Source: Syntrophothermus sp. DTU052
GTDB lineage: Bacteria > Bacillota > Syntrophomonadia > Syntrophomonadales > DTU052
DNA: 60,800 bases
Assembly: GCA_001512495.1 (NCBI GenBank)
Contig: LFRU01000036.1
Coordinates: forward strand, 1-60,800
Direction: 5' to 3'
The notes under the pieces are model-generated. The model had not been told where the DNA came from and did not search any database. It saw only the letters and a list, made by a program, of their open reading frames with translations. Both the position numbers and the translations under genes were made by a program. Below are positions 1-60,800 of this stretch, piece by piece; position 1 is the first letter of the stretch, and each line of letters starts with the position of its first letter.

Positions 1-2
1 GC

Positions 3-36
3 AAAGGGCAGGTGCCGTTTCAAGCACCTGCCCTTT
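3..36. terminator. Hairpin downstream of gyrB
   Basis: A perfect 13-bp stem (arms 3-15 and 24-36, AAAGGGCAGGTGC and its complement) encloses an 8-nt loop. It lies just past the gyrB stop on the minus strand, and short T runs flank both sides, so it could end transcription in either direction. Confidence 0.75.
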
Positions 37-100
37 TACCCTCGGTTTCATGGAACCGGCCGTCCCTGGCCTATAGTACCTGCGCAAACAATGGGACATG

Positions 101-2253
<2,153 letters not shown>

Positions 2254-2267
2254 AGTATAATCTCCTT

Positions 2268-3356
2268 TCACTCTGACAGTCTGCCTTGTTCTAACCAAAC
2301 TATTTTACCATTAATATTATTAAACAGTGAACCATCCACTGAGGTCATGAAGGTCTGGAATGATGAGTTCGTTAGAAAATCCAGTATCGTTGCTCTTCTC
2401 CCGATATCAAGTTCGGCCAATATTTCATCCAGCAGGAGAACGGGATAAGTGCCTCGAATTCGCCTGAACACCTCAACTTCTGCCAATTTCAATGCCACTA
2501 CAATATTTCTCTGCTGCCCCTGGGATGCAAAAATGCGCGCGTTTTTTTGATCCAGGTAAAAGTTGATATCATCTCGGTGGGGTCCGATCAGAGTTATCTT
2601 TCTCTGTCTTTCCCTGAGAGATATATCCTGTATTCCCTGGGCTACCATTTCCCTGATACTCTCCAGGTTTACCTTTCCTCCCGAAAGGTTAAAGGTTAGA
2701 GCGTACTTCATCTGCAGCGTCTCGTTTCCGCCCACTAGGTTATAGAAGCGCAGGGTCAGTTCATCAAGAATTTTCATGAGGTTAAGCCGAGCAAGGGTAA
2801 TCTGTGCTGCAGTTAAAGAGAATACATGATCCAAGGCCTTTAACATCCCGGGGTCAGGCAGATCGTCTTTTAGTATGGCGTTTCTTCGGTTCAGCAGTTT
2901 TTCGTAGTTTTCCAGGAAGGTCCTGTACTCCGGGGAGAGGTTTTTCAGGAGGTTATCAAGAAACGCTCGCCTTTTTTGGGGAGGACCTTTAATCAGATAA
3001 AGGTCGTCAGGTGTAAACAGTACTGCTGCCAGTCTGTCCTGCGTCAGGGCATATCTTTTATTGTTAATTGTGAACCGCTTTCTCTTGCCCAGTGTATACT
3101 GCAGAGAAATCGAGTGTTTCTTATTCAAGTAATGATAGGTTGCCTGGATAAAAAATTGGTTTTTACCAAGCCTTATCAGATCCTTGTCAGGTACGCTGCG
3201 GAAACTTACCCCTGATGCCAGCAGATAAACAGCCTCCAAAAAGTTGGTTTTCCCCTGGGCGTTGTTCCCTAGCAGGATGTTTACCCCTTTTGCCGGCACA
3301 TATCTGATTCTTTCCAGATTACGAAAATCATTAATCTGTATTTCCGAAATGTGCAA
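2268..3356 (-). CDS. recF: DNA replication and repair protein RecF
   Basis: ABC/SMC-like ATPase that loads RecA at gaps and stalled forks. The 362-residue length fits the family. The Walker A motif GNNAQGKTN lies near residues 31-39, the signature segment around SQGQQRN, and the Walker B region LLLDEILAELD near residue 315. The start is a TTG at 3356 giving MHISEIQIND, which matches RecF N-termini. It sits 15 bp after dnaN. The small S4-domain gene often found between dnaN and recF is absent. Confidence 0.96.
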   Translation of the reverse strand: MHISEIQINDFRNLERIRYVPAKGVNILLGNNAQGKTNFLEAVYLLASGVSFRSVPDKDLIRLGKNQFFIQATYHYLNKKHSISLQYTLGKRKRFTINNKRYALTQDRLAAVLFTPDDLYLIKGPPQKRRAFLDNLLKNLSPEYRTFLENYEKLLNRRNAILKDDLPDPGMLKALDHVFSLTAAQITLARLNLMKILDELTLRFYNLVGGNETLQMKYALTFNLSGGKVNLESIREMVAQGIQDISLRERQRKITLIGPHRDDINFYLDQKNARIFASQGQQRNIVVALKLAEVEVFRRIRGTYPVLLLDEILAELDIGRRATILDFLTNSSFQTFMTSVDGSLFNNINGKIVWLEQGRLSE

Positions 3357-3370
3357 ACCCTTTTTCCTCT

Positions 3371-4504
3371 TTAACCTGTGCGGAGTGGGACCAGCACGTA
3401 AGTGTAGTTATCGTCTTCGGGGTTTCTGATAACCGCCGGACCTAAAGGCCCGGACAAACTGATTTGAATATTTTTGTTTTCCTGGCTGAGCAGCTTTACG
3501 GCATCGAGTAGATAACGGGTGTTAAAGTTCAATTCTACTGCCTGCTTGGACTCGGCCTCAACTTCTTTTATTATCTCCGTCATCTCTCCCATCTTCTCTG
3601 AGAACGCCGAGATTACCAGTTGTTCCGGCTCAAAATTCATCTTTACATACTGAATCATTTTCTGATCGAACGGCATTAGAGATGTTCTCTCCAGCGATTG
3701 TGTAAGTAATGATGAGTTTACCAGAAATGTATTAACAAAGTTTTTCGGTATAACTTGTATGTAATTAGGGTACTGTCCCTCGATAAGCCTGGAGGAACAT
3801 GAAAGGTCCTGCTCCGTGGTGTAGAATACGATGTGATTCTCAGCCAGGCCGATGTTTATCTCAGAGTCGCCATCCTCGAGAATGCGGGCAATGTCACTCA
3901 TTATTCGCACTGGAATTATGTATTGTCCGGGTAATTGTTCACTTTTTATCTGTTCACTTCTGATGACGGCCAGTCGGTGTGTGTCCGATGCCACCATGGT
4001 CAGGGAATCGCCGGAAAAATCAAATAAAATTCCAGTGAATACCGGCTTAAAATGGGTTACCGCAGCTGCGATCACCGTTTTGCGGATAAAATTTTTCAAT
4101 ACTAACTGGGGTATGGTACTGATATGGGTGACCTTATTAAGAGGCATCTCCGGAAAATCATCGGGATTGTATAGATTGAGATAGCTGGAGGAGAACCCGT
4201 TATAGACATTCAGTTTATTATTTGTTTCGTCCAGAGAGATAGTTACCTCTTCCTCGGATAGGTAACGCACCAGATCGCTGAAGTATTTGGCGTTTACCAA
4301 GGCACTTCCCTCGGAGACAATGTCGGCCGGGAAGATGATTTTTTTTATTCCTATATCGAGATCGGTTCCCTGTAGAATCAATCTATCTTTTTCTGCAGTT
4401 ATCAGCATCCCGGATAGAGCAGGTATTGTGTCCTTCGTCGACGCGGCTCGCTGCACTATGGAAGCTGCTTGTGACAGCAGATTTTTGTTAACGGAAAATT
4501 TCAT
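3371..4504 (-). CDS. dnaN: DNA polymerase III beta clamp
   Basis: Sliding clamp that tethers DNA polymerase III to DNA. The 377 residues show the three-fold clamp architecture, beginning MKFSVNKNLL and ending VLVPLRTG, the variant of the clamp C-terminus that forms the partner-binding pocket. The ATG start at 4504 follows a GGAGGTGCC-type ribosome site. It lies 165 bp downstream of dnaA in the usual dnaA-dnaN order and is followed closely by recF. Confidence 0.97.
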   Translation of the reverse strand: MKFSVNKNLLSQAASIVQRAASTKDTIPALSGMLITAEKDRLILQGTDLDIGIKKIIFPADIVSEGSALVNAKYFSDLVRYLSEEEVTISLDETNNKLNVYNGFSSSYLNLYNPDDFPEMPLNKVTHISTIPQLVLKNFIRKTVIAAAVTHFKPVFTGILFDFSGDSLTMVASDTHRLAVIRSEQIKSEQLPGQYIIPVRIMSDIARILEDGDSEINIGLAENHIVFYTTEQDLSCSSRLIEGQYPNYIQVIPKNFVNTFLVNSSLLTQSLERTSLMPFDQKMIQYVKMNFEPEQLVISAFSEKMGEMTEIIKEVEAESKQAVELNFNTRYLLDAVKLLSQENKNIQISLSGPLGPAVIRNPEDDNYTYVLVPLRTG

Positions 4505-4623
4505 AAAGGCACCTCCGTAAGTTCTGTGGGTCTGATGATTAACTTAATTATAATTTAGCAGTACTAGTAGTACCGGTTGATATGTTGAAAAGTTGTCAAA
4601 TCTATTGTCCAGCGAGGCTTATC

Positions 4624-4640
4624 ACTTGTTGAAAACAAGT
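4624..4640. repeat. Dyad in the dnaA-dnaN spacer
   Basis: ACTTGTT (4624-4630) and AACAAGT (4634-4640) form a perfect 7-bp inverted repeat with a 3-nt spacer, within the AT-rich 165-bp gap between dnaA and dnaN (4505-4669). It could be an attenuator or a protein site. No perfect DnaA box was found in this gap, so a second origin lobe here is not supported. Confidence 0.4.
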
Positions 4641-4669
4641 CACATTCTACTTAATTAGTAACAGACAGT

Positions 4670-5962
4670 TTAACATGATTCAATCTTGTTTTTAAGATCG
4701 TTTACAATCTTGTCCAACACGGGGTCGGTTTTTATTTCACGAGATATCTTATCGTAAGCATGCAGGACGGTGGTGTGATCCCTTCCGCCGAAGGTATCGC
4801 CGATCATCGGCAGGGACAATTCTGTTAATTCCCGGGATAAGTACATGGCAATCTGTCTGGGAAAAGCTATTTGCCGGGTTCGGCGTTTGGAAATTAAATC
4901 GGTGACGGTAACACTAAAATATGAGGCTACAGCTTCCTGAATCGATTCAATTGTTATCTGCCGTGGAGTCGGTGGGGGCATAATATTTTGTAGAGCCTCG
5001 GTAGCAATATCCATGGTGATAGGTTGGTTTTTAACTCTGGAAAAAGCCACGGTTCGGGTAAGTGCCCCTTCAAGCTCTCTGATATTGGACTGGATGTTGG
5101 TGGCTATGTAGAGCATCACTTCGTTGGGAACTTCCAGTGATTCGTGTTGGGCTTTTTTCCTCAGTATAGCTATTCTGGTTTCAAGATCGGGGTACTGGAT
5201 GTCGGTTAAAAGTCCCCATTCGAATCGGGAACGAAGACGGTCCTCCAGGGTGGGTATTTCACGGGGAGGGCGATCACTTGAAATAACTATCTGTTTGTTC
5301 GTTTCGTAAAGTGAGTTAAATGTATGAAAAAACTCTTCCTGGGTCCGCTCTTTGCCAACCAGGAACTGAATATCATCTATTAGGAGGATATCTATATTGC
5401 GGTACTTGTTGCGGAATTCGCTGGTCTTGTCATCGCGAATGGAGTTAATAAGCTCATTTGTAAACTGTTCCGAAGAAACGTATACGACTGTGGCCAGCTC
5501 GTTTTTGTTAAGGATGTGATGGCCGATGGCCTGCATTAAATGGGTTTTTCCCAGGCCGACGCCGCCGTAGATAAATAGAGGGTTATATGCTTTCCCGGGG
5601 GCCTCGGCTACGGCAAAAGAAGCGGCGTGAGCAAAACGGTTGCTGTTTCCCACTACAAAGGAGTCAAAAGAGTATTTTGGGTTTAAACGATTCCCTGAGT
5701 AGTCATTAATTGATGGTGTTCTAACGATCAGTTTAAGTTTCACCGGGTGCTGTGTAAAAAGGTTGATTTTTTCATTCAGAAGATGCCAGTACCGTGATTG
5801 TATCCATTCCTTTACCAGAATACTGGGAACCGATACATTAAAGTATTCACTGTCACAGCTTTCAAAATCGGTAGCCGAAAACCAAGCATCGAAGCTGGTA
5901 GGGCCAATATCGTCACGGATAAGAGATAATACTCGGTCCCATATTGCAAAATAGTCGTCCAT
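4670..5962 (-). CDS. dnaA: Chromosomal replication initiator DnaA
   Basis: AAA+ ATPase that binds DnaA boxes and melts the origin. The 430 residues contain an N-terminal partner-binding domain and a short linker. The AAA+ core shows Walker [13 protein letters not shown] near residue 133, Walker [10 protein letters not shown] near 195 and a sensor region. The C-terminal domain carries the signature [15 protein letters not shown], which reads DnaA boxes. The ATG start at 5962 follows a GGGGGA ribosome site. The gene diverges from rpmH across the presumed origin. Confidence 0.98.
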
Positions 5963-5980
5963 AGTATCCCCCTGTTTATA

Positions 5981-5989
5981 TGTGGATAA
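5981..5989 (-). promoter_or_regulatory. DnaA box
   Basis: TGTGGATAA is the exact complement of the consensus TTATCCACA. It lies 19 bp upstream of the dnaA start codon and could serve both initiation and dnaA autoregulation. Confidence 0.75.
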
Positions 5990-6109
5990 ATCGTTGGTCA
6001 GGCTGTGAATTGTGTGTATAGGTTTGCTTTACCAGGACAAAAATCTAGTAACATGATAACAGAATCACAGACAAAAATGAAGAAGAGGCAGAGCATAAAA
6101 GGCCTTTCC

Positions 6110-6138
6110 TTGACAGGGCCCGGTGGTAAAAATATAAT
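6110..6138 (+). promoter_or_regulatory. Consensus sigma-A promoter for rpmH
   Basis: TTGACA (6110-6115) and TATAAT (6133-6138) are separated by exactly 17 bp, a perfect housekeeping promoter. It lies about 40 bp upstream of the rpmH start and is likely to drive rpmH-rnpA and downstream genes. Confidence 0.88.
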
Positions 6139-6179
6139 GAAAGATGCATTGGAAATCCGAGGGAGGGAATATTCTTCTC

Positions 6180-6314
6180 ATGAAGAGAACATATCAGCCA
6201 AAGCAGAGAAAGAGAAAAAGATTGCACGGTTTTATGAAGAGGATGTCCACCGTCGGCGGCAGGAAAATCCTAAGCCGCAGGAGGAAAAAGGGACGGGTTA
6301 GATTAAGCGCTTAA
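6180..6314 (+). CDS. rpmH: 50S ribosomal protein L34
   Basis: This 44-residue, strongly basic protein begins [20 protein letters not shown] and continues with [19 protein letters not shown], the L34 signature. It is a component of the large ribosomal subunit. The ATG at 6180 follows GAGGGAGG with good spacing, behind a consensus promoter. A longer, unrelated reading frame (6005-6301) covers the same DNA, so a length-based gene call would choose the wrong frame. Adjacency to rnpA and divergence from dnaA are conserved in bacteria. Confidence 0.96.
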
Positions 6315-6337
6315 GGCCGTTAGTCGGCCTTAATTTT
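6311..6337 (+). terminator. Hairpin between rpmH and rnpA
   Basis: TTAAGGCC (6311-6318) pairs with GGCCTTAA (6326-6333) and is followed by TTTT. It overlaps the rpmH stop codon and may partly terminate transcription, leaving more rpmH than rnpA message, a known need because L34 is required in higher amounts. Confidence 0.6.
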
Positions 6338-6353
6338 CTAAAAGAGGTTTGAG

Positions 6354-6686
6354 ATGCTGGGTACGGACGGAACCCTCCGCAAGAGAAGCGAGTTCGGTTT
6401 TGTTTTTCGCGTGGGTAAAAAACAGGTTGGCCGATTCATGGTTGTATACGCAGCAAAAAACGGGCTTGAGAAGAACAGGTACGGGATAGTAACCAGCAAA
6501 AAGGTAGGTAATGCAGTTCGTCGTAATCGGGCAAGGCGACGATTGCGGGAGTTTATCAGGAAAACGGATAGAGGGCTTGGTAGCGGCTTCGATGTAGTGA
6601 TAATCGCTCGGAACGGTATCAATAATGCCGGTTTTACAATGCTCGTAGACGAGGGTCATCAACTGCTGAAAAGGTTGGGTCTCTAA
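6354..6686 (+). CDS. rnpA: Ribonuclease P protein component
   Basis: Protein subunit of RNase P, which trims the 5' leader of precursor tRNAs with its RNA partner. The 110 residues include the conserved RNR-type segment ([21 protein letters not shown]) that contacts RNA, followed by FDVVIIAR. The ATG at 6354 follows AGAGGT. It is the usual partner of rpmH and lies 2 bp upstream of yidD. Confidence 0.96.
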
Positions 6687-6688
6687 AG

Positions 6689-6895
6689 GTGTCAAGAGTG
6701 CTGATTAAGCTGATAAGAATATATCAGATGATAAGTCGGCTTTATCCGCCCCGCTGCCGTTTTTTCCCTACGTGTTCGCAGTACGCGGTAGAAGCGTTAA
6801 AAAAGTACGGGACAATTAAGGGCAGCTTGCTCAGCATGAAAAGGATTTTACGCTGTCATCCTTTCAATGAAGGCGGTTATGACCCGGTTCCATAA
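6689..6895 (+). CDS. yidD: Membrane protein insertion efficiency factor YidD
   Basis: This 68-residue protein shows the YidD/DUF37 signature: an amphipathic N-terminus, then [19 protein letters not shown] and [16 protein letters not shown]. The family assists YidC/Sec insertion of membrane proteins. It starts with GTG at 6689, 2 bp after the rnpA stop, and lies just upstream of yidC, the conserved order. Confidence 0.93.
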
Positions 6896-6910
6896 GGCAG
6901 GAGGTGAAGG

Positions 6911-7714
6911 TTGGATTTGTGGCAATCCATTGTTACCGGTTTCAGCGAGCTGATTCAGTTTTGTTATCGCATAACTGACATGGCCGGCCTGGCCAACTAC
7001 GGTTTGGCTATTATACTTATCACCTTTATTATAAAGATCGTACTCTATCCCTTGACCAACTCGCAGATGAAGTCAATGCGGGGGATGCAGGCGATTCAGC
7101 CCAAGTTGAAAGAACTGCAGGCAAAGTACAGGGATAATCCTGAAAAAATGAACGCCGAAATTATGAAACTCTATAAAGAACATGGAGTTAATCCCTTTGG
7201 CGGCTGCCTGCCTCTTTTGATTCAGATGCCGATCCTTTTTGCCTTCTATCAGGCTCTGATCAATTTCAAGTACACGGTTCCCGCGCATGCCGCATTCTTA
7301 TGGATGCCGAATATTTCGCTGCCTGATCCCTACTACATATTACCAGTGCTGACGGCTGTGACTACCTATCTTCAACAGAGAATAAGCACCGTTGACGCCA
7401 ACGATCCAAACCAGAAAACTATGATGATGGTGATGCCTTTATTTATCGGCTGGATCGCGATGAAATTTGCGGCCGGGTTGGCAATTTACTGGGTGACCTT
7501 CAATTTACTCAATATACTGCAGCAGCTCTATGTTAATTACAAAAACCAGTCCAGTTTGGCGGTTTCAGGTGCCGGGGGAGGACAGGTGGCTATAACCGAC
7601 AGTGGAAGCGTAGAAGATGAGGATACCGCGAGTGATATGGGTCCTGAAGCTATTCAGGGAAAAGGAGGAAACGCTCATGCTAAGTCTCGAAAAAAAAGGA
7701 AAAAGCGTAGATGA
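6911..7714 (+). CDS. yidC: Membrane protein insertase YidC
   Basis: Membrane insertase of the YidC/Oxa1/SpoIIIJ family, 267 residues. It has several membrane segments and the hallmark GVNPFGGCLPLLIQMPILFA, and ends with a very basic tail (KSRKKRKKRR) that can contact ribosomes. The TTG start at 6911 follows AGGAGGTGA. The C-terminal coding region overlaps the jag start. In spore formers one paralogue (SpoIIIJ) is needed for sigma-G activation; whether this is the only YidC here cannot be told. Confidence 0.96.
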   Translation: MDLWQSIVTGFSELIQFCYRITDMAGLANYGLAIILITFIIKIVLYPLTNSQMKSMRGMQAIQPKLKELQAKYRDNPEKMNAEIMKLYKEHGVNPFGGCLPLLIQMPILFAFYQALINFKYTVPAHAAFLWMPNISLPDPYYILPVLTAVTTYLQQRISTVDANDPNQKTMMMVMPLFIGWIAMKFAAGLAIYWVTFNLLNILQQLYVNYKNQSSLAVSGAGGGQVAITDSGSVEDEDTASDMGPEAIQGKGGNAHAKSRKKRKKRR

Positions 7715-8300
7715 GGCTATAAAACTGGCATTAGAAGAAATGGGTGTTGGCCTGGAAGATGTGGCGATTGAGGTGTTGGAAGAACCGAGCCGGGGAATAT
7801 TAGGTATAATAGGCAGCAAACCGGCACTGGTAAGAGTAGAGGTAAAAAACCGGCCCGAAAAGTTGGCCGAAGACAAACTTAAGGCCCTGCTGGATGGAAT
7901 GAAGATCAGTTATGAGATTGAAAGCGTTGAGGTACAGGATGGGGTCATAAGGATAAACATCACCGGGAAAGACATGGGATTGCTGATTGGTCGCAAAGGA
8001 GAGACGTTAAATGCAGTCCAGTTCATTCTCAGCATGATGGTGAACCGGGGGCTTGATGAGAGGGTAAGGATTGTACTAGATGTTGAAGATTATCGGTTGC
8101 GTAAGGAGGAGTCGCTAAAGAGCCTCGCAGTCAGTCTTTCCGAGAGGGTTAAACGAACTAGACGCAGCGTGGTAATGAGGCCCATGGGGCCACATGAGAG
8201 AAGAGTTGTTCATACGGCCTTACAAGGAGATCCAGAGATCGTAACCTACAGCCAGGGGGAGGAACCCCACCGAAAAGTTGTTATATCGCCGAAAAAATAA
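7677..8300 (+). CDS. jag: Jag/KhpB RNA-binding protein
   Basis: RNA-binding protein of the Jag (KhpB/EloR) family, 207 residues. An N-terminal Jag-N domain precedes a KH domain with the GLLIGRKGETLNAVQF loop, followed by an R3H domain near the end. The ATG at 7677 is chosen because GGAGGA lies 6 nt upstream and MLSLEKKGKSVDEAI matches the family start; the longer frame has no ribosome site. It overlaps yidC by 38 bp, suggesting coupling. A short hairpin follows the stop. Confidence 0.93.
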   Translation: MLSLEKKGKSVDEAIKLALEEMGVGLEDVAIEVLEEPSRGILGIIGSKPALVRVEVKNRPEKLAEDKLKALLDGMKISYEIESVEVQDGVIRINITGKDMGLLIGRKGETLNAVQFILSMMVNRGLDERVRIVLDVEDYRLRKEESLKSLAVSLSERVKRTRRSVVMRPMGPHERRVVHTALQGDPEIVTYSQGEEPHRKVVISPKK

Positions 8301-8322
8301 GGCCGCAAGGCCTTTTTATTTT
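8299..8322 (+). terminator. Short hairpin after jag
   Basis: AAGGCC-GCAA-GGCCTT with a T-rich tail (8299-8322), directly at the jag stop and 12 bp before mnmE. The stem is short, so read-through into mnmE is likely. Confidence 0.6.
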
Positions 8323-8333
8323 GGAGGATTGCA

Positions 8334-9713
8334 TTGGGAGATTGTATTGCTGCTATATCAACGCCCCCGGGGGAGGGGGGGATTGCCGTCATAAGGGTAA
8401 GCGGCGAGTCTGCTCCTGAAATAGTAGACAAGGTATTCATGTCCCGATCCGGGAAAAAACTCCATGAGTTTAAGACCCATTCGCTGAATTTGGGCTACAT
8501 CAGAGATGAAAACGGAACTCTTATCGATGAGGTACTGGTAAGCCGGATGGACGCCCCTCACAGTTACACGGGAGAAAACGTGGTGGAGATTAACTGCCAC
8601 GGAGGAGCCGTAGCCACTCGAAGATGCCTGGAACTGGTAATAAACGCTGGTGCCAGGCTGGCCCATCCGGGGGAATTTACCAAAAGAGCCTTCTTAAACG
8701 GCCGACTTGATATGGTTCAGGCCGAGGCGGTAATAGAGATAATCAGAGCCAGGAGTGAAAAGGCGCTGGCTCTTTCAACCCGGAACCTCAGGGGGGCCTT
8801 GAGCAAGACCCTGCAACAGGTGGAGGAAGAGCTCATATTCATAAACTCACGAATCGAAGGCAGCATAGATTTTCCTGAAGAGGTCGGTGAACCGGACTGG
8901 CTGGAGCTTGAAGAACGCCTGCAGGCGGTTGAAGGCAGACTGCAAAAGCTGGCCGCCGGCAGTAAACGGGCCCGAGTATATCGAGATGGGGTCAGAGTAG
9001 TAATCGCAGGCAAACCTAATGTTGGCAAATCCAGCCTATTGAATGTGTTGGCCCAAAAAGAGAGGGCCATTGTTACTGAAATACCGGGGACCACACGTGA
9101 TTTAATCGAGGATCTCATTTATATTAAAGGCATTCCCGTATGGGTTACTGATACCGCGGGAATAAGAGAAACTCGGGACGTAATTGAGAGTATGGGGGTG
9201 GAAAAAACCAGAACGGCCTTGGCCGAGGCAGATATTGTGGTGTTTGTGGTTGATGCATCAACCGGCATTCAGGTTGAGGATCTGGAGATAATGCAGCAGA
9301 TCGAGGACAAGCGAAAGCTGGTGGTTATTAATAAGACCGACATTCAGGACCGCAGCTTGAGTGCGGAAGAGGTCAGGAACATTTTTTCCGGCATAAACCT
9401 GGTTGAAATATCAGCCCTGGAGGAGACTGGAATCGAAGAACTGGAATCAGCTTTGGAAAAAATGATTGTCGGGAAGAAAGACCCGGAGGAAGCAGAACCG
9501 GAGATAATGACCAATCTCAGGCAGGAGCGGGCGATAGAAGCTGCTCTTGGGCACGTGCAGGACGCAATTGACGGAGTTAAGAAAAGGCAGCCCATTGATG
9601 GTATCGCCGTAGATACATGGGGAGCGGTATCATGGATTGAGGAAATTACCGGGAAAGCCATCCGTACGGACGTTATGGAGCGAATCTTCGCTGACTTCTG
9701 CATAGGCAAATAG
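8334..9713 (+). CDS. mnmE: tRNA modification GTPase MnmE
   Basis: GTPase that, with MnmG, installs the carboxymethylaminomethyl group on wobble uridine 34 of certain tRNAs. Its 459 residues begin with the folate-binding domain (GDCIAAISTPPGEGGIAVIR). An inserted G domain shows GKPNVGKSSLLN near residue 222, DTAGIRET and NKTD. The C-terminal FCIGK motif carries the catalytic cysteine. The TTG start at 8334 follows TTGGAGGA. mnmG lies 9 bp downstream. Confidence 0.97.
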   Translation: MGDCIAAISTPPGEGGIAVIRVSGESAPEIVDKVFMSRSGKKLHEFKTHSLNLGYIRDENGTLIDEVLVSRMDAPHSYTGENVVEINCHGGAVATRRCLELVINAGARLAHPGEFTKRAFLNGRLDMVQAEAVIEIIRARSEKALALSTRNLRGALSKTLQQVEEELIFINSRIEGSIDFPEEVGEPDWLELEERLQAVEGRLQKLAAGSKRARVYRDGVRVVIAGKPNVGKSSLLNVLAQKERAIVTEIPGTTRDLIEDLIYIKGIPVWVTDTAGIRETRDVIESMGVEKTRTALAEADIVVFVVDASTGIQVEDLEIMQQIEDKRKLVVINKTDIQDRSLSAEEVRNIFSGINLVEISALEETGIEELESALEKMIVGKKDPEEAEPEIMTNLRQERAIEAALGHVQDAIDGVKKRQPIDGIAVDTWGAVSWIEEITGKAIRTDVMERIFADFCIGK

Positions 9714-9722
9714 GGGGAGAAA

Positions 9723-11624
9723 ATGAAATACTACCGGGCCGGTGATTATGATGTGATCGTTGTGGGAGCAGGACATGCGGGTTGTGAGGCCGCGCTGGCA
9801 GCAGCGCGCATGGGTTGTTCCACCCTTCTGATTACTCTGAGTTTGGATAATATTGCTTTGATGCCCTGCAATCCATCCATTGGTGGACCAGCCAAAGCCC
9901 AGTTGGTCAGGGAGATTGATGCCCTGGGCGGAGAAATGGGATTAAACATAGATGAGGCCAGTATTCAGATGCGGATGCTGAATACCGGGAAAGGAGCGGC
10001 AGTGAGGGCTCTCCGCGCCCAGGCGGATAAGAGAGAATACCAGGAAGTAATGACCTCCACCTTATTGAGACAGGAAAATCTGGAACTGGTTCAGGCAGAA
10101 GTTGAAGGGATTGAAACCAAAAACGGAGCCGTTTCAGGGGTCCTTACCCGTACCGGAGCCCGGTTTGGGACCAAGAGCCTGGTTGTAACAACAGGCACTT
10201 ATCTTAAATCCCGGATAATAATCGGGGATCTGACATATGAGGGTGCTCCCAACGGCCAGTTTCCGGCGCGGAGATTGTCAGATAGCCTGAAGGGCCTGGG
10301 TTTGGTCATGGGAAGGTTTAAAACCGGAACCCCTCCCCGGGTTGACGGCAGAACCCTGGATTTTTCAAAGATGATAGAACAGCCGGGCGACAAGCATATC
10401 CTGAAGTTTTCCTATATGAGTCCCCGGGTATTAAAGCCCCAGATATCATGCTGGTTAACCCACAGCAACCGGACTACCCACAGTATTGTGCTGGATAACC
10501 TCCACCGCTCACCGCTCTATTCCGGGGTGATTAAGGGAGTGGGGCCCAGGCATTGCCCATCGTTTGAGGATAAGGTGGTACGGTTTCAGGAAAAGGATTC
10601 ACATCAAATATTTTTGGAACCGGAGGGCAAGAGGGTTGAAGAGTTCTATGTACAGGGCATGAACACCAGCTTACCTGAGGATATACAGTATGAGGTCCTC
10701 CACAGCATTGCCGGATTGGAAAATGCGCGCATCATCAGGACTGGATACGCCATTGAATATGAGTACGTCATACCGTCCCAACTGAAACTAAGCCTGGAGT
10801 GCAAGGGAGTAAAGGGATTGTTTACCGCCGGGCAGATTAACGGTACTTCCGGGTATGAGGAGGCGGCGGCTCAGGGCTTGATTGCAGGAATAAATGCGGC
10901 ACTCTCCGTCAAGGAGAGGGAACCTTTTATTCTGAGGCGCAGTGAGGCGTTTATCGGCGTTCTGATTGATGACCTGGTAACCAAAGGTATTGACGAACCC
11001 TACCGCTTGCTGACCTCTTCGGCAGAATATCGTTTAATTCTGAGGCAGGACAATGCCGACCTGCGTCTTACGGAGATAGGGTATAAACTGGGATTGGCAA
11101 GTGAGGCCCGGTATGCCATGCTGGAAAAGAAGAAAAAGGAAATGGCAGACTTGGTTAAGGTATTAAATGATGCCACGGTTGCCCCTGATAACCGGGCCAT
11201 AAATATGATTCTCAAGGAGAAGGGCACCAGGGAACTGCGGAGCAGTACCAGCTTGTGGCAGCTGCTGCGCCGGCCGGAGATATCCCTGGAGGATATTTTT
11301 AACAGCGGCGAACTGGAAAATACTTATGATGAAGAGGTTTTGGAACAGGTAGAGATTGAGTGCAAGTATGAAGGATATATCCAGAAACAGAATGAGCAGG
11401 TACGAAGATTCGAAGCCCTGGAAGATAAGAAACTGGCAGAGGAGCTAAATTACGATGAGATAAATGGGCTTTCCAGGGAAGGAAAGTATAAATTGATGCG
11501 GATTAAGCCGTCATCAGTGGGACAGGCATCCCGAATCTCCGGAGTGACACCGGCCGATATTAATGTGCTGTTGATACACCTGGAGAAATTAAGAAGGCAA
11601 GAAAGAGAAAACCATGATCAATGA
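9723..11624 (+). CDS. mnmG: tRNA modification enzyme MnmG (GidA)
   Basis: FAD-dependent partner of MnmE in tRNA wobble-uridine modification. The 633 residues show the FAD-binding [17 protein letters not shown] near residue 16, [20 protein letters not shown] near 49, and [21 protein letters not shown] around 375. Length and motifs fit the family throughout. The end overlaps rsmG by 11 bp. Confidence 0.98.
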
Positions 11625-12249
11625 TTATATTCGGGAGCTATTGGAAGGTAATAAGAAGCAGAATCTGATCAGCCGGCGGGCCACGGAAAAGGAAATCAGG
11701 GAACACGTTGCAGACAGTGAGTATTTAACAAAAGTCATTGACCTGAAAGGACTCCAGGTTTTAGATATGGGCAGCGGCCAGGGCTTCCCAGCTATTCCCC
11801 TGGCTATCGGTGAGCCGGAAAGCAGCTTTGTGCTGGTGGAATCAGACCTTAAAAAAAGCATGTTCTTGAAAGAACTTGTTTTTAAGTTGGGTTTGAGAAA
11901 TGTTGAAGTGATCAGGGCTCGTATCGAAGAACTTGGGGAAAAGGGCGATTTCAGAAGCCGGTTTGATCTGGTTACCTGTCGTGCGGTTGCCGAGATGTCG
12001 GTTATACTGGAGTGGGGGCTCCCGGTTGTGAAAGTCAATGGACTGCTGGCCGCCTGGAAAGGGGCCAGGGCTGGTGAGGAAATAAGGGCAAGCCAGAAAG
12101 CCCTGGATATTTTGGGAGGAAAAGTAAGACGGGTGGCGAATTATGACATTGGGGGTAAGGAAAGATGCATCGTTATAGTACACAAAGCTAAGGAATGTCC
12201 TCCTCAATTTCCCCGAAGAGGTGGAAAGGCCAAAAAGAGACCGTTATGA
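11614..12249 (+). CDS. rsmG: 16S rRNA m7G527 methyltransferase RsmG
   Basis: SAM-dependent methyltransferase acting on G527 of 16S rRNA. The SAM motif [16 protein letters not shown] lies near residue 50, followed by [12 protein letters not shown]. At 211 residues it is shorter than the usual 230-240, because the N-terminal part before NLISR is reduced. The ATG at 11614 overlaps the mnmG end, with no better start upstream. Position between mnmG and noc is conserved in Firmicutes. Confidence 0.93.
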
Positions 12250-12321
12250 CCAGGCGGTACGGGCAGTATGTAAAAATTTTCAACACATTAACGCACTTTT
12301 AATGGGATGAGGTGAAGAAGT

Positions 12322-13209
12322 CTGAGAACCTGGGGTAAGTTGCTGGGAAAAAACAGTAGTAGAAGCCATCTGTTACAAGTTCCCCTCAAGGATGTACAGA
12401 CTAGTCCCTATCAACCGCGACAGGAAATTGATGAGATTGAACTCCGGGAGTTAGCAGGATCCATTCATGAGGTAGGATTGATTCAGCCTATAGTGGTTAG
12501 GAAAGTTAAAAGCGGGTATGAGTTAGTAGCCGGGGAAAGAAGATTTAGAGCCTGCCAGTTGTTGGGCTTGACAGAGATACCGGCCATTTTAATGGAGTTG
12601 GACGATAAAAACACCGCCGCTTTGAGTTTAATTGAGAACTTGCAGCGAAAGAATCTCAACTATTTTGAGGAAGCTAAGGCCTATGCTCGTTTGATTAATG
12701 ATTTTGGTTTCACCCAGGAAGAAGTTGCCAGAAAGGCAGGCAAGAGTCAATCAGGTATTGCCAATAAGCTGCGGCTGCTTAAACTAAGCCCGCAGGTTCA
12801 AAAAATGATTTCGCCTGATGTTATCAGTGAAAGGCATGCCCGGGCGCTGCTCAAGCTGAACTCAGATGAAGAAAAGATGATGGTACTGCAGATGATTTAC
12901 GAACAGGAGTTAAACGTCAGGGAAACGGAGGAATTTGTAGAGCGGATAAGAAATAACCTACCCCCGGAAATGCAGAAAAAAGAAAGGAAGAACAGAAAGG
13001 GCGCCATTAAGGATGCACAGGCGTTTTTGAAGACGCTTCAGAAAACAATTATTCGCGCAAAGAATGACGGCGTTGATATGATGATTACGGAAAGGGAATA
13101 TGATGAGGCTGTGGAACTGGTGATCCGCATACCAAAACCTGGGAGTGAGGTCAACCGCCATAATCAAGAAGAGGAAGACCAAACGAACCTGAAGCGTATG
13201 AATTCATAA
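12322..13209 (+). CDS. noc: Nucleoid occlusion protein (ParB family)
   Basis: ParB-family DNA-binding protein, probably Noc, which keeps the division septum off the nucleoid. The N-terminal ParB/CTPase domain shows YELVAGERRFRACQLLG. A helix-turn-helix follows (FTQEEVARKAGKSQSGIANK), then SERHARALLKL. Placement after rsmG separates it from Spo0J. The first conventional start is TTG 12340, 24 nt from the GAGGTGA site (12309-12315). CTG 12322 has 6-nt spacing and gives MRTWGKLLGK, resembling the amphipathic membrane-binding N-terminus of Noc, so it is preferred provisionally. Confidence 0.88.
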   Translation: MRTWGKLLGKNSSRSHLLQVPLKDVQTSPYQPRQEIDEIELRELAGSIHEVGLIQPIVVRKVKSGYELVAGERRFRACQLLGLTEIPAILMELDDKNTAALSLIENLQRKNLNYFEEAKAYARLINDFGFTQEEVARKAGKSQSGIANKLRLLKLSPQVQKMISPDVISERHARALLKLNSDEEKMMVLQMIYEQELNVRETEEFVERIRNNLPPEMQKKERKNRKGAIKDAQAFLKTLQKTIIRAKNDGVDMMITEREYDEAVELVIRIPKPGSEVNRHNQEEEDQTNLKRMNS

Positions 13210-13253
13210 TGATATTTTCAAACCAAGAACCATGAAAAACACATCTAATGGAC

Positions 13254-13284
13254 GGGGAGCAGAGTTAATTCCTGCTCCCCGGGT
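13254..13284. terminator. Bidirectional terminator between noc and mcp
   Basis: A perfect 9-bp stem (GGGGAGCAG 13254-13262, CTGCTCCCC 13272-13280) with a 9-nt loop lies between two convergent genes. The downstream T content is modest. Confidence 0.7.
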
Positions 13285-13287
13285 TGT

Positions 13288-15606
13288 TTAGAAGATGGAT
13301 GTGCCCTCCAGGAATAGCTGCTCCATAACCCGATAGAACTCTTCAAAGACAACCCTAATTTTCTGGTATTCAACCTCCATGGCCTTTATGGCTTCTGCGG
13401 CTTCCTCCAAGCGGCCGGCCTCATACAGGTCAATGCTCCGGTGACCAGCCTCATGAAGCCTGCGATGTGGTTCCTCGAATCTGCTGTATACCTCCAGTAA
13501 TTCCGGATTGTTGGGGCGGTAGTTGTAGTAGAACTGGCCGAATCTGCATCTGGTCGGATCGAACTCTGCCGGCTCAAATCGGCGCACCTTGGCCACCCAG
13601 GACTCATGTTCGGAGCGACGTTGGTCCAGATTTTCTCTCAACTCGTAATAGCTCCAGCGTTGAGAAACCTCCCTGGTATGGATAAGTGTTTCTTCGGTAT
13701 GCTGTATAAACTCTTTCAACTGCCGAATCGTGACTTGCAAGCCCTGCAGCGCGTCTAAGGCCAGCAGTCCGAAATGTTCAATTTCGCTCATTGATGCTGA
13801 TATTTCCTGGCTGGCTGCAGTTTGTTCCTGGGAAGCAGCCGCAATGTTTTCAATCTGGGTGTTGATTTCTCCAACCTTGTAGGTCATATCATGAATATCT
13901 GTCAAGATTTCATTGACCAGTCTGGCACTGGAAGTGGTCGCCTGATCAATATTATGGATGGCAGCCACTACCTGGTTGGTACTGGTGCTGATATGGTCAA
14001 TGAGGGTTCCAATAGAGTGGGTGGATTCCTTGGTATTTTCCGCCAACTTTCTAATCTCTTCCGCCACAACGGCAAATCCACGCCCCTGGTCGCCGGCCCG
14101 GGCGGCCTCAATAGCTGCATTTAGGGCTAAAAGGTTGGTTTCTTCCGCTACCGCCATTATTACCTCCAATATGGTGCCGATTTCGTTGGAAAGGCTTTGC
14201 ATTGCGGCTACGCTTTCTACTGCCGCCTGGCTGGCCTGAATCATTTGGCTTATATCGATACTCACCCGGTTGGCCTTGTCACTGGTGTCTATAGCTTTCT
14301 GATTGGTTTGATTGCTGCTCTTTGCCGCAGAGCTGGCTGAGATGGCAATATCTTCGGAGCCTTTGGCGATCTCATTCAGGGCGGCTGAAGCCTGACGGGT
14401 GCTTTCAACAACATGGTTAAACTTCTCGGAGAAGTTGTCGGTAGTGGTTACTACTGAAGATACAGCTTCTTTCGCGGTCTCAACTTCGGCACTGAGTTGG
14501 GCCATAGAATTGGCTGATTCCAGACTTCTTTCCTGCATGGCGTGCATATTCCGGTTCAGCATATCTGCAAGTTCCTGCAGGGAATTGATCACTCTGCCGA
14601 TCTCGTCACCCGAAGAAGCAACGGCAGGAATGGAAGAAAACCCCCGCAGTTTCATCTGGTCCAGTCTATCCACCACCGTCTTGAGGGGGCGCAGACTCCG
14701 GGTTAACACCAGGAAAATAAACAGCAAACACAGTAACCAGGGTATCATTGACAGGAGCACTGCCCGGGACAACGCTTGGCTGGAAATGGCTGCCGTACCG
14801 CCGGTTGATACCGCCTTTATGAACCCCTGAGCATCACCATATATGTCGGCTAGAGGGTATATAATAACCCCTCCCTGGTCCGTATCGACGTTATATGGAT
14901 CAAGGGAGTTCACGGCCTGTTCGATTGCGGCCGGCTGAACTGGAAACTCATCTTCAGCCAAGGTTCCCGCCAGTAGTGTGCTCTTGCCCGCTTTAAGCTC
15001 GTACAGAAAGATTTCAGCCGCTGTAATTCGCTGCAGGTCCTTTATAAATTTCTCTCCAAAATCAGACCTGTATTCAACAGCACCGATAAACCGGTCCTGG
15101 TCGAATAATGGGATTACGGCCCGGAAACCAAAGCCGGATTGGCCTTTCTCCAACCCGACAAGCGATTGTCCCGTATCCCGGGATTTATTTAAAGCGGGAT
15201 GAGAAGACATGTCATCGCCAAACTGCTCGGGGTTGTGCAGCAGCAATAATGAATGCAGATTTTCGTCCACAAAAACAAGCTGAGATACGCCGCCAACATC
15301 GCTTATGCTTTCATACAGGGGAAGACATAAGTCCAATAACCGGTCGCGATCGCCCGCGGCAAGGGCCTCCAAAACCTCAGGGTTTTTGGCCACACTCTCC
15401 GCTCCAATTCGGGCTATGTTAAACTGCTTGTCAAAGGCGAGTTCTATTGTATGGATTAAATTGGTACGCTTTTCGTGTTCAATAGATGCCAATAGGTCAT
15501 GCTGAACATCGCCAAACCACAGGAGAACAGCGATCAGTAAGAGCTGCATGCAGAAAAGAGCGACACCAGCAGATAAGAAAATCCTGCTGCGTAAAGTCTT
15601 AAACAT
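13288..15606 (-). CDS. Methyl-accepting chemotaxis protein with CZB domain
   Basis: Transmembrane chemoreceptor of about 772 residues. The N-terminal membrane helix is followed by a Cache-like extracellular sensor, a second helix ([18 protein letters not shown]) and a HAMP linker. The signalling domain hairpin shows [20 protein letters not shown]. The C-terminus is a chemoreceptor zinc-binding domain with [12 protein letters not shown] and two later histidines ([11 protein letters not shown]). The ATG at 15606 follows AAGGAG by 8 nt; a longer frame lacks a ribosome site. CZB domains sense zinc or hypochlorous acid in characterised receptors; the ligand here is unknown. Confidence 0.93.
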
Positions 15607-15673
15607 GAGGTGAGCTCCTTCCTCTGTTAAGGTGTTATTACTCATTATGCAACAATTGCCAGGCAAAACGCCA

Positions 15674-15720
15674 CCCATAATAATATGATTTCGCGAAAGG
15701 GGCGCAACAATTATTATGGG
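15674..15720. repeat. Inverted repeat in the mcp-soj intergenic region
   Basis: CCCATAATAAT (15674-15684) and ATTATTATGGG (15710-15720) are perfect 11-bp arms 25 nt apart. The spacer includes the small palindrome TTCGCGAA. This lies in the 392-bp gap 15607-15998 between divergent mcp and soj, which otherwise holds no gene I can support. It may be an operator for mcp or soj; no known site was matched. Confidence 0.5.
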
Positions 15721-15998
15721 AACAATGGTGAAGACGCCCGGACAGTAAGCATGGATCAGAAGATGAATGTCAATAAATGTCGAAAAGCGCCAAAATGCAG
15801 AGAAAGAACAGGCTTATCTTTGGGAGACTGAATGCTGATGATGGCGGGGAAAGCACGTGGGGCTAAACAGAGAGTGAACCGGAAACATTGTAATGGAAAA
15901 ATGATTCACGGTGAAGAAATATGGTTTAGTTTTGGAAGGAGAAGTAATCGGTACCAGAGAAATAAGAATTTAGAGAACAAATAAAGAGGTGCACGAGG

Positions 15999-16760
15999 GT
16001 GGGTAAAGTGATTGCGGTTGCCAATCAAAAAGGGGGCGTTGGCAAAACAACTACCGCGATAAATCTCGGTTGCTGTCTGGCAATGTTGGGAAAAAGCGTT
16101 CTGCTGATCGATATTGATCCCCAGGGCAACTGCAGCAGCGGATTGGGGGTAGACCGGTCCCGGTTGAAAACATGCATCTATGATATACTGATACGAGGCA
16201 TTGATCCACAGGATGTAATAGTTCGCACCGACATTCGCCGCCTGGATTTAATACCCGCTACCATTCAGTTGGCCGGTGCCGAAGTGGAGCTGGCAACTGT
16301 GGAAAGGCGGGAAACACGCCTCAAAGAACAAATTGACCCCCTGCGCAATACTTACGACTATATAATCATTGACTGCCCCCCGTCTCTGGGACTGGCAACC
16401 GTCAACGCCCTGTGTGCCGCCGATTCCGTTTTGATACCCATACAGTGTGAATATTATGCACTGGAGGGGTTAAGTCAACTGATGCACAGCATATTCTTGA
16501 TCAGAAGAAGACTAAACCCGGAATTGAAGATCGAAGGCATTCTTTTAACCATGTTTGATGGGCGCACCAACTTATCAATTCAAGTGGTTGATGAAGTTAA
16601 ACGTCATTTCAAAAAGGAGCTGTATAGGACAATAATACCGCGGAATGTTCGATTAAGCGAGGCTCCCAGTTTTGGCAAGCCCATCGTGATGTACGATCCA
16701 AGGTCGAAGGGAGCGGAGGTTTACCAAGAATTGGCCAGGGAAGTGTTAGAACGTGAGTAA
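15999..16760 (+). CDS. soj: Chromosome partitioning ATPase Soj (ParA)
   Basis: ParA-family ATPase that acts with Spo0J in origin segregation and regulates DnaA. The 253 residues begin with the deviant Walker motif NQKGGVGKTTTAINLG, followed by DIDPQGNCSSGLG and DYIIIDCPPSLG. The GTG at 15999 follows AAAGAGGTG, the only sensible start. The TAA overlaps the spo0J GTG, so the pair is translationally coupled. Confidence 0.96.
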   Translation: MGKVIAVANQKGGVGKTTTAINLGCCLAMLGKSVLLIDIDPQGNCSSGLGVDRSRLKTCIYDILIRGIDPQDVIVRTDIRRLDLIPATIQLAGAEVELATVERRETRLKEQIDPLRNTYDYIIIDCPPSLGLATVNALCAADSVLIPIQCEYYALEGLSQLMHSIFLIRRRLNPELKIEGILLTMFDGRTNLSIQVVDEVKRHFKKELYRTIIPRNVRLSEAPSFGKPIVMYDPRSKGAEVYQELAREVLERE

Positions 16761-17589
16761 ACGTGTTTTGGGGAAAGGTTTGGATGCCCTGTTTTCGAGT
16801 GGTGAGAGCCTGCAGGAAACGGGAAATGAGATCAGCGTCGAGAAAATCGTTGTAAGGGGAAATCAACCGCGCAAGGTGTTTAATGACGAAACCATTAGGG
16901 AAATGGCGGATTCCATAAGCGAGCATGGCATCCTCCAGCCCCTGCTGGTGCGGCCGATTGAAAACGGGAAATATGAATTGGTAGCCGGGGAACGGCGGTT
17001 GCGGGCTGCGGTCCTGGCGGGATTGAAAAAGGTGCCTGTTATCATAAGGGAGATGGAGGAACCGCAAACGTGGGAGGCCGCATTGATTGAAAACCTGCAG
17101 CGGGAAAACCTGAACCCGGTTGAAGAGGCCGCCGCATATCGGGAAATGCTGGAACGATACGGCTACACCCAGGAGGAATTGGCACGGAGAATCGGTAAGA
17201 GCCGTGCTTATGTCGCCAATACTGTTCGATTGTTAAACCTCCCCGGGGAAATAAGGGAACTGGTGAAGACGGGGGAGCTCACAGCCGGTCACGCCCGAGC
17301 AATTCTGGCCCTTAAGGATGAGGAACAGCAGTTGGCGCTCGCCCAAAAGATTATACAGCAGGGGATGACAGTACGGGATACTGAAGAAGCCGGCACCAAG
17401 GAGCGAACAACCAGGAAAAGCGCAGGAAAAACAAAAGATCCGCACCTAGTGATGGTTGAACAGAGGTTTGAAGAATTGCTGAACACCCGGGTCAAGGTGA
17501 TAAGACAGAAAACAGGAGGAAAAATCGAGGTTCGCTTTAACGATGATGAGGAGCTTAACCGGATAATGGAAGTTATGGGGTTACTGTGA
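16753..17589 (+). CDS. spo0J: Chromosome partitioning protein Spo0J (ParB)
   Basis: ParB CTPase and parS-binding protein that loads SMC at the origin. The 278 residues start with the KRVLGKGLDALF segment that stimulates Soj. The CTP-binding domain carries YELVAGERRLRAAVLAG, followed by an HTH (YTQEELARRIGKSRAYVANT) and a C-terminal dimer domain (GGKIEVRFNDDEELNRIM). A parS site lies 5 bp after the stop codon and a second one 790 bp on, which supports the Spo0J rather than Noc assignment. Confidence 0.97.
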   Translation: MSKRVLGKGLDALFSSGESLQETGNEISVEKIVVRGNQPRKVFNDETIREMADSISEHGILQPLLVRPIENGKYELVAGERRLRAAVLAGLKKVPVIIREMEEPQTWEAALIENLQRENLNPVEEAAAYREMLERYGYTQEELARRIGKSRAYVANTVRLLNLPGEIRELVKTGELTAGHARAILALKDEEQQLALAQKIIQQGMTVRDTEEAGTKERTTRKSAGKTKDPHLVMVEQRFEELLNTRVKVIRQKTGGKIEVRFNDDEELNRIMEVMGLL

Positions 17590-17593
17590 ATAA

Positions 17594-17609
17594 TGTTTCA
17601 CATGAAACA
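17594..17609. promoter_or_regulatory. parS site 1
   Basis: The 16-bp palindrome TGTTTCACATGAAACA differs from the strong consensus TGTTTCACGTGAAACA at one central base. It lies 5 bp after spo0J and is a predicted Spo0J binding site. Confidence 0.9.
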
Positions 17610-18377
17610 CTATGAATCAGGGGGCTGAGGATTGAAATTCGCAAGCCCCAGGTTTTTGGAGAGCAGTAAAATCGAAATATAGCGGGAAACAGCCTTCCAG
17701 CAGCCTGAGAGTGCATCCATCCTGAAGCAATTTCATACTGATAACAACGAAAATCAAAATTGAAAAGGGGTCTACCCCGCGGATCATGGGGAGGTCGGAT
17801 GCCGGCCGGGGGAATCGCCACCGTTTCTTATGCAGTCTCTTAAGAAGAAATGGCCTTAAGGTTACCTGCTCTTTGATAAGTCCCAATGAGAACCGACCGA
17901 CATCCAGTCTAGTTTTAGGGCGTACTCGCCCTCTTTTGATTTTCAGCATATGACGCATCAGGTGTATGCGGTCAACATCAGCCGGCGGCCTACAACAAAG
18001 TGCTGCGGCTTCACCTCCCTCATTGGACTCACTATATCGAGGGCTGAGTGAGTCTATACTTTTTACTGTAATAACCGCATCCGCCCTGACCGCCTGGATG
18101 GCGGCACAGTATGTACTATACAGGCCGGAATACTTCCGGCAATGGACCCATAAACGGCGGCCGAAAGTTGAGCTAATAAATGATATGCGCATCTGCGTTT
18201 ACTGCGATTTGACGGTTGCATTCCTGGGAGAAGCAGCAGCGCATAACACGGGGGCGGATGTCGGTAAAAGGGTGCCGGGAAATATCCATTGGAGTCATCT
18301 TCGTAGTGCTATTTTTCAAATTCTGCCCCGTATCCACGGCATATTTACCCAGACTGCCGGGGATTGGAAGGCTGAAT
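17610..18377. other. Unassigned segment between two parS sites
   Basis: These 768 bp carry no gene I recognise. Two open frames oppose and overlap each other: plus 17966-18406 (146 residues, running through parS site 2) and minus 17617-18192 (191 residues). Neither has a convincing ribosome site or family motif, and the peptides look irregular, rich in Cys, His and Arg. Small dyads occur, such as GCCGGAA/TTCCGGC around 18122-18140 and GACTCAC/GTGAGTC around 18025-18055. It may be a decayed gene or a structural spacer in the centromere region. Confidence 0.5.
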
Positions 18378-18393
18378 TGTTTCACGTGAAACA
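18378..18393. promoter_or_regulatory. parS site 2
   Basis: TGTTTCACGTGAAACA is a perfect match to the bacterial parS consensus, 784 bp downstream of parS site 1 and upstream of the aminotransferase gene. Confidence 0.95.
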
Positions 18394-18533
18394 TGGGGAA
18401 ATATAATGGCAAAACCATTGATTTGTGGCTGCTCCGTCCGGACCTCGAAATTTACAGCTCATGTTGAGCAGATTCGATATTATTATCTGGGATTAGGAGG
18501 TATATGCCACAGCATGGGAGGATCAGGACTTTG

Positions 18534-19676
18534 GTGATTTACTTTGATAATGCTGCCACCAGCTACCCTAAACCGTTTCAGGTACCGCAGGCCATGGACA
18601 ATTTCTTGCGGAGCCGTTCAGCTAATCCCGGCCGCGGAGGGCACCGTATGGCTTTGGAAGCAGGGAGAGTAGTTCTTGGGGTCCGGGAACAGGTAAGCGG
18701 GCTTATATATGCGGGAGAACCGGAAGAAATTATTTTCACGTCCAGTGCCACCGAGGCGCTGAACCTGGCCTTGATCGGCGGGTTGCGTACCGGGGATCAC
18801 CTGGTAATCAGCAGCATGGAACACAATGCGGTGGCCAGGACAGCCTATCATCTCAAGGGTATCGGGGTGGAAGTAGGGGTGGTTGAGGCGGACAGATGGG
18901 GAATGATTACCCCGGAGGATGTTGCCCGCGCGATAAAAAGGAATACCCGGATGGTAGCTGCAGTGCATGCTTCAAATGTAACCGGTGGCATCATGCCCAT
19001 AGAAGAAATAGGTTCACTGTGCAGAAAAGCAGGTATCCGGTTTCTCGTTGACGCTTCACAGACTGCGGGCGTGATACCGGTTAACGTCCAGCAAGCGCAG
19101 GCGGACCTGCTAGCTTTTCCCGGTCATAAAGGGCTGTATGGCCCCCCGGGAATAGGGGTCCTGTATGTTGGCTCGGGAATTGAGCTGGAACCCCGCAAAT
19201 TCGGGGGCACCGGCAGCCAGTCAGAAGACCTGGAGATGCCGCATCTCATTCCCGATCGGTACGAAGCGGGAACCCTGAATACGGTAGGTATCGCCGGGTT
19301 GGGAGCGGGGATTGATTTCGTCCAGCAAACCGGTATGGAGAAAATAGCTGCTCATGAAAGAGAACTTACCAGGCACCTGATGGTAGAAATAAAAGATATA
19401 AGCCGCATCAAGATTTATGGCCCACCGAACCCGGAAGACAGGGTTGGTGTAGTCGGCTTCAATATAGAGGGAGTTGATTCTACTGAAGTTGCTTTCATAC
19501 TTGATCAGGTTTATGGGATAGCGGTAAGAGCTGGCCTCCATTGTGCTCCGTTGGCTCACAAAACCCTGGGCACCCTGGAAAAGGGCCTTGTTCGGGTCAG
19601 TTTCTCGATTTTCAATACGCATAAAGAAGTTGACCAATTAATCTCGGCTCTGCATGAGATAGTGCGTGAATACTAG
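18534..19676 (+). CDS. Class V aminotransferase, cysteine desulfurase-like
   Basis: PLP enzyme related to cysteine desulfurases and selenocysteine lyases. It matches the short-N-terminus branch that begins MIYFDNAATS. The PLP lysine lies in AFPGHKGLYGPPGIGVL, and a candidate catalytic cysteine in VRAGLHCAPLAHKTLG. GTG 18534 is chosen because it gives the family N-terminus; an in-frame ATG at 18504 sits only 3 nt after its AGGAGG. Being upstream of selA, selB and selD, it may supply selenium or sulfur, but this branch has no settled function. Confidence 0.85.
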   Translation: MIYFDNAATSYPKPFQVPQAMDNFLRSRSANPGRGGHRMALEAGRVVLGVREQVSGLIYAGEPEEIIFTSSATEALNLALIGGLRTGDHLVISSMEHNAVARTAYHLKGIGVEVGVVEADRWGMITPEDVARAIKRNTRMVAAVHASNVTGGIMPIEEIGSLCRKAGIRFLVDASQTAGVIPVNVQQAQADLLAFPGHKGLYGPPGIGVLYVGSGIELEPRKFGGTGSQSEDLEMPHLIPDRYEAGTLNTVGIAGLGAGIDFVQQTGMEKIAAHERELTRHLMVEIKDISRIKIYGPPNPEDRVGVVGFNIEGVDSTEVAFILDQVYGIAVRAGLHCAPLAHKTLGTLEKGLVRVSFSIFNTHKEVDQLISALHEIVREY

Positions 19677-19702
19677 AACCCTGATGCCAAAGTGCCGGAG
19701 TC

Positions 19703-19722
19703 ACCCGACAGAACCGTCGGGT
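19703..19722. terminator. Weak hairpin between convergent genes
   Basis: ACCCGAC (19703-19709) pairs with GTCGGGT (19716-19722) around a 6-nt loop, between the aminotransferase and larC stops. No T run follows, so the terminator role is tentative. Confidence 0.35.
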
Positions 19723-19798
19723 TCGGAAAGCTCATTTGTCAAACTGAGGCCTTGGTTGGCAAATACCGTGCCGTCCTGGTTTATGTGAGCTCAGTCTA

Positions 19799-20968
19799 TC
19801 ACCGGCAATATGATCCCATAATCTGGTTGACTACCTGCTGCAGGGGTATGCCGGCCCGACGTGCCAGTGCCCGGCATGATTCATATTCGGGTGCAACCCG
19901 CACCGAGCCATCTCCGGTCTTCCAAACCTTAATCACCGCCTTGCCCCAGGGGGTTACAACCTCCTCTGTATGCCGGGGCTGAACCAGCCTGCTCTCCAGA
20001 CGGTAGCGAACACCCAGAGTGCTGGTTTCTGTCAGCAGCAAATCGGCAAAGGAGTGAATGTTGTCCGGGCGCACCAGGCAGGTGACCTGAAACCCCGGCC
20101 GGTTTTTCTTCATAATAATGTTCTGTACCGATAGGTCGAGAGCCCCATCCATTTCATAAAACCTTTCAAAAAGATAAGAGAAGTATTCGGGACTCATATC
20201 GTCAATACTGGTTTCGATAACAGCGATCACTTCTTCCTTTAGCTGCGATTGTGCAGCAGTTCCCAGGACCGCCCGTAAAAGGTTCGGGACGTCGGAGCGC
20301 GTGCTCTTCCCCGCCCCGTAGCCCACCTCACCTATGGTCATGGAAGGGAAAGTTCCAAAACCCTGACATAAGGTGCCGACTATGGCGGCACCGGTTGGAG
20401 TAACAAGCTCGATATCCGCATCGACTCCATAGCAGGGTATTCCTTTCACAAGTTCCAGGGTGGCCGGCGCCGGGAGCGGATACTGACCGTGTGCCATCTT
20501 TACCAGACCTCGCGGCATGGGGAGGGGTGAACAGTACATTATGTTAATGTTGAGCTGTCGCAATGCCAGAAGAAAACCGATAACATCAACCAGGGTGTCT
20601 ATGGCCCCCAGTTCGTGAAAATGTACCGCTTCGATCGGAATCCCGTGAACACGGGCTTCAGACGCGGCCAACCGGGTGAAAACCTCATGGGCGGCAGCTT
20701 TCTCGTCATCAGACAGGTGACTGCTTTCCAGAATATTCTTCACCTCATCGAGTCCGGCAAATACCGCAGACGAGGTGTTTTCGACCGTGACATCTGAAGA
20801 TGCTATACCCTGGACCACTACCCGTTTAACTTTTAGTCCCACCGGTTGTGGAAGAATCTGATTTAGCTCCTTTTCTACCAGGGACAGATCAGCACCCAGG
20901 GCCGCCAATGCGCCCAACAGCATATCCCCACTGACTCCGGAAAAACAGTCGAAATATAGTATATTCAA
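19799..20968 (-). CDS. larC: Nickel pincer cofactor synthase LarC
   Basis: LarC inserts nickel, in a CTP-dependent reaction, into the pyridinium dithiocarboxylate precursor to give the nickel-pincer nucleotide. The 389 residues begin MNILYFDCFSGVSGDMLLGAL and contain VHFHELGAIDTLVD and LVTPTGAAIVGTL. In Lactobacillus plantarum larC is split and joined by programmed frameshifting; here it is one continuous frame. No larA, larB or larE is in the window, so the client (for instance a LarA-type racemase) must be elsewhere. Confidence 0.93.
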   Translation of the reverse strand: MNILYFDCFSGVSGDMLLGALAALGADLSLVEKELNQILPQPVGLKVKRVVVQGIASSDVTVENTSSAVFAGLDEVKNILESSHLSDDEKAAAHEVFTRLAASEARVHGIPIEAVHFHELGAIDTLVDVIGFLLALRQLNINIMYCSPLPMPRGLVKMAHGQYPLPAPATLELVKGIPCYGVDADIELVTPTGAAIVGTLCQGFGTFPSMTIGEVGYGAGKSTRSDVPNLLRAVLGTAAQSQLKEEVIAVIETSIDDMSPEYFSYLFERFYEMDGALDLSVQNIIMKKNRPGFQVTCLVRPDNIHSFADLLLTETSTLGVRYRLESRLVQPRHTEEVVTPWGKAVIKVWKTGDGSVRVAPEYESCRALARRAGIPLQQVVNQIMGSYCR

Positions 20969-21063
20969 TCTTTTACCCTCCTTTTTTGTCTAGTTTTATT
21001 AAACTGTTGAGCCAATCCTGATAACATTGTTATTATTAAAGATAAGCGTTAGGAGGCAGTACC

Positions 21064-21573
21064 TTGAAGGAATTGATTCCGCTCATAAATGATTACACTA
21101 TATTGTTGCACCTGGCCTTGATCATCGTTATTCTTGCTCTCTGCGTGATTATCAGGCACAGGGACAAAACCAACAAGGAACTGCTCAAGTTTTATTCCAC
21201 CCTTATGGAATCGTATGATAAGGGGAATCTGGAATCAATAATACAGCAATTGATCAGCAAACAGGAAAAAAACTCAAACCGGTTGCAAGCCATTGAAGAT
21301 AGAGTGGCAATCATAGAGGCACAGCTCCCGGAACATATTGACCGGGTTGCAATGCTTCGATACAATGCCTTTCCTGATATTGGCGGGAATCTTTCTTTTT
21401 CGGTGGCCTTGCTTAACCAGAAGGGTTCAGGGTTGGTTATATCAGGAATCCGCAGTCGCTCGGAGACCCTAATTTATGCAAAGGAAGTGCAGTCCTTTAC
21501 CTCCAGCCATCTGTTAAGCAAGGAAGAACAACAGGCTATTATTATGGCCAGGAACAGGGGGACCTCCCCGTGA
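21064..21573 (+). CDS. DUF4446 membrane-anchored protein
   Basis: A 169-residue protein of the DUF4446 family, often found near soj-spo0J in Clostridia. An N-terminal membrane helix (ILLHLALIIVILALCVII) is followed by a coiled-coil stretch and a domain with RYNAFPDIGGNLSFSVALL, the family hallmark. The TTG start at 21064 follows TTAGGAGG. The stop overlaps the next gene's GTG by 4 bp. Function unknown; coupling to a peptidoglycan peptidase suggests an envelope role. Confidence 0.85.
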   Translation: MKELIPLINDYTILLHLALIIVILALCVIIRHRDKTNKELLKFYSTLMESYDKGNLESIIQQLISKQEKNSNRLQAIEDRVAIIEAQLPEHIDRVAMLRYNAFPDIGGNLSFSVALLNQKGSGLVISGIRSRSETLIYAKEVQSFTSSHLLSKEEQQAIIMARNRGTSP

Positions 21574-22478
21574 GAAGCGGTAAGAAAAAGCGCAAGAATG
21601 AGAAAGTGACCATTCTTTTGATCCCCAATTCGGGAGACCGGGCGAAAAGGTTATCACTTTCCTATAGACAGATCAAAGGGGCGATTATGGCTATTGCTTT
21701 CATATCGTTCTTGTTGGTACTGGCGGGCGTAAACATCTTTCAGGGACGCCAGGCGGTCAGTGAGGCTGAACGCATAAAATCCCAGCATGAGCAGCAGAAA
21801 CAACAGGTTACGGAGTTAAATAATAAGCTGCTGGAGATGGAGAAACAGCGGGAACGTATTGAAGAAAGACAGGAGCAGGTACGCAAACTTGTGGGGACAT
21901 CGTCTTCGTTGACCCCGGCAGCGACCCCCTCGCGAGGCGGCATGGGCGGAAACTCCAGAACCGGCAGAACTGCAGATCTGAATGAGATCTCAGCAGAAAT
22001 ATCCAACCTGCAGTTCCTCATGGATGAACAAGAGACGGAAATCCTTCATTTGCTCAACCTGGCTCAAAACAATATTGACCAACTTAAAGCAATTCCCAAT
22101 TACTGGCCGGTGGTGGGCAGAATAACGTCATCTTTTGGCTGGCGGCAATCCCCTTTCAGCCGCAGTAGCCGGGAGTTTCATGATGGATTGGATATTGCCG
22201 CCCCGTACGGTACCGAAATACGTGCGGCTGCTGATGGAGTAGTCATTCAATCTAAATGGCTTCGCGGGTGGGGACGAATAATCAAGATAAGCCACGGCAA
22301 CGGGTTGATTACCAGTTATGCTCACAATTCAACCAATTTAGTCAAGACCGGGGATCGAGTTACTAAAGGCAGCGTTATTGCAAAGGTGGGCAGCTCCGGT
22401 CGCAGTACCGGGCCCCACCTGCACTTCACCATCGAAAAGAACGGCAAACCGGTAGACCCATTGCTCTACTTGCCATAA
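21570..22478 (+). CDS. M23 family peptidoglycan endopeptidase
   Basis: Membrane-anchored cell-wall peptidase of 302 residues. A basic N-terminus leads to one membrane helix (AIMAIAFISFLLVLAGVNIF), then a Gln/Glu-rich coiled coil. The LytM/M23 domain shows the zinc ligands in FHDGLDIAAPYG and GPHLHFTIEKNGKPVDPLLYL. All catalytic positions appear intact. The GTG start at 21570 overlaps the DUF4446 gene. Followed 25 bp later by a bactofilin, an association seen for shape-related M23 enzymes. Confidence 0.93.
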   Translation: MRSGKKKRKNEKVTILLIPNSGDRAKRLSLSYRQIKGAIMAIAFISFLLVLAGVNIFQGRQAVSEAERIKSQHEQQKQQVTELNNKLLEMEKQRERIEERQEQVRKLVGTSSSLTPAATPSRGGMGGNSRTGRTADLNEISAEISNLQFLMDEQETEILHLLNLAQNNIDQLKAIPNYWPVVGRITSSFGWRQSPFSRSSREFHDGLDIAAPYGTEIRAAADGVVIQSKWLRGWGRIIKISHGNGLITSYAHNSTNLVKTGDRVTKGSVIAKVGSSGRSTGPHLHFTIEKNGKPVDPLLYLP

Positions 22479-22503
22479 ATAGATATGGGAGGTTTATTCT
22501 ATT

Positions 22504-22914
22504 ATGCTGAAAGGAAAGAACAGGAAAGCCCCATATGAAAATATCGATACGGTAATAAGCGAGAATGTATTATTTAAAGGAGATTTCAATTCTGAGGGTT
22601 CCGTGCGCGTTGACGGCGGAATAGAAGGTCAGGTGAAAATCAAGGGCGACCTTGTTCTCGGCGCTAAAGGCAGCATAAAAGGGGATATCCTGGTAGCCAA
22701 CATCCTGGTTTCGGGCATGGTGGAAGGTACAATTGTAGCTGCAGGCCGCATGGAGGTTACTCCCACCGGAAGAATCAAGGGTGGTGTGCAGTGCAAGACA
22801 CTGGTGGTGGAGGAAGGTGGTATAATTCAGGGAAATTGCAAGATGCTGCCTGACGAGGATGAAACGAAACCCACCGAGAATTTAACCGGACTGTATTCGG
22901 CTGCGGATTACTAA
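22504..22914 (+). CDS. Bactofilin (polymer-forming cytoskeletal protein)
   Basis: A 136-residue protein with the bactofilin right-handed beta-helix pattern: repeated G-V/I-x-G steps such as GSVRVDGGIEGQVKIKGDL and VSGMVEGTIVAAGRMEV. Bactofilins polymerise without nucleotide at the membrane and position cell-wall enzymes. Adjacency to an M23 peptidase on the same strand matches the frequent bactofilin-peptidase pairing. The start is an ATG at 22504 behind GGGAGGT. Confidence 0.94.
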   Translation: MLKGKNRKAPYENIDTVISENVLFKGDFNSEGSVRVDGGIEGQVKIKGDLVLGAKGSIKGDILVANILVSGMVEGTIVAAGRMEVTPTGRIKGGVQCKTLVVEEGGIIQGNCKMLPDEDETKPTENLTGLYSAADY

Positions 22915-23026
22915 CTACACTTACCGCGTATCATGAATACCGCATCCAGACGCAGCCCGATTTTATAAGACAGCCGCCAGCGACAGTTAAACCTGCTGTT
23001 TTCTGTCAGCGTGTTGGGGTGCCATC

Positions 23027-23584
23027 CTACCGATTAAAACCTGCCAGGCCCCGTGCAATCACTTCAGCCATTTTGAAAACCAGATTCAAACGGGTATTTT
23101 GGAGAACGAGGTGCTCCAAAAATCCGCCTACATTAACAATGCCTGAAATATGAAGGTCTCCCACGGCGGGCAGAGATTTTTGCAGGGCGGTACCCGGAAA
23201 AAGAACCCCCGGTTTGACATTTATGTATCCTACCCGGTCAGCTTTACCCAGGCAAGCATCCACCGCAATGATAAAAGGATTGTGGTATCTGGAGTTTATA
23301 CCCTCCATGACATCGACCAGGTTAACCGCATGAACGGGTTCATCCAGAGTGCCGAATACCTCAAAACCCCCATTTTTTAGTTGAGTAAGTCGTGTTCCTA
23401 CCAGTGGACCAAGCGAGTCTCCTGTCGACCTGTCTGTTCCAATACACAGGATTACAATGTCCCGGTCCCCAGGATTGAGAGAAGTCGTTAACTCGCTGAT
23501 TGATTGTTGTATTTTGCGAGAACAAAAGGGGTCTCCATAATACACCGATAAAGAACCGACCTTGATGGCTGCATCTGGCAACAA
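23027..23584 (-). CDS. yyaC: Spore protein YyaC (Gpr-like putative protease)
   Basis: A 185-residue protein of the YyaC family, structurally related to the Gpr spore protease and hydrogenase-maturation proteases. Motifs visible are IVILCIGTDRSTGDSLGPLVG near the N-terminus and FIIAVDACLGKADRVGYINV and VGDLHISGIVNVGGFLEHLVL. It is found in spore formers close to soj-spo0J. The TTG at 23584 is the apparent start, with only a weak ribosome site, so the exact N-terminus is uncertain. Confidence 0.9.
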   Translation of the reverse strand: MLPDAAIKVGSLSVYYGDPFCSRKIQQSISELTTSLNPGDRDIVILCIGTDRSTGDSLGPLVGTRLTQLKNGGFEVFGTLDEPVHAVNLVDVMEGINSRYHNPFIIAVDACLGKADRVGYINVKPGVLFPGTALQKSLPAVGDLHISGIVNVGGFLEHLVLQNTRLNLVFKMAEVIARGLAGFNR

Positions 23585-23697
23585 TTCCAGTATTAACCCC
23601 CAATAGTCTTTAGATCCTAGTTTTCACCCCCAAAAATGTTTTTATACCCGCATCGGACGGACGACCCACCGATATAAATGATCTCAGGGGGTAAAAC

Positions 23698-24795
23698 ATG
23701 AAAAGAAATACCTTGGCGGTGGCCTGGGGATACATGGGGGCCGTAATTGGTGCGGGATTCGTTTCCGGGCAGGAGCTGGTCCAGTTTTTTGTGAACTATG
23801 GCATTCGGGGGACCTGGGGCGTAATCGTGGCCGGAGCCCTGTTTGCGTTATGTGGAGGCCTGCTTATGTCCTGGGTTCATGCCCATCATCTGGATCACTA
23901 CCAGTCGGTATTAAAAAGTCTTTTTGGCCGGCGATACAGCGTGATTATTGACTCCCTGTTGGCTGTTTTTCTGTTTCTGGGCATCTGCATCATGTTTGCT
24001 GCCAGCGGAGCAGTTTTTTATGAACATATCAATCAATCGAAAACTTCCGGAGTAATGCTGGCTTACATAACAGTGCTGATTTTTCTGCTCGCGGGACGGA
24101 AGGGAATGATAGGTTCCTTTAACCTTTTGGTACCGTTAAAGTTTTTGCTATTATTATCTGTAGCAGGCTATGCGGCAATTCTGGGAGAGGGAATAAGTCC
24201 TTCCGGCGCAATGCCGGACCAGCTTATAAACCCCGGTACAGGGAATTGGCTGCTGGCCAGTGTGCTGTATGTAGCCTACAATTTTAGTCTGGCCATGGTG
24301 GTTCTGGCAGAATACCAGGCGATTACCTCTTTGAGGGAAGGAGCCCGGGGAGCATTTATCGGGGGAGCGCTGCTGGGCGTAATAGCTCTGGTTTGTTATT
24401 ATGCATTGCTGCCGGGCATGCCGGTAATCGCGCATTATGAGATCCCGATGCTTTTTGTGGCCGGCAGCATATCAGCCCACGCCAAAACGGTCTATATGGC
24501 GGTGCTATGGTTAGGAATTCTGACAACAGCTATTGCCAATACGTATGGCTTTGCCCAGAGATTCAGCGATTTCAGCGGGCTCAATTACAACTTGTGCCTG
24601 TTTGTTACCGTGACCATGGCCTTGCCCCTGGCGTTCCAGAGCTTTGCGTTTCTGGTGGCGACGGTGTATCCCCTTTTGGGAATTTTGGGGATAGTAATAC
24701 TGGTTGTCCTGGTTTACAATTTTATGGTTGATTTAATAAAATCCGTATCCCGCAGTCTATATGGGATAGTAACCCGACTGAATAAGGGGGGGTAG
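23698..24795 (+). CDS. YkvI-type membrane transporter
   Basis: An integral membrane protein of 365 residues with about ten hydrophobic segments, resembling the YkvI family of the amino acid/APC-like LeuT-fold group. The first segment (WGYMGAVIGAGFVSGQELVQFF) is the characteristic unwound helix with a GAGFxSGQE motif. Substrate unknown. It ends 3 bp before selA, so it is probably cotranscribed with selA and selB; a link to selenium is possible but not shown. Confidence 0.85.
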   Translation: MKRNTLAVAWGYMGAVIGAGFVSGQELVQFFVNYGIRGTWGVIVAGALFALCGGLLMSWVHAHHLDHYQSVLKSLFGRRYSVIIDSLLAVFLFLGICIMFAASGAVFYEHINQSKTSGVMLAYITVLIFLLAGRKGMIGSFNLLVPLKFLLLLSVAGYAAILGEGISPSGAMPDQLINPGTGNWLLASVLYVAYNFSLAMVVLAEYQAITSLREGARGAFIGGALLGVIALVCYYALLPGMPVIAHYEIPMLFVAGSISAHAKTVYMAVLWLGILTTAIANTYGFAQRFSDFSGLNYNLCLFVTVTMALPLAFQSFAFLVATVYPLLGILGIVILVVLVYNFMVDLIKSVSRSLYGIVTRLNKGG

Positions 24796-24798
24796 CCG

Positions 24799-26187
24799 TT
24801 GGGACTGAAAGACCTGCCATCGGTGGATGAGGTGCTCAAAGATGCAAGGATTCAAAGCCTGGAAGAGGTATGTGCTCGGAACCTGGTGGTTCAGGCGGTA
24901 CGCGACGAATTGGACGTCCTCAGGGCAGAGATCTTAAGTACCGGCAACCGGTGGACTCGGGAGGAAGCTCGGGAACGAGTGGTGGTGGAGGTTGTCCGCC
25001 GCCTGAAAGCCCTGTATAACGGCAGCTTAAGAAAAGTCATTAATGCTACCGGAGTAGTACTGCATACCAACCTAGGACGGGCCCCGCTTTCGCTCGAGAC
25101 CGCCGAGCATATCGCTCGTCTGGCTCAAGGCTACTGCAATCTGGAAATGGATTTGGAAGAAGGGAAACGGGGATCGCGCTACCAGCATCTCGAATCCATT
25201 ATTCTCAGCCTGACTGGAGCCGAAGCCGCGTTAGTAGTTAATAACAACGCGGCGGCCGTTCTGCTGGTTCTAAATACCCTGGCCAGGGAGCGGGAGGTTA
25301 TTGTGTCCCGCGGACAACTGGTAGAGATTGGGGGCTCTTTTCGCATCCCGGAGATTATGGCCCTGAGTGGAGCCAAAATGGTAGAGGTTGGAACCACCAA
25401 TAAAACATACCTTTCAGATTTTGAACAGGCTGTATCCCCGGATACCGCCCTGCTCCTGGCGGTTCATACCTCGAACTACCGCATTGTTGGCTTTACCCAG
25501 GAGGTACCTTTGAGGGAGCTGGTTGGCCTGGGATGCAGGTTAGGGCTGCCCGTGGTCCAGGACCTGGGCAGCGGTTGCCTTATTGACCTTTCCCCATGGG
25601 GACTCACGGCCGAGCCTACCGTTCAAGAGTGTATAAAGGACGGGGTTGATCTGGTCACCTTTAGCGGAGATAAGCTCCTGGGAGGTCTCCAGGCGGGAAT
25701 AATTGTGGGGAAAAAACACCTGATCGATGCAATGAAGCATAACCACCTGCTGCGGGCTTTACGGGTGGATAAGCTGACCATCGCCGGTTTGGAAGCAGCC
25801 CTGGGATGTTACATAACTGGCGAGCCGCAAAACAGGATCCCGGTCCTGCAGATGCTAACCCAGGATCCTGCCGGTTTGGAGATCACGGCCGACCGGTTGT
25901 GCCATGCAATCAGAGAGGAACTGCAGGGTCAGTTCGATGTACGGGTTGTTGAATTAAACGACAAGGTTGGTGGCGGGGCCTACCCCCTGCAGGAATTGCC
26001 CGGTTACGGGGTTGAGATTGCGCCGGGCTTCGATCCCGGGCAGTTGGCCTACAGGCTGCGTACCCTCGAACCGGCTTTATTGCCCAGAATTAAGGAAGGT
26101 GCCATTATTATAAGTGTTAGAACCCTGCAGGCGGGAGAAGTGGATTTAGTTCCAGGGCTGCTGCGCCGCGCTATGGAGGCACTTTAA
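24799..26187 (+). CDS. selA: L-seryl-tRNA(Sec) selenium transferase SelA
   Basis: PLP enzyme that converts Ser-tRNA(Sec) to Sec-tRNA(Sec) using selenophosphate. The 462 residues show the N-terminal domain, GVVLHTNLGRAPLS, and the PLP lysine in TFSGDKLLGGLQAGIIVG. The TTG at 24799 gives MGLKDLPSVDEVL, a normal family start. The TAA overlaps selB's ATG by one base, implying tight coupling. With selB, selD and tRNA-Sec in the window, the UGA-decoding pathway is complete. Confidence 0.97.
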   Translation: MGLKDLPSVDEVLKDARIQSLEEVCARNLVVQAVRDELDVLRAEILSTGNRWTREEARERVVVEVVRRLKALYNGSLRKVINATGVVLHTNLGRAPLSLETAEHIARLAQGYCNLEMDLEEGKRGSRYQHLESIILSLTGAEAALVVNNNAAAVLLVLNTLAREREVIVSRGQLVEIGGSFRIPEIMALSGAKMVEVGTTNKTYLSDFEQAVSPDTALLLAVHTSNYRIVGFTQEVPLRELVGLGCRLGLPVVQDLGSGCLIDLSPWGLTAEPTVQECIKDGVDLVTFSGDKLLGGLQAGIIVGKKHLIDAMKHNHLLRALRVDKLTIAGLEAALGCYITGEPQNRIPVLQMLTQDPAGLEITADRLCHAIREELQGQFDVRVVELNDKVGGGAYPLQELPGYGVEIAPGFDPGQLAYRLRTLEPALLPRIKEGAIIISVRTLQAGEVDLVPGLLRRAMEAL

Positions 26188-28100
26188 TGAAAAGGTTAAT
26201 CATTGGAACTGCGGGTCACATAGACCACGGTAAAACCGCCCTGGTGCGGGCTATGACCGGACTTGATACCGACCGGCTGAAGGAGGAAAAGAAAAGAGGC
26301 ATATCTATCGAACTGGGATTTGCACCGCTGACCCTTCCCAGCGGTCAGCGGGCCGGCATTGTCGATGTTCCCGGCCATGAGAGATTTGTGCGCCAGATGC
26401 TGGCGGGAGCTTTCGGGATGGACCTGGTGCTACTGATCGTTGCGGCTGATGAGGGAATAATGCCTCAAACCAGGGAACACCTGGACATCATCCGGCTGCT
26501 GGGCATCAACCAGGGGATTGTCGTGATCACCAAAAAAGACCTGGTGGATGAAGAATGGCTGATGATGGTGGAGGATGATATCAAAGAGTACCTGGCGACA
26601 ACGGAGCTAAAGGAGTGGCCGATAATTACTGTTTCCTCGACCGAAGGGGCGGGCATCCCTGAACTGCTCCGATTGATCGAGGAACTGTCCGCCCAGGTGC
26701 AGGAGAAATCGGCACTGGGCCAGGTTCGACTGCCCATTGACCGGGTTTTTAGCATGACTGGTTTTGGCACGGTAGTAACCGGAACACTCTGGTCAGGGCG
26801 TATCCGCCTTAATGACAGCCTGCAGATCCTTCCCCAGGAAATTCCCGTGCGGGTTCGAACCCTGCACGTCCACAACCAGAAGGTGGAGGAAGCTTTGGCA
26901 GGTCAAAGGGTGGCAGTAAATCTGCAGGGGGTCGACACCTCCGATATCCATAGGGGGAATGTCCTGGCTGCTCCGGGCTTCCTGAGTCCCACCTACCGGA
27001 TAAGCGGGAATCTGCGGCTGCTGAAAAACAGTCCTCGTCCCCTGAAAAACTGGACCCGGGTAAGGTTTCACCTGGGAACGGATGAGTGCCTAGGCCGGGT
27101 AGTGCTGCTGGAGCATGATGAGCTCCAGCCGGGAGAACATGGATATGTGCAGATAGTGATGGAAGAGCCGGTGGTGTGTACCAGGGGCGATCGGTTTGTG
27201 ATCCGTTTTTATTCACCCGTAACCACCATAGGTGGTGGAGTGGTGATTGATCCCCATCCCCCCAAACAGAAGCGGTTTAACGAAGCAGTCCTGGAGGAGA
27301 TGGCAGTCAAGGAAGAGGGCGATCTGGAGGAGGTAGTCCTGCAGGAGCTAAACAAATACCCGGATCGGATAATATCCGTTGATGACCTGGCAGCAGCTAT
27401 CAACCATAATCCCGTAGAGACCCGAGATGTATTAAAAATACTGTGTGAACAAGGGTTGATTGAGCAATTAAAGGTAGAGAACCATGACCTCTACCTGAGC
27501 AGTCTGGGAGTCGATTACAGTATCCAGAACATCAACCGGATGCTGGAAGATTGGCACAAAAAGTATCCCCTAAGGCCGGGTTTCCCCCGGGAAGAACTGC
27601 GCAGCCGCTACTTCAAGCAGTACCCGGTCAAAGTCTTTAATGCCCTGATCAGCCTTTTGGAAGCCAAAGGTGTATTATCTGCTGATTCCAAGTATATAAG
27701 GCTCCCCGGCCAGTCGATTGAGCCCGACCGGGATGCTGTAAAGGCCATCAAAAGAGTTATGGAAATGCTGGATAAGAATCCCCTGGCGCCGCCCGGATTG
27801 AAAGAGATTCAGGAGGAAATAGCTGATTCCCCCTACGATCCTGCAGAGATAATTGCTTATTTGGAGGAATCCGGGCAGATAGTTAAGGTGGCTGAGGGCG
27901 TCTACTATTCCCGTACCGGGGTGGACCTCGCCTGGAGCCGATTAAACGAGCACTTTGACGAAAAGAGAGAGCTGTCACTGGCCGAAGCCCGTGATATGTG
28001 GGAGACCTCAAGGAAGTATACCCTGCCTCTCTTGGAATACTTCGATCGGATTAAGTATACCAAGAGGATTGGAGACAACCGGATAAGGATTACTCGCTGA
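26187..28100 (+). CDS. selB: Selenocysteine-specific elongation factor SelB
   Basis: Dedicated GTPase that carries Sec-tRNA(Sec) to UGA codons next to a SECIS hairpin. The 637 residues show the EF-Tu-like G domain ([38 protein letters not shown]), beta-barrel domains II and III, then a C-terminal run of winged helices that binds the SECIS RNA. Length is normal. The start overlaps the selA stop. Confidence 0.97.
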
Positions 28101-28312
28101 TCCGGCCAGGTCGCTGCCAACAGATGTCGCCCCCGGGAGGCGCGGACGGGGCGAAAACACGGTGCGGGATTATTAATAATACAGATATGCGCCGGGATGG
28201 CTGTAAAATGACGAGCCGTAAGAATGTCAAGTATTCGGGCGGCATAAATACAGTTGTTACAGTCTGACGGGACTCGGGATTGCGCGATGGCCCGGGAGAG
28301 GAGGCTGACCCT

Positions 28313-29017
28313 TTGCTGCAGATGGAAAACGTCAATGTTTACTATGGGCCCATTCACGCCCTTAAAGATGTTTCGTTAAGTGTAAATGAAGGAAGTATTG
28401 TGAGCCTGATTGGTGCCAACGGTGCCGGAAAGACCACAACGCTGAAAACCATATCCGGCCTCCTTCGTCCCAAATCGGGGGCCATCCGCTTCCAGGGCCA
28501 GGATGTAACGTCGCGTCCTGCCCAGGATATTGTAGCTCTGGGGATATCCCAGGTGCCGGAAGGCAGGCGGGTATTCCCCGCGATGTCGGTTCAGGAAAAC
28601 CTGGAGATGGGAGCTTACCGACGAAAGGATAAGGAAGGCATTGCTCAGGATTTTGAGAACGTGTTCAAAAGATTTCCCCGGCTCAAGGAACGGCGCAAAC
28701 AAATGGCCGGCACCTTAAGCGGGGGTGAACAGCAGATGCTGGCCATCGGCAGGGCATTAATGGCCCGGCCGGTACTGATGCTGCTGGATGAACCTTCGAT
28801 GGGGTTAGCTCCCCTGCTGGTGCGGGAGATCTTTGAGATAATAAAGGATATCAATGCCAACGGAACCACAATTCTCCTGGTTGAGCAGAATGCACGCATG
28901 GCCTTGTCGATAGCGGATAAGGCCTATGTGCTGGAGACGGGGAGAGTCGTTTTGGAAGGTGAAGCCAGAGAGATGTTGGAGAGCGACCTGGTGAAAAAAG
29001 CCTATTTGGGCGGTTAG
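28313..29017 (+). CDS. LivF-type ABC transporter ATP-binding protein
   Basis: ATPase subunit of the branched-chain amino-acid/urea (LivF) ABC family. The 234 residues begin MLQMENVNVYYGPIHALKDV. Motifs are Walker A GANGAGKTT, signature LSGGEQQMLAIGRALM and Walker B LLLDEPSMGLAPLLV. TTG 28313, 8 nt after AGAGGAGG, matches LivF N-termini; a longer frame from 28280 is less likely. No permease, LivG or binding protein is nearby, so it is an orphan or works with a distant operon. It lies between selB and tRNA-Sec. Confidence 0.9.
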   Translation: MLQMENVNVYYGPIHALKDVSLSVNEGSIVSLIGANGAGKTTTLKTISGLLRPKSGAIRFQGQDVTSRPAQDIVALGISQVPEGRRVFPAMSVQENLEMGAYRRKDKEGIAQDFENVFKRFPRLKERRKQMAGTLSGGEQQMLAIGRALMARPVLMLLDEPSMGLAPLLVREIFEIIKDINANGTTILLVEQNARMALSIADKAYVLETGRVVLEGEAREMLESDLVKKAYLGG

Positions 29018-29028
29018 GGGGAAGGTTT

Positions 29029-29676
29029 ATGAAGGTCAGGGAGAGGATGAGCCGGGATCTCGCTATTGTAACCCCGGATACCTCCATCGCAGATGCATTT
29101 CAGCTGATGCAGGACCGTCGGGTACGGAGGCTGCCGGTTATGTCCAAGAACAAGCTGGTAGGTATAGTGACGATAAAAGATCTAAATAAAGTTTCGCCGT
29201 CATCCGCCACCAGTCTAAGCATTTTTGAGTTGAACTATCTGCTGGTCAAAACGAAAATCAAGGATATTCTCCCGAAAAACATGAAGGTTATTACCATCGA
29301 GGCGGATGCCAACATTGAAAGGGCCGCCGTGCTGATGCGGGAGCACCAGATTGGGGGGATACCGGTATTGGAAGATGGAAACCTGGTGGGCATAATTACT
29401 GAGACTAATATCTTCGATGCCTTTATAGATATACTGGGAGTCAGCCGGCCCGGTACCCGCATTGATATGGAGGTGGACGAGCGGGTGGGAGCAGTTGCTG
29501 CTGTGACCGGGATTATTGCTCAACATGGCATAAGCATTGAAAACATCGTCCTGGTGGAGAAAGAGTTGGGCTTATACGACCTGATTCTGCGCCTCGACAC
29601 CACCGAAGCTGACGAAGCAGTGATATCCCTGCGCCATAACGGATTCAAGATCCTGGATGTAATCGTGGAGCAATGA
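29029..29676 (+). CDS. CBS-CBS-ACT domain protein (AcuB-like)
   Basis: A cytosolic sensor protein of 215 residues. Two N-terminal CBS domains (RRVRRLPVMSKNKLVGIVT and HQIGGIPVLEDGNLVGIIT) can bind adenine nucleotides. A C-terminal ACT-like domain (VGAVAAVTGIIAQHGISIEN) can bind a small ligand such as an amino acid. The layout matches AcuB-type proteins. It lies 11 bp after the LivF-type gene, so the two are probably cotranscribed; it might regulate that transporter. Confidence 0.85.
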   Translation: MKVRERMSRDLAIVTPDTSIADAFQLMQDRRVRRLPVMSKNKLVGIVTIKDLNKVSPSSATSLSIFELNYLLVKTKIKDILPKNMKVITIEADANIERAAVLMREHQIGGIPVLEDGNLVGIITETNIFDAFIDILGVSRPGTRIDMEVDERVGAVAAVTGIIAQHGISIENIVLVEKELGLYDLILRLDTTEADEAVISLRHNGFKILDVIVEQ

Positions 29677-29696
29677 GACTTGTTTGCCTTCCATGC

Positions 29697-29702
29697 TATA
29701 AT
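29697..29702 (+). promoter_or_regulatory. Possible -10 element for tRNA-Sec
   Basis: A perfect TATAAT lies about 55 bp before the tRNA-Sec 5' end. A good -35 hexamer 17 bp upstream is not evident, so the promoter is only partly supported. Confidence 0.4.
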
Positions 29703-29756
29703 TCGTTAATATATACTTTGGGTTATATGCTGCACCTTGTTACGGGATAAACATGG

Positions 29757-29855
29757 GGAAGCGGATCGGTCCTGGTGGGTCGCCTGGACTTCAAATCCAG
29801 TTTGCGCCGCAGTGGCCCTGCGGTGGGTGGGTTCGATTCCCACACGCTTCCGCCA
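29757..29855 (+). tRNA. selC: tRNA-Sec (anticodon UCA)
   Basis: A 99-nt tRNA with the long variable arm (GCCGCAGTGGCCCTGCGG region) typical of tRNA-Sec. The anticodon stem-loop CTGGACTTCAAATCCAG carries TCA. The acceptor GGAAGCG pairs with CGCTTCC, the T arm GTGGG-TTCGATT-CCCAC is intact, and the 3' end encodes G-CCA. It closely resembles the E. coli selC layout. The eighth acceptor pair is a G-A mismatch. It reads UGA as selenocysteine with SelA and SelB. Confidence 0.95.
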
Positions 29856-29963
29856 ATTCGAATATTTGGGCCATCGGGCCCGGAGCAAGGGTGAGACCGG
29901 AAAGAGCAATAGAAAGCATGAATGCCGTAACGATGAAATAACGCTTCAACAGACTTAAGGGTA

Positions 29964-30003
29964 GCCTCCTTCGTTTATTTTCGACGACGAAAGGAGGCCT
30001 TTT
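29964..30003 (+). terminator. Terminator downstream of tRNA-Sec
   Basis: GCCTCCTTCGT (29964-29974) pairs with ACGAAAGGAGGC (29987-29998), with one bulged A, and is followed by CTTTT. It lies about 110 nt after the tRNA 3' end and probably ends the tRNA-Sec transcript. Confidence 0.75.
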
Positions 30004-30143
30004 AATATCCAGGGTCAGACAATGACATTTTTATTACTAATTCGAGACAGTATATGGTAAAATTATGGCGTAAGAGGGATACATAGAGTTGGGCTTATCA
30101 CAGGATCGGGAGTCCAATGTTTGAATGTTTGGAGGTATGGGGG

Positions 30144-30815
30144 ATGGAAACTGCCAAAGGTACAGAAGGAAACAGGGCATACCAGTGTTCGATATGCGGC
30201 TATATTTATGATCCTGCGGCTGGAGACCCCGAGCACGGGGTTCCGGCTTTTACACCCTTTGAAGAACTTCCTCCCGACTGGACATGCCCGGTTTGCGGAG
30301 CCGGCCGGGAGCTGTTCACCAAGGTGGAGACCAAGGCATCTCAATCCGGTGCCACAGCGCCAGTCACGGTAAAAGAGTACAGGAATCAGGATATTGTGGT
30401 TTACTGGAACCCCCAGATGTGTTCTCATGCCGGCAAATGCTGGGGGGGATTACCGGAGGTTTTTGATACCTCAAAGAGACCCTGGGTTAATGTGAACGGG
30501 GCTACCGCCGAAGCAATCATACGCACCATCGACAAGTGTCCCAGTCGAGCATTGCAGTACAGTCTGCCGGAAGGTTCTTCCGTGGATCCCGCTATTGCCC
30601 GGGGGCCGGGAGCGAAGGATCGCAAGATTGATCCGGCCAAGGCCGGTAGAATACGAGTAATTAGAGATGGTCCCCTCATAGTTGAAGGTCCCAACCAGGT
30701 GTTTGGTACCGGCGGAGAACTTATCGCAGAGGATGACCGATTGGTGTTATGTCGCTGCGGCAAAACCAACAATCCACCATTTTGTGATGGGAGTCATATC
30801 CCGGGCCGCAATTGA
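30144..30815 (+). CDS. Rubredoxin, 4Fe-4S mono-cluster and CDGSH fusion protein
   Basis: A predicted 223-residue electron-transfer protein with three iron modules. Residues 12-58 are a rubredoxin (CSICGY and CPVCG; Cys 15, 18, 48, 51). Residues 78-140 resemble the divergent single-cluster Fer4_19 domain (MCSHAGKCW...CPSRAL; Cys 93, 99, 132). Residues 165-220 are a CDGSH domain ([17 protein letters not shown]; Cys 203, 205, 214, His 218). ATG 30144 follows GGAGGT by 7 nt. No signal peptide, so cytoplasmic. Fer4_19 and CDGSH do pair elsewhere; the added rubredoxin is unusual. Partners unknown; oxidative-stress or electron-relay roles are guesses. Confidence 0.88.
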
Positions 30816-31139
30816 TAGCATAGAGAGACGTGAAACAGAGGTTATGGGATTCATAACCAGACTAAGGATCGCTGCGGTGTGATTAATTGCTCACATCTCA
30901 GCGGTGAAAGGCATTAATGGTCAAATGCGGCCAACTAATTCGGTTCATAGAACCGGTTGTTTGTTCCCCACACTCGCTTGAACAGACACAGTTAAGGCTT
31001 GCCTCATCAGTTCGGACCCCGGTTGCATTTTATGTCACAGAATAACATGGTATAATTCCCCTAATAGCCGGAGGTTTAAGCTCTATCCGGGCCGGAATGA
31101 TTCGGGCCGGTTAATGAACCGCCATTTTCAGGAGAGAGT
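30816..31139. other. Non-coding gap before cvpA
   Basis: This 324-bp gap has no supported gene. It holds a 7-bp hairpin GGTTATG/CATAACC near 30840-30858, a longer imperfect hairpin near 30870-30904 (CGCTG...CAGCG outer arms) that may end the upstream transcript, and a TATAAT at 31051-31056 suitable as a -10 for the cvpA operon, without a clear -35. Confidence 0.45.
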
Positions 31140-31790
31140 ATGCAGACCCTTGTTTTGGACTGTATTCTGGTGGTCCTGGTTCTTTACGGGTTTTTGGTGG
31201 GTTTTCGCCGGGGCCTAATCGCCAGTATTGGAAGCATAGCCTCGTTGGTTCTGGGGATTGGGGCCGCCATACTGTACTGGGAACCGGTTACCGACTACCT
31301 TCAGAACAACTACTCACTGATTACTTATGTGGCTCAATTCCTGGCTGAACAACTGCCAATGCCTGTATTCGACAACCCGCAGGGTATGGTTTCTACTCTT
31401 TTAAGTTCCGGTCTTTACGCCTATCAGGGCTTGATATACCATATTGCCCGTCTGATAGTAGCTGCGCTGGTGTTCATACTGCTCCTGTTCCTGGTTTCAC
31501 GGCTGTTGGCTCTGGTATGGCACCTCCTGAGCATGGTTTTTGGCTGGGGGATACTGGGAGCAGGCAACCGCATGGGAGGAGCAGCTTTTGAAGCCTTGAA
31601 AATAGTTCTGCTGCTTTCAATTCTTGCCGGCCTGGCCTTACCCCTAATCCGTTCCCTGGCCGATACCGGGTTTCCTCTGGCTGTGGATATGATTAACTAC
31701 CTTGATGAATCCTTGATAATTCCTTATCTGGAAGGCATATTTGAATTTATGGGCAGAATAATAGGTGTCCAATCGGAACCGTTAGCATAA
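31140..31790 (+). CDS. CvpA family membrane protein
   Basis: A 216-residue membrane protein with four to five hydrophobic segments. The family opening is LDCILVVLVLYGFLVGFRRGLIASIGSIASLVLGI, cut here into its first helices and the FRRG turn. CvpA-family proteins are linked to colicin V production in E. coli and, in Firmicutes, are general envelope proteins of unclear role. ATG 31140 follows AGGAGAG. The M18 peptidase gene starts 14 bp downstream. Confidence 0.8.
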   Translation: MQTLVLDCILVVLVLYGFLVGFRRGLIASIGSIASLVLGIGAAILYWEPVTDYLQNNYSLITYVAQFLAEQLPMPVFDNPQGMVSTLLSSGLYAYQGLIYHIARLIVAALVFILLLFLVSRLLALVWHLLSMVFGWGILGAGNRMGGAAFEALKIVLLLSILAGLALPLIRSLADTGFPLAVDMINYLDESLIIPYLEGIFEFMGRIIGVQSEPLA

Positions 31791-31804
31791 AGGAGGTATT
31801 TTAC

Positions 31805-33181
31805 GTGGAAAGAGAAAGAAATGCGTGGTTGATGGCTTCGGAAAGCGAGAGGCAAGAGATAGAAGCTCTGGGACGAAAGTATATCAGATTCCTGAACCGG
31901 GCCAAGACGGAGCGGGAGACAGTGTCATACTTGAAGGAAGAGTTGCAGGAGAACAACTTTGTAGACCTCAAGGACCTGAATGAACTGCGACCCGGACAGC
32001 GGGTGTTCATTGACCATAAAGGTAAGGCGGCTGTGGCGGCGGTAATCGGGGAAAAACCGTTTATTGAAGGGTTTAACATTGTCGCCTCCCATACTGATAC
32101 CCCGCGACTGGACCTTAAGCCGGCTCCCCTGTACGAGGATGCAGGTTTGGCTCTTTTTAAGACCCACTACTACGGAGGCATTAAAAAATATCAGTGGACG
32201 GCTCTGCCCCTTTCCATGCACGGCATAGCAGTTAAGAAGAGCGGGGAGAAGATTGAGATTAGTATCGGGGAAGAGGAGGATGACCCGGTATTCACGATAA
32301 CCGATCTGCTTATCCACCTGGCCAAGGATCAAATGGAAAAAAAGATGAGTGAAGCGATTACCGGCGAGGACCTGAATATCCTGGTGGGGAGCCTTCCTCT
32401 GGAATCCGGTCCGGAAAAGGACAAGATAAAAGCGGCGATTAGAAAGATTTTGCAGGAGAAATACAATATTGAGGATGACGATTTCTCCAGCGCCGAGATT
32501 CAGATGGTACCGGCGATGAAGGCCCGGGAGATTGGGTTTGACCGCAGCCTCATTGGGGGTTACGGTCAGGATGACCGGGTTTGTGTATTTACCTCTTTCC
32601 GTGCGCTGCTGGAGGTTAACGCACCCTCCCGTACAGCTGTTTGCGTTTTTGCCGACAAAGAGGAGATTGGCAGCGTTGGCAACACGGGACTGCGTTCCTT
32701 TCTGCTGGAGAATGTTATCATTGACCTGATGAACAAGAACGGCCATGCTGAATACTATCAGGTTATGCAAGCCTTGCGAAGTTCTTATGCGCTGTCGGCT
32801 GATGTGAATGGGGCTCTGGACCCCAATCATGAAGGGGCTTTTGACAAGAGGAACTCCTCTTTTATTGGCCGGGGAGTAGCCCTGACCAAGTATACCGGAT
32901 CCAGGGGCAAAGTGGAGTCCAACGATGCCAATCCTGAATACCTGGCCCGGATCCGCAGGCTTTTTGATGACCACGGCGTTGCCTGGCAGGTTGGGGAATT
33001 GGGTAAAGTTGACCAGGGCGGCGGCGGTACTGTGGCCTACCTGCTGTCCCGATATGGGATGGAGGTTGTGGACTGCGGAGTAGCATTGTTGGGGATGCAT
33101 TCGCCTTTCGAGGTGGCAGCCAAATCCGATATTTACGCGGCCTACAAGGCTTACAAAGTATTTATGCAGGATTTCAAATAG
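31805..33181 (+). CDS. M18 family aminopeptidase
   Basis: Cytosolic metallo-aminopeptidase of 458 residues, family M18 (aspartyl aminopeptidase-like). Metal-binding segments are ASHTDTPRLDLKP, GYGQDDRVCVF, ADKEEIGSVGNTG and GVALLGMHSPFEV near the end. The GTG at 31805 follows AAGGAGG. A 443-codon frame on the opposite strand is a shadow. It lies 16 bp upstream of selD, so the two genes are likely cotranscribed. Confidence 0.94.
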   Translation: MERERNAWLMASESERQEIEALGRKYIRFLNRAKTERETVSYLKEELQENNFVDLKDLNELRPGQRVFIDHKGKAAVAAVIGEKPFIEGFNIVASHTDTPRLDLKPAPLYEDAGLALFKTHYYGGIKKYQWTALPLSMHGIAVKKSGEKIEISIGEEEDDPVFTITDLLIHLAKDQMEKKMSEAITGEDLNILVGSLPLESGPEKDKIKAAIRKILQEKYNIEDDDFSSAEIQMVPAMKAREIGFDRSLIGGYGQDDRVCVFTSFRALLEVNAPSRTAVCVFADKEEIGSVGNTGLRSFLLENVIIDLMNKNGHAEYYQVMQALRSSYALSADVNGALDPNHEGAFDKRNSSFIGRGVALTKYTGSRGKVESNDANPEYLARIRRLFDDHGVAWQVGELGKVDQGGGGTVAYLLSRYGMEVVDCGVALLGMHSPFEVAAKSDIYAAYKAYKVFMQDFK

Positions 33182-33197
33182 AAAAGGGGGGAGTACG

Positions 33198-34250
33198 GTG
33201 GCTGGGGAGCAGTTGAAGCTGACCCAAATGGTCAGGGCTTCCGGTTGAGCGGCCAAACTGGGTCCGGGGACCCTGAGCCAGGTATTAAATGCAATAGAAC
33301 TGCGTCCAGACCCCAGGCTGTTGGTAGGGTTTGAGGGTGCCGACGACGCAGGAGTTTTTATGCTGTCGGAACAGACGGCCCTGATTCAAACTATCGATTT
33401 CTTTACCCCCATGGTGGATGATCCTTATCTGTTTGGACAGATTGCTGCGGCCAACGCCTTAAGCGACGTATACGCTATGGGAGGGGAGCCGTTGACCGCT
33501 ATGAATATTGTATGCTTTCCGGATTGTCTCGATATTTCCATCCTCCAAGCGATAATTAAAGGAGGGGTTTCGAAGATCGAGGAAGCCGGTGCAGTGCTGG
33601 TCGGGGGCCACTCGGTGGATGATCAGGAGCCCAAATACGGCCTGTCTGTTACCGGGGTCATCGACCCCCGCAAGGTGGTATCCAACCAGGGGGCCAGGGT
33701 CGGCGATTGCCTGTATATTACCAAGCCCCTGGGAACCGGTATAGTTACCACCGCCATCAAAGGGGAAATGGCGACAGCCCAAACGGTGCGAGAGGCGGTT
33801 CGTTCGATGAGCACACTGAATAAAGCCGCCCGGGAGGTTATGATGGAAGTCGGAGTAAACGCGGCCACCGACATAACCGGGTTCGGCCTGCTCGGCCATA
33901 CCATGGAAATGGCGGTGGGCAGCCGGGTGCAGATTGAACTGTGGGCAGACCGCCTGCCGCTGCTGAAGGGGGTGGAGGAGCTGGCAGCCATGGGACTTAT
34001 TCCGGCCGGGACTTATGCCAACCGGGATTACCTGCAGGGACGGGTTGAGGTGGCAAAAGAGGTCGACAATACCCGTCTGGATATCATGTATACCCCGGAG
34101 ACCTCCGGAGGTCTTTTACTGGCCGTTGATGCCGCCAGAAGACATAAATTGGAGCAACTGGCCCGCAGCAGGTCGGTTGGGCTCACTATGATCGGTCGAG
34201 TGCTGAGCGGCGGCACTGGATACATCAAAGTATCAAGGGGTGAAAAGTAA
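33198..34250 (+). CDS. selD: Selenophosphate synthetase SelD, selenocysteine-containing
   Basis: SelD makes selenophosphate from selenide and ATP for SelA. From GTG 33198 (after GGGGGA) the frame reads MAGEQLKLTQMVRASG, a TGA codon at 33246-33248, then AAKLGPGTLSQVL. Sec or Cys belongs at exactly this position (residue 17). Downstream come the metal and ATP segments GFEGADDAGV and GGHSVDDQEPKYGL. With Sec the product is 350 residues, full family length; ignoring it loses the catalytic N-terminus. It is 16 bp after the peptidase gene and overlaps yedF by one base. Confidence 0.95.
33246..33279 (+). promoter_or_regulatory. Bacterial SECIS element of selD
   Basis: Directly after the in-frame TGA (33246-33248), GGGTC (33260-33264) pairs with GACCC (33269-33273) around a CGGG loop, with an outer GGC/GCC pair (33251-33253, 33277-33279). 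The apical loop lies about 16 nt after TGA, the geometry SelB needs. Folding was judged by eye. Confidence 0.7.
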
Positions 34251-34819
34251 TGCAGAGCCACGTTGATGCCCGCGGGCTCTCCTGCCCTCAACCGGTAATT
34301 CTCACCAGGAAAGCCCTGGAAGCCGGAGGGCCGGTTACCGCCGTGGTGGATAATGAAACAGCGGTGGAGAATATCAGCCGTTTAGCCCAGGGTATGGGCT
34401 ACGATGTTGAAGTGGAACAGCATGGTAATGACTATCATATTCATATTGAAAAAAGCGCCGGCCGGCCGGACCAGGAAAAATACAATCAGGGAGTTATTCT
34501 TGTTACCGGGCAGTATATGGGACGCGGAGACGATGCATTGGGTAAGGTCCTGATGAAGAGTTTTCTTTATACCCTGACCCAGATGAAGGATACGGTAACA
34601 ACAATTATTTTCATTAACAGCGGGGTAACTCTAACTTCGCAGGGTTCCGAGGTCCTGGATCACCTTTTGGAATTGGAGCAGGCGGGGGTGGAGATATTGT
34701 CCTGCGGGACCTGTCTTGATTTCTACCAGCTAAAAAACAAACTCCTGGTCGGTCAGGTTACCAATATGTATTCCATCGTAGAACGGGTGGCGGCCGCCGA
34801 CAAAGTGATAACTGTTTAA
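34250..34819 (+). CDS. yedF: Selenium metabolism protein YedF
   Basis: A 189-residue protein with an N-terminal TusA/SirA-like domain (VDARGLSCPQPVILTRKAL, with the CP motif cysteine) and a C-terminal DsrE-like domain (TTIIFINSGV, VEILSCGTCLDFY). This pair defines the YedF family associated with selD. The role is probably handling selenium or sulfur as a persulfide/selenide carrier. The ATG overlaps the selD stop. Confidence 0.92.
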   Translation: MQSHVDARGLSCPQPVILTRKALEAGGPVTAVVDNETAVENISRLAQGMGYDVEVEQHGNDYHIHIEKSAGRPDQEKYNQGVILVTGQYMGRGDDALGKVLMKSFLYTLTQMKDTVTTIIFINSGVTLTSQGSEVLDHLLELEQAGVEILSCGTCLDFYQLKNKLLVGQVTNMYSIVERVAAADKVITV

Positions 34820-34891
34820 CGGCACCGTTCTTGTATCCGGGAGGAAATGAATTATTATCGGGCTGTGGGCTGTATGTGAGGAGGAAACGAG

Positions 34892-35092
34892 GTGGAGATA
34901 AAAAAGTTCAATCTGGGCGATACAGTCAGGATGAAAAAAAAGCACCCGTGTGGCAGTTGGGAGTGGGTGGTAACCAGGATGGGGGCTGACATAAAGATCC
35001 GGTGCTGTGGTTGCGGACACCACGTAATGATGCCGCGTTCGCGATTTGAGAAGAGTATGACCCGGGTGGTCAATAACAGCCCGGACGGTTAA
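34892..35092 (+). CDS. DUF951 family protein
   Basis: A small basic protein of 66 residues matching DUF951: FNLGDTVRMKKKHPCGSWEW, then IKIRCCGCGHHVMMPRSRFEK. The cysteines suggest metal binding. The family commonly sits next to rpsF in Firmicutes, as here. GTG 34892 follows GAGGAGG. Function unknown. Confidence 0.88.
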   Translation: MEIKKFNLGDTVRMKKKHPCGSWEWVVTRMGADIKIRCCGCGHHVMMPRSRFEKSMTRVVNNSPDG

Positions 35093-35153
35093 CAAAATAA
35101 CGGTTAAGCGACATATAATTATTACAGGAGATCCTTGGGGGAGGAGAGGTGCT

Positions 35154-35369
35154 GTGACCGTCAGGGACGTTACCGACCACAGATTTCGGGAAGGGGACCT
35201 GGTTAAAGTAGCATCCCTGAATGACAAGTTGATGTTCTGCATTATTGGATTCAAAACTACCGCGAAAGGCGATAAGATAGCTATATTAAAAGGTCTTTAT
35301 AACCAGGACCTTATTATTGAAAAGCCGATAACCGACTTAACCAACCTGTTGATAAGAGGACAACTGTAA
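35154..35369 (+). CDS. Small hypothetical protein
   Basis: A 71-residue protein I do not recognise. It starts with GTG at 35154 after GGGGGAGGAGAGG, a strong ribosome site. The sequence is mixed alpha/beta in character (FREGDLVKVASLNDKLMFCIIG) without signal peptide, membrane segment or metal motif, and a KOW/SH3-like small barrel is a possibility. It sits between DUF951 and the rpsF promoter. Confidence 0.65.
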   Translation: MTVRDVTDHRFREGDLVKVASLNDKLMFCIIGFKTTAKGDKIAILKGLYNQDLIIEKPITDLTNLLIRGQL

Positions 35370-35371
35370 GC

Positions 35372-35400
35372 TTGCCAATTAATAGAGCGATTGTTATACT
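35372..35400 (+). promoter_or_regulatory. Promoter of rpsF-ssb-rpsR
   Basis: TTGCCA (35372-35377) and TATACT (35395-35400) with 17-bp spacing form a good sigma-A promoter about 60 bp upstream of rpsF. Confidence 0.8.
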
Positions 35401-35410
35401 GAAAAAGTAT

Positions 35411-35449
35411 CCCTGCTCCAGGTGCTGCCTGGGGCCTTAGTCCGTAGGG
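35411..35449 (+). promoter_or_regulatory. Probable S6:S18 ribosomal leader
   Basis: The rpsF leader can fold with an outer CCCT/AGGG pair and an inner CCAGG-TGCTG-CCTGG hairpin, leaving an exposed CCG (35442-35444) beside the stem. A CCG next to a hairpin ahead of rpsF is the known S6:S18-binding motif that lets the complex repress its own operon. Identified by layout, not by a covariance search. Confidence 0.55.
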
Positions 35450-35462
35450 AGGAGGTGACAAG

Positions 35463-35750
35463 ATGCGTTCATACGAGATGATGTTCATCTTGAGTCCCGA
35501 GTTGGCCTCCGAGGAGGTGGAGGCAGCCAAAAGCAAGGTTGCCGATATTATTGCTCAAACCGAAGGTGAACTGGTGGACTGTGACGTATGGGGCAGGAGA
35601 AGACTTGCTTATGAGATCAAGGATTTCCGAGAAGGTCTTTATATGCTGACCCATTTCAAGGGGACTGCTGAGACTGTAAATGAGTTGGACAGGGTGTTGA
35701 AGATAAGTGACGGTTTCCTGCGCCACATGATCGTTCGCAAGGAAGAATAG
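35463..35750 (+). CDS. rpsF: 30S ribosomal protein S6
   Basis: Component of the small ribosomal subunit that binds S18 on 16S rRNA. The 95 residues begin MRSYEMMFILSPEL and contain VWGRRRLAYEIKDFREGLYM, the S6 signature. ATG 35463 follows GGAGGAGGTGA. It is first in rpsF-ssb-rpsR, behind its own promoter and leader. Confidence 0.97.
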   Translation: MRSYEMMFILSPELASEEVEAAKSKVADIIAQTEGELVDCDVWGRRRLAYEIKDFREGLYMLTHFKGTAETVNELDRVLKISDGFLRHMIVRKEE

Positions 35751-35761
35751 GGGGGGACAGG

Positions 35762-36193
35762 ATGATTAATCGGGTTATCTTGATTGGACGCCTTACCAGA
35801 GATCCTGAACTGAGGTATACTGCCAATGGGATTGGAGTATGCACCTTCAGTATTGCCGTTAACCGACCCTATACCAATCAAGCGGGCGAAAGGCCAGTAG
35901 ATTTTATCGACATTGTTGCCTGGAGACAGTTGGCGGAAACTGTCGCTACTTATATGACCAAAGGCCGTCTGGTCGCAGTGGAAGGTCGACTTCAGACCAG
36001 AACCTATGAAAACCAGGAGGGCCAGAAACGAAAAGCAGTTGAGGTGCTTGCTGATACCGTTAGATTTCTGGACAGAGCTCCCAGCACCGGAGGGGCCGAG
36101 CGAACTCAGGGAAGTGACGACTGGGATTCGCTGGGCCGGGAAGTCGATCCCGGTGGAGTGGATTTGGCAGAAGATGATGACATACCGTTCTAA
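35762..36193 (+). CDS. ssb: Single-stranded DNA-binding protein
   Basis: Binds single-stranded DNA during replication and repair. The 143 residues begin MINRVILIGRLTRDPELRYT and include FIDIVAWRQLAETVATYMTKG from the OB fold. The acidic C-terminal tail ends DLAEDDDIPF, the tip that recruits partner proteins. Between rpsF and rpsR, the standard order. Confidence 0.97.
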   Translation: MINRVILIGRLTRDPELRYTANGIGVCTFSIAVNRPYTNQAGERPVDFIDIVAWRQLAETVATYMTKGRLVAVEGRLQTRTYENQEGQKRKAVEVLADTVRFLDRAPSTGGAERTQGSDDWDSLGREVDPGGVDLAEDDDIPF

Positions 36194-36205
36194 GGAGGTG
36201 TAAGG

Positions 36206-36430
36206 TTGAAAAAAGAACGCAAGAAAAAAAGACGCCCGTGCAATTTTTGCACGGAGAAGATAGAGTACATTGATTACAAAGACGTACCCCGCTTACGCAG
36301 GTACATTACTGAAAAAGGAAAGATTTTGCCGCGAAGGATTACCGGAAACTGCGCGCATCACCAGAGGCAGATCACGACGGCCATTAAAAGAGCACGAAAT
36401 ATCGCACTGCTTCCCTTTACATCAGAATAA
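36206..36430 (+). CDS. rpsR: 30S ribosomal protein S18
   Basis: Small-subunit protein of 74 residues. [20 protein letters not shown] and [16 protein letters not shown] match S18. The CxxC together with the later Cys and His suggests the zinc-binding (C+) form. The TTG start at 36206 follows TAAGGAGGTG. A hairpin follows at 36438-36466. Confidence 0.96.
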
Positions 36431-36437
36431 TCAGGAA

Positions 36438-36466
36438 AAACCGCAGGGTCGAGGATCTTGCGGTTT
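36438..36466 (+). terminator. Hairpin after rpsR
   Basis: AAACCGCA (36438-36445) pairs with TGCGGTTT (36459-36466) around a 13-nt loop, 8 bp after the rpsR stop. The following T run is short. Confidence 0.6.
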
Positions 36467-36550
36467 ATGTTGTCAGGGATTGGTAATAACACCGTGTTCA
36501 GAAGGAAAACCTCCCGATGTTAGAGAAATAAGAGGGGACGTCTTACGGGG

Positions 36551-36874
36551 GTGGGTATTCTGAACTCGAAAACCCAGGTGGATATTGCGAAGAATTTAAG
36601 AACCATCGAGTGGCTGAAAGCAGAGCTGGTTGAATCCGTAGCGGCTTTATTAAAAAGCCTGCTCAAGGCGGGCGATGAAGCCATCAGTGATTGCCTGGCC
36701 ACCATAATGATTACTACTTACATATTGGGGAAAAGGGTGGGAGTAAATTTCCAGTATATTGATTTTAAGGTGGAGAGTACGCTCAAACTAAGTATTAACG
36801 AAGCACATGAAGTTGAAAAGTGGTACGGGGATCTTTCGGCTTTGTTGGCTTATTTGGAGAGCAAGAAGAAGTGA
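36551..36874 (+). CDS. MazG-like family protein
   Basis: A 107-residue helical protein resembling the short MazG-like family that accompanies rpsR in Clostridia. The opening is LRTIEWLKAELVESVAALLK, followed by GDEAISDCLATIMITTYILG, echoing the Glu/Asp-bearing helices of the MazG nucleotide pyrophosphatase fold. Whether it hydrolyses NTPs is untested in the family as far as I know. GTG 36551 is preceded by a weak ribosome site. Its TGA overlaps the yybS start. Confidence 0.75.
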   Translation: MGILNSKTQVDIAKNLRTIEWLKAELVESVAALLKSLLKAGDEAISDCLATIMITTYILGKRVGVNFQYIDFKVESTLKLSINEAHEVEKWYGDLSALLAYLESKKK

Positions 36875-37833
36875 ACCGCATCTTTGAGATTTTGCTTTTG
36901 GTGGCTGCTCTGAGCATTGGGATCGGTTTGAAGTTTGCATCCCCGTGGAGCGGCCTGTGTAGTATATTGGCGATATCGGTTTTAACACTTTCCGGCAGGC
37001 GAGGACCCGGATTTCTGTTAGTAATAACCCTGATTATTAGTGCCACCGCGGTACTGGCACTTAAAACAGAAGCCTCAGGTTTTATTCTACTGTCGGTAAT
37101 TCCAGGTTGTACGGCGGGTTATTTAGTTACTCGCTATTTTTCATTGGGTAAAGTGTTGGTCGCCAGTTTTTCTGCCGGGGTGATCGGGTTTGGCCTGTTC
37201 TGGCTGCATCAGCTTTATCTCCAGGCCGGTCATTTAGGCATGCATTTTATTGAGACCTCGTTTGTCGATTACTTCAATTACATCTTCCTGCCCACTTTGG
37301 AGGCTTCTGGACTGGGTGAATACTATGAGGCCCAGGGGCTTACTAAACCCGTCCTCAAGGAGTATTTTAACGGCTTCCTGCAGAGCCTGGCACGGCTGCG
37401 CCCGGGTTTGTATATCTTTGAGGAGTGGGCAAGGATACTATTGGGGATCGTAATTGGTAAGCTTGTTCTCAAGCACCGTGAATTGCTGCCAAATCCGCCG
37501 TTCAGTATGCAGCGCATGGCCTGGGAGCTTGATTGGGTTATAATTGCCGGCCTGGTCTTCTGGCTGGTGGGCGATCACTGGAACCAGGATCTGCTCAACC
37601 AGATAGGAGCCAACCTGATTTTCTTAATGACTCCAATTGCCTTTTATTTTGGCCTGAGCCTGGTATTCTATATTATCAAGAACTGGCGTCCCCGGCCCTG
37701 GTGGTTGGTGATTATGGCGGTGGTGATTATATTTCTTCCCACCCAGGCGTGCCTGTTCATAACTGTATTAGGTGTCTTTGATCCCTTGATAGATTATCGA
37801 AATCTGGATGGAAAAAGGGGGAGTCCGACATGA
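36871..37833 (+). CDS. YybS family membrane protein (DUF2232)
   Basis: An integral membrane protein of 320 residues with about eight hydrophobic segments, matching the DUF2232/YybS family in size and location just upstream of rplI. The GTG at 36871 overlaps the preceding stop as GTGA and gives MNRIFEILLLVAALSIGIGL; an earlier in-frame start lies inside the MazG-like gene. Function unknown; the fold resembles small-molecule transporter S-components. It overlaps rplI by 4 bp. Confidence 0.85.
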   Translation: MNRIFEILLLVAALSIGIGLKFASPWSGLCSILAISVLTLSGRRGPGFLLVITLIISATAVLALKTEASGFILLSVIPGCTAGYLVTRYFSLGKVLVASFSAGVIGFGLFWLHQLYLQAGHLGMHFIETSFVDYFNYIFLPTLEASGLGEYYEAQGLTKPVLKEYFNGFLQSLARLRPGLYIFEEWARILLGIVIGKLVLKHRELLPNPPFSMQRMAWELDWVIIAGLVFWLVGDHWNQDLLNQIGANLIFLMTPIAFYFGLSLVFYIIKNWRPRPWWLVIMAVVIIFLPTQACLFITVLGVFDPLIDYRNLDGKRGSPT

Positions 37834-38276
37834 AAGTTATCCTCACGACTGATGTACCAAAGCTGGGGAAACAGGGTGATGTGGTACAGGTATCGGATGG
37901 TTATGCCCGCAACTTTTTGCTTCCCAGGAATATGGCGATAGAAGCCTCAGCTTCTCGTTTACAAGAACTCGAGCAAAAACACCGGCAGTTGGAAAAAAAG
38001 AAAAAAAAGGAAGAGCAGACAGCCCAGATGGTTAAGGAACAGATTGACGGACAGACGGTTGTGGTTAAGGCCAGGTGCGGCGAAAGCGGAAAACTATTTG
38101 GCGCCGTTACCTCCAAGGAGATTGCTGATGCCATAAAAACCCGGTATAAGGTGGATATTGATAAAAAGCGCATCGAAATCAAGGAACCAATCAAGCAGCT
38201 GGGTGAATACCCGGTGCGGATAAGGTTGCACCAGAAAGCCATAGCCGATGTAAAAGTAAGGGTGGATGAGGAATAA
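37830..38276 (+). CDS. rplI: 50S ribosomal protein L9
   Basis: Large-subunit protein of 148 residues: an N-terminal RNA-binding domain (GDVVQVSDGYARNFLLPRNM), a long charged connecting helix rich in Lys/Glu, and a C-terminal domain with LFGAVTSKEIADAI. ATG 37830 overlaps the yybS stop. The replicative helicase gene dnaB, commonly next, is absent; purA follows. Confidence 0.97.
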   Translation: MKVILTTDVPKLGKQGDVVQVSDGYARNFLLPRNMAIEASASRLQELEQKHRQLEKKKKKEEQTAQMVKEQIDGQTVVVKARCGESGKLFGAVTSKEIADAIKTRYKVDIDKKRIEIKEPIKQLGEYPVRIRLHQKAIADVKVRVDEE

Positions 38277-38317
38277 GACGCGGTGAGTCCCAATATGGCG
38301 GCGGAATAGCGGCTTCG

Positions 38318-38347
38318 TTGACTTTAGCCGACTAAAATTGATAAGAT
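38318..38347 (+). promoter_or_regulatory. Possible promoter of purA
   Basis: TTGACT (38318-38323) and TAAGAT (38342-38347) with 18-bp spacing lie about 42 bp upstream of purA. The -10 matches the consensus at only four positions. Confidence 0.5.
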
Positions 38348-38389
38348 TAGGAATGACTTCGGTCTAGGCCATCCGCAGGAGGTGGATCA

Positions 38390-39676
38390 ATGTCCACAGT
38401 TGTTTTGGTGGGAGCCCAATGGGGTGATGAAGGTAAAGGTAAGATTACCGACTTCCTGGCCGAAAAAGCCGATTATGTTGTCCGGTATCAGGGAGGAAGT
38501 AATGCTGGACATACAGTGGTAGTGGGGAATGAGAAGTTTCAGCTCCACCTGGTTCCTTCAGGAATTTTATATCCGGACAAGGTGTCGGTGATCGGCAACG
38601 GCGTGGCACTGGATCCGGTTATCCTATTACAAGAGATAGACAATCTGAGCCAAAAGGGGATCGATGTCAAAAATCTTAAAATCAGCAGCCGGGCCCATAT
38701 TGTTATGCCTTATCACAAGAAACTGGATTCGCTTCAGGAAAATGGTGGCCGCAGGATTGGTACCACCAGGAGGGGAATAGGGCCGCTGTATACTGATAAG
38801 ATGAGCCGCACCGGATTCCGGGTTATCGACCTTCTGGATAAAGATTTGTTTCCCCGGCGGCTAAAGGCTATTGTGGAGGAGAAAAACCGTATCCTGGAAA
38901 AGATATACGGGAGTCCGGCCTTCGTTTACCAGGAACTCCTGGATGAGTTCTGTTATTACGCCGAACGTCTGCGCCCGATGGTTACAGATACCTCGCTGTT
39001 GGTTAACCAGGTCATCGACGAAGGCAAAAAGGTGCTGTTTGAAGGGGCCCAGGGTACCCTTTTGGATATTGATCACGGAACCTACCCTTATGTAACCTCG
39101 TCTCATCCGGTTTCCGGGGGTGCCTGTGTGGGAGCGGGCGTTGGACCAACCCGGATTAATCGAGTGGTGGGCGTGGTAAAGGCCTATACCACCAGGGTTG
39201 GAGAGGGGCCTTTCCCTACTGAATTGTTTAATGAGGCCGGTGAGCTTATTCGGCAGCGGGGTGATGAGTACGGCACAACTACCGGCAGACCGCGGCGGTG
39301 TGGGTGGCTGGATGCGGTTATTCTAAGATACGCTGCCAGAATCAACGGTTTAACCGACATAGCCATTACCAAATTGGATGTGCTCGACACCTTTGACAAG
39401 GTCAAGATCTGTATAGCCTATCGATACCGGGGTCAAATTATACAGGAGTTTCCGGAGAGCCTGGAAGTACTACGGGAGTGTGAACCGGTTTATATTGAGA
39501 TGGATGGTTGGCAGCAGGATATTGCCGGTATCCGGCGTTTTGAGGACCTACCGCCGAAAGCACAGGAATACGTGAATAAAATGGTCGAATTATGCGGGGT
39601 AAACCACTGCCTGTTAGCAGTAGGTCCGGGCAGGTCCCAAACCATGGTAACCAGGGATCTCTTCGCACCCGCGTAA
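38390..39676 (+). CDS. purA: Adenylosuccinate synthetase
   Basis: GTP-dependent first step from IMP to AMP, joining IMP and aspartate. The 428 residues show the catalytic GAQWGDEGKGKITD at the N-terminus, NAGHTVV, GTTRRGIGP and TTTGRPRRCGWLD. Length and motifs are normal. ATG 38390 follows CAGGAGGTGG. The stop lies only 2 bp before the tRNA promoter. Confidence 0.98.
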   Translation: MSTVVLVGAQWGDEGKGKITDFLAEKADYVVRYQGGSNAGHTVVVGNEKFQLHLVPSGILYPDKVSVIGNGVALDPVILLQEIDNLSQKGIDVKNLKISSRAHIVMPYHKKLDSLQENGGRRIGTTRRGIGPLYTDKMSRTGFRVIDLLDKDLFPRRLKAIVEEKNRILEKIYGSPAFVYQELLDEFCYYAERLRPMVTDTSLLVNQVIDEGKKVLFEGAQGTLLDIDHGTYPYVTSSHPVSGGACVGAGVGPTRINRVVGVVKAYTTRVGEGPFPTELFNEAGELIRQRGDEYGTTTGRPRRCGWLDAVILRYAARINGLTDIAITKLDVLDTFDKVKICIAYRYRGQIIQEFPESLEVLRECEPVYIEMDGWQQDIAGIRRFEDLPPKAQEYVNKMVELCGVNHCLLAVGPGRSQTMVTRDLFAPA

Positions 39677-39678
39677 CA

Positions 39679-39707
39679 TTGACAAAATGGGAACGATTTA
39701 GTATGAT
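39679..39707 (+). promoter_or_regulatory. Strong promoter of the tRNA cluster
   Basis: TTGACA (39679-39684), 17 bp, then TATGAT (39702-39707), 15 bp before the first tRNA. This near-consensus promoter would serve three tRNAs and possibly scfA. Confidence 0.88.
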
Positions 39708-39721
39708 ATTTTTCGCTGGCG

Positions 39722-39798
39722 GGGCGATTAGCTCAGCAGGTTAGAGCGCTTGCCTCACATGCAAGAGGTCGGGGGTTCGAATCCCTCATCGCCCACCA
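39722..39798 (+). tRNA. tRNA-Val (anticodon CAC)
   Basis: A 77-nt cloverleaf. The acceptor GGGCGAT pairs with ATCGCCC, the anticodon loop CTCACAT carries CAC, the T arm has TTCGAAT, and the 3' ACCA is encoded. It reads GTG valine codons. Confidence 0.95.
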
Positions 39799-39823
39799 TT
39801 GTCAAATGGTTGGCTTAATACCT

Positions 39824-39893
39824 GCCTCGGTAGCTCAGCTGGTAGAGCAGCGGACTGAAAATCCGCGTGCCGGCGGTCCGCCCTGAGGCACCA
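39824..39893 (+). tRNA. tRNA-Phe (anticodon GAA) with deleted T loop
   Basis: The acceptor GCCTCGG pairs with CTGAGGC. The D arm (TAGCTCAGCTGGTAGAGC) and the anticodon arm GCGGA-CTGAAAA-TCCGC are normal, and CCA is encoded. The T arm reads GGCGG-T-CCGCC, so six bases (a TTCGAT-type stretch) are missing from the loop and total length is 70 nt instead of 76. Without the T loop it cannot make the usual elbow contacts. It is either a pseudo-tRNA, a strange but working variant, or a sequence error at a palindrome. Confidence 0.8.
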
Positions 39894-39900
39894 TACATGT

Positions 39901-39975
39901 GCGGGAGTAGCTCAGTGGTAGAGCATCGGCTTCCCAAGCCGAGGGTCGAGGGTTCGAATCCCTTTTCCCGCTCCA
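39901..39975 (+). tRNA. tRNA-Gly (anticodon CCC)
   Basis: A 75-nt cloverleaf. The acceptor GCGGGAG pairs with TTCCCGC, the anticodon arm TCGGC-TTCCCAA-GCCGA carries CCC, the T loop TTCGAAT is intact, and the 3' TCCA is encoded. Confidence 0.94.
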
Positions 39976-40022
39976 TTTTTAAAGTTGTCTTGATTTCGGA
40001 CGGTTATGAGGAGAGTGAAAAA

Positions 40023-40160
40023 GTGGGCAAACACCTGAAAACTGTAATCCAACCCAACTTGAAGAACGGAAAAGATACTAATTGCAGAGAGTGTCTGGCT
40101 TCATGTCAGTCGGCCTGCAAGACCTCATGCACAGTTGGCAATCAGGTCTGCAGAAAATAG
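40023..40160 (+). CDS. scfA: SCIFF peptide (six cysteines in forty-five residues)
   Basis: Precursor of a ribosomally made, post-translationally modified peptide. The 45 residues end CRECLASCQSACKTSCTVGN followed by QVCRK, with all six cysteines of the SCIFF family. The maturase ScfB forms thioether links from these cysteines in characterised Clostridia. GTG 40023 lies 9 nt after AGGAGA and gives the family length; a longer frame runs back through the tRNAs. A strong hairpin follows at 40265-40291, before scfB. Confidence 0.94.
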   Translation: MGKHLKTVIQPNLKNGKDTNCRECLASCQSACKTSCTVGNQVCRK

Positions 40161-40264
40161 CTTTTTCCGGAAATCCTATGCATGCATTCCTACAAGTCCG
40201 GGTATCTTGATAAATCCGCTTAGCGTATTATTTTGTGAATATTAGCCCATATATTGGGAGATAT

Positions 40265-40300
40265 AGGCCCTACCTGCAGATGGTAGGGCCTTCAATCCTT
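40265..40300 (+). terminator. Hairpin between scfA and scfB
   Basis: A perfect 10-bp stem (AGGCCCTACC 40265-40274, GGTAGGGCCT 40282-40291) with a 7-nt loop and a partly T-rich tail. Partial termination would give excess peptide over maturase. Confidence 0.7.
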
Positions 40301-40318
40301 ATGGAGGTTGGTTTGCTC

Positions 40319-41689
40319 GTGATTAATCTGTGCCATTACAACTTTTCCGCCAATATACACCTGTTTCGCATGAAAGACACTAACATCCTGCTGGATGTCA
40401 ACTCGGGTGCGGTTCATGTCCTGGACGACCAGACCTTTTGTTTTGTTGAGGAGCTTATCCGGAATCGAGGTGATTGGGAACTGGCTCAGAGCCGGACTGC
40501 TGCCGCTTACTCGCCCGAGGCGGTGAAGGAAATCGGAAAAGAGATAGAGGAGGCCTATCGGGCTGGAAGTCTATTTACCGAAGAGGCGGAGGCTGAATTC
40601 GATTACGGCAGTTTCTTTCCCAAATCCATCTGTCTTAACGTGGCCCACCTCTGCAATATGCGATGCAGATACTGTTTTGCTCAACAGGGAAGCTTCGGGC
40701 AATCTCAGGGATTAATGAGTATGGAGGTCGCCCGGCAAGCGGTTGATTTCCTGATCAGGAGCAGTGGACCGAGAAAAAATCTGGAACTTGACTTTTTTGG
40801 GGGTGAGCCCCTGCTTAATATGGATGTTGTCAAAGCCACGGTCGAATATGGAAGGGAACGTGCCTCCCAGGCGGGGAAACAAATAAATTACACCCTAACC
40901 ACCAATGCCCTGTCTCTTGACGAACAGGTGCGGGATTACCTCCTGGCCGAGGATATTAGCGTTATCCTCAGTCTCGATGGCCGCCCCCAGGTTCATGACC
41001 GTATGCGAATCCTTGCTGACGGGGGAGGTACTTACCAACGGATTGCACCACGGATTCAGGCTATGGTGGCGTCAAATCCAGTTAGTTATTTTGTCAGGGG
41101 AACTTTTACCGCCCAGAATCTTGATTTCACCAAGGATTTTCTACACCTGGCAGGCCTGGGTTTCGAAAATATTTCGCTGGAACCGGTGACTGGAGGCGAG
41201 CCGGAAATCGCTCTAACGGAAGAACACCTGCCGCAGATTGCTGCCCAGTATGAAGAACTGGCGGAGATTATTCTGGCCCGTGAGAAGGAGGGAAAACGGC
41301 TCAATTTCTTTCATTTTAATCTGGATTCGAACGGACCATGTTTGGCCAAAAGACTGACCGGATGTGGTGCCGGGATTGAATACCTGGCAGTGACCCCGGA
41401 AGGAGATATCTTTCCCTGTCACCAATTTATCGGCATACCCGGGTTCAAAATGGGTGATGTCAAGGAAGGAACAGTTGATGATTCGGTGCGCCAGAGATTT
41501 GCGGGCAATACGCTCACTCACAAGGAGTGCCGTAACTGTTGGGCCAGGTTCCACTGTGGAGGCGGCTGTCACGCCCTGGCTTATTTCCAGAACGGGAATA
41601 TGTCGGTTCCCCATCAGTTAGCCTGTCTGATGCACCAGAAACGCCTGGAATGTTCATTTTATATGGCGGCCAGAAGAATGGAGGGTTAA
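40319..41689 (+). CDS. scfB: SCIFF radical SAM maturase
   Basis: Radical SAM/SPASM enzyme that installs thioether crosslinks in the ScfA peptide. About 456 residues. The N-terminal RiPP-recognition part has NILLDVNSGAVHVLDD. The radical SAM cluster motif is CNMRCRYCFA, followed by FFGGEPLL. The C-terminal SPASM auxiliary clusters include CGAGIEYLAVTPEGDIFPCH and CRNCWARFHCGGGCHA. GTG 40319 is 11 nt after GGAGGT; TTG 40313 and ATG 40301 are alternatives, so the N-terminus is uncertain. Confidence 0.93.
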   Translation: MINLCHYNFSANIHLFRMKDTNILLDVNSGAVHVLDDQTFCFVEELIRNRGDWELAQSRTAAAYSPEAVKEIGKEIEEAYRAGSLFTEEAEAEFDYGSFFPKSICLNVAHLCNMRCRYCFAQQGSFGQSQGLMSMEVARQAVDFLIRSSGPRKNLELDFFGGEPLLNMDVVKATVEYGRERASQAGKQINYTLTTNALSLDEQVRDYLLAEDISVILSLDGRPQVHDRMRILADGGGTYQRIAPRIQAMVASNPVSYFVRGTFTAQNLDFTKDFLHLAGLGFENISLEPVTGGEPEIALTEEHLPQIAAQYEELAEIILAREKEGKRLNFFHFNLDSNGPCLAKRLTGCGAGIEYLAVTPEGDIFPCHQFIGIPGFKMGDVKEGTVDDSVRQRFAGNTLTHKECRNCWARFHCGGGCHALAYFQNGNMSVPHQLACLMHQKRLECSFYMAARRMEG

Positions 41690-41693
41690 AGCT

Positions 41694-42218
41694 ATTAAGT
41701 CTTACTTGGCGTTTTTAAGGGCGGGATTTTTGGCTCTGGGAGGAGGCATCAGTATGATTCCCTATCTGGAGGAGATTGCCCGTCAGCAGTTGGGGTCTGA
41801 TAGCGATGAATTTCTGCAGATAATAGCTATGGCCCAGAGCTTTCCCGGTGCCATGGGTATCAATGCCGCCGCCATTATTGGCTATCGGATGGGAGGCTGG
41901 ATGGGAGCGGCGACCGGCGTTCTGGGAGTGACTATCCCCGGCGTTATATGTGCCAGCGGCCTGTTTATCCTGCTCGTGCTTGCGGCCGAGAGCTCATGGC
42001 TGGATATCGCCACTACCGCTTTGAAGGCGGCTGTGGTGGGAATCATTCTGGGGATGGCAATCAATCTTGGAAACCGTTCATGGAAGGGTTATAGAAACCT
42101 TTTGGTAGGGCTCGCAGCCATGCTTCTGTTTTATAAATTCCAGTTAAGCCCGGTCATTATACTTGTGGGGGCAGGGGTTGTAGGGTACGTATTTCTCTCG
42201 CTACCGGAGGCTGGATAA
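41694..42218 (+). CDS. Chromate transporter, first half protein
   Basis: Short-chain ChrA-type membrane protein of about 174 residues. The family opening (AFLRAGFLALGGGISMIPYL, with the GGG-x4-P signature) and AMAQSFPGAMGINAAAIIGY are present. In split systems two such proteins pair to export chromate or move other anions. The first standard start is TTG 41706, 20 nt from GGAGGG. An ATT at 41694 is ideally spaced (8 nt) and gives MKSYLAFLRAG, closer to homologue N-termini, so it is adopted provisionally. It abuts scfB and overlaps its partner gene. Confidence 0.88.
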   Translation: MKSYLAFLRAGFLALGGGISMIPYLEEIARQQLGSDSDEFLQIIAMAQSFPGAMGINAAAIIGYRMGGWMGAATGVLGVTIPGVICASGLFILLVLAAESSWLDIATTALKAAVVGIILGMAINLGNRSWKGYRNLLVGLAAMLLFYKFQLSPVIILVGAGVVGYVFLSLPEAG

Positions 42219-42748
42219 TGCTTTATCTAACACTTTACCTCCAGTTTCTCAAGATCGGCCTGCTCGGCTTCGGCGGTGGATACATGATGATCCCGCTTTT
42301 TTTCATGGATATAGTCGATCGCTACAATTGGCTGTCCTATGAAGAGATGTTTAACATCATCGCTGTGGCCCAGACGGTTCCTGGAACCTTCGCCACGAAT
42401 ACCGCCACCCTGGTCGGTTTGAAGATGGGGTCTATAGGATACGGACTGGTGGCCGTCCTGGGAGTCGTAACTCCCGCTCTGCTAATTGCTTATCTGGCAG
42501 ACCGTTATGTAAGGCCTTATCTGGGAAGCCCTTCGTTACAGGGGGTTTTGAAGGGAATAACCGCGGCGGTCATCGGCATTATTCTCGCCACCGGGTTGAG
42601 GATGATGCACAGTGCGGTGATCGATGGACCTACCATGATAACCGGCTTGCTGGCGTTTGTTTTGTTCTATTCACGGCGGTGGAATGTAGCGGCCGCCACG
42701 ATTTCAGCAGCCTTGGCCGGGGCGGTGTTAATTTATTTTGTCTGCTAG
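42218..42748 (+). CDS. Chromate transporter, second half protein
   Basis: A 176-residue partner of the preceding gene, with the same signature (FLKIGLLGFGGGYMMIPLFF) and VAQTVPGTFATNTATLVG. About six hydrophobic segments. The ATG at 42218 overlaps the preceding stop by one base. The two half-proteins presumably assemble as a heterodimer. The true substrate in an anaerobe is uncertain. Confidence 0.92.
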   Translation: MLYLTLYLQFLKIGLLGFGGGYMMIPLFFMDIVDRYNWLSYEEMFNIIAVAQTVPGTFATNTATLVGLKMGSIGYGLVAVLGVVTPALLIAYLADRYVRPYLGSPSLQGVLKGITAAVIGIILATGLRMMHSAVIDGPTMITGLLAFVLFYSRRWNVAAATISAALAGAVLIYFVC

Positions 42749-42833
42749 CAGGAATAACCTCCTATCCCGAAGAATTATTTCATACGATTCTCAAAATAAG
42801 GCAGTGAAGGATATCATATAGAAAGGGTATTTT

Positions 42834-44195
42834 ATGGAGGCAAAATTGAAAGACAAGAGATTCGTGGTCCCTATTGTCATGGGCCTGGTTTGTATCCTTA
42901 CATATATTATAGGTTTTAACATCATATCCGAGCAAAAAACTAAAGCGACTGTTGTTGAAGTCAACAAAAAGGTTTTGTTTACAGCCAAAGACAAATCCCA
43001 GGTTGAAACAGCAATTGCTGATTTGATAGCCTGCGAAGAAAAGCGAATTGGGAACCATGTAACCCTCGCATCCCGACCTCAGTATCGGATTGCTCTGGTT
43101 CGTAAGAGTGAAATAGCCGACCAATCCAAGATAAAGAAGATACTGGAAGAATCTCTCCTGCTTCAAACCTCGGCCGCCCAGATCAAGGTAAACGGCAAGC
43201 CGGTTGTATGTGTAGCCGATGCAGACACGGCCAACCGGATCTTGTCCGACTTAAAGGTTTGCCTCAGCAATTGCATTGAAAACGAGAAGATAGTGGAAGT
43301 CGCTTTTGCCGAAAAGGTTGAAGTTGAGACAGGAATTCACCCGGTTCGCGAGGTGATGGATCCCGCCGAAGCGCAAAAACTGTTGGAAACCGGCGACACT
43401 TCCCCCATAGAGTACACCGTTAAGGAAGGCGATTCGCTGTGGTTGATAGCGCGGAAGCATGATACCCGGGTTGCAAATATCATGGCCTTGAACAACCTCA
43501 AGTCAGAAAAATTAAAACTGAATCAGAAACTGCTTATAAGCTCCAGTAATCCCCTGATTACAGTGGAGTCGGTGATTGAAGGCAAGAAGAAGGAGGTTAT
43601 TCCCTATACAACCAGGATAACTACCAGCAGTTCGGTCTCTTCAACTCAGGTCAAACAGCCGGGCCGAGACGGAGAGAAAGAGATTACCTACGTCCAGGTT
43701 AGAAAAAACGGCCGTGTTGTTGAAAACAAGATCCTATCCGAGGTCATAACGCGGGAGCCGGTTGACAGGATTGTTGTTACCGGAACCCGTAGTAGTTACA
43801 CCATGACCGCCTCCCGCGGAGGCTCGCACGTTGGAGGTCTGAGCTGGCCATTATCCGGCAAGATTACATCAAATTACGGTTCACGTGGCGGTTCTCATAC
43901 GGGAATGGATATTGATGGCCGCACCGGGGATTCTATTCGCGCAGCCGCCGGCGGTACTGTGACTTTTGCGGGACGTCAGGGTACATATGGGCTCATGGTT
44001 ACTATTGACCACGGCAATGGACTTAAGACCAGGTACGCTCATTGTTCCAGCATATTTGTCAAGGTAGGTCAGAAGGTCTCCAGAGGGGAGGTAATAGCCC
44101 GGGTGGGGTCCACGGGCAGGAGTACCGGTTCGCACCTCCACTTTGAGGTTATAAACAGAGGTTCTTTTCAGAACCCGTTGAGGTATCTGGATTAG
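42834..44195 (+). CDS. LysM-G5-M23 cell-wall endopeptidase
   Basis: Envelope peptidase of 453 residues. An N-terminal membrane anchor (FVVPIVMGLVCILTYIIGF) is followed by a long extracellular stalk. A LysM domain (YTVKEGDSLWLIARKHDTRV) starts near 193, a G5 domain spans roughly 243-316, and the C-terminal M23 domain shows the zinc motif HTGMDIDGRTGDSI and the catalytic HLHFEV. All M23 residues appear intact, so it should cut peptide crosslinks. Same architecture as spore or vegetative peptidoglycan remodellers in Clostridia. Confidence 0.94.
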   Translation: MEAKLKDKRFVVPIVMGLVCILTYIIGFNIISEQKTKATVVEVNKKVLFTAKDKSQVETAIADLIACEEKRIGNHVTLASRPQYRIALVRKSEIADQSKIKKILEESLLLQTSAAQIKVNGKPVVCVADADTANRILSDLKVCLSNCIENEKIVEVAFAEKVEVETGIHPVREVMDPAEAQKLLETGDTSPIEYTVKEGDSLWLIARKHDTRVANIMALNNLKSEKLKLNQKLLISSSNPLITVESVIEGKKKEVIPYTTRITTSSSVSSTQVKQPGRDGEKEITYVQVRKNGRVVENKILSEVITREPVDRIVVTGTRSSYTMTASRGGSHVGGLSWPLSGKITSNYGSRGGSHTGMDIDGRTGDSIRAAAGGTVTFAGRQGTYGLMVTIDHGNGLKTRYAHCSSIFVKVGQKVSRGEVIARVGSTGRSTGSHLHFEVINRGSFQNPLRYLD

Positions 44196-44215
44196 TATTT
44201 TGGATTAAATCAAGG

Positions 44216-44243
44216 AAATTGCGGCATAACTTTGCCGCAATTT
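44216..44243 (+). terminator. Terminator after the LysM-M23 gene
   Basis: AAATTGCGGC (44216-44225) pairs perfectly with GCCGCAATTT (44234-44243), 21 bp after the stop codon. Confidence 0.8.
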
Positions 44244-44328
44244 AACTTTAACCGGATTGCCACAAAATGGACGCCCCTTTAGTCAAGCCCGGATAGTATA
44301 ATATGATTCGGGGAAGGAGGGGCTATTT

Positions 44329-45201
44329 TTGTGGGGAGAGAAAACTTTTTTCATCATCCGACCTCTTTTGGGTTTGGTGATTGCTGTATTGGTAGTTGCT
44401 CTATTACACTGGCTGAAGATCGCCAATCCCAGACAAGCAGTGTTTAACTGTTCTCGATTCTTGTCTCTGGGGAACACCCTTTTGCTTACCAGGGACTATG
44501 AGCAAATGGAAACGGAACATTTTACCGTAAGATTCAGTGAAGGTGATCACCAAAACGCGGCCATTGTCGCCGAGGCGGCAGAGGAAATATACGAACCGGT
44601 CACTCAGATGTTCAATTATGAACCACCGGCTTCGACGGTAATAGTTTTGCACCCTGATTCAACCAGCCTGGCAAAAGCATTTGGCTGGGACAGGGCTGAA
44701 AAAGCGATGGGGGTTTACTGGCGCGGTACTATTCGCATCCTGAACCCGGACGAGTGGATTACTGACGGTGACAAAAGGCAAACATTTATGAGAGAAGGGC
44801 CTATGGCCCACGAATTTGCGCACCTGCTGGTGGATTGTCTGACCCTGGGCAACTACCCTCGCTGGTACACAGAGGGTATTGCTCAGTATGTGGAGAAAAA
44901 GATTACCGGATTTGAATTGTATAACCCGGCCAAGTATAATGATGAATCAGCGGAATACTATAAATTTACTTTTCTGGAACAGAACTTTGACGAGTTGGAT
45001 CCAGGATTGGCTTACGGGCAGAGCTTGCAGGCCGTGGAGTTGATTGCTGCTGAATATGGCGAGGACATGGTTTTTCAGATTCTCGATTACCTGAGGAAGG
45101 GTGATGGCCTGCAGCAGTCTTTTGCCAAAGCTACTGGAAAATCTTTCGATACTTTTGAAAAAGAATTTCTTGCCGGGCGGCAGTCAAAGACTGCTGTCTA
45201 G
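44329..45201 (+). CDS. Membrane-anchored MA-type metallopeptidase
   Basis: A 290-residue protein with an N-terminal membrane helix (PLLGLVIAVLVVALLHWL) and an extracytoplasmic gluzincin domain. The zinc motif is HEFAHLLVD near residue 163, followed by WYTEGIAQYVEKK, which supplies the downstream glutamate. This fits the Peptidase_MA-like/DUF1570 group. TTG 44329 follows GGAAGGAGGGG. Substrate unknown; flanked by wall-related genes (M23, murA), so an envelope role is likely. Confidence 0.85.
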   Translation: MWGEKTFFIIRPLLGLVIAVLVVALLHWLKIANPRQAVFNCSRFLSLGNTLLLTRDYEQMETEHFTVRFSEGDHQNAAIVAEAAEEIYEPVTQMFNYEPPASTVIVLHPDSTSLAKAFGWDRAEKAMGVYWRGTIRILNPDEWITDGDKRQTFMREGPMAHEFAHLLVDCLTLGNYPRWYTEGIAQYVEKKITGFELYNPAKYNDESAEYYKFTFLEQNFDELDPGLAYGQSLQAVELIAAEYGEDMVFQILDYLRKGDGLQQSFAKATGKSFDTFEKEFLAGRQSKTAV

Positions 45202-45228
45202 ACACACCATGGGCGAGGAGGTTAGTCA

Positions 45229-46479
45229 ATGCGAGACTCCCTGGTTATTGAAGGTGGTCACCGAGTTGAAGGAACGGTAAAAGTAAGTGGAGCAAAAAAT
45301 GCCAGCCTGGTGATAATTGCTGCCAGCATTTTGGCCCATGGGCGAACGGAACTGGAAAACGTGCCCAGGATCAAAGATGTAGAGGTTTTATTAGACATTT
45401 TAGCCAATCAGGGGTGTTTGACCGAATGGACTGATGAGGGGACCCTGGCTATTGAGGTGCCGGATAGTATTACTCCCGAGAGCCCTTATGAGCTTTCCAA
45501 GAAACTTCGGGCTTCCAACCTGCTGCTGGGCTCGCTCCTGGGTCGGAAGCGGGAAGCTAGAATAAGTATGCCCGGGGGATGTGACATAGGTTCGCGGCCT
45601 ATGGACCTGCACCTGAAAGGACTGCAGGCATTGGGGGCCACGGTAAGTTTGGAACATGGTTATATAGAAGCCACAGCGGGCAGGCTGCAGGGAGGCCGGG
45701 TTTATTTAGATTTTCCCAGTGTCGGAGCCACAGAGAACATTATGATGCTGGCATCGGTCACTCCGGGCACAACCATTATTGATAATGCCGCCAAGGAACC
45801 AGAAATCGTGGATCTGGCTAATTTTCTAAGTGCCATGGGTGCCAGAATCAGAGGAGCGGGTACTGATTTAATCAAGATCGAGGGAGCCAGCAAATTAAAG
45901 GCAGTCCGTTATGCGGTGATACCGGATAGGATAGAAGCCGGCACCTATATGGCAGCCGCTACCGTTACCGGCGGCGACATAATGATAGAAAACGTGATTC
46001 CGACTCATCTGCTGCCGATCAAGGCGAAGTTGGAAGAAACCGGAGCCCGCATAACCCAAATCAATGGCGGGATACGGGTACAGGGAACCGGGAGGATCAG
46101 GGCGGTGGATATAAAGACCCTGCCTTATCCGGGGTTCCCTACTGACATGCAGTCCCAGATGCTGGCCATACTTACTATTGCCGAAGGTACCAGCGTGATA
46201 GTAGAAAATGTTTTTGACAACCGTTTTCAGGTGGTAGATGAATTAAAACGCATGGGAGCCAAGATTAAAGTAGAAGGACATACGGCGGTGGTTGAAGGGG
46301 TCAAGCATCTTCACGGGGCTCGGGTTAAGGCTACCGATCTGAGAGCAGGTGCGGCTCTAATCCTGGCGGCGTTGGCTGCTCGTGGACAGACCGTAATTGA
46401 AAATGCATACTATATATTCCGTGGCTATGAGGATATCGAACGGAAATTAACCGGAATCGGAGTAAAGTTAATCAATTAA
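45229..46479 (+). CDS. murA: UDP-N-acetylglucosamine 1-carboxyvinyltransferase
   Basis: First committed step of peptidoglycan synthesis: transfer of enolpyruvate from PEP to UDP-GlcNAc. The 416 residues begin MRDSLVIEGGHRVEGTVKVS. The catalytic loop MPGGCDIGSRPMDLHLKGL carries Cys118, the residue alkylated by fosfomycin in sensitive enzymes. KNASLVIIAASIL contains the active-site KN pair. ATG 45229 follows GAGGAGG. Firmicutes often have two MurA paralogues; which one this is cannot be told. Confidence 0.96.
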   Translation: MRDSLVIEGGHRVEGTVKVSGAKNASLVIIAASILAHGRTELENVPRIKDVEVLLDILANQGCLTEWTDEGTLAIEVPDSITPESPYELSKKLRASNLLLGSLLGRKREARISMPGGCDIGSRPMDLHLKGLQALGATVSLEHGYIEATAGRLQGGRVYLDFPSVGATENIMMLASVTPGTTIIDNAAKEPEIVDLANFLSAMGARIRGAGTDLIKIEGASKLKAVRYAVIPDRIEAGTYMAAATVTGGDIMIENVIPTHLLPIKAKLEETGARITQINGGIRVQGTGRIRAVDIKTLPYPGFPTDMQSQMLAILTIAEGTSVIVENVFDNRFQVVDELKRMGAKIKVEGHTAVVEGVKHLHGARVKATDLRAGAALILAALAARGQTVIENAYYIFRGYEDIERKLTGIGVKLIN

Positions 46480-46553
46480 TCTCGTCAATGATAAGGATAA
46501 CGTTTATTCTCCCGTATATATAATACGGGGACCACATATACAATTCGGGTGTG

Positions 46554-47948
46554 CTAACCTGTATTGTGCGGGATGGTAACGGTAACCATATTTCCATGGC
46601 TATTCTTATGTGTAAAGTGGATGCTTCCCCTCAGGCTGTCGACCAGATGTTTGCAAACGGCTCGTCGAAAATCGGCGCCTTGTGCCTTGTCCGGGGCGGG
46701 GGGATCCAACACGCTGTGAAGCAAGTCCTGGTTTGCATCTCCGCTGTCGGCCAGCAGCAGCACAACTCCATCTTTACTGGATTTGGTTTGAATAGTGAGG
46801 ACCTCACCTTCACCCATGGAATGGAGAAACATCATAATCAGGTGGTTAACCAGGGCCTTTATTCTGTCGGCATCCCCTTTGATGTCAACCTTTCCTGATG
46901 AGTCCAGATAGAGTTCCAGCCAAACCCCCTTGTGGCAGGCGTTGGCTTCAATAGTCGGATAAAGCTCGGCAATGATATGATTCAGGTTAACCTGTTCGCG
47001 CCCATCTCGATAATCGGAGGACAGGATCATCAAATCTCGCAGCGTCTTTTCAATTCTGGAAACCTCATCCAGCAGCAAATCCCAGGGAATGTTTTCCGGC
47101 TTATCCCGGTAAAGCTGAATGAATCCCTTAACAACCGTCAGAGGGTTTCTGACCCGGTGTGCAGTTTCTTCTACCAGGCGAGAGATTATGTTGTGCGCCT
47201 CATTATGGGGCATCAACTCGGAAACGCTCTCCGGGATGTCGTAAACATGCAGACAGGCAATTACGGCTGTGACCTTCCCCCATACCGTGATAGGTTTGGT
47301 CTGCACCCGCAACATCTGATGCGGGCTGGAGCCGCTGAATGGGACCAACTTGGTCAGAGGGTGGGCGTCATGCAATGTCTGTAGAAGCAGGGCCGGCAAC
47401 TCAGGAAATAAACTTTCAAGAACTGCTACGGGACTGCCCAGTAAGGTGGATGCCCGGAGCTGAAAAAGACTCTCGAAGGCACAGTTTAACATGTTTATTT
47501 TTCCATCCGCCAGGATGGAGATCACCGGAATGGGCAGCTGCTCAATAACCACGTTGTCTATTGAGGTCTGATAAGCAGGCTCTTGACACTCATCAACTAT
47601 AAAGGCTGATCCCATGTCCGCCATTTCAAGGGTCGTTACCTTTAGATTGAGCTCGTCACCCTGGTCGTTTAGAATGTTCAGGTAAGCTTCTGATTGGTAT
47701 ATATGACTGGGATATACCCAGTGTTTTATTGATTCCCTCTTCTGGAACAGCCTCGCTAACAGCGAAAAGAGATTGTTACCCAAAACCTCTCTCGAAGGCA
47801 ATCCCAATACTTGAAGTATAGAACTGCTGGCGTAAATGATCGTGCCCTCGGAATCAATATATAGCAGACCGCTTTGAAAAGATGGGTTTAATGTATATTT
47901 TTGTAGTTTATCTTCAGGAGTGTCTAACACACTTGACATTAGACCCAA
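46554..47948 (-). CDS. Soluble PAS-domain sensor histidine kinase
   Basis: A 464-residue cytosolic kinase without membrane segments. PAS domain 1 (YIDSEGTIIYASSSILQVLG) begins near residue 30 and PAS domain 2 (VISILADGKINMLNCAFESLF) near 155. The phosphoacceptor box is EETAHRVRNPLTVVKGF near 285. The ATPase part is divergent: the usual N-box asparagine pattern reads ALVNHLIMMFLHSMGEG, while DSGD follows. The layout resembles orphan sporulation kinases feeding Spo0F/Spo0A; no response regulator is adjacent. TTG 47948 or ATG 47939 could be the start. Confidence 0.85.
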   Translation of the reverse strand: MGLMSSVLDTPEDKLQKYTLNPSFQSGLLYIDSEGTIIYASSSILQVLGLPSREVLGNNLFSLLARLFQKRESIKHWVYPSHIYQSEAYLNILNDQGDELNLKVTTLEMADMGSAFIVDECQEPAYQTSIDNVVIEQLPIPVISILADGKINMLNCAFESLFQLRASTLLGSPVAVLESLFPELPALLLQTLHDAHPLTKLVPFSGSSPHQMLRVQTKPITVWGKVTAVIACLHVYDIPESVSELMPHNEAHNIISRLVEETAHRVRNPLTVVKGFIQLYRDKPENIPWDLLLDEVSRIEKTLRDLMILSSDYRDGREQVNLNHIIAELYPTIEANACHKGVWLELYLDSSGKVDIKGDADRIKALVNHLIMMFLHSMGEGEVLTIQTKSSKDGVVLLLADSGDANQDLLHSVLDPPAPDKAQGADFRRAVCKHLVDSLRGSIHFTHKNSHGNMVTVTIPHNTG

Positions 47949-48186
47949 AGACTTGTTCCCCCTTCATAATACAGGGACCTTGAAATTACTCAACATATAA
48001 CCTGATATTCCACCAACAAAGGAGTCAATCCTCTAGCGAACCTTGACTATTTTTGTATTAGGCACCGCTGTTATTCATCGAATTATGATAGAATGTTGCG
48101 GTTTAGGGAGGTGGGTCTTAATGCCGAATACCAGACACATATTCATCAGGCACCGTTAGAATACTAACTAAGACGGAGGTGAAGAA

Positions 48187-49254
48187 GTGAAACGAAAGTT
48201 TATCCTGATGACAGCCGCCTTACTGTTGGTGGCAGCCGGTTATATATCCGGGCAACTGGTTGAGCCTCTATTGGCGAACCGGCAGTCGACCAGGGTCGAA
48301 AATGGAAATGGCCACTCGGTTATTCAGACTGCCCGGGACTTAAGCCCGTGCATAGTAAGCATTGTCAGCTACAGCGACGAGGGTGATTTTTTTTCTCAGC
48401 GTAAGGTGACCAAAAGCGGTTCGGGGGTGGTAATTGATCCTTCGGGCTACATTGTCACCAACAATCATGTTATCGATAATGCCGATAGAATTCAGGTCTC
48501 TTTCCACGACGGCCGCAGGAAGACGGCAAAGCTCATCGGGAAAGACCAGCGAACCGACCTGGCATTACTGAAGGTTGAGGGGGTCAAAGTTACCACCGCG
48601 GACTTCGGTGATTCGGATAGCCTGGTTGTAGGACAGGAAGTGGTTGCTATTGGGAATCCCATGGGAGAGAAATTCGCCCGCACGGTAACTGCCGGGGTAG
48701 TCAGCGGGTTGAACAGGATCTTGACTACTGAGGAGGGATTTGTTTTTCGTCTGATCCAGACAGATGCAGCCATAAACCCCGGCAACTCGGGAGGAGCCCT
48801 CTGTAACCTGCAGGGAGAGGTGATCGGAATCAATACGGTTAAAATCGCGGTATCGGGATATGAGGGCATGGGGTTTGCTATTCCCTCCAATCAGGTGGTT
48901 CAGGTGGTAAATGATCTACGCACCAAAGGAAGGGTAGAGCGCCCGGTAGCAGGGTTGCAGGTAGTTGACGAAGTGACCTCTGAGCTGGCAACCTACTACA
49001 ATCTCCCGGTAACGTATGGGGTGGCGGTAAAGCCGATAAAAGGAGGTCCGGCTGAGAAGGCGGGTCTGAAAGACTACGACATAATCAGGTCGGTGAACGG
49101 CAAAAAAGTCCAGACGGCCTATGACCTGCAGGAATGCCTGTTTAATTGTAAAGTGGGAGATGAAGCTACCTTAAGCGTTACGCGGCTTGCCCGCGGCCCC
49201 GGAGAACGATTGAAAAACTTTGACTGCAGGGTAACGCTCTGCAGTGATGGATAA
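48187..49254 (+). CDS. HtrA-type serine protease with PDZ domain
   Basis: Membrane-anchored quality-control protease of 355 residues. An N-terminal membrane helix (FILMTAALLLVAAGYISG) precedes the trypsin-like domain with an intact triad: His in TNNHVID, Asp in RTDLALLK, Ser in GNSGGALCN. One PDZ domain follows (GGPAEKAGLKDYDIIRSVNG). GTG 48187 follows ACGGAGGTG. The HtrA-RlmH order here matches the end of the walR-walK cluster of Firmicutes, but the Wal genes themselves are absent. Confidence 0.95.
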   Translation: MKRKFILMTAALLLVAAGYISGQLVEPLLANRQSTRVENGNGHSVIQTARDLSPCIVSIVSYSDEGDFFSQRKVTKSGSGVVIDPSGYIVTNNHVIDNADRIQVSFHDGRRKTAKLIGKDQRTDLALLKVEGVKVTTADFGDSDSLVVGQEVVAIGNPMGEKFARTVTAGVVSGLNRILTTEEGFVFRLIQTDAAINPGNSGGALCNLQGEVIGINTVKIAVSGYEGMGFAIPSNQVVQVVNDLRTKGRVERPVAGLQVVDEVTSELATYYNLPVTYGVAVKPIKGGPAEKAGLKDYDIIRSVNGKKVQTAYDLQECLFNCKVGDEATLSVTRLARGPGERLKNFDCRVTLCSDG

Positions 49255-49501
49255 GGGCAACGGGTCATGATAAGGCACAAAGTCAGAGGCTGGTTCAACT
49301 AAGGTAACAGACCTCAAAGTGTCAGGGGGAGAAGCGTTTCGCCATTCAACAGTATAGTGTCGGTATTCCTGCAACTCGTCACGGTAGCAAGCAGGGAATT
49401 CCTGTTTCTATCCTTTTATGAGACAATGGTTATGAAGTCAGACGATTTGCCCAGGAACAGGTTTAGTAAGGCTTTTACTCCAACTATCCAGAGGATTATT
49501 T

Positions 49502-49981
49502 ATGCGCTTGCTTGTTATTTCCGTTGGTAAGGTGCGCGAAAGTTATCTTAATGCGGGGATTAAGGATTTCCTGACCCGGCTGCGTCCTTATGTAAGTGTT
49601 GAATATATTGAAGGACTGGAACAGAAAACCCAGCCGCGTTCTTCACCAGCGCAGATTACTTCGGCACTGGAAAAGGAGGGACAGCGGATTTTGTCCTGTA
49701 TCAGAGAAGGAGACTACGTGGTAGCCCTTGATTCAAGGGGAGAGTCTATGACCTCCGAAGTCCTGGCCCATAGAATTGGAGAACTTATGAACCAGGGAAA
49801 GTCCCGTGTGGTTTTTGTCGTTGGCGGCTCTCATGGCCTTGCACCGGACATACTCAAACGCGCCCAAGCAGTCCTTTCTTTCTCGTTGTTAACTTTCCCT
49901 CACCAGTTGGCCGTTCTCATGCTGCTGGAGCAGATCTACCGCAGCTTCAAGATCATCAGAGGTGAACCTTACCACAAGTAA
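49502..49981 (+). CDS. rlmH: 23S rRNA pseudouridine-1915 N3-methyltransferase
   Basis: SPOUT-class methyltransferase acting on pseudouridine 1915 of 23S rRNA. The 159 residues include VVFVVGGSHGLAPDILKRA, the knotted SAM site, and the invariant C-terminus KIIRGEPYHK. ATG 49502 follows AGAGGA. It is 247 bp downstream of htrA; the gap between them holds no gene. Confidence 0.97.
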   Translation: MRLLVISVGKVRESYLNAGIKDFLTRLRPYVSVEYIEGLEQKTQPRSSPAQITSALEKEGQRILSCIREGDYVVALDSRGESMTSEVLAHRIGELMNQGKSRVVFVVGGSHGLAPDILKRAQAVLSFSLLTFPHQLAVLMLLEQIYRSFKIIRGEPYHK

Positions 49982-50175
49982 GGCAGGGCCTTTGAAGCAG
50001 GAATTCGATGAGAAAAGAGAAGCTGTTCTCAATAAGACTTTTGTCCGGTCCTTGCCCGAATGGCATAAAAATATCCCGTACCGCTTTTGCTGTGGATACG
50101 GGACCTTATTCTCTCTGTATAAGAGGACGGCTGGAGCAGTCGGAAACGATTCTTATGAATTCAACCATGCAGGCT

Positions 50176-50631
50176 TCAGGTATCGTTTCCGGGATTTGCT
50201 GTCGCATTGGTAACCGGTTCCCTGCTCGCTTCCTCTTCCCCGACCGTTTCCGGGGCTGCAGAGCTATCCGCAAACATTTCCGGTTCGTCCAACCCTTCCC
50301 TGGTATTGCTTCCGGGGTCGGGTTCAGTTGACATTGCCCGGCAAGTAGAGGCTATCCGGTTAATCCTGCCTACATAAAACAAGAGAAATGCAATTCCTCC
50401 ATAAATTGCAAGAGGCTCGAATACTCCCGGTAGAAACTGGGAGGGGATCAGGTGCTTATAGACCTCATCGGAAGGGTATCCCATGGCCAGGTAATAGTCT
50501 ATGGTATCTGCAAACGATACCATATTCAGAACCAGTAAAGAAACTGCAGCCAGGGCGGCGATTACAGCAAGAATAATCCTCAAGATTTCAACCGGTTTTC
50601 TCGCAACCTGGTTGGGGTCGTTTTGTTTCAT
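50176..50631 (-). CDS. Hypothetical two-helix membrane protein
   Basis: A 151-residue protein I do not recognise. ATG 50631 (MKQNDPNQVARKPVEILRII) follows GGAGAAG. Two membrane segments are visible, ILAVIAALAAVSLLVLNMV and PLAIYGGIAFLLFYVG, then a long acidic, Pro/Ser-rich tail of low complexity to the C-terminus. It is probably the last gene of a minus-strand operon with the flavoprotein. Confidence 0.6.
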   Translation of the reverse strand: MKQNDPNQVARKPVEILRIILAVIAALAAVSLLVLNMVSFADTIDYYLAMGYPSDEVYKHLIPSQFLPGVFEPLAIYGGIAFLLFYVGRINRIASTCRAMSTEPDPGSNTREGLDEPEMFADSSAAPETVGEEEASREPVTNATANPGNDT

Positions 50632-50740
50632 AAGTATCTCTTCTCCAATCTGCCACCAGGCCAAAGTTCGGCAGGTGTTACACCCAACATATCCAGCATA
50701 GCTTAAGATTGTGAACAACCTGTGAAGTATCCGTAAAGCT

Positions 50741-50920
50741 TCATTGAACTTTTTTCCGGTTTACGTGGGGTGTTAACCCGGGACCCGAGGGAAAAAGCTG
50801 TTGGCACTCGTTAGAATCAGCTACGAGGCCAATACGTCGCATTAAAAGCATTAACCAAAACATGCCAAAGTATACCAACAAACAGCCGACCATTACGAAA
50901 AACATCGGTCGGCATCTCAT
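50741..50920 (-). CDS. Small single-helix membrane protein
   Basis: A 59-residue frame from ATG 50920 (MRCRPMFFVMVGCLLVYFGM) with one clear membrane helix and a short polar tail (DSNECQQLFPSGPGLTPHVN). GGAG lies 10 nt upstream. It sits between the flavoprotein and the two-helix membrane protein on the same strand. No family recognised; expression unproven. Confidence 0.45.
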   Translation of the reverse strand: MRCRPMFFVMVGCLLVYFGMFWLMLLMRRIGLVADSNECQQLFPSGPGLTPHVNRKKVQ

Positions 50921-50957
50921 TGACGAAATGGTCTCCGGAGCAGCATCCGATTGACAA

Positions 50958-51707
50958 TCAAGCCTCGATTTGGCCCTGTTCTCTCCTCTTCTTCCAGCGG
51001 TCAATTTCCCAGTCCCAGTATTTGTTGGCCTGTTCGAGGAAGGTCTGCTTATCCGGCATGAGGTCCTGTTGGATGATCTTCATAGTGTCTTCACGGATAC
51101 TGCCTTCGGTGATGAATTCGAAACCGGCCTTTTCCGTGGCCGCCAGGATTTCTTCTACTTTGGCCTTCAGGGGAGGGGCGCTCATGAACTCCGCCGCCGG
51201 GCGATAAATCTCGGCCCGTATTCTTCCAAGACCACGTCCGGCCATGAAATGCAACCAGTCGGACATGGGTTTGAAATGGTCTAACTCGTAAAATCCGGCA
51301 ACAGAAATAATAACCTTATCCGAAATCGCGGCAACCCGAGGCGGGTGGGTGCACAATCCGTCCTTCTCGACAATATACGGCTCATACATGGGGATGGACC
51401 GGTCAAGGAAGTTCTTGAACATCGCGGTGGGGCCAAAGATATACACAGGAGTAGCCCACACTTCCAGATCGGCTCCCGCCCGAATCTCCAGGATCTCTTT
51501 CATATCGTCCTTTTGGACACACTCTCCGGGAGTCTTGATCCAACAGGTATAGCAGCCGATGCAGTTTTTTATGTTCTTTTCTCTCAAGTTGATAACCTCA
51601 ACATCTGCTCCGGCTCTCCGGCAACCAGCAAGAAACGCCTCGAGGAGCATAGTGGTTTTCGATATCCTTGCCCCTCTCGGTCCTCCGTTAATTGCGACAA
51701 TCCTCAT
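50958..51707 (-). CDS. Iron-sulfur flavoprotein, NADPH-dependent FMN reductase-like
   Basis: A flavodoxin-fold protein of 249 residues. The FMN phosphate loop is INGGPRGARISKT. The segment NCIGCYTCWIKTPGECVQKDD has the compact C-x2-C-x2-C-x7-C motif of iron-sulfur flavoproteins, and PVYIFGPTAMFKNFLDR continues the flavodoxin core. ATG 51707 is 8 nt after GGAGGAA; a TTG 6 bp earlier is too close. Expected to shuttle electrons in anaerobic redox stress; partner unknown. The C-terminal 60 residues (DLMPDKQTFLEQANKYWDWE) are a helical extension. Confidence 0.88.
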   Translation of the reverse strand: MRIVAINGGPRGARISKTTMLLEAFLAGCRRAGADVEVINLREKNIKNCIGCYTCWIKTPGECVQKDDMKEILEIRAGADLEVWATPVYIFGPTAMFKNFLDRSIPMYEPYIVEKDGLCTHPPRVAAISDKVIISVAGFYELDHFKPMSDWLHFMAGRGLGRIRAEIYRPAAEFMSAPPLKAKVEEILAATEKAGFEFITEGSIREDTMKIIQQDLMPDKQTFLEQANKYWDWEIDRWKKRREQGQIEA

Positions 51708-51902
51708 ACGCAATTCCTCCCCTCACATTAACCCGGACGCATTATTACATAATTCATACATTACATTAATAAAATGGATTGTCAATTGTTGATGGCGACA
51801 CCTTAACCTCAGCGACTGACTCACTGGGGTTATAACTCTGCTTTTCCCCGGTATTTTCAGCAGCAGTATTTTCCAAGCAGCCACAAATGGGGAATACTAA
51901 TT

Positions 51903-52211
51903 ATGAAAGCAGCCGGTGTTGTTGGCGAATTGGGAGATGATTTTGCAGGCCGGGAGGAGATGAGACCGGACCGCTGGGGCGCGGCCAATAACTGGAAGAG
52001 GCCGGGGATACTCTGGTTGGGCGGGGGTGAGGCGGCTGATGGAACAGGTCGAGGACCAGGGCAGGCCCGGGGTTCAGAGGGGTTTGGGCGAGGTCACGGA
52101 AGAGGTCCGACCGGGACCCGGGGAAGAGGCTTTGTTGGTTTATCCCCGGGGGAGTTGCCGCCGGAGGAAAAACGGGTGCTTGAAGGCTGGAGCTCATTAA
52201 CAAGGAATTAG
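51903..52211 (+). CDS. Doubtful Gly/Arg-rich small protein
   Basis: A 102-residue frame with low-complexity Gly-Arg repeats (GFGRGHGRGPTGTRGRGF) ending in a charged stretch. Only a weak ribosome site (GGGGAA) precedes ATG 51903. Gly/Arg-rich DUF5320-type proteins are frequent neighbours of DUF134 genes, which lies just downstream, but the usual Met-Gly-Pro N-terminus is missing. It could be a decayed relative or a chance frame; the opposite strand is also open. Confidence 0.3.
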   Translation: MKAAGVVGELGDDFAGREEMRPDRWGAANNWKRPGILWLGGGEAADGTGRGPGQARGSEGFGRGHGRGPTGTRGRGFVGLSPGELPPEEKRVLEGWSSLTRN

Positions 52212-52226
52212 AGGGCCAGTAAGCGA

Positions 52227-52266
52227 ATGATAGAGTGACAGGAGTGCGCTCCTGTCACTCTATCAT
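52227..52266. repeat. Perfect 18-bp dyad upstream of the DUF134 gene
   Basis: ATGATAGAGTGACAGGAG (52227-52244) and its exact complement (52249-52266) surround a TGCG tetraloop. It ends 4 bp before the ribosome site of the DUF134 gene. There is no T run, so a simple terminator is unlikely; an operator, RNA switch or mobile-element trace is possible. Confidence 0.85.
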
Positions 52267-52284
52267 GGTAAGGAGAATATGAAT

Positions 52285-52647
52285 ATGCCACGACCAAGGA
52301 AATGGAGGAAAGTATGCTGTTTACCGGATAGCGACCGGTTTGGGCCACTAAACGCTTCCGTAAATACTGATCATATAATCATGACCGTTGAAGAGTACGA
52401 AGCTATAAGGCTGATTGACCTGGAGGGATTTACTCAGGAAGAATGTGCCGGGCAAATGAATATCGCCCGTACAACCGTTCAGGGGATCTATTCTGAAGCC
52501 AGAAAAAAGCTGGCGGAGTCTATCGTAAACGGGAAAGTACTGAGGATTGAGGGCGGAAACTACAAGCTCTGTGAGGGACGTTTGCCATCCTGTAAAGGCA
52601 GGGGCTGCCACCGGCAACGGTCTGGTGAAGATCTGTGCCGATGGTAA
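52285..52647 (+). CDS. DUF134 predicted DNA-binding protein
   Basis: A 120-residue protein of the UPF0251/DUF134 family. It begins [20 protein letters not shown], contains a sigma-region-4-like helix-turn-helix ([20 protein letters not shown]) and ends with a Cys-rich tail ([13 protein letters not shown]) that may bind metal or a cluster. ATG 52285 is 9 nt after AAGGAG; ATG 52279 is too close. The family often neighbours iron-molybdenum-cofactor-type proteins. It may autoregulate through the dyad immediately upstream. Confidence 0.92.
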
Positions 52648-52763
52648 CCAATACCATGATAGTATTAAAAGCGGTGAGGATGGCTGAGATGGCGGCCTGC
52701 CGGTTTTGGGTTTGGTTGAAAACAAGCATCGCGGGGAATGCAGCCATTTAAGGAGGTATTTTG

Positions 52764-53201
52764 GTGGACAGAGGTACCATCTATGCTATCTCTATAAGTC
52801 CGGAAAGAGGTCAACTCAAGCGAGAAGTGCAGGAGGCCACCATTATCGAGAATTACGGAATCGAAAATGATGGTCACGCCGGGGATTGGGGACGACAGGT
52901 GACCTGTTTAAGCTGGGAAAGTGTCAAAAGAATCAACCAAAGGCAGGGCTTGAATGCTGGTCCCGGTGATTTTGCTGAGAATATTCTCATTGCGGATATG
53001 GATCTGTCCTGGCTTACGGCCGGCAGCCGGATCAGGTTGGGTAAAGATGTGGTTCTGGAAGTGACCCAGGTTGGAAAAGAGGATCATCCCAGTATCGTTT
53101 CGAAAACGCAGGGAGTAAGTCTCTTGCCTGGTGAAGGCTTGTTCTGCAGGGTTCTTAAGGGCGGGCGAATAAAGAAAGGGGATCCTGTAGAGACGGTGTA
53201 G
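52764..53201 (+). CDS. MOSC domain protein lacking the usual cysteine
   Basis: A 145-residue stand-alone MOSC domain, a fold linked to sulfur transfer for molybdenum cofactors. Visible are IENDGHAGDWGRQVTCLSWE, GDFAENILI and VLKGGRIKKGDPV. The conserved stretch usually read as GKECH is GKEDH here, so the family's expected cysteine is absent; another cysteine lies in QVTCLSW. GTG 52764 is 6 nt after AGGAGGT. Function uncertain. Confidence 0.88.
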   Translation: MDRGTIYAISISPERGQLKREVQEATIIENYGIENDGHAGDWGRQVTCLSWESVKRINQRQGLNAGPGDFAENILIADMDLSWLTAGSRIRLGKDVVLEVTQVGKEDHPSIVSKTQGVSLLPGEGLFCRVLKGGRIKKGDPVETV

Positions 53202-53254
53202 TCGGCACCTCGGACCGCGTAAAGTTACCGCCTGAGTTAATCTGTAATATGAAC

Positions 53255-53339
53255 GGCAGGAGTCCATTGGCGAGACCTCCGTAATCTGCTGCTGCAAGTT
53301 ATGCACAGCCTGCCCCCATGATTTGCCTGGTTACGGAGG
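53255..53339. repeat. Interleaved inverted repeats, possible structured RNA
   Basis: In the 258-bp gap between the MOSC and thioesterase genes, GGCAGG (53255-53260) complements CCTGCC (53309-53314), and CCTCCGTAA (53276-53284) complements TTACGGAGG (53331-53339). The two pairings cross, as in a pseudoknot, or may compete. No known riboswitch was matched by eye. Confidence 0.35.
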
Positions 53340-53459
53340 GCGACGGGCGGTTTTGTCAAACCAAATTAAGTATAACCGCGGCGATAGGCAAATATAATGC
53401 CGGTCGTGACTCAATTAGATGTACAATAGAACAGTTATTATAGCAGGAGGCGAAGCACT

Positions 53460-53882
53460 GTGCGGGAAGGGTACCATTTCAGTCATAAGATCAGGGTCCG
53501 GTATACGGAAATTGACGGGCAGATGATCGTCATGAACAGTAATTACCTGAACTACATAATAGTAACCAACACCGAGTTTTTCCGGCATCTGGGAATAAAA
53601 GTAGACAGCTTCGAAGAATCGCAGTTCGATATTGCACTGATCACATCGTACCTTGAATTCAAAAGCCCGGCTTTTTTCGATGATGTCATCGAGTGTAACC
53701 TGAGAATAGCCGAAGTCGGCAACAAAAGCTACAAGGCGGAATATGCCTTCGTGCGGGAAGCCACCGGAGAAATACTGTTTACCGCCCAGAATACGTATGC
53801 ATGCTTCAACCCCATACTCAAGAAAAGCGCTCCCATTCCTGAATACGTAAAAGAAAAATTTTGGGCTCTGCAGGGGTCGTAA
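53460..53882 (+). CDS. 4-Hydroxybenzoyl-CoA-type thioesterase
   Basis: Acyl-CoA thioesterase of the hotdog fold, 140 residues. The opening KIRVRYTEIDGQMIVMNSNY matches the YbgC/4HBT pattern with the catalytic Asp in EID, and ALITSYLEFKSPAFFDD is the core helix-strand. GTG 53460 follows AGGAGGCG. Substrate unknown; may serve fatty or aromatic acid metabolism. Stands alone between MOSC and the winged-helix gene. Confidence 0.88.
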   Translation: MREGYHFSHKIRVRYTEIDGQMIVMNSNYLNYIIVTNTEFFRHLGIKVDSFEESQFDIALITSYLEFKSPAFFDDVIECNLRIAEVGNKSYKAEYAFVREATGEILFTAQNTYACFNPILKKSAPIPEYVKEKFWALQGS

Positions 53883-54075
53883 GGTTTGGACCTGAGAACC
53901 GGGGGCCTGCTTTGAACAACCGGAGGCTAAGAAACGGCAGATAGGAGAGTTTTGCTATTCGCCCTTTGAATTACACTCCGGGTTGGTTCTGCAAAGATTG
54001 ACACTCCGGCCGTGAATCATAAAATATATCAAAAGGACAGATAATGTTCTTAAAAACAGGTGAGGAGTTGAAAAA

Positions 54076-54252
54076 ATGGATGCGGTAACGACAGTTCTTG
54101 ATGCCATGAACAAGGCGGGTAAGCCCCTTAGTGCGGGCCAGATTGCGGAGTTGACCGGGCTCGACAAGAAAGAAGTGGACAAGGCCATGAATAAGCTTAA
54201 GAAGGAGGAGCGGATTACTTCTCCCAAGAGATGCTACTGGGAACCCAAGTAA
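54076..54252 (+). CDS. Mini winged-helix DNA-binding protein
   Basis: A 58-residue protein missed by length filters. It begins [20 protein letters not shown], continues [20 protein letters not shown] and ends [13 protein letters not shown], the pattern of a stand-alone MarR/B-block-like winged helix. ATG 54076 follows GAGGAG by 8 nt. It is probably a transcription regulator or a nucleoid-type protein; its target is unknown. Confidence 0.8.
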
Positions 54253-54411
54253 ACAAGGCATTGCTAGCGGGTTCGATTCAGTTCTTCGCCTGGAATAAGG
54301 GGAAAGCAGTGATTCCTGGGAACAGGGGGTCATAATTAAATTCCCTTGTAAGTAAAACCATGGCTCCGCCGTATCTTAGGGTAGGAAGCAATCATCAGGA
54401 GGGTTGGAACC

Positions 54412-55065
54412 ATGTGGAAGAAAACAGCAATCATCGTGACCCTGGCAGTGCTTATGAGCCTGGTTGGAGGGGCGGCACTTGCAGGCCCGTCCGTTGAAAT
54501 CTCAGACCTTGAGAAGCACTGGGCCCGGCAGCAGGTAATGACGGCCATCGATCAGGGAATCATGAGTGGTGCCGGAGACGGACGGTTTTTCCCCGACCGG
54601 GCCCTGACCCGGGCGGAGCTGGCAGTGGTGCTGCACAAGATGTTTGAGCTGGATTACGGGGATATCCAGTTCATTAAGGCCCCGGAGATCACAGATTATT
54701 ACGACGATGTACCTGCGGGGACCTGGTATACGGACGCAGTCATGCTTATGGCCATCAATCAGATATTGCCCGGGGATTCACGGGAGTTCAAGCCCCGGCA
54801 GCCGGTAACCCGTCTGGAGGTGGCTCAGGCGGTTACCCGGTGTTTTACGGTCAAGGAAATCCCGGTCGTAACCATCATGATGCTGCCCATCTACGAGGAT
54901 ACCAGGGATATGGAAGGGGAACCGGCTATCGCCTTTATTACCAACACCGGCATTATGAAAGGCAACAACAATTACTTCCGACCCTATGATCCCCTGACCC
55001 GGGCGGAAGCAGCCTGTGTTTTTGTAAACACCGCCAGGGTAATCAAGCAATACCGAACCGAGTAG
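54412..55065 (+). CDS. S-layer homology (SLH) domain protein
   Basis: A secreted protein of 217 residues. A signal peptide (IIVTLAVLMSLVGGAALA) is followed by three SLH modules, recognised by HWARQQVMTAIDQGIMSG, FFPDRALTRAELAVVLHKMF and FRPYDPLTRAEAACVFVN. SLH modules bind pyruvylated wall polymers. There is no catalytic domain, so it may be an envelope anchor or spacer. ATG 54412 follows AGGAGGG. A terminator follows at 55101. Confidence 0.93.
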   Translation: MWKKTAIIVTLAVLMSLVGGAALAGPSVEISDLEKHWARQQVMTAIDQGIMSGAGDGRFFPDRALTRAELAVVLHKMFELDYGDIQFIKAPEITDYYDDVPAGTWYTDAVMLMAINQILPGDSREFKPRQPVTRLEVAQAVTRCFTVKEIPVVTIMMLPIYEDTRDMEGEPAIAFITNTGIMKGNNNYFRPYDPLTRAEAACVFVNTARVIKQYRTE

Positions 55066-55100
55066 AGAGTATGTGTACATAGAATGTTTGCTGCTTAACG

Positions 55101-55129
55101 AAAGGACCGCAAGGCCGGTCCTTTTTTAT
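55101..55129 (+). terminator. Terminator after the SLH gene
   Basis: AAAGGACC (55101-55108) pairs with GGTCCTTT (55117-55124), followed by further Ts, 36 bp after the stop. Confidence 0.85.
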
Positions 55130-55225
55130 GTCACCCTGGTTCTGAATAACCGGCAGGCTCCGGTGAGCATGTGGAAAAGACTGCTCCCTTGTATCGTGTT
55201 TGATTAGTGGTGTTTTTACCCGGGC

Positions 55226-55237
55226 ATGATATACTGG
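55226..55237 (+). promoter_or_regulatory. Extended -10 promoter upstream of rsgA
   Basis: TGATATACT near 55226-55234 is an extended -10 (TG-n-TATACT) without a good -35. It would give a leader of about 135 nt before rsgA. Confidence 0.45.
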
Positions 55238-55267
55238 GTTCGTAACCAAAAAAGGAGGATGGTGTAT

Positions 55268-55355
55268 GTTGGAGATTGTAGGAGTCTTGAAACAGAGGCG
55301 TCAAATCAAGCCGTAGACTCCTCAGTTTTAACTGGGTTCTTCTACGGCGCAGAGC
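55268..55355 (+). mobile_element. Possible IS200/IS605 right-end remnant in the rsgA leader
   Basis: The segment folds into a hairpin GCCGTAG (55310-55316)/CTACGGC (55342-55348) enclosing CAGTT-TT-AACTG, and alternatively AGGAGTCT (55280-55287)/AGACTCCT (55315-55322). An open frame through it reads CRSLETEASNQAVDSSVLTG, resembling the tails of TnpB proteins and the right-end hairpins of IS605-type elements. No TnpB body remains. A native riboregulator of rsgA is the alternative. Confidence 0.35.
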
Positions 55356-55370
55356 TAAGGAGGAACCAAA

Positions 55371-56432
55371 TTGAATCTTACAGAATTGGGATGGGATTCC
55401 GCCTGGGATGAATTGTTACTGGCGGATTCCGACGTAGAATACGGCGTGGGTAGGGTATCCGCAGAACACAAACACCTGTACCGGGTGTTTACGGAGCAGG
55501 GTGAGACCCTGGCCCAGGTTTCAGGAAAATACCGTCATGATGCCCGCAGTCGCAGTGATTTTCCGGTGGTAGGGGACTGGGTGGTAATAACGTCGGGCTC
55601 TGACCAGGACCGCGCCATTATATGGGGGATTCTGCCCCGGCGGAACAAGTTTTCCCGCCAGGCGGCGGGAGAAAACGAGGAAGAGCAGGCCTTGGTTGCC
55701 AACATCGATGCCGTATTTATCGTCAGCTCGCTGAATCGAGACTTTAACCTGCGCAGAATGGAACGCTACCTGGTTCTGACCTGGGAAAGCGGGGTCAATC
55801 CGGTCATTGTTCTGAATAAGGCTGACCTGTGTGAGGATGTATATTCAAAAATTACCGAGATAAGCTCGATTGCTCCCGGTGTTCCTGTTCATGCGATCAG
55901 CTGTGAAACCGGCCAGGGACTTGATCAGCTCACACCGTATCTCGGAACCGGTAAAACCGTCGCCCTGCTGGGTTCGTCCGGGGTCGGCAAGTCGACCCTG
56001 CTGAACTGCCTGCTGGGTGAGTCGATTAAACGAACCGGTGCCGTGCGTTCACAGGATAGCCGGGGACGCCATACCACTACTCACCGGCAGATGCACCTGC
56101 TGCCCCGGGGCGGCCTCGTGATCGACACCCCCGGTTTGCGGGAGCTGAGGCTGTGGGGATCAGACGAGGGTATAAGCAGCACCTTTGAGGATATTGAGGA
56201 ATATAGCGTCCGGTGCCGGTTTAATGATTGCCGGCACCAGGGGGAGCCGGGTTGTGCGGTGATGGAGGCGCTGGAATCCGGTGTACTTGACTGGGCCCGG
56301 TACCAGAGCTATCTCAAGCTGCAAAAAGAAATGGCCTACATCTCCCGCAAGGAAAACCTCTTTGAGGCTTTGGAGGAAAAGGAGAAATGGAAGCAGATCC
56401 ATAAGGAGATCAAGCGCATCAAGAAACGTTAA
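55371..56432 (+). CDS. rsgA: Ribosome small-subunit GTPase RsgA
   Basis: Circularly permuted GTPase for late maturation of the 30S subunit. The 353 residues show an N-terminal OB-like part, the G4 motif VLNKADL near 140, then the P-loop LLGSSGVGKSTLLN near 201 and DTPGLREL. A C-terminal zinc finger (CRFNDCRHQGEPGC) completes the family pattern. TTG 55371 follows AAGGAGG. The long leader upstream contains structured repeats. A terminator follows at 56501. Confidence 0.96.
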   Translation: MNLTELGWDSAWDELLLADSDVEYGVGRVSAEHKHLYRVFTEQGETLAQVSGKYRHDARSRSDFPVVGDWVVITSGSDQDRAIIWGILPRRNKFSRQAAGENEEEQALVANIDAVFIVSSLNRDFNLRRMERYLVLTWESGVNPVIVLNKADLCEDVYSKITEISSIAPGVPVHAISCETGQGLDQLTPYLGTGKTVALLGSSGVGKSTLLNCLLGESIKRTGAVRSQDSRGRHTTTHRQMHLLPRGGLVIDTPGLRELRLWGSDEGISSTFEDIEEYSVRCRFNDCRHQGEPGCAVMEALESGVLDWARYQSYLKLQKEMAYISRKENLFEALEEKEKWKQIHKEIKRIKKR

Positions 56433-56500
56433 AGCCTTTATAATAGAGTAACGGGCAAACGGCTGTCACTCAGCCGACGGGGCGGAAGATCCGCCGAGCA

Positions 56501-56533
56501 GCGGGGATACTTGGTTAAGTACCCCGCTTATTT
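56501..56533 (+). terminator. Terminator after rsgA
   Basis: GCGGGGATACTT (56501-56512) pairs with AAGTACCCCGC (56517-56527) with one bulge, followed by TTATTTATT. The rest of the 401-bp gap 56433-56833 holds a smaller hairpin (GGCGGAAGATCCGCC, 56481-56495) and no supported gene. Confidence 0.85.
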
Positions 56534-56833
56534 ATTGGGATGGAAATAACAGATGGCCATCAGATTCTCGGCGATCAAAGAGCAACTCCATGAAAGGGCA
56601 GATAATACCAGGATTTATTTGAAACCTTCATGAAGCAGCAATCGTATTAATAATTGATAGAAAACGATTTGATCAATGATTATTTTACATTGTTTTACAT
56701 GGCTTACATGACGCCGGGAACTCGCCCCCAGGTAAGCGGAAAACTACCGGCCAACCGCAAAACTACGCCGTACATATTTGGTAAGCATGATGAACCAGTC
56801 AACATAGGTTACATCACAGAAAGGGGAACTGGC

Positions 56834-58333
56834 ATGGAACCGAACATGGTCAATCCGCATGAAAAGCCGGTAGCTATTCAACCCGTCCGAAGAAAACAAT
56901 ATTCAGCCGTCCTTTTTATATTTCTGCTGTTGATCATGGGCTGGTTGGGAGCCTATGTTTACTTCAAGGCAGAAACCAACCGTTTTTCGAACCTGCTGGA
57001 GCAGGGTGAATACAGCGAGGCCATTGATTATTACCGGCACGCAGCCGGCTTTCTTCCCGGAGGGAGTGAAAAGTGGTTAAAAGGGCGATTTGAAGGGGCT
57101 TTAGATGTCCGGTTGGAAGAAATGGTTGAGGATTACCTGTCCAACCGGGCGGATTACAGTGAGCTTTCGAGTTGCCTGAAAGCCGTCAGCCAGATGAGCC
57201 TGGCCCCGGCCCATCTGAAAAAATACCAGGCACTGGTAGAGGCGGAGCATGCCAGCCGGTTTAGTGACGAGCACCGGGCCATCTCCATAGTCGAGAAGGC
57301 TCTGGAAGATTACCCCGGGGACGCTCTGCTGGAGGCGCAACTGGCCCGGTACCGGAAAAGGGCGGCTGAGTTGGTGTTGTACGAAGGGCCGGTACAGCAT
57401 ATCTTCTTTCATCCGTTAATAGTCTATCCGGAGAAGGCCTTCGATGATGATCGGATGGCCCGGGGCTTAAACGAGTTTATGGTCACGGTCAGGGAGTTCA
57501 ACCGCATACTGGCATCATTGTACGAAAAGGGTTATATACTGATCGACATCCATGAGATATTTGAAGAGAGGACCAATAATGGCAGGACCGAACTGGTCAG
57601 GAAGGAGCTGTGGCTGCCGAAGAACAGGAAGCCGCTCATTCTGTCAATTGATGACCTGAATTTCTATCCCTACATGAAGGAAAACGGCATGAACCAAAAG
57701 CTGGTCCTTGACAGCGATGGCAATGTGGCCGCATATTTGATCAGCCCGGAGGGTGAGGAAATCACCGCCTACGACACGGAGATTGTTACCATCCTGGACA
57801 GATTTGTGGCCGAACACCCGGATTTCTCCTATAAGGGAGCCAAGGGTATCATTGCCCTGACCGGATTTAACGGGGTTTTGGGATACCAGACCAATGCCAT
57901 CAGTTCGCCTTCCTATGCTGCCGAAAAAGAACAGGCCTTGGCGGTAATTATGCGATTGCAGGAAACAGGCTGGTCGTTTGCCTCCCACGGGTACGGGCAC
58001 ATAGATACCGCCCGGCGCAGTCTGAGCGATCTTATAGAAGATACGGAAAAGTGGAAGGTTGAAGTAGAATCTTTGATTGGACCAACCGATGTATATATCT
58101 ATCCCTATGGCAGCACCGTGCCCACCACTGATCCGCGCTTTAAGTACCTGCAGCAAAGCGGATTCAGGGTTTTCTGTGGAGTTGGGCCGAGGGAGTACCT
58201 GAGATACTACCCGGATTCGTTGGTAATGGACCGCCGTCATATTGACGGGATTGCCTTCTGGCAGCAGCCTGAAACCTTGGTGGATCTTTTTACGGTAAGT
58301 GAGGTAATTGACCCGGTCAGACCGCCTTTATGA
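56834..58333 (+). CDS. Polysaccharide deacetylase family protein
   Basis: A membrane-anchored protein of 499 residues. A basic N-terminus is followed by one membrane helix (AVLFIFLLLIMGWLGAYVYF), a helical TPR-like stretch to about residue 190, then a NodB-type domain: LILSIDDLNFYPYMKENG in place of the usual TFDDG, and SHGYGHIDTARRS as the His-bearing metal motif. It may deacetylate wall or spore glycans. ATG 56834 is preferred because homologue-like content starts there; the frame is open back to 56654 but without a ribosome site. Confidence 0.85.
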   Translation: MEPNMVNPHEKPVAIQPVRRKQYSAVLFIFLLLIMGWLGAYVYFKAETNRFSNLLEQGEYSEAIDYYRHAAGFLPGGSEKWLKGRFEGALDVRLEEMVEDYLSNRADYSELSSCLKAVSQMSLAPAHLKKYQALVEAEHASRFSDEHRAISIVEKALEDYPGDALLEAQLARYRKRAAELVLYEGPVQHIFFHPLIVYPEKAFDDDRMARGLNEFMVTVREFNRILASLYEKGYILIDIHEIFEERTNNGRTELVRKELWLPKNRKPLILSIDDLNFYPYMKENGMNQKLVLDSDGNVAAYLISPEGEEITAYDTEIVTILDRFVAEHPDFSYKGAKGIIALTGFNGVLGYQTNAISSPSYAAEKEQALAVIMRLQETGWSFASHGYGHIDTARRSLSDLIEDTEKWKVEVESLIGPTDVYIYPYGSTVPTTDPRFKYLQQSGFRVFCGVGPREYLRYYPDSLVMDRRHIDGIAFWQQPETLVDLFTVSEVIDPVRPPL

Positions 58334-58388
58334 TAAGGCCACAAATTATTATTCCAACCGGCGGTGGACCGGACCGACAAGTAAGTGG

Positions 58389-58417
58389 CGGGGGGACGTT
58401 TGGTCAACATCCCCCCG
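58389..58417 (+). terminator. Hairpin after the deacetylase gene
   Basis: CGGGGGGA (58389-58396) pairs with TCCCCCCG (58410-58417) around a 13-nt loop, 55 bp after the stop. Confidence 0.65.
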
Positions 58418-58522
58418 TTGCCATATGGGGAAGTTGTGGAGTCAAACTAAACAGGATATATCATAATAAGTATAGAAATAATGGGCGGCCTATTTGGGCT
58501 GCAGGATTAAAAGAAAGAGGGC

Positions 58523-59923
58523 ATGGCGATGGAAAAGACGGTGGTGCGTCAACTGGTGCGGGACCCGGGCCGATATGTTGATAAGGAAGTGGAAATCAGC
58601 GGCTGGCTCAGAAGCAACCGGGATCAGAAATCATTTGGGTTCCTGTCCCTCAACGATGGGACCCATTTCAATACAGTACAGGTCGTTTACGAAAGGGATT
58701 CACTCGAGAATTTCGAGGAGATCGCCCGTTACCGGGTGGGCTCGGCGGTCACGGTGCGGGGAATCTTGGTAGAGACCCCGGATGCCAGACAGCCCTTCGA
58801 AATCAAAGCCCGGGAGATTGTCCTTGAGGGGGAGGCCCCTGAGGATTATCCTATTCAGCCCAAACGCCATACCCGTGAGTTCCTGCGGGAGGTTGCCCAT
58901 CTGAGACCGCGGACCAATCTCTTCTCGGCAGTGTTCCGCGTTCGGTCCCTGGCCGCTTATGCGGTGCACCAGTTCTTCCAGGAAAGAGGTTTTGTCTATG
59001 TGCATACACCGATTATTACTGCCAGTGATGCGGAGGGTGCCGGGGAGATGTTTCAGGTAACCACCCTGGAACCCCGTAGTCTACCCCTCAGCGATCAGGG
59101 GGAGGTAGACTTCACCCGGGATTTCTTCGGGCGCAAAACCAATCTTACTGTAAGCGGACAACTGGAGGCGGAAGCCTTTGCTTTGGCTTTTCGGGATGTA
59201 TACACTTTTGGCCCCACTTTTCGAGCGGAAAATTCCAACACGGCGCGGCATGCAGCCGAGTTCTGGATGATAGAGCCGGAAATGGCGTTTGCCGAGCTGC
59301 AGGATAATATGCGCATGGCGGAAGCAATGATAAAGTACGTTGTTGCCTATGTTATCGATAAGGCGCCGGAGGAAATGGACTTCTGCTTTCAATTCGTGGA
59401 CAAAGAATTGCGGGAACGCCTGCTTTCAGTGGTTGAGAAGGATTTTACCCAGGTTACCTACACCGAAGCAGTAGAAATCCTCCAAAGATCCGGGGAGAAC
59501 TTCGAATACCCCCCAAAATGGGGGGATGACCTGAAGACCGAGCACGAACGTTATCTGACGGAAAAAGTATTCAAAAGACCGGTGTTCGTAACTGACTATC
59601 CCCGCGATATCAAGGCCTTCTACATGAGGCAGAACGATGACGGAAAAACGGTAGCCGCCATGGATCTGCTTGTTCCCGGAGTTGGAGAACTAATTGGGGG
59701 CAGTCAGAGAGAGGAAAGATCTGACCTCCTGGAAAAGAGGATGGCGGAGATGGGAATTAATAAGGAAGATTTGTGGTGGTATCTTGAGCTCAGAAAATAC
59801 GGCGGTGTAAAGCATGCCGGATTCGGGGTGGGGTTTGAGCGGCTTATTATGTACCTGACCGGGGTGAGCAATATCAGGGATGTGATTCCGTTCCCCAGGA
59901 CTGTAAAATCCTGCGATTTCTAA
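58523..59923 (+). CDS. asnS: Asparaginyl-tRNA synthetase
   Basis: Class IIb aminoacyl-tRNA synthetase charging tRNA-Asn, 466 residues. The OB-fold anticodon domain comes first ([20 protein letters not shown]). Class II motif 2 appears as [20 protein letters not shown] and motif 3 as [15 protein letters not shown]. AsnRS rather than AspRS is indicated by its length and ending [19 protein letters not shown] 58523 (MAMEKTV) follows AAAGAGG. No T-box leader was recognised upstream. Confidence 0.96.
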
Positions 59924-60045
59924 GCGACCGATCTTGAATACGGCAACGAGGATAAATTTGGTACTATTAGGTAAGGGATGACTCGCGAAAAGAGCCAACC
60001 CTTCTGGTAAAATGACATCAGAATGATTTTCAGGAGGCGGTGGCC

Positions 60046-60690
60046 ATGGGAGAGAGAATTGAATTCACCCGGAACTATTCCGACCTTAGTACCAATAAGG
60101 GATTTCAATTCGAGTTTTATTGTGATCGCTGCGGCAGTGGCTATCGAACTCGTTTTAAGCCATCCGTATCCGGCACCCTAACCGAGGTTTTGGATACGGC
60201 CGGCAGCCTGTTTGGCGGGATATTCAACAGTGCCGCCAATGTAGGTGAGCGGATGCGCTCAGCAACCTGGGAAAAGGCTCATGACGAGGCTTTTATGGAG
60301 GCGATGAGAGAACTCAAGCCCGATTTTATTCAGTGCCCGCGCTGTTCAAGCTGGGTTTGCAGGAAAAGTTGCTGGAATGTAAAAAAAGGATTGTGTAAAG
60401 AATGTGCTCCCGATATGGGGGTTGAGATGGCCGCAGCCCAGGCCAGCCGCTCGGTAGAAGAGGTTTGGGCTCACGCCGCTATGTCCGAGGAGGATAAGAA
60501 ACTGGCGGCTGGAAACTGGCGGGAGAATATTCGCGCCTCCTGTCCCGAATGTGAAGCACCATTGCAGAGCAATGCCAAGTTCTGCCCCGAGTGTGGAGCC
60601 CGGTTAAAAGCGAAGACCGAGTGCCCCAATTGTGGAGAAAAGTTTACTCCCGGCGCCAAGTTCTGTCCTGAATGCGGGCAGAAGTTATAG
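60046..60690 (+). CDS. Zinc-ribbon protein with three Cys clusters
   Basis: A 214-residue protein of unknown function. Near the N-terminus FYCDRCGSGYRTRFKP gives one ribbon half. The middle has CPRCSSWVCRKSCWN and CKECAPDM. The C-terminus is a double zinc ribbon (CPECEAPLQSNAKFCPECGA and CPNCGEKFTPGAKFCPECGQ). An Ala/Gly-rich segment (LFGGIFNSAANVGERM) may touch membranes. ATG 60046 is 8 nt after AGGAGG. Similar proteins occur beside membrane-stress genes, but the role is not known. Confidence 0.8.
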   Translation: MGERIEFTRNYSDLSTNKGFQFEFYCDRCGSGYRTRFKPSVSGTLTEVLDTAGSLFGGIFNSAANVGERMRSATWEKAHDEAFMEAMRELKPDFIQCPRCSSWVCRKSCWNVKKGLCKECAPDMGVEMAAAQASRSVEEVWAHAAMSEEDKKLAAGNWRENIRASCPECEAPLQSNAKFCPECGARLKAKTECPNCGEKFTPGAKFCPECGQKL

Positions 60691-60709
60691 CCGGGATGCC
60701 AAAATACAT

Positions 60710-60735
60710 AGACCGCCATCATTTGATGGCGGTCT
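60710..60735 (+). terminator. Hairpin after the zinc-ribbon gene
   Basis: AGACCGCCATCA (60710-60721) pairs perfectly with TGATGGCGGTCT (60724-60735), a 12-bp stem with a 2-nt loop. It ends 8 bp before the group II intron start. Confidence 0.75.
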
Positions 60736-60743
60736 CAGATTGC

Positions 60744-60800
60744 GTGCGCCCGGCATGGGTGCTGTCTATAGGGTGAAAGTCCCGAACGACGAAGGTAGCA
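60744..60800 (+). mobile_element. Group II intron, 5' end (truncated by window)
   Basis: The sequence from 60744 opens with GTGCGCCCGGCATGGGTGC. GCGCCC pairs with GGGTGC in domain I, followed by TATAGGGTGAAAGTCCCGAAC, a typical bacterial group II intron 5' end. The reverse transcriptase/maturase and 3' boundary lie outside the window. Insertion just 3' of a hairpin is typical of group IIC introns, but subclass cannot be fixed from 57 bases. Confidence 0.85.

Follow-up and report, generated by a model that had tools for sequence, protein, structure and literature searches.

A tRNA-Phe gene of Syntrophothermus sp. DTU052 with a six-base deletion in the T loop, a probable pseudogene of a second gene copy

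Introduction

In the draft genome of Syntrophothermus sp. DTU052, one tRNA-Phe(GAA) gene appears normal in all its parts except the T arm, in which a single base separates the two strands of the stem. The question raised by this locus is what such a gene represents: a dead gene, a novel functional variant of tRNA, or a normal gene misrepresented by the assembly. These three options had been named from the letters of the DNA, in what we refer to as the sequence-only reading. The gene lies in a stretch of 60,800 nucleotides of contig LFRU01000036.1 (assembly GCA_001512495.1), which was analysed as a whole and is called the window here; all positions given without another source are those of the window.

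Results

Structure of the tRNA-Phe gene

The gene is the middle one of a tRNA trio located between purA and the genes of a peptide precursor and its maturase. The relevant features of the locus are as follows:

38390-39676, + strand: purA, adenylosuccinate synthase, the upstream synteny marker (NCBIfam TIGR00184 and NF002223, above cut-off; same position in the congeners G002 and G003)
39722-39798, + strand: tRNA-Val(CAC), intact, first of the trio (ARAGORN; Rfam, 73.3 bits; identical in G002 and G003)
39824-39893, + strand: tRNA-Phe(GAA) with a 6-nt T-loop deletion, probable pseudogene of a second copy (sequence; Rfam, 53.6 bits; missed by ARAGORN; 70/70 bases as in G002 apart from the deletion)
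39872-39882, + strand: residual T arm GGCGG-T-CCGCC, with the deletion junction at about 39876-39877, its placement being ambiguous over the GT repeat (alignment to the L063 and L064 orthologues, both intact and with GGCGGTTCGAGTCCGCC)
39901-39975, + strand: tRNA-Gly(CCC), intact, third of the trio (ARAGORN; Rfam, 72.1 bits; identical in G002 and G003)
40020-40160, + strand: precursor of the SCIFF six-cysteine ranthipeptide, a downstream synteny marker (NCBIfam TIGR03973, 63.4 bits; conserved in G002 and G003)
40310-41689, + strand: radical-SAM SCIFF peptide maturase, a downstream synteny marker (NCBIfam TIGR03974, 516.7 bits)

On the + strand, the tRNA-Phe gene reads GCCTCGG-TA-GCTC-AGCTGGTA-GAGC-A-GCGGA-CTGAAAA-TCCGC-GTGCC-GGCGG-T-CCGCC-CTGAGGC-A-CCA. 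No irregularity is seen in the acceptor stem, D arm, anticodon arm, variable loop, A73 or encoded CCA. As judged by the sequence and its Rfam alignment, the gene has the GAA anticodon, the paired acceptor, D and anticodon stems and the 3' CCA that are expected of a functional bacterial tRNA-Phe, and it lacks the 5-bp T stem with a 7-nt T loop of the TTCRANN type, its whole T arm being 11 nt long. The match to the Rfam tRNA model RF00005 (cut-off, 29 bits) lacks six T-loop positions and nothing else, and scores 53.6 bits vs. 69.8 bits of the intact orthologue in a congener. ARAGORN does not call this gene, while it calls both its neighbours, Val(CAC) and Gly(CCC). Thus, the sequence and the Rfam alignment uphold the sequence-only reading of the T arm as six bases short in an otherwise normal gene, and its description of the adjoining tRNA-Val and tRNA-Gly as intact agrees with their detection by both ARAGORN and Rfam.

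Of the stem-loop proposed in that reading, the letters stand and the fold does not, since a 5-bp stem closed by a 1-nt loop is impossible. The predicted fold of the 11-nt arm is a 4-bp stem with a 3-nt loop (-3.7 kcal/mol, vs. -8.0 kcal/mol for the intact 17-nt arm). Folding of the whole RNA was uninformative, as neither the short nor the intact sequence has a cloverleaf as its predicted optimum. All other non-Sec tRNAs that were recovered from the genome (n = 37) have a 7-nt T loop of the TTC type.

Intact orthologues in congeners and the deletion event

Two congeners, G002 and G003, share the order purA, tRNA-Val(CAC), tRNA-Phe(GAA), tRNA-Gly(CCC), SCIFF peptide, and in both of them the tRNA-Phe gene at this locus has a normal 7-nt loop (GGCGG-TTCGAGT-CCGCC). 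The 70 bases of the short gene are all identical to those of the G002 orthologue, which has six extra bases, each of them in the T loop; one substitution separates the short gene from the G003 orthologue. With these orthologues intact, the gene shows one part of what defines a tRNA pseudogene, as it is homologous to a functional gene and has lost a conserved element of the structure, the T loop. We also note that the genes of the SCIFF precursor and its radical-SAM maturase (40020-41689) follow directly 3' of the tRNA trio, the purA-tRNAs-SCIFF order being kept in the congeners.

The six lost bases can be equivalently placed as GTTCGA, TTCGAG or TCGAGT, with GT on both sides of TCGA. The ancestral T loop was, in other words, a GT...GT direct repeat with a 2-bp microhomology, enclosed by GC-rich hairpin arms, and a deletion by replication slippage fits this arrangement.

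The pairwise intergenic distances (0.176, 0.168 and 0.216) assign a length of about 0.064 per site to the window branch. Along the whole of this branch, 70 neutral sites would be expected to gain about 4-5 changes, with a Poisson probability of about 0.01 for none. The unchanged state of the 70 bases leaves three cases: a deletion that postdates the split of the species, a remnant on which selection still acts, or a deletion that is not real.

Second-copy status of the gene

The tRNA-Phe gene of the purA locus is a genus-specific second copy, the main copy being that of an Asp-Phe-Gly-Cys-Leu cluster. Both G002 and G003 have an additional, intact tRNA-Phe gene in a separate cluster of the order Asp(GTC)-Phe-Gly(GCC)-Cys(GCA)-Leu(TAA), and in most relatives with a match the tRNA-Phe gene sits in an Asp-Phe-Gly-Cys-Leu(TAA) cluster. 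In G004, a genome from a sister genus, only about 25 bp lie between purA and the Gly(CCC)/SCIFF region, and Gly(CCC) is the sole tRNA gene there, which indicates that the Val and Phe genes entered the purA-SCIFF locus within the genus. Elsewhere in the G004 genome, a stretch of 26 bp reproduces the tRNA-Phe anticodon arm exactly, with no tRNA around it (L118, G004:C46:5203-5228); possibly, it is a fragment left by a mobile element.

The assembly that contains the window (2.28 Mb in 113 contigs, with an estimated completeness of 99.5%) yielded 38 Rfam tRNA matches and a tRNA-Sec, a set from which the tRNAs Asp(GTC), Cys(GCA), Leu(TAA) and normal Phe are all absent. The Asp, Cys, Leu(TAA) and Phe tRNAs are indispensable. 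One flank of the G002 cluster matches contig C90 (19792 bases) at its start, reaching base 145, and the other matches contig C103 (115901 bases) at its end, reaching base 115837; there is no tRNA gene on either of these two contig ends. Since the flanks fall at two contig ends, the cluster is placed in the assembly gap between C90 and C103. The intact main tRNA-Phe gene most likely lies in this gap, its presence being deduced from the gap rather than seen directly, and the short gene is thus most likely not the sole tRNA-Phe gene of the genome. The search for a second tRNA-Phe gene, which the sequence-only reading had proposed as a check, finds none in the assembly, a negative result that is misleading, as the expected cluster belongs to the gap. 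It illustrates a practical trap: an essential tRNA cluster can be absent from a draft genome of 99.5% completeness, and a broken spare gene then looks like the only tRNA-Phe gene.

Discussion

Pseudogene of a redundant tRNA-Phe copy

The explanation that we consider likely is that the gene at 39824-39893, a redundant tRNA-Phe copy, was recently inactivated by a real micro-deletion and is now a young pseudogene. In the genus, tRNA-Phe(GAA) is encoded twice, by the main gene of the Asp-Phe-Gly-Cys-Leu cluster and by a second one between Val(CAC) and Gly(CCC), downstream of purA. In this genome, the second copy would have lost six T-loop bases, probably by replication slippage from one GT dinucleotide to the other across the GGCGG/CCGCC hairpin. 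Any transcript of the short gene, devoid of U54/Psi55/C56 and of the contacts between the D loop and the T loop, would be expected to fold and mature poorly, and the short RNA would presumably be degraded or inert, with Phe-tRNA supplied by the main copy. Bacterial EF-Tu cannot bind a tRNA analogue that lacks the T arm (PMC4013460). What counts against a pseudogene is that the main copy is known only indirectly, through the gap, and that the 70 remaining bases are unchanged relative to G002, with no decay visible; this unchanged state is compatible with a recent event, with an artefact, or with continued selection. Among the options of the sequence-only reading, the dead gene is the one that gains from our results, as the gene turned out to be a genus-specific duplicate that is intact in two congeners. 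If the gene is a dead duplicate, its importance is small: it represents a tRNA gene that was lost by a single micro-deletion within its own hairpin and is seen before further decay.

Assembly or strain artefact

The main rival explanation, which we consider unlikely, is that the gene of the cell has a normal T loop, and that the six bases were lost when a polymerase or the assembler skipped the GC hairpin, or that a minority strain variant was chosen. Fragmentation of the assembly into 113 contigs and the absence of decay in the remainder of the gene are consistent with such an artefact. The assembly of the congener G001 also breaks at this tRNA trio, which marks the site as hard to assemble: in G001, the match breaks off at query base 488, at the start of C3, and begins again at base 719, at the start of C170. 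However, skipping is usually a matter of single reads and does not reach the consensus, the genes on both sides are intact, and no deletion is present in the assembled orthologues of G002 and G003. Moreover, the deletion is plausible as a product of biological slippage, being exactly what a GT...GT repeat across a hairpin would give in DNA. Either explanation, a pseudogene or an artefact, makes the finding an ordinary one. Concerning G001 itself, its break (C3/C170; L096 and L102) is located exactly at the Val-Phe-Gly trio, as expected if a near-identical second tRNA-Phe gene confuses the assembler.

Functional tRNA with a minimal T arm

A functional tRNA-Phe whose T arm is minimal (4 bp and a 3-nt loop) and which is still aminoacylated, serving beside the canonical tRNA-Phe or in its place, is very improbable, and we give marginally less credence still to a transcribed tRNA of this form that acts in translation or regulation under selection, as the 70 unchanged bases would allow. 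A functional tRNA would be in line with the intact acceptor stem, D arm, anticodon arm, A73 and encoded CCA, with the lack of any substitution in the 70 bases (the intergenic rate, taken along the entire window branch, predicts about 4-5), and with the short T arms of nematode mitochondrial tRNA-Ser, which are functional at 10-13 nt (PMC7609411). However, a recent event would account just as well for the missing decay, and neither the GTDB genome contigs that were scanned nor the 300 genomes searched from the phylum contained another gene of this kind. In the former, a pattern for tRNA-Phe with a 1-nt T loop, which matches the window gene as a control, gave seven matches, none of them in a tRNA. 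In the latter, a tRNA-Phe gene with such a loop was found in the window only, the control pattern for an intact loop having matches in 191 of the 300 genomes.

Both EF-Tu C-termini of the genome, which also bear on this explanation, are ordinary. They are identical over 117 shared residues and end at SINE, without the C-terminal extension of about 60 residues (domain 3') that is present in nematode mitochondrial EF-Tu1, a protein that binds T-armless tRNAs (PMC4013460). A mitochondrial type of T-armless system would comprise an EF-Tu so extended and several or most tRNAs without a T arm; here, the shortened arm concerns one of the 39 recovered tRNA genes. A short tRNA that worked in a bacterium would be at odds with present knowledge of how EF-Tu binds tRNA; nothing in our results supports it or speaks in favour of the novel functional variant suggested by the sequence-only reading.

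Scar of a mobile element

The 3' halves of tRNA genes are common attachment sites of mobile elements. A scar of an element that used the tRNA gene in this way is the least credible of the explanations and was rejected, as the locus is collinear with those of G002 and G003, has no adjoining insertion and is intact on both sides of the lost bases, even though tRNA gene fragments that derive from integrated elements are described (PMC9897764).

Comparison with known systems

In its acceptor stem, D arm, anticodon arm, GAA anticodon, variable loop and CCA, the short gene equals the intact gene of the congener and resembles bacterial tRNA-Phe(GAA) of RF00005, from which it differs by the loss of six of the seven T-loop bases, so that U54, U55 and C56 cannot all be present. 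As a low-scoring and structurally defective extra copy, it is similar to the tRNA pseudogenes and gene fragments of prokaryotes (PMC9897764). The fragments described there arise from CRISPR-Cas activity or from the integration of mobile elements, whereas here a full-length gene carries one internal micro-deletion. The reduced T arm, of 11 nt as compared to 10-13 nt in tRNA-Ser, is reminiscent of the tRNAs of nematode mitochondria whose T arm is short or missing (PMC4013460, PMC7609411). Unlike in that system, a single bacterial gene is concerned, its D arm and the other tRNAs of the genome are normal, EF-Tu is ordinary, and there is no sign of co-adapted factors. Most likely, the short tRNA-Phe is not a new kind of tRNA.

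Additional observations

The scan of the phylum also matched two real tRNA-Phe genes with full-size 7-nt loops that start with TCC (in G165 and G199), together with three sequences that are not tRNAs. In these two genes (L119, 1471-1546, and L120, 1481-1556, minus strand), C replaces the usual U55, the pseudouridine site, and no tRNA-Phe of the TTC type was matched by the control pattern in either genome. In the window, a selenocysteine tRNA gene is present at 29757-29855 (Rfam, 72.7 bits), which indicates that the organism probably makes selenoproteins.
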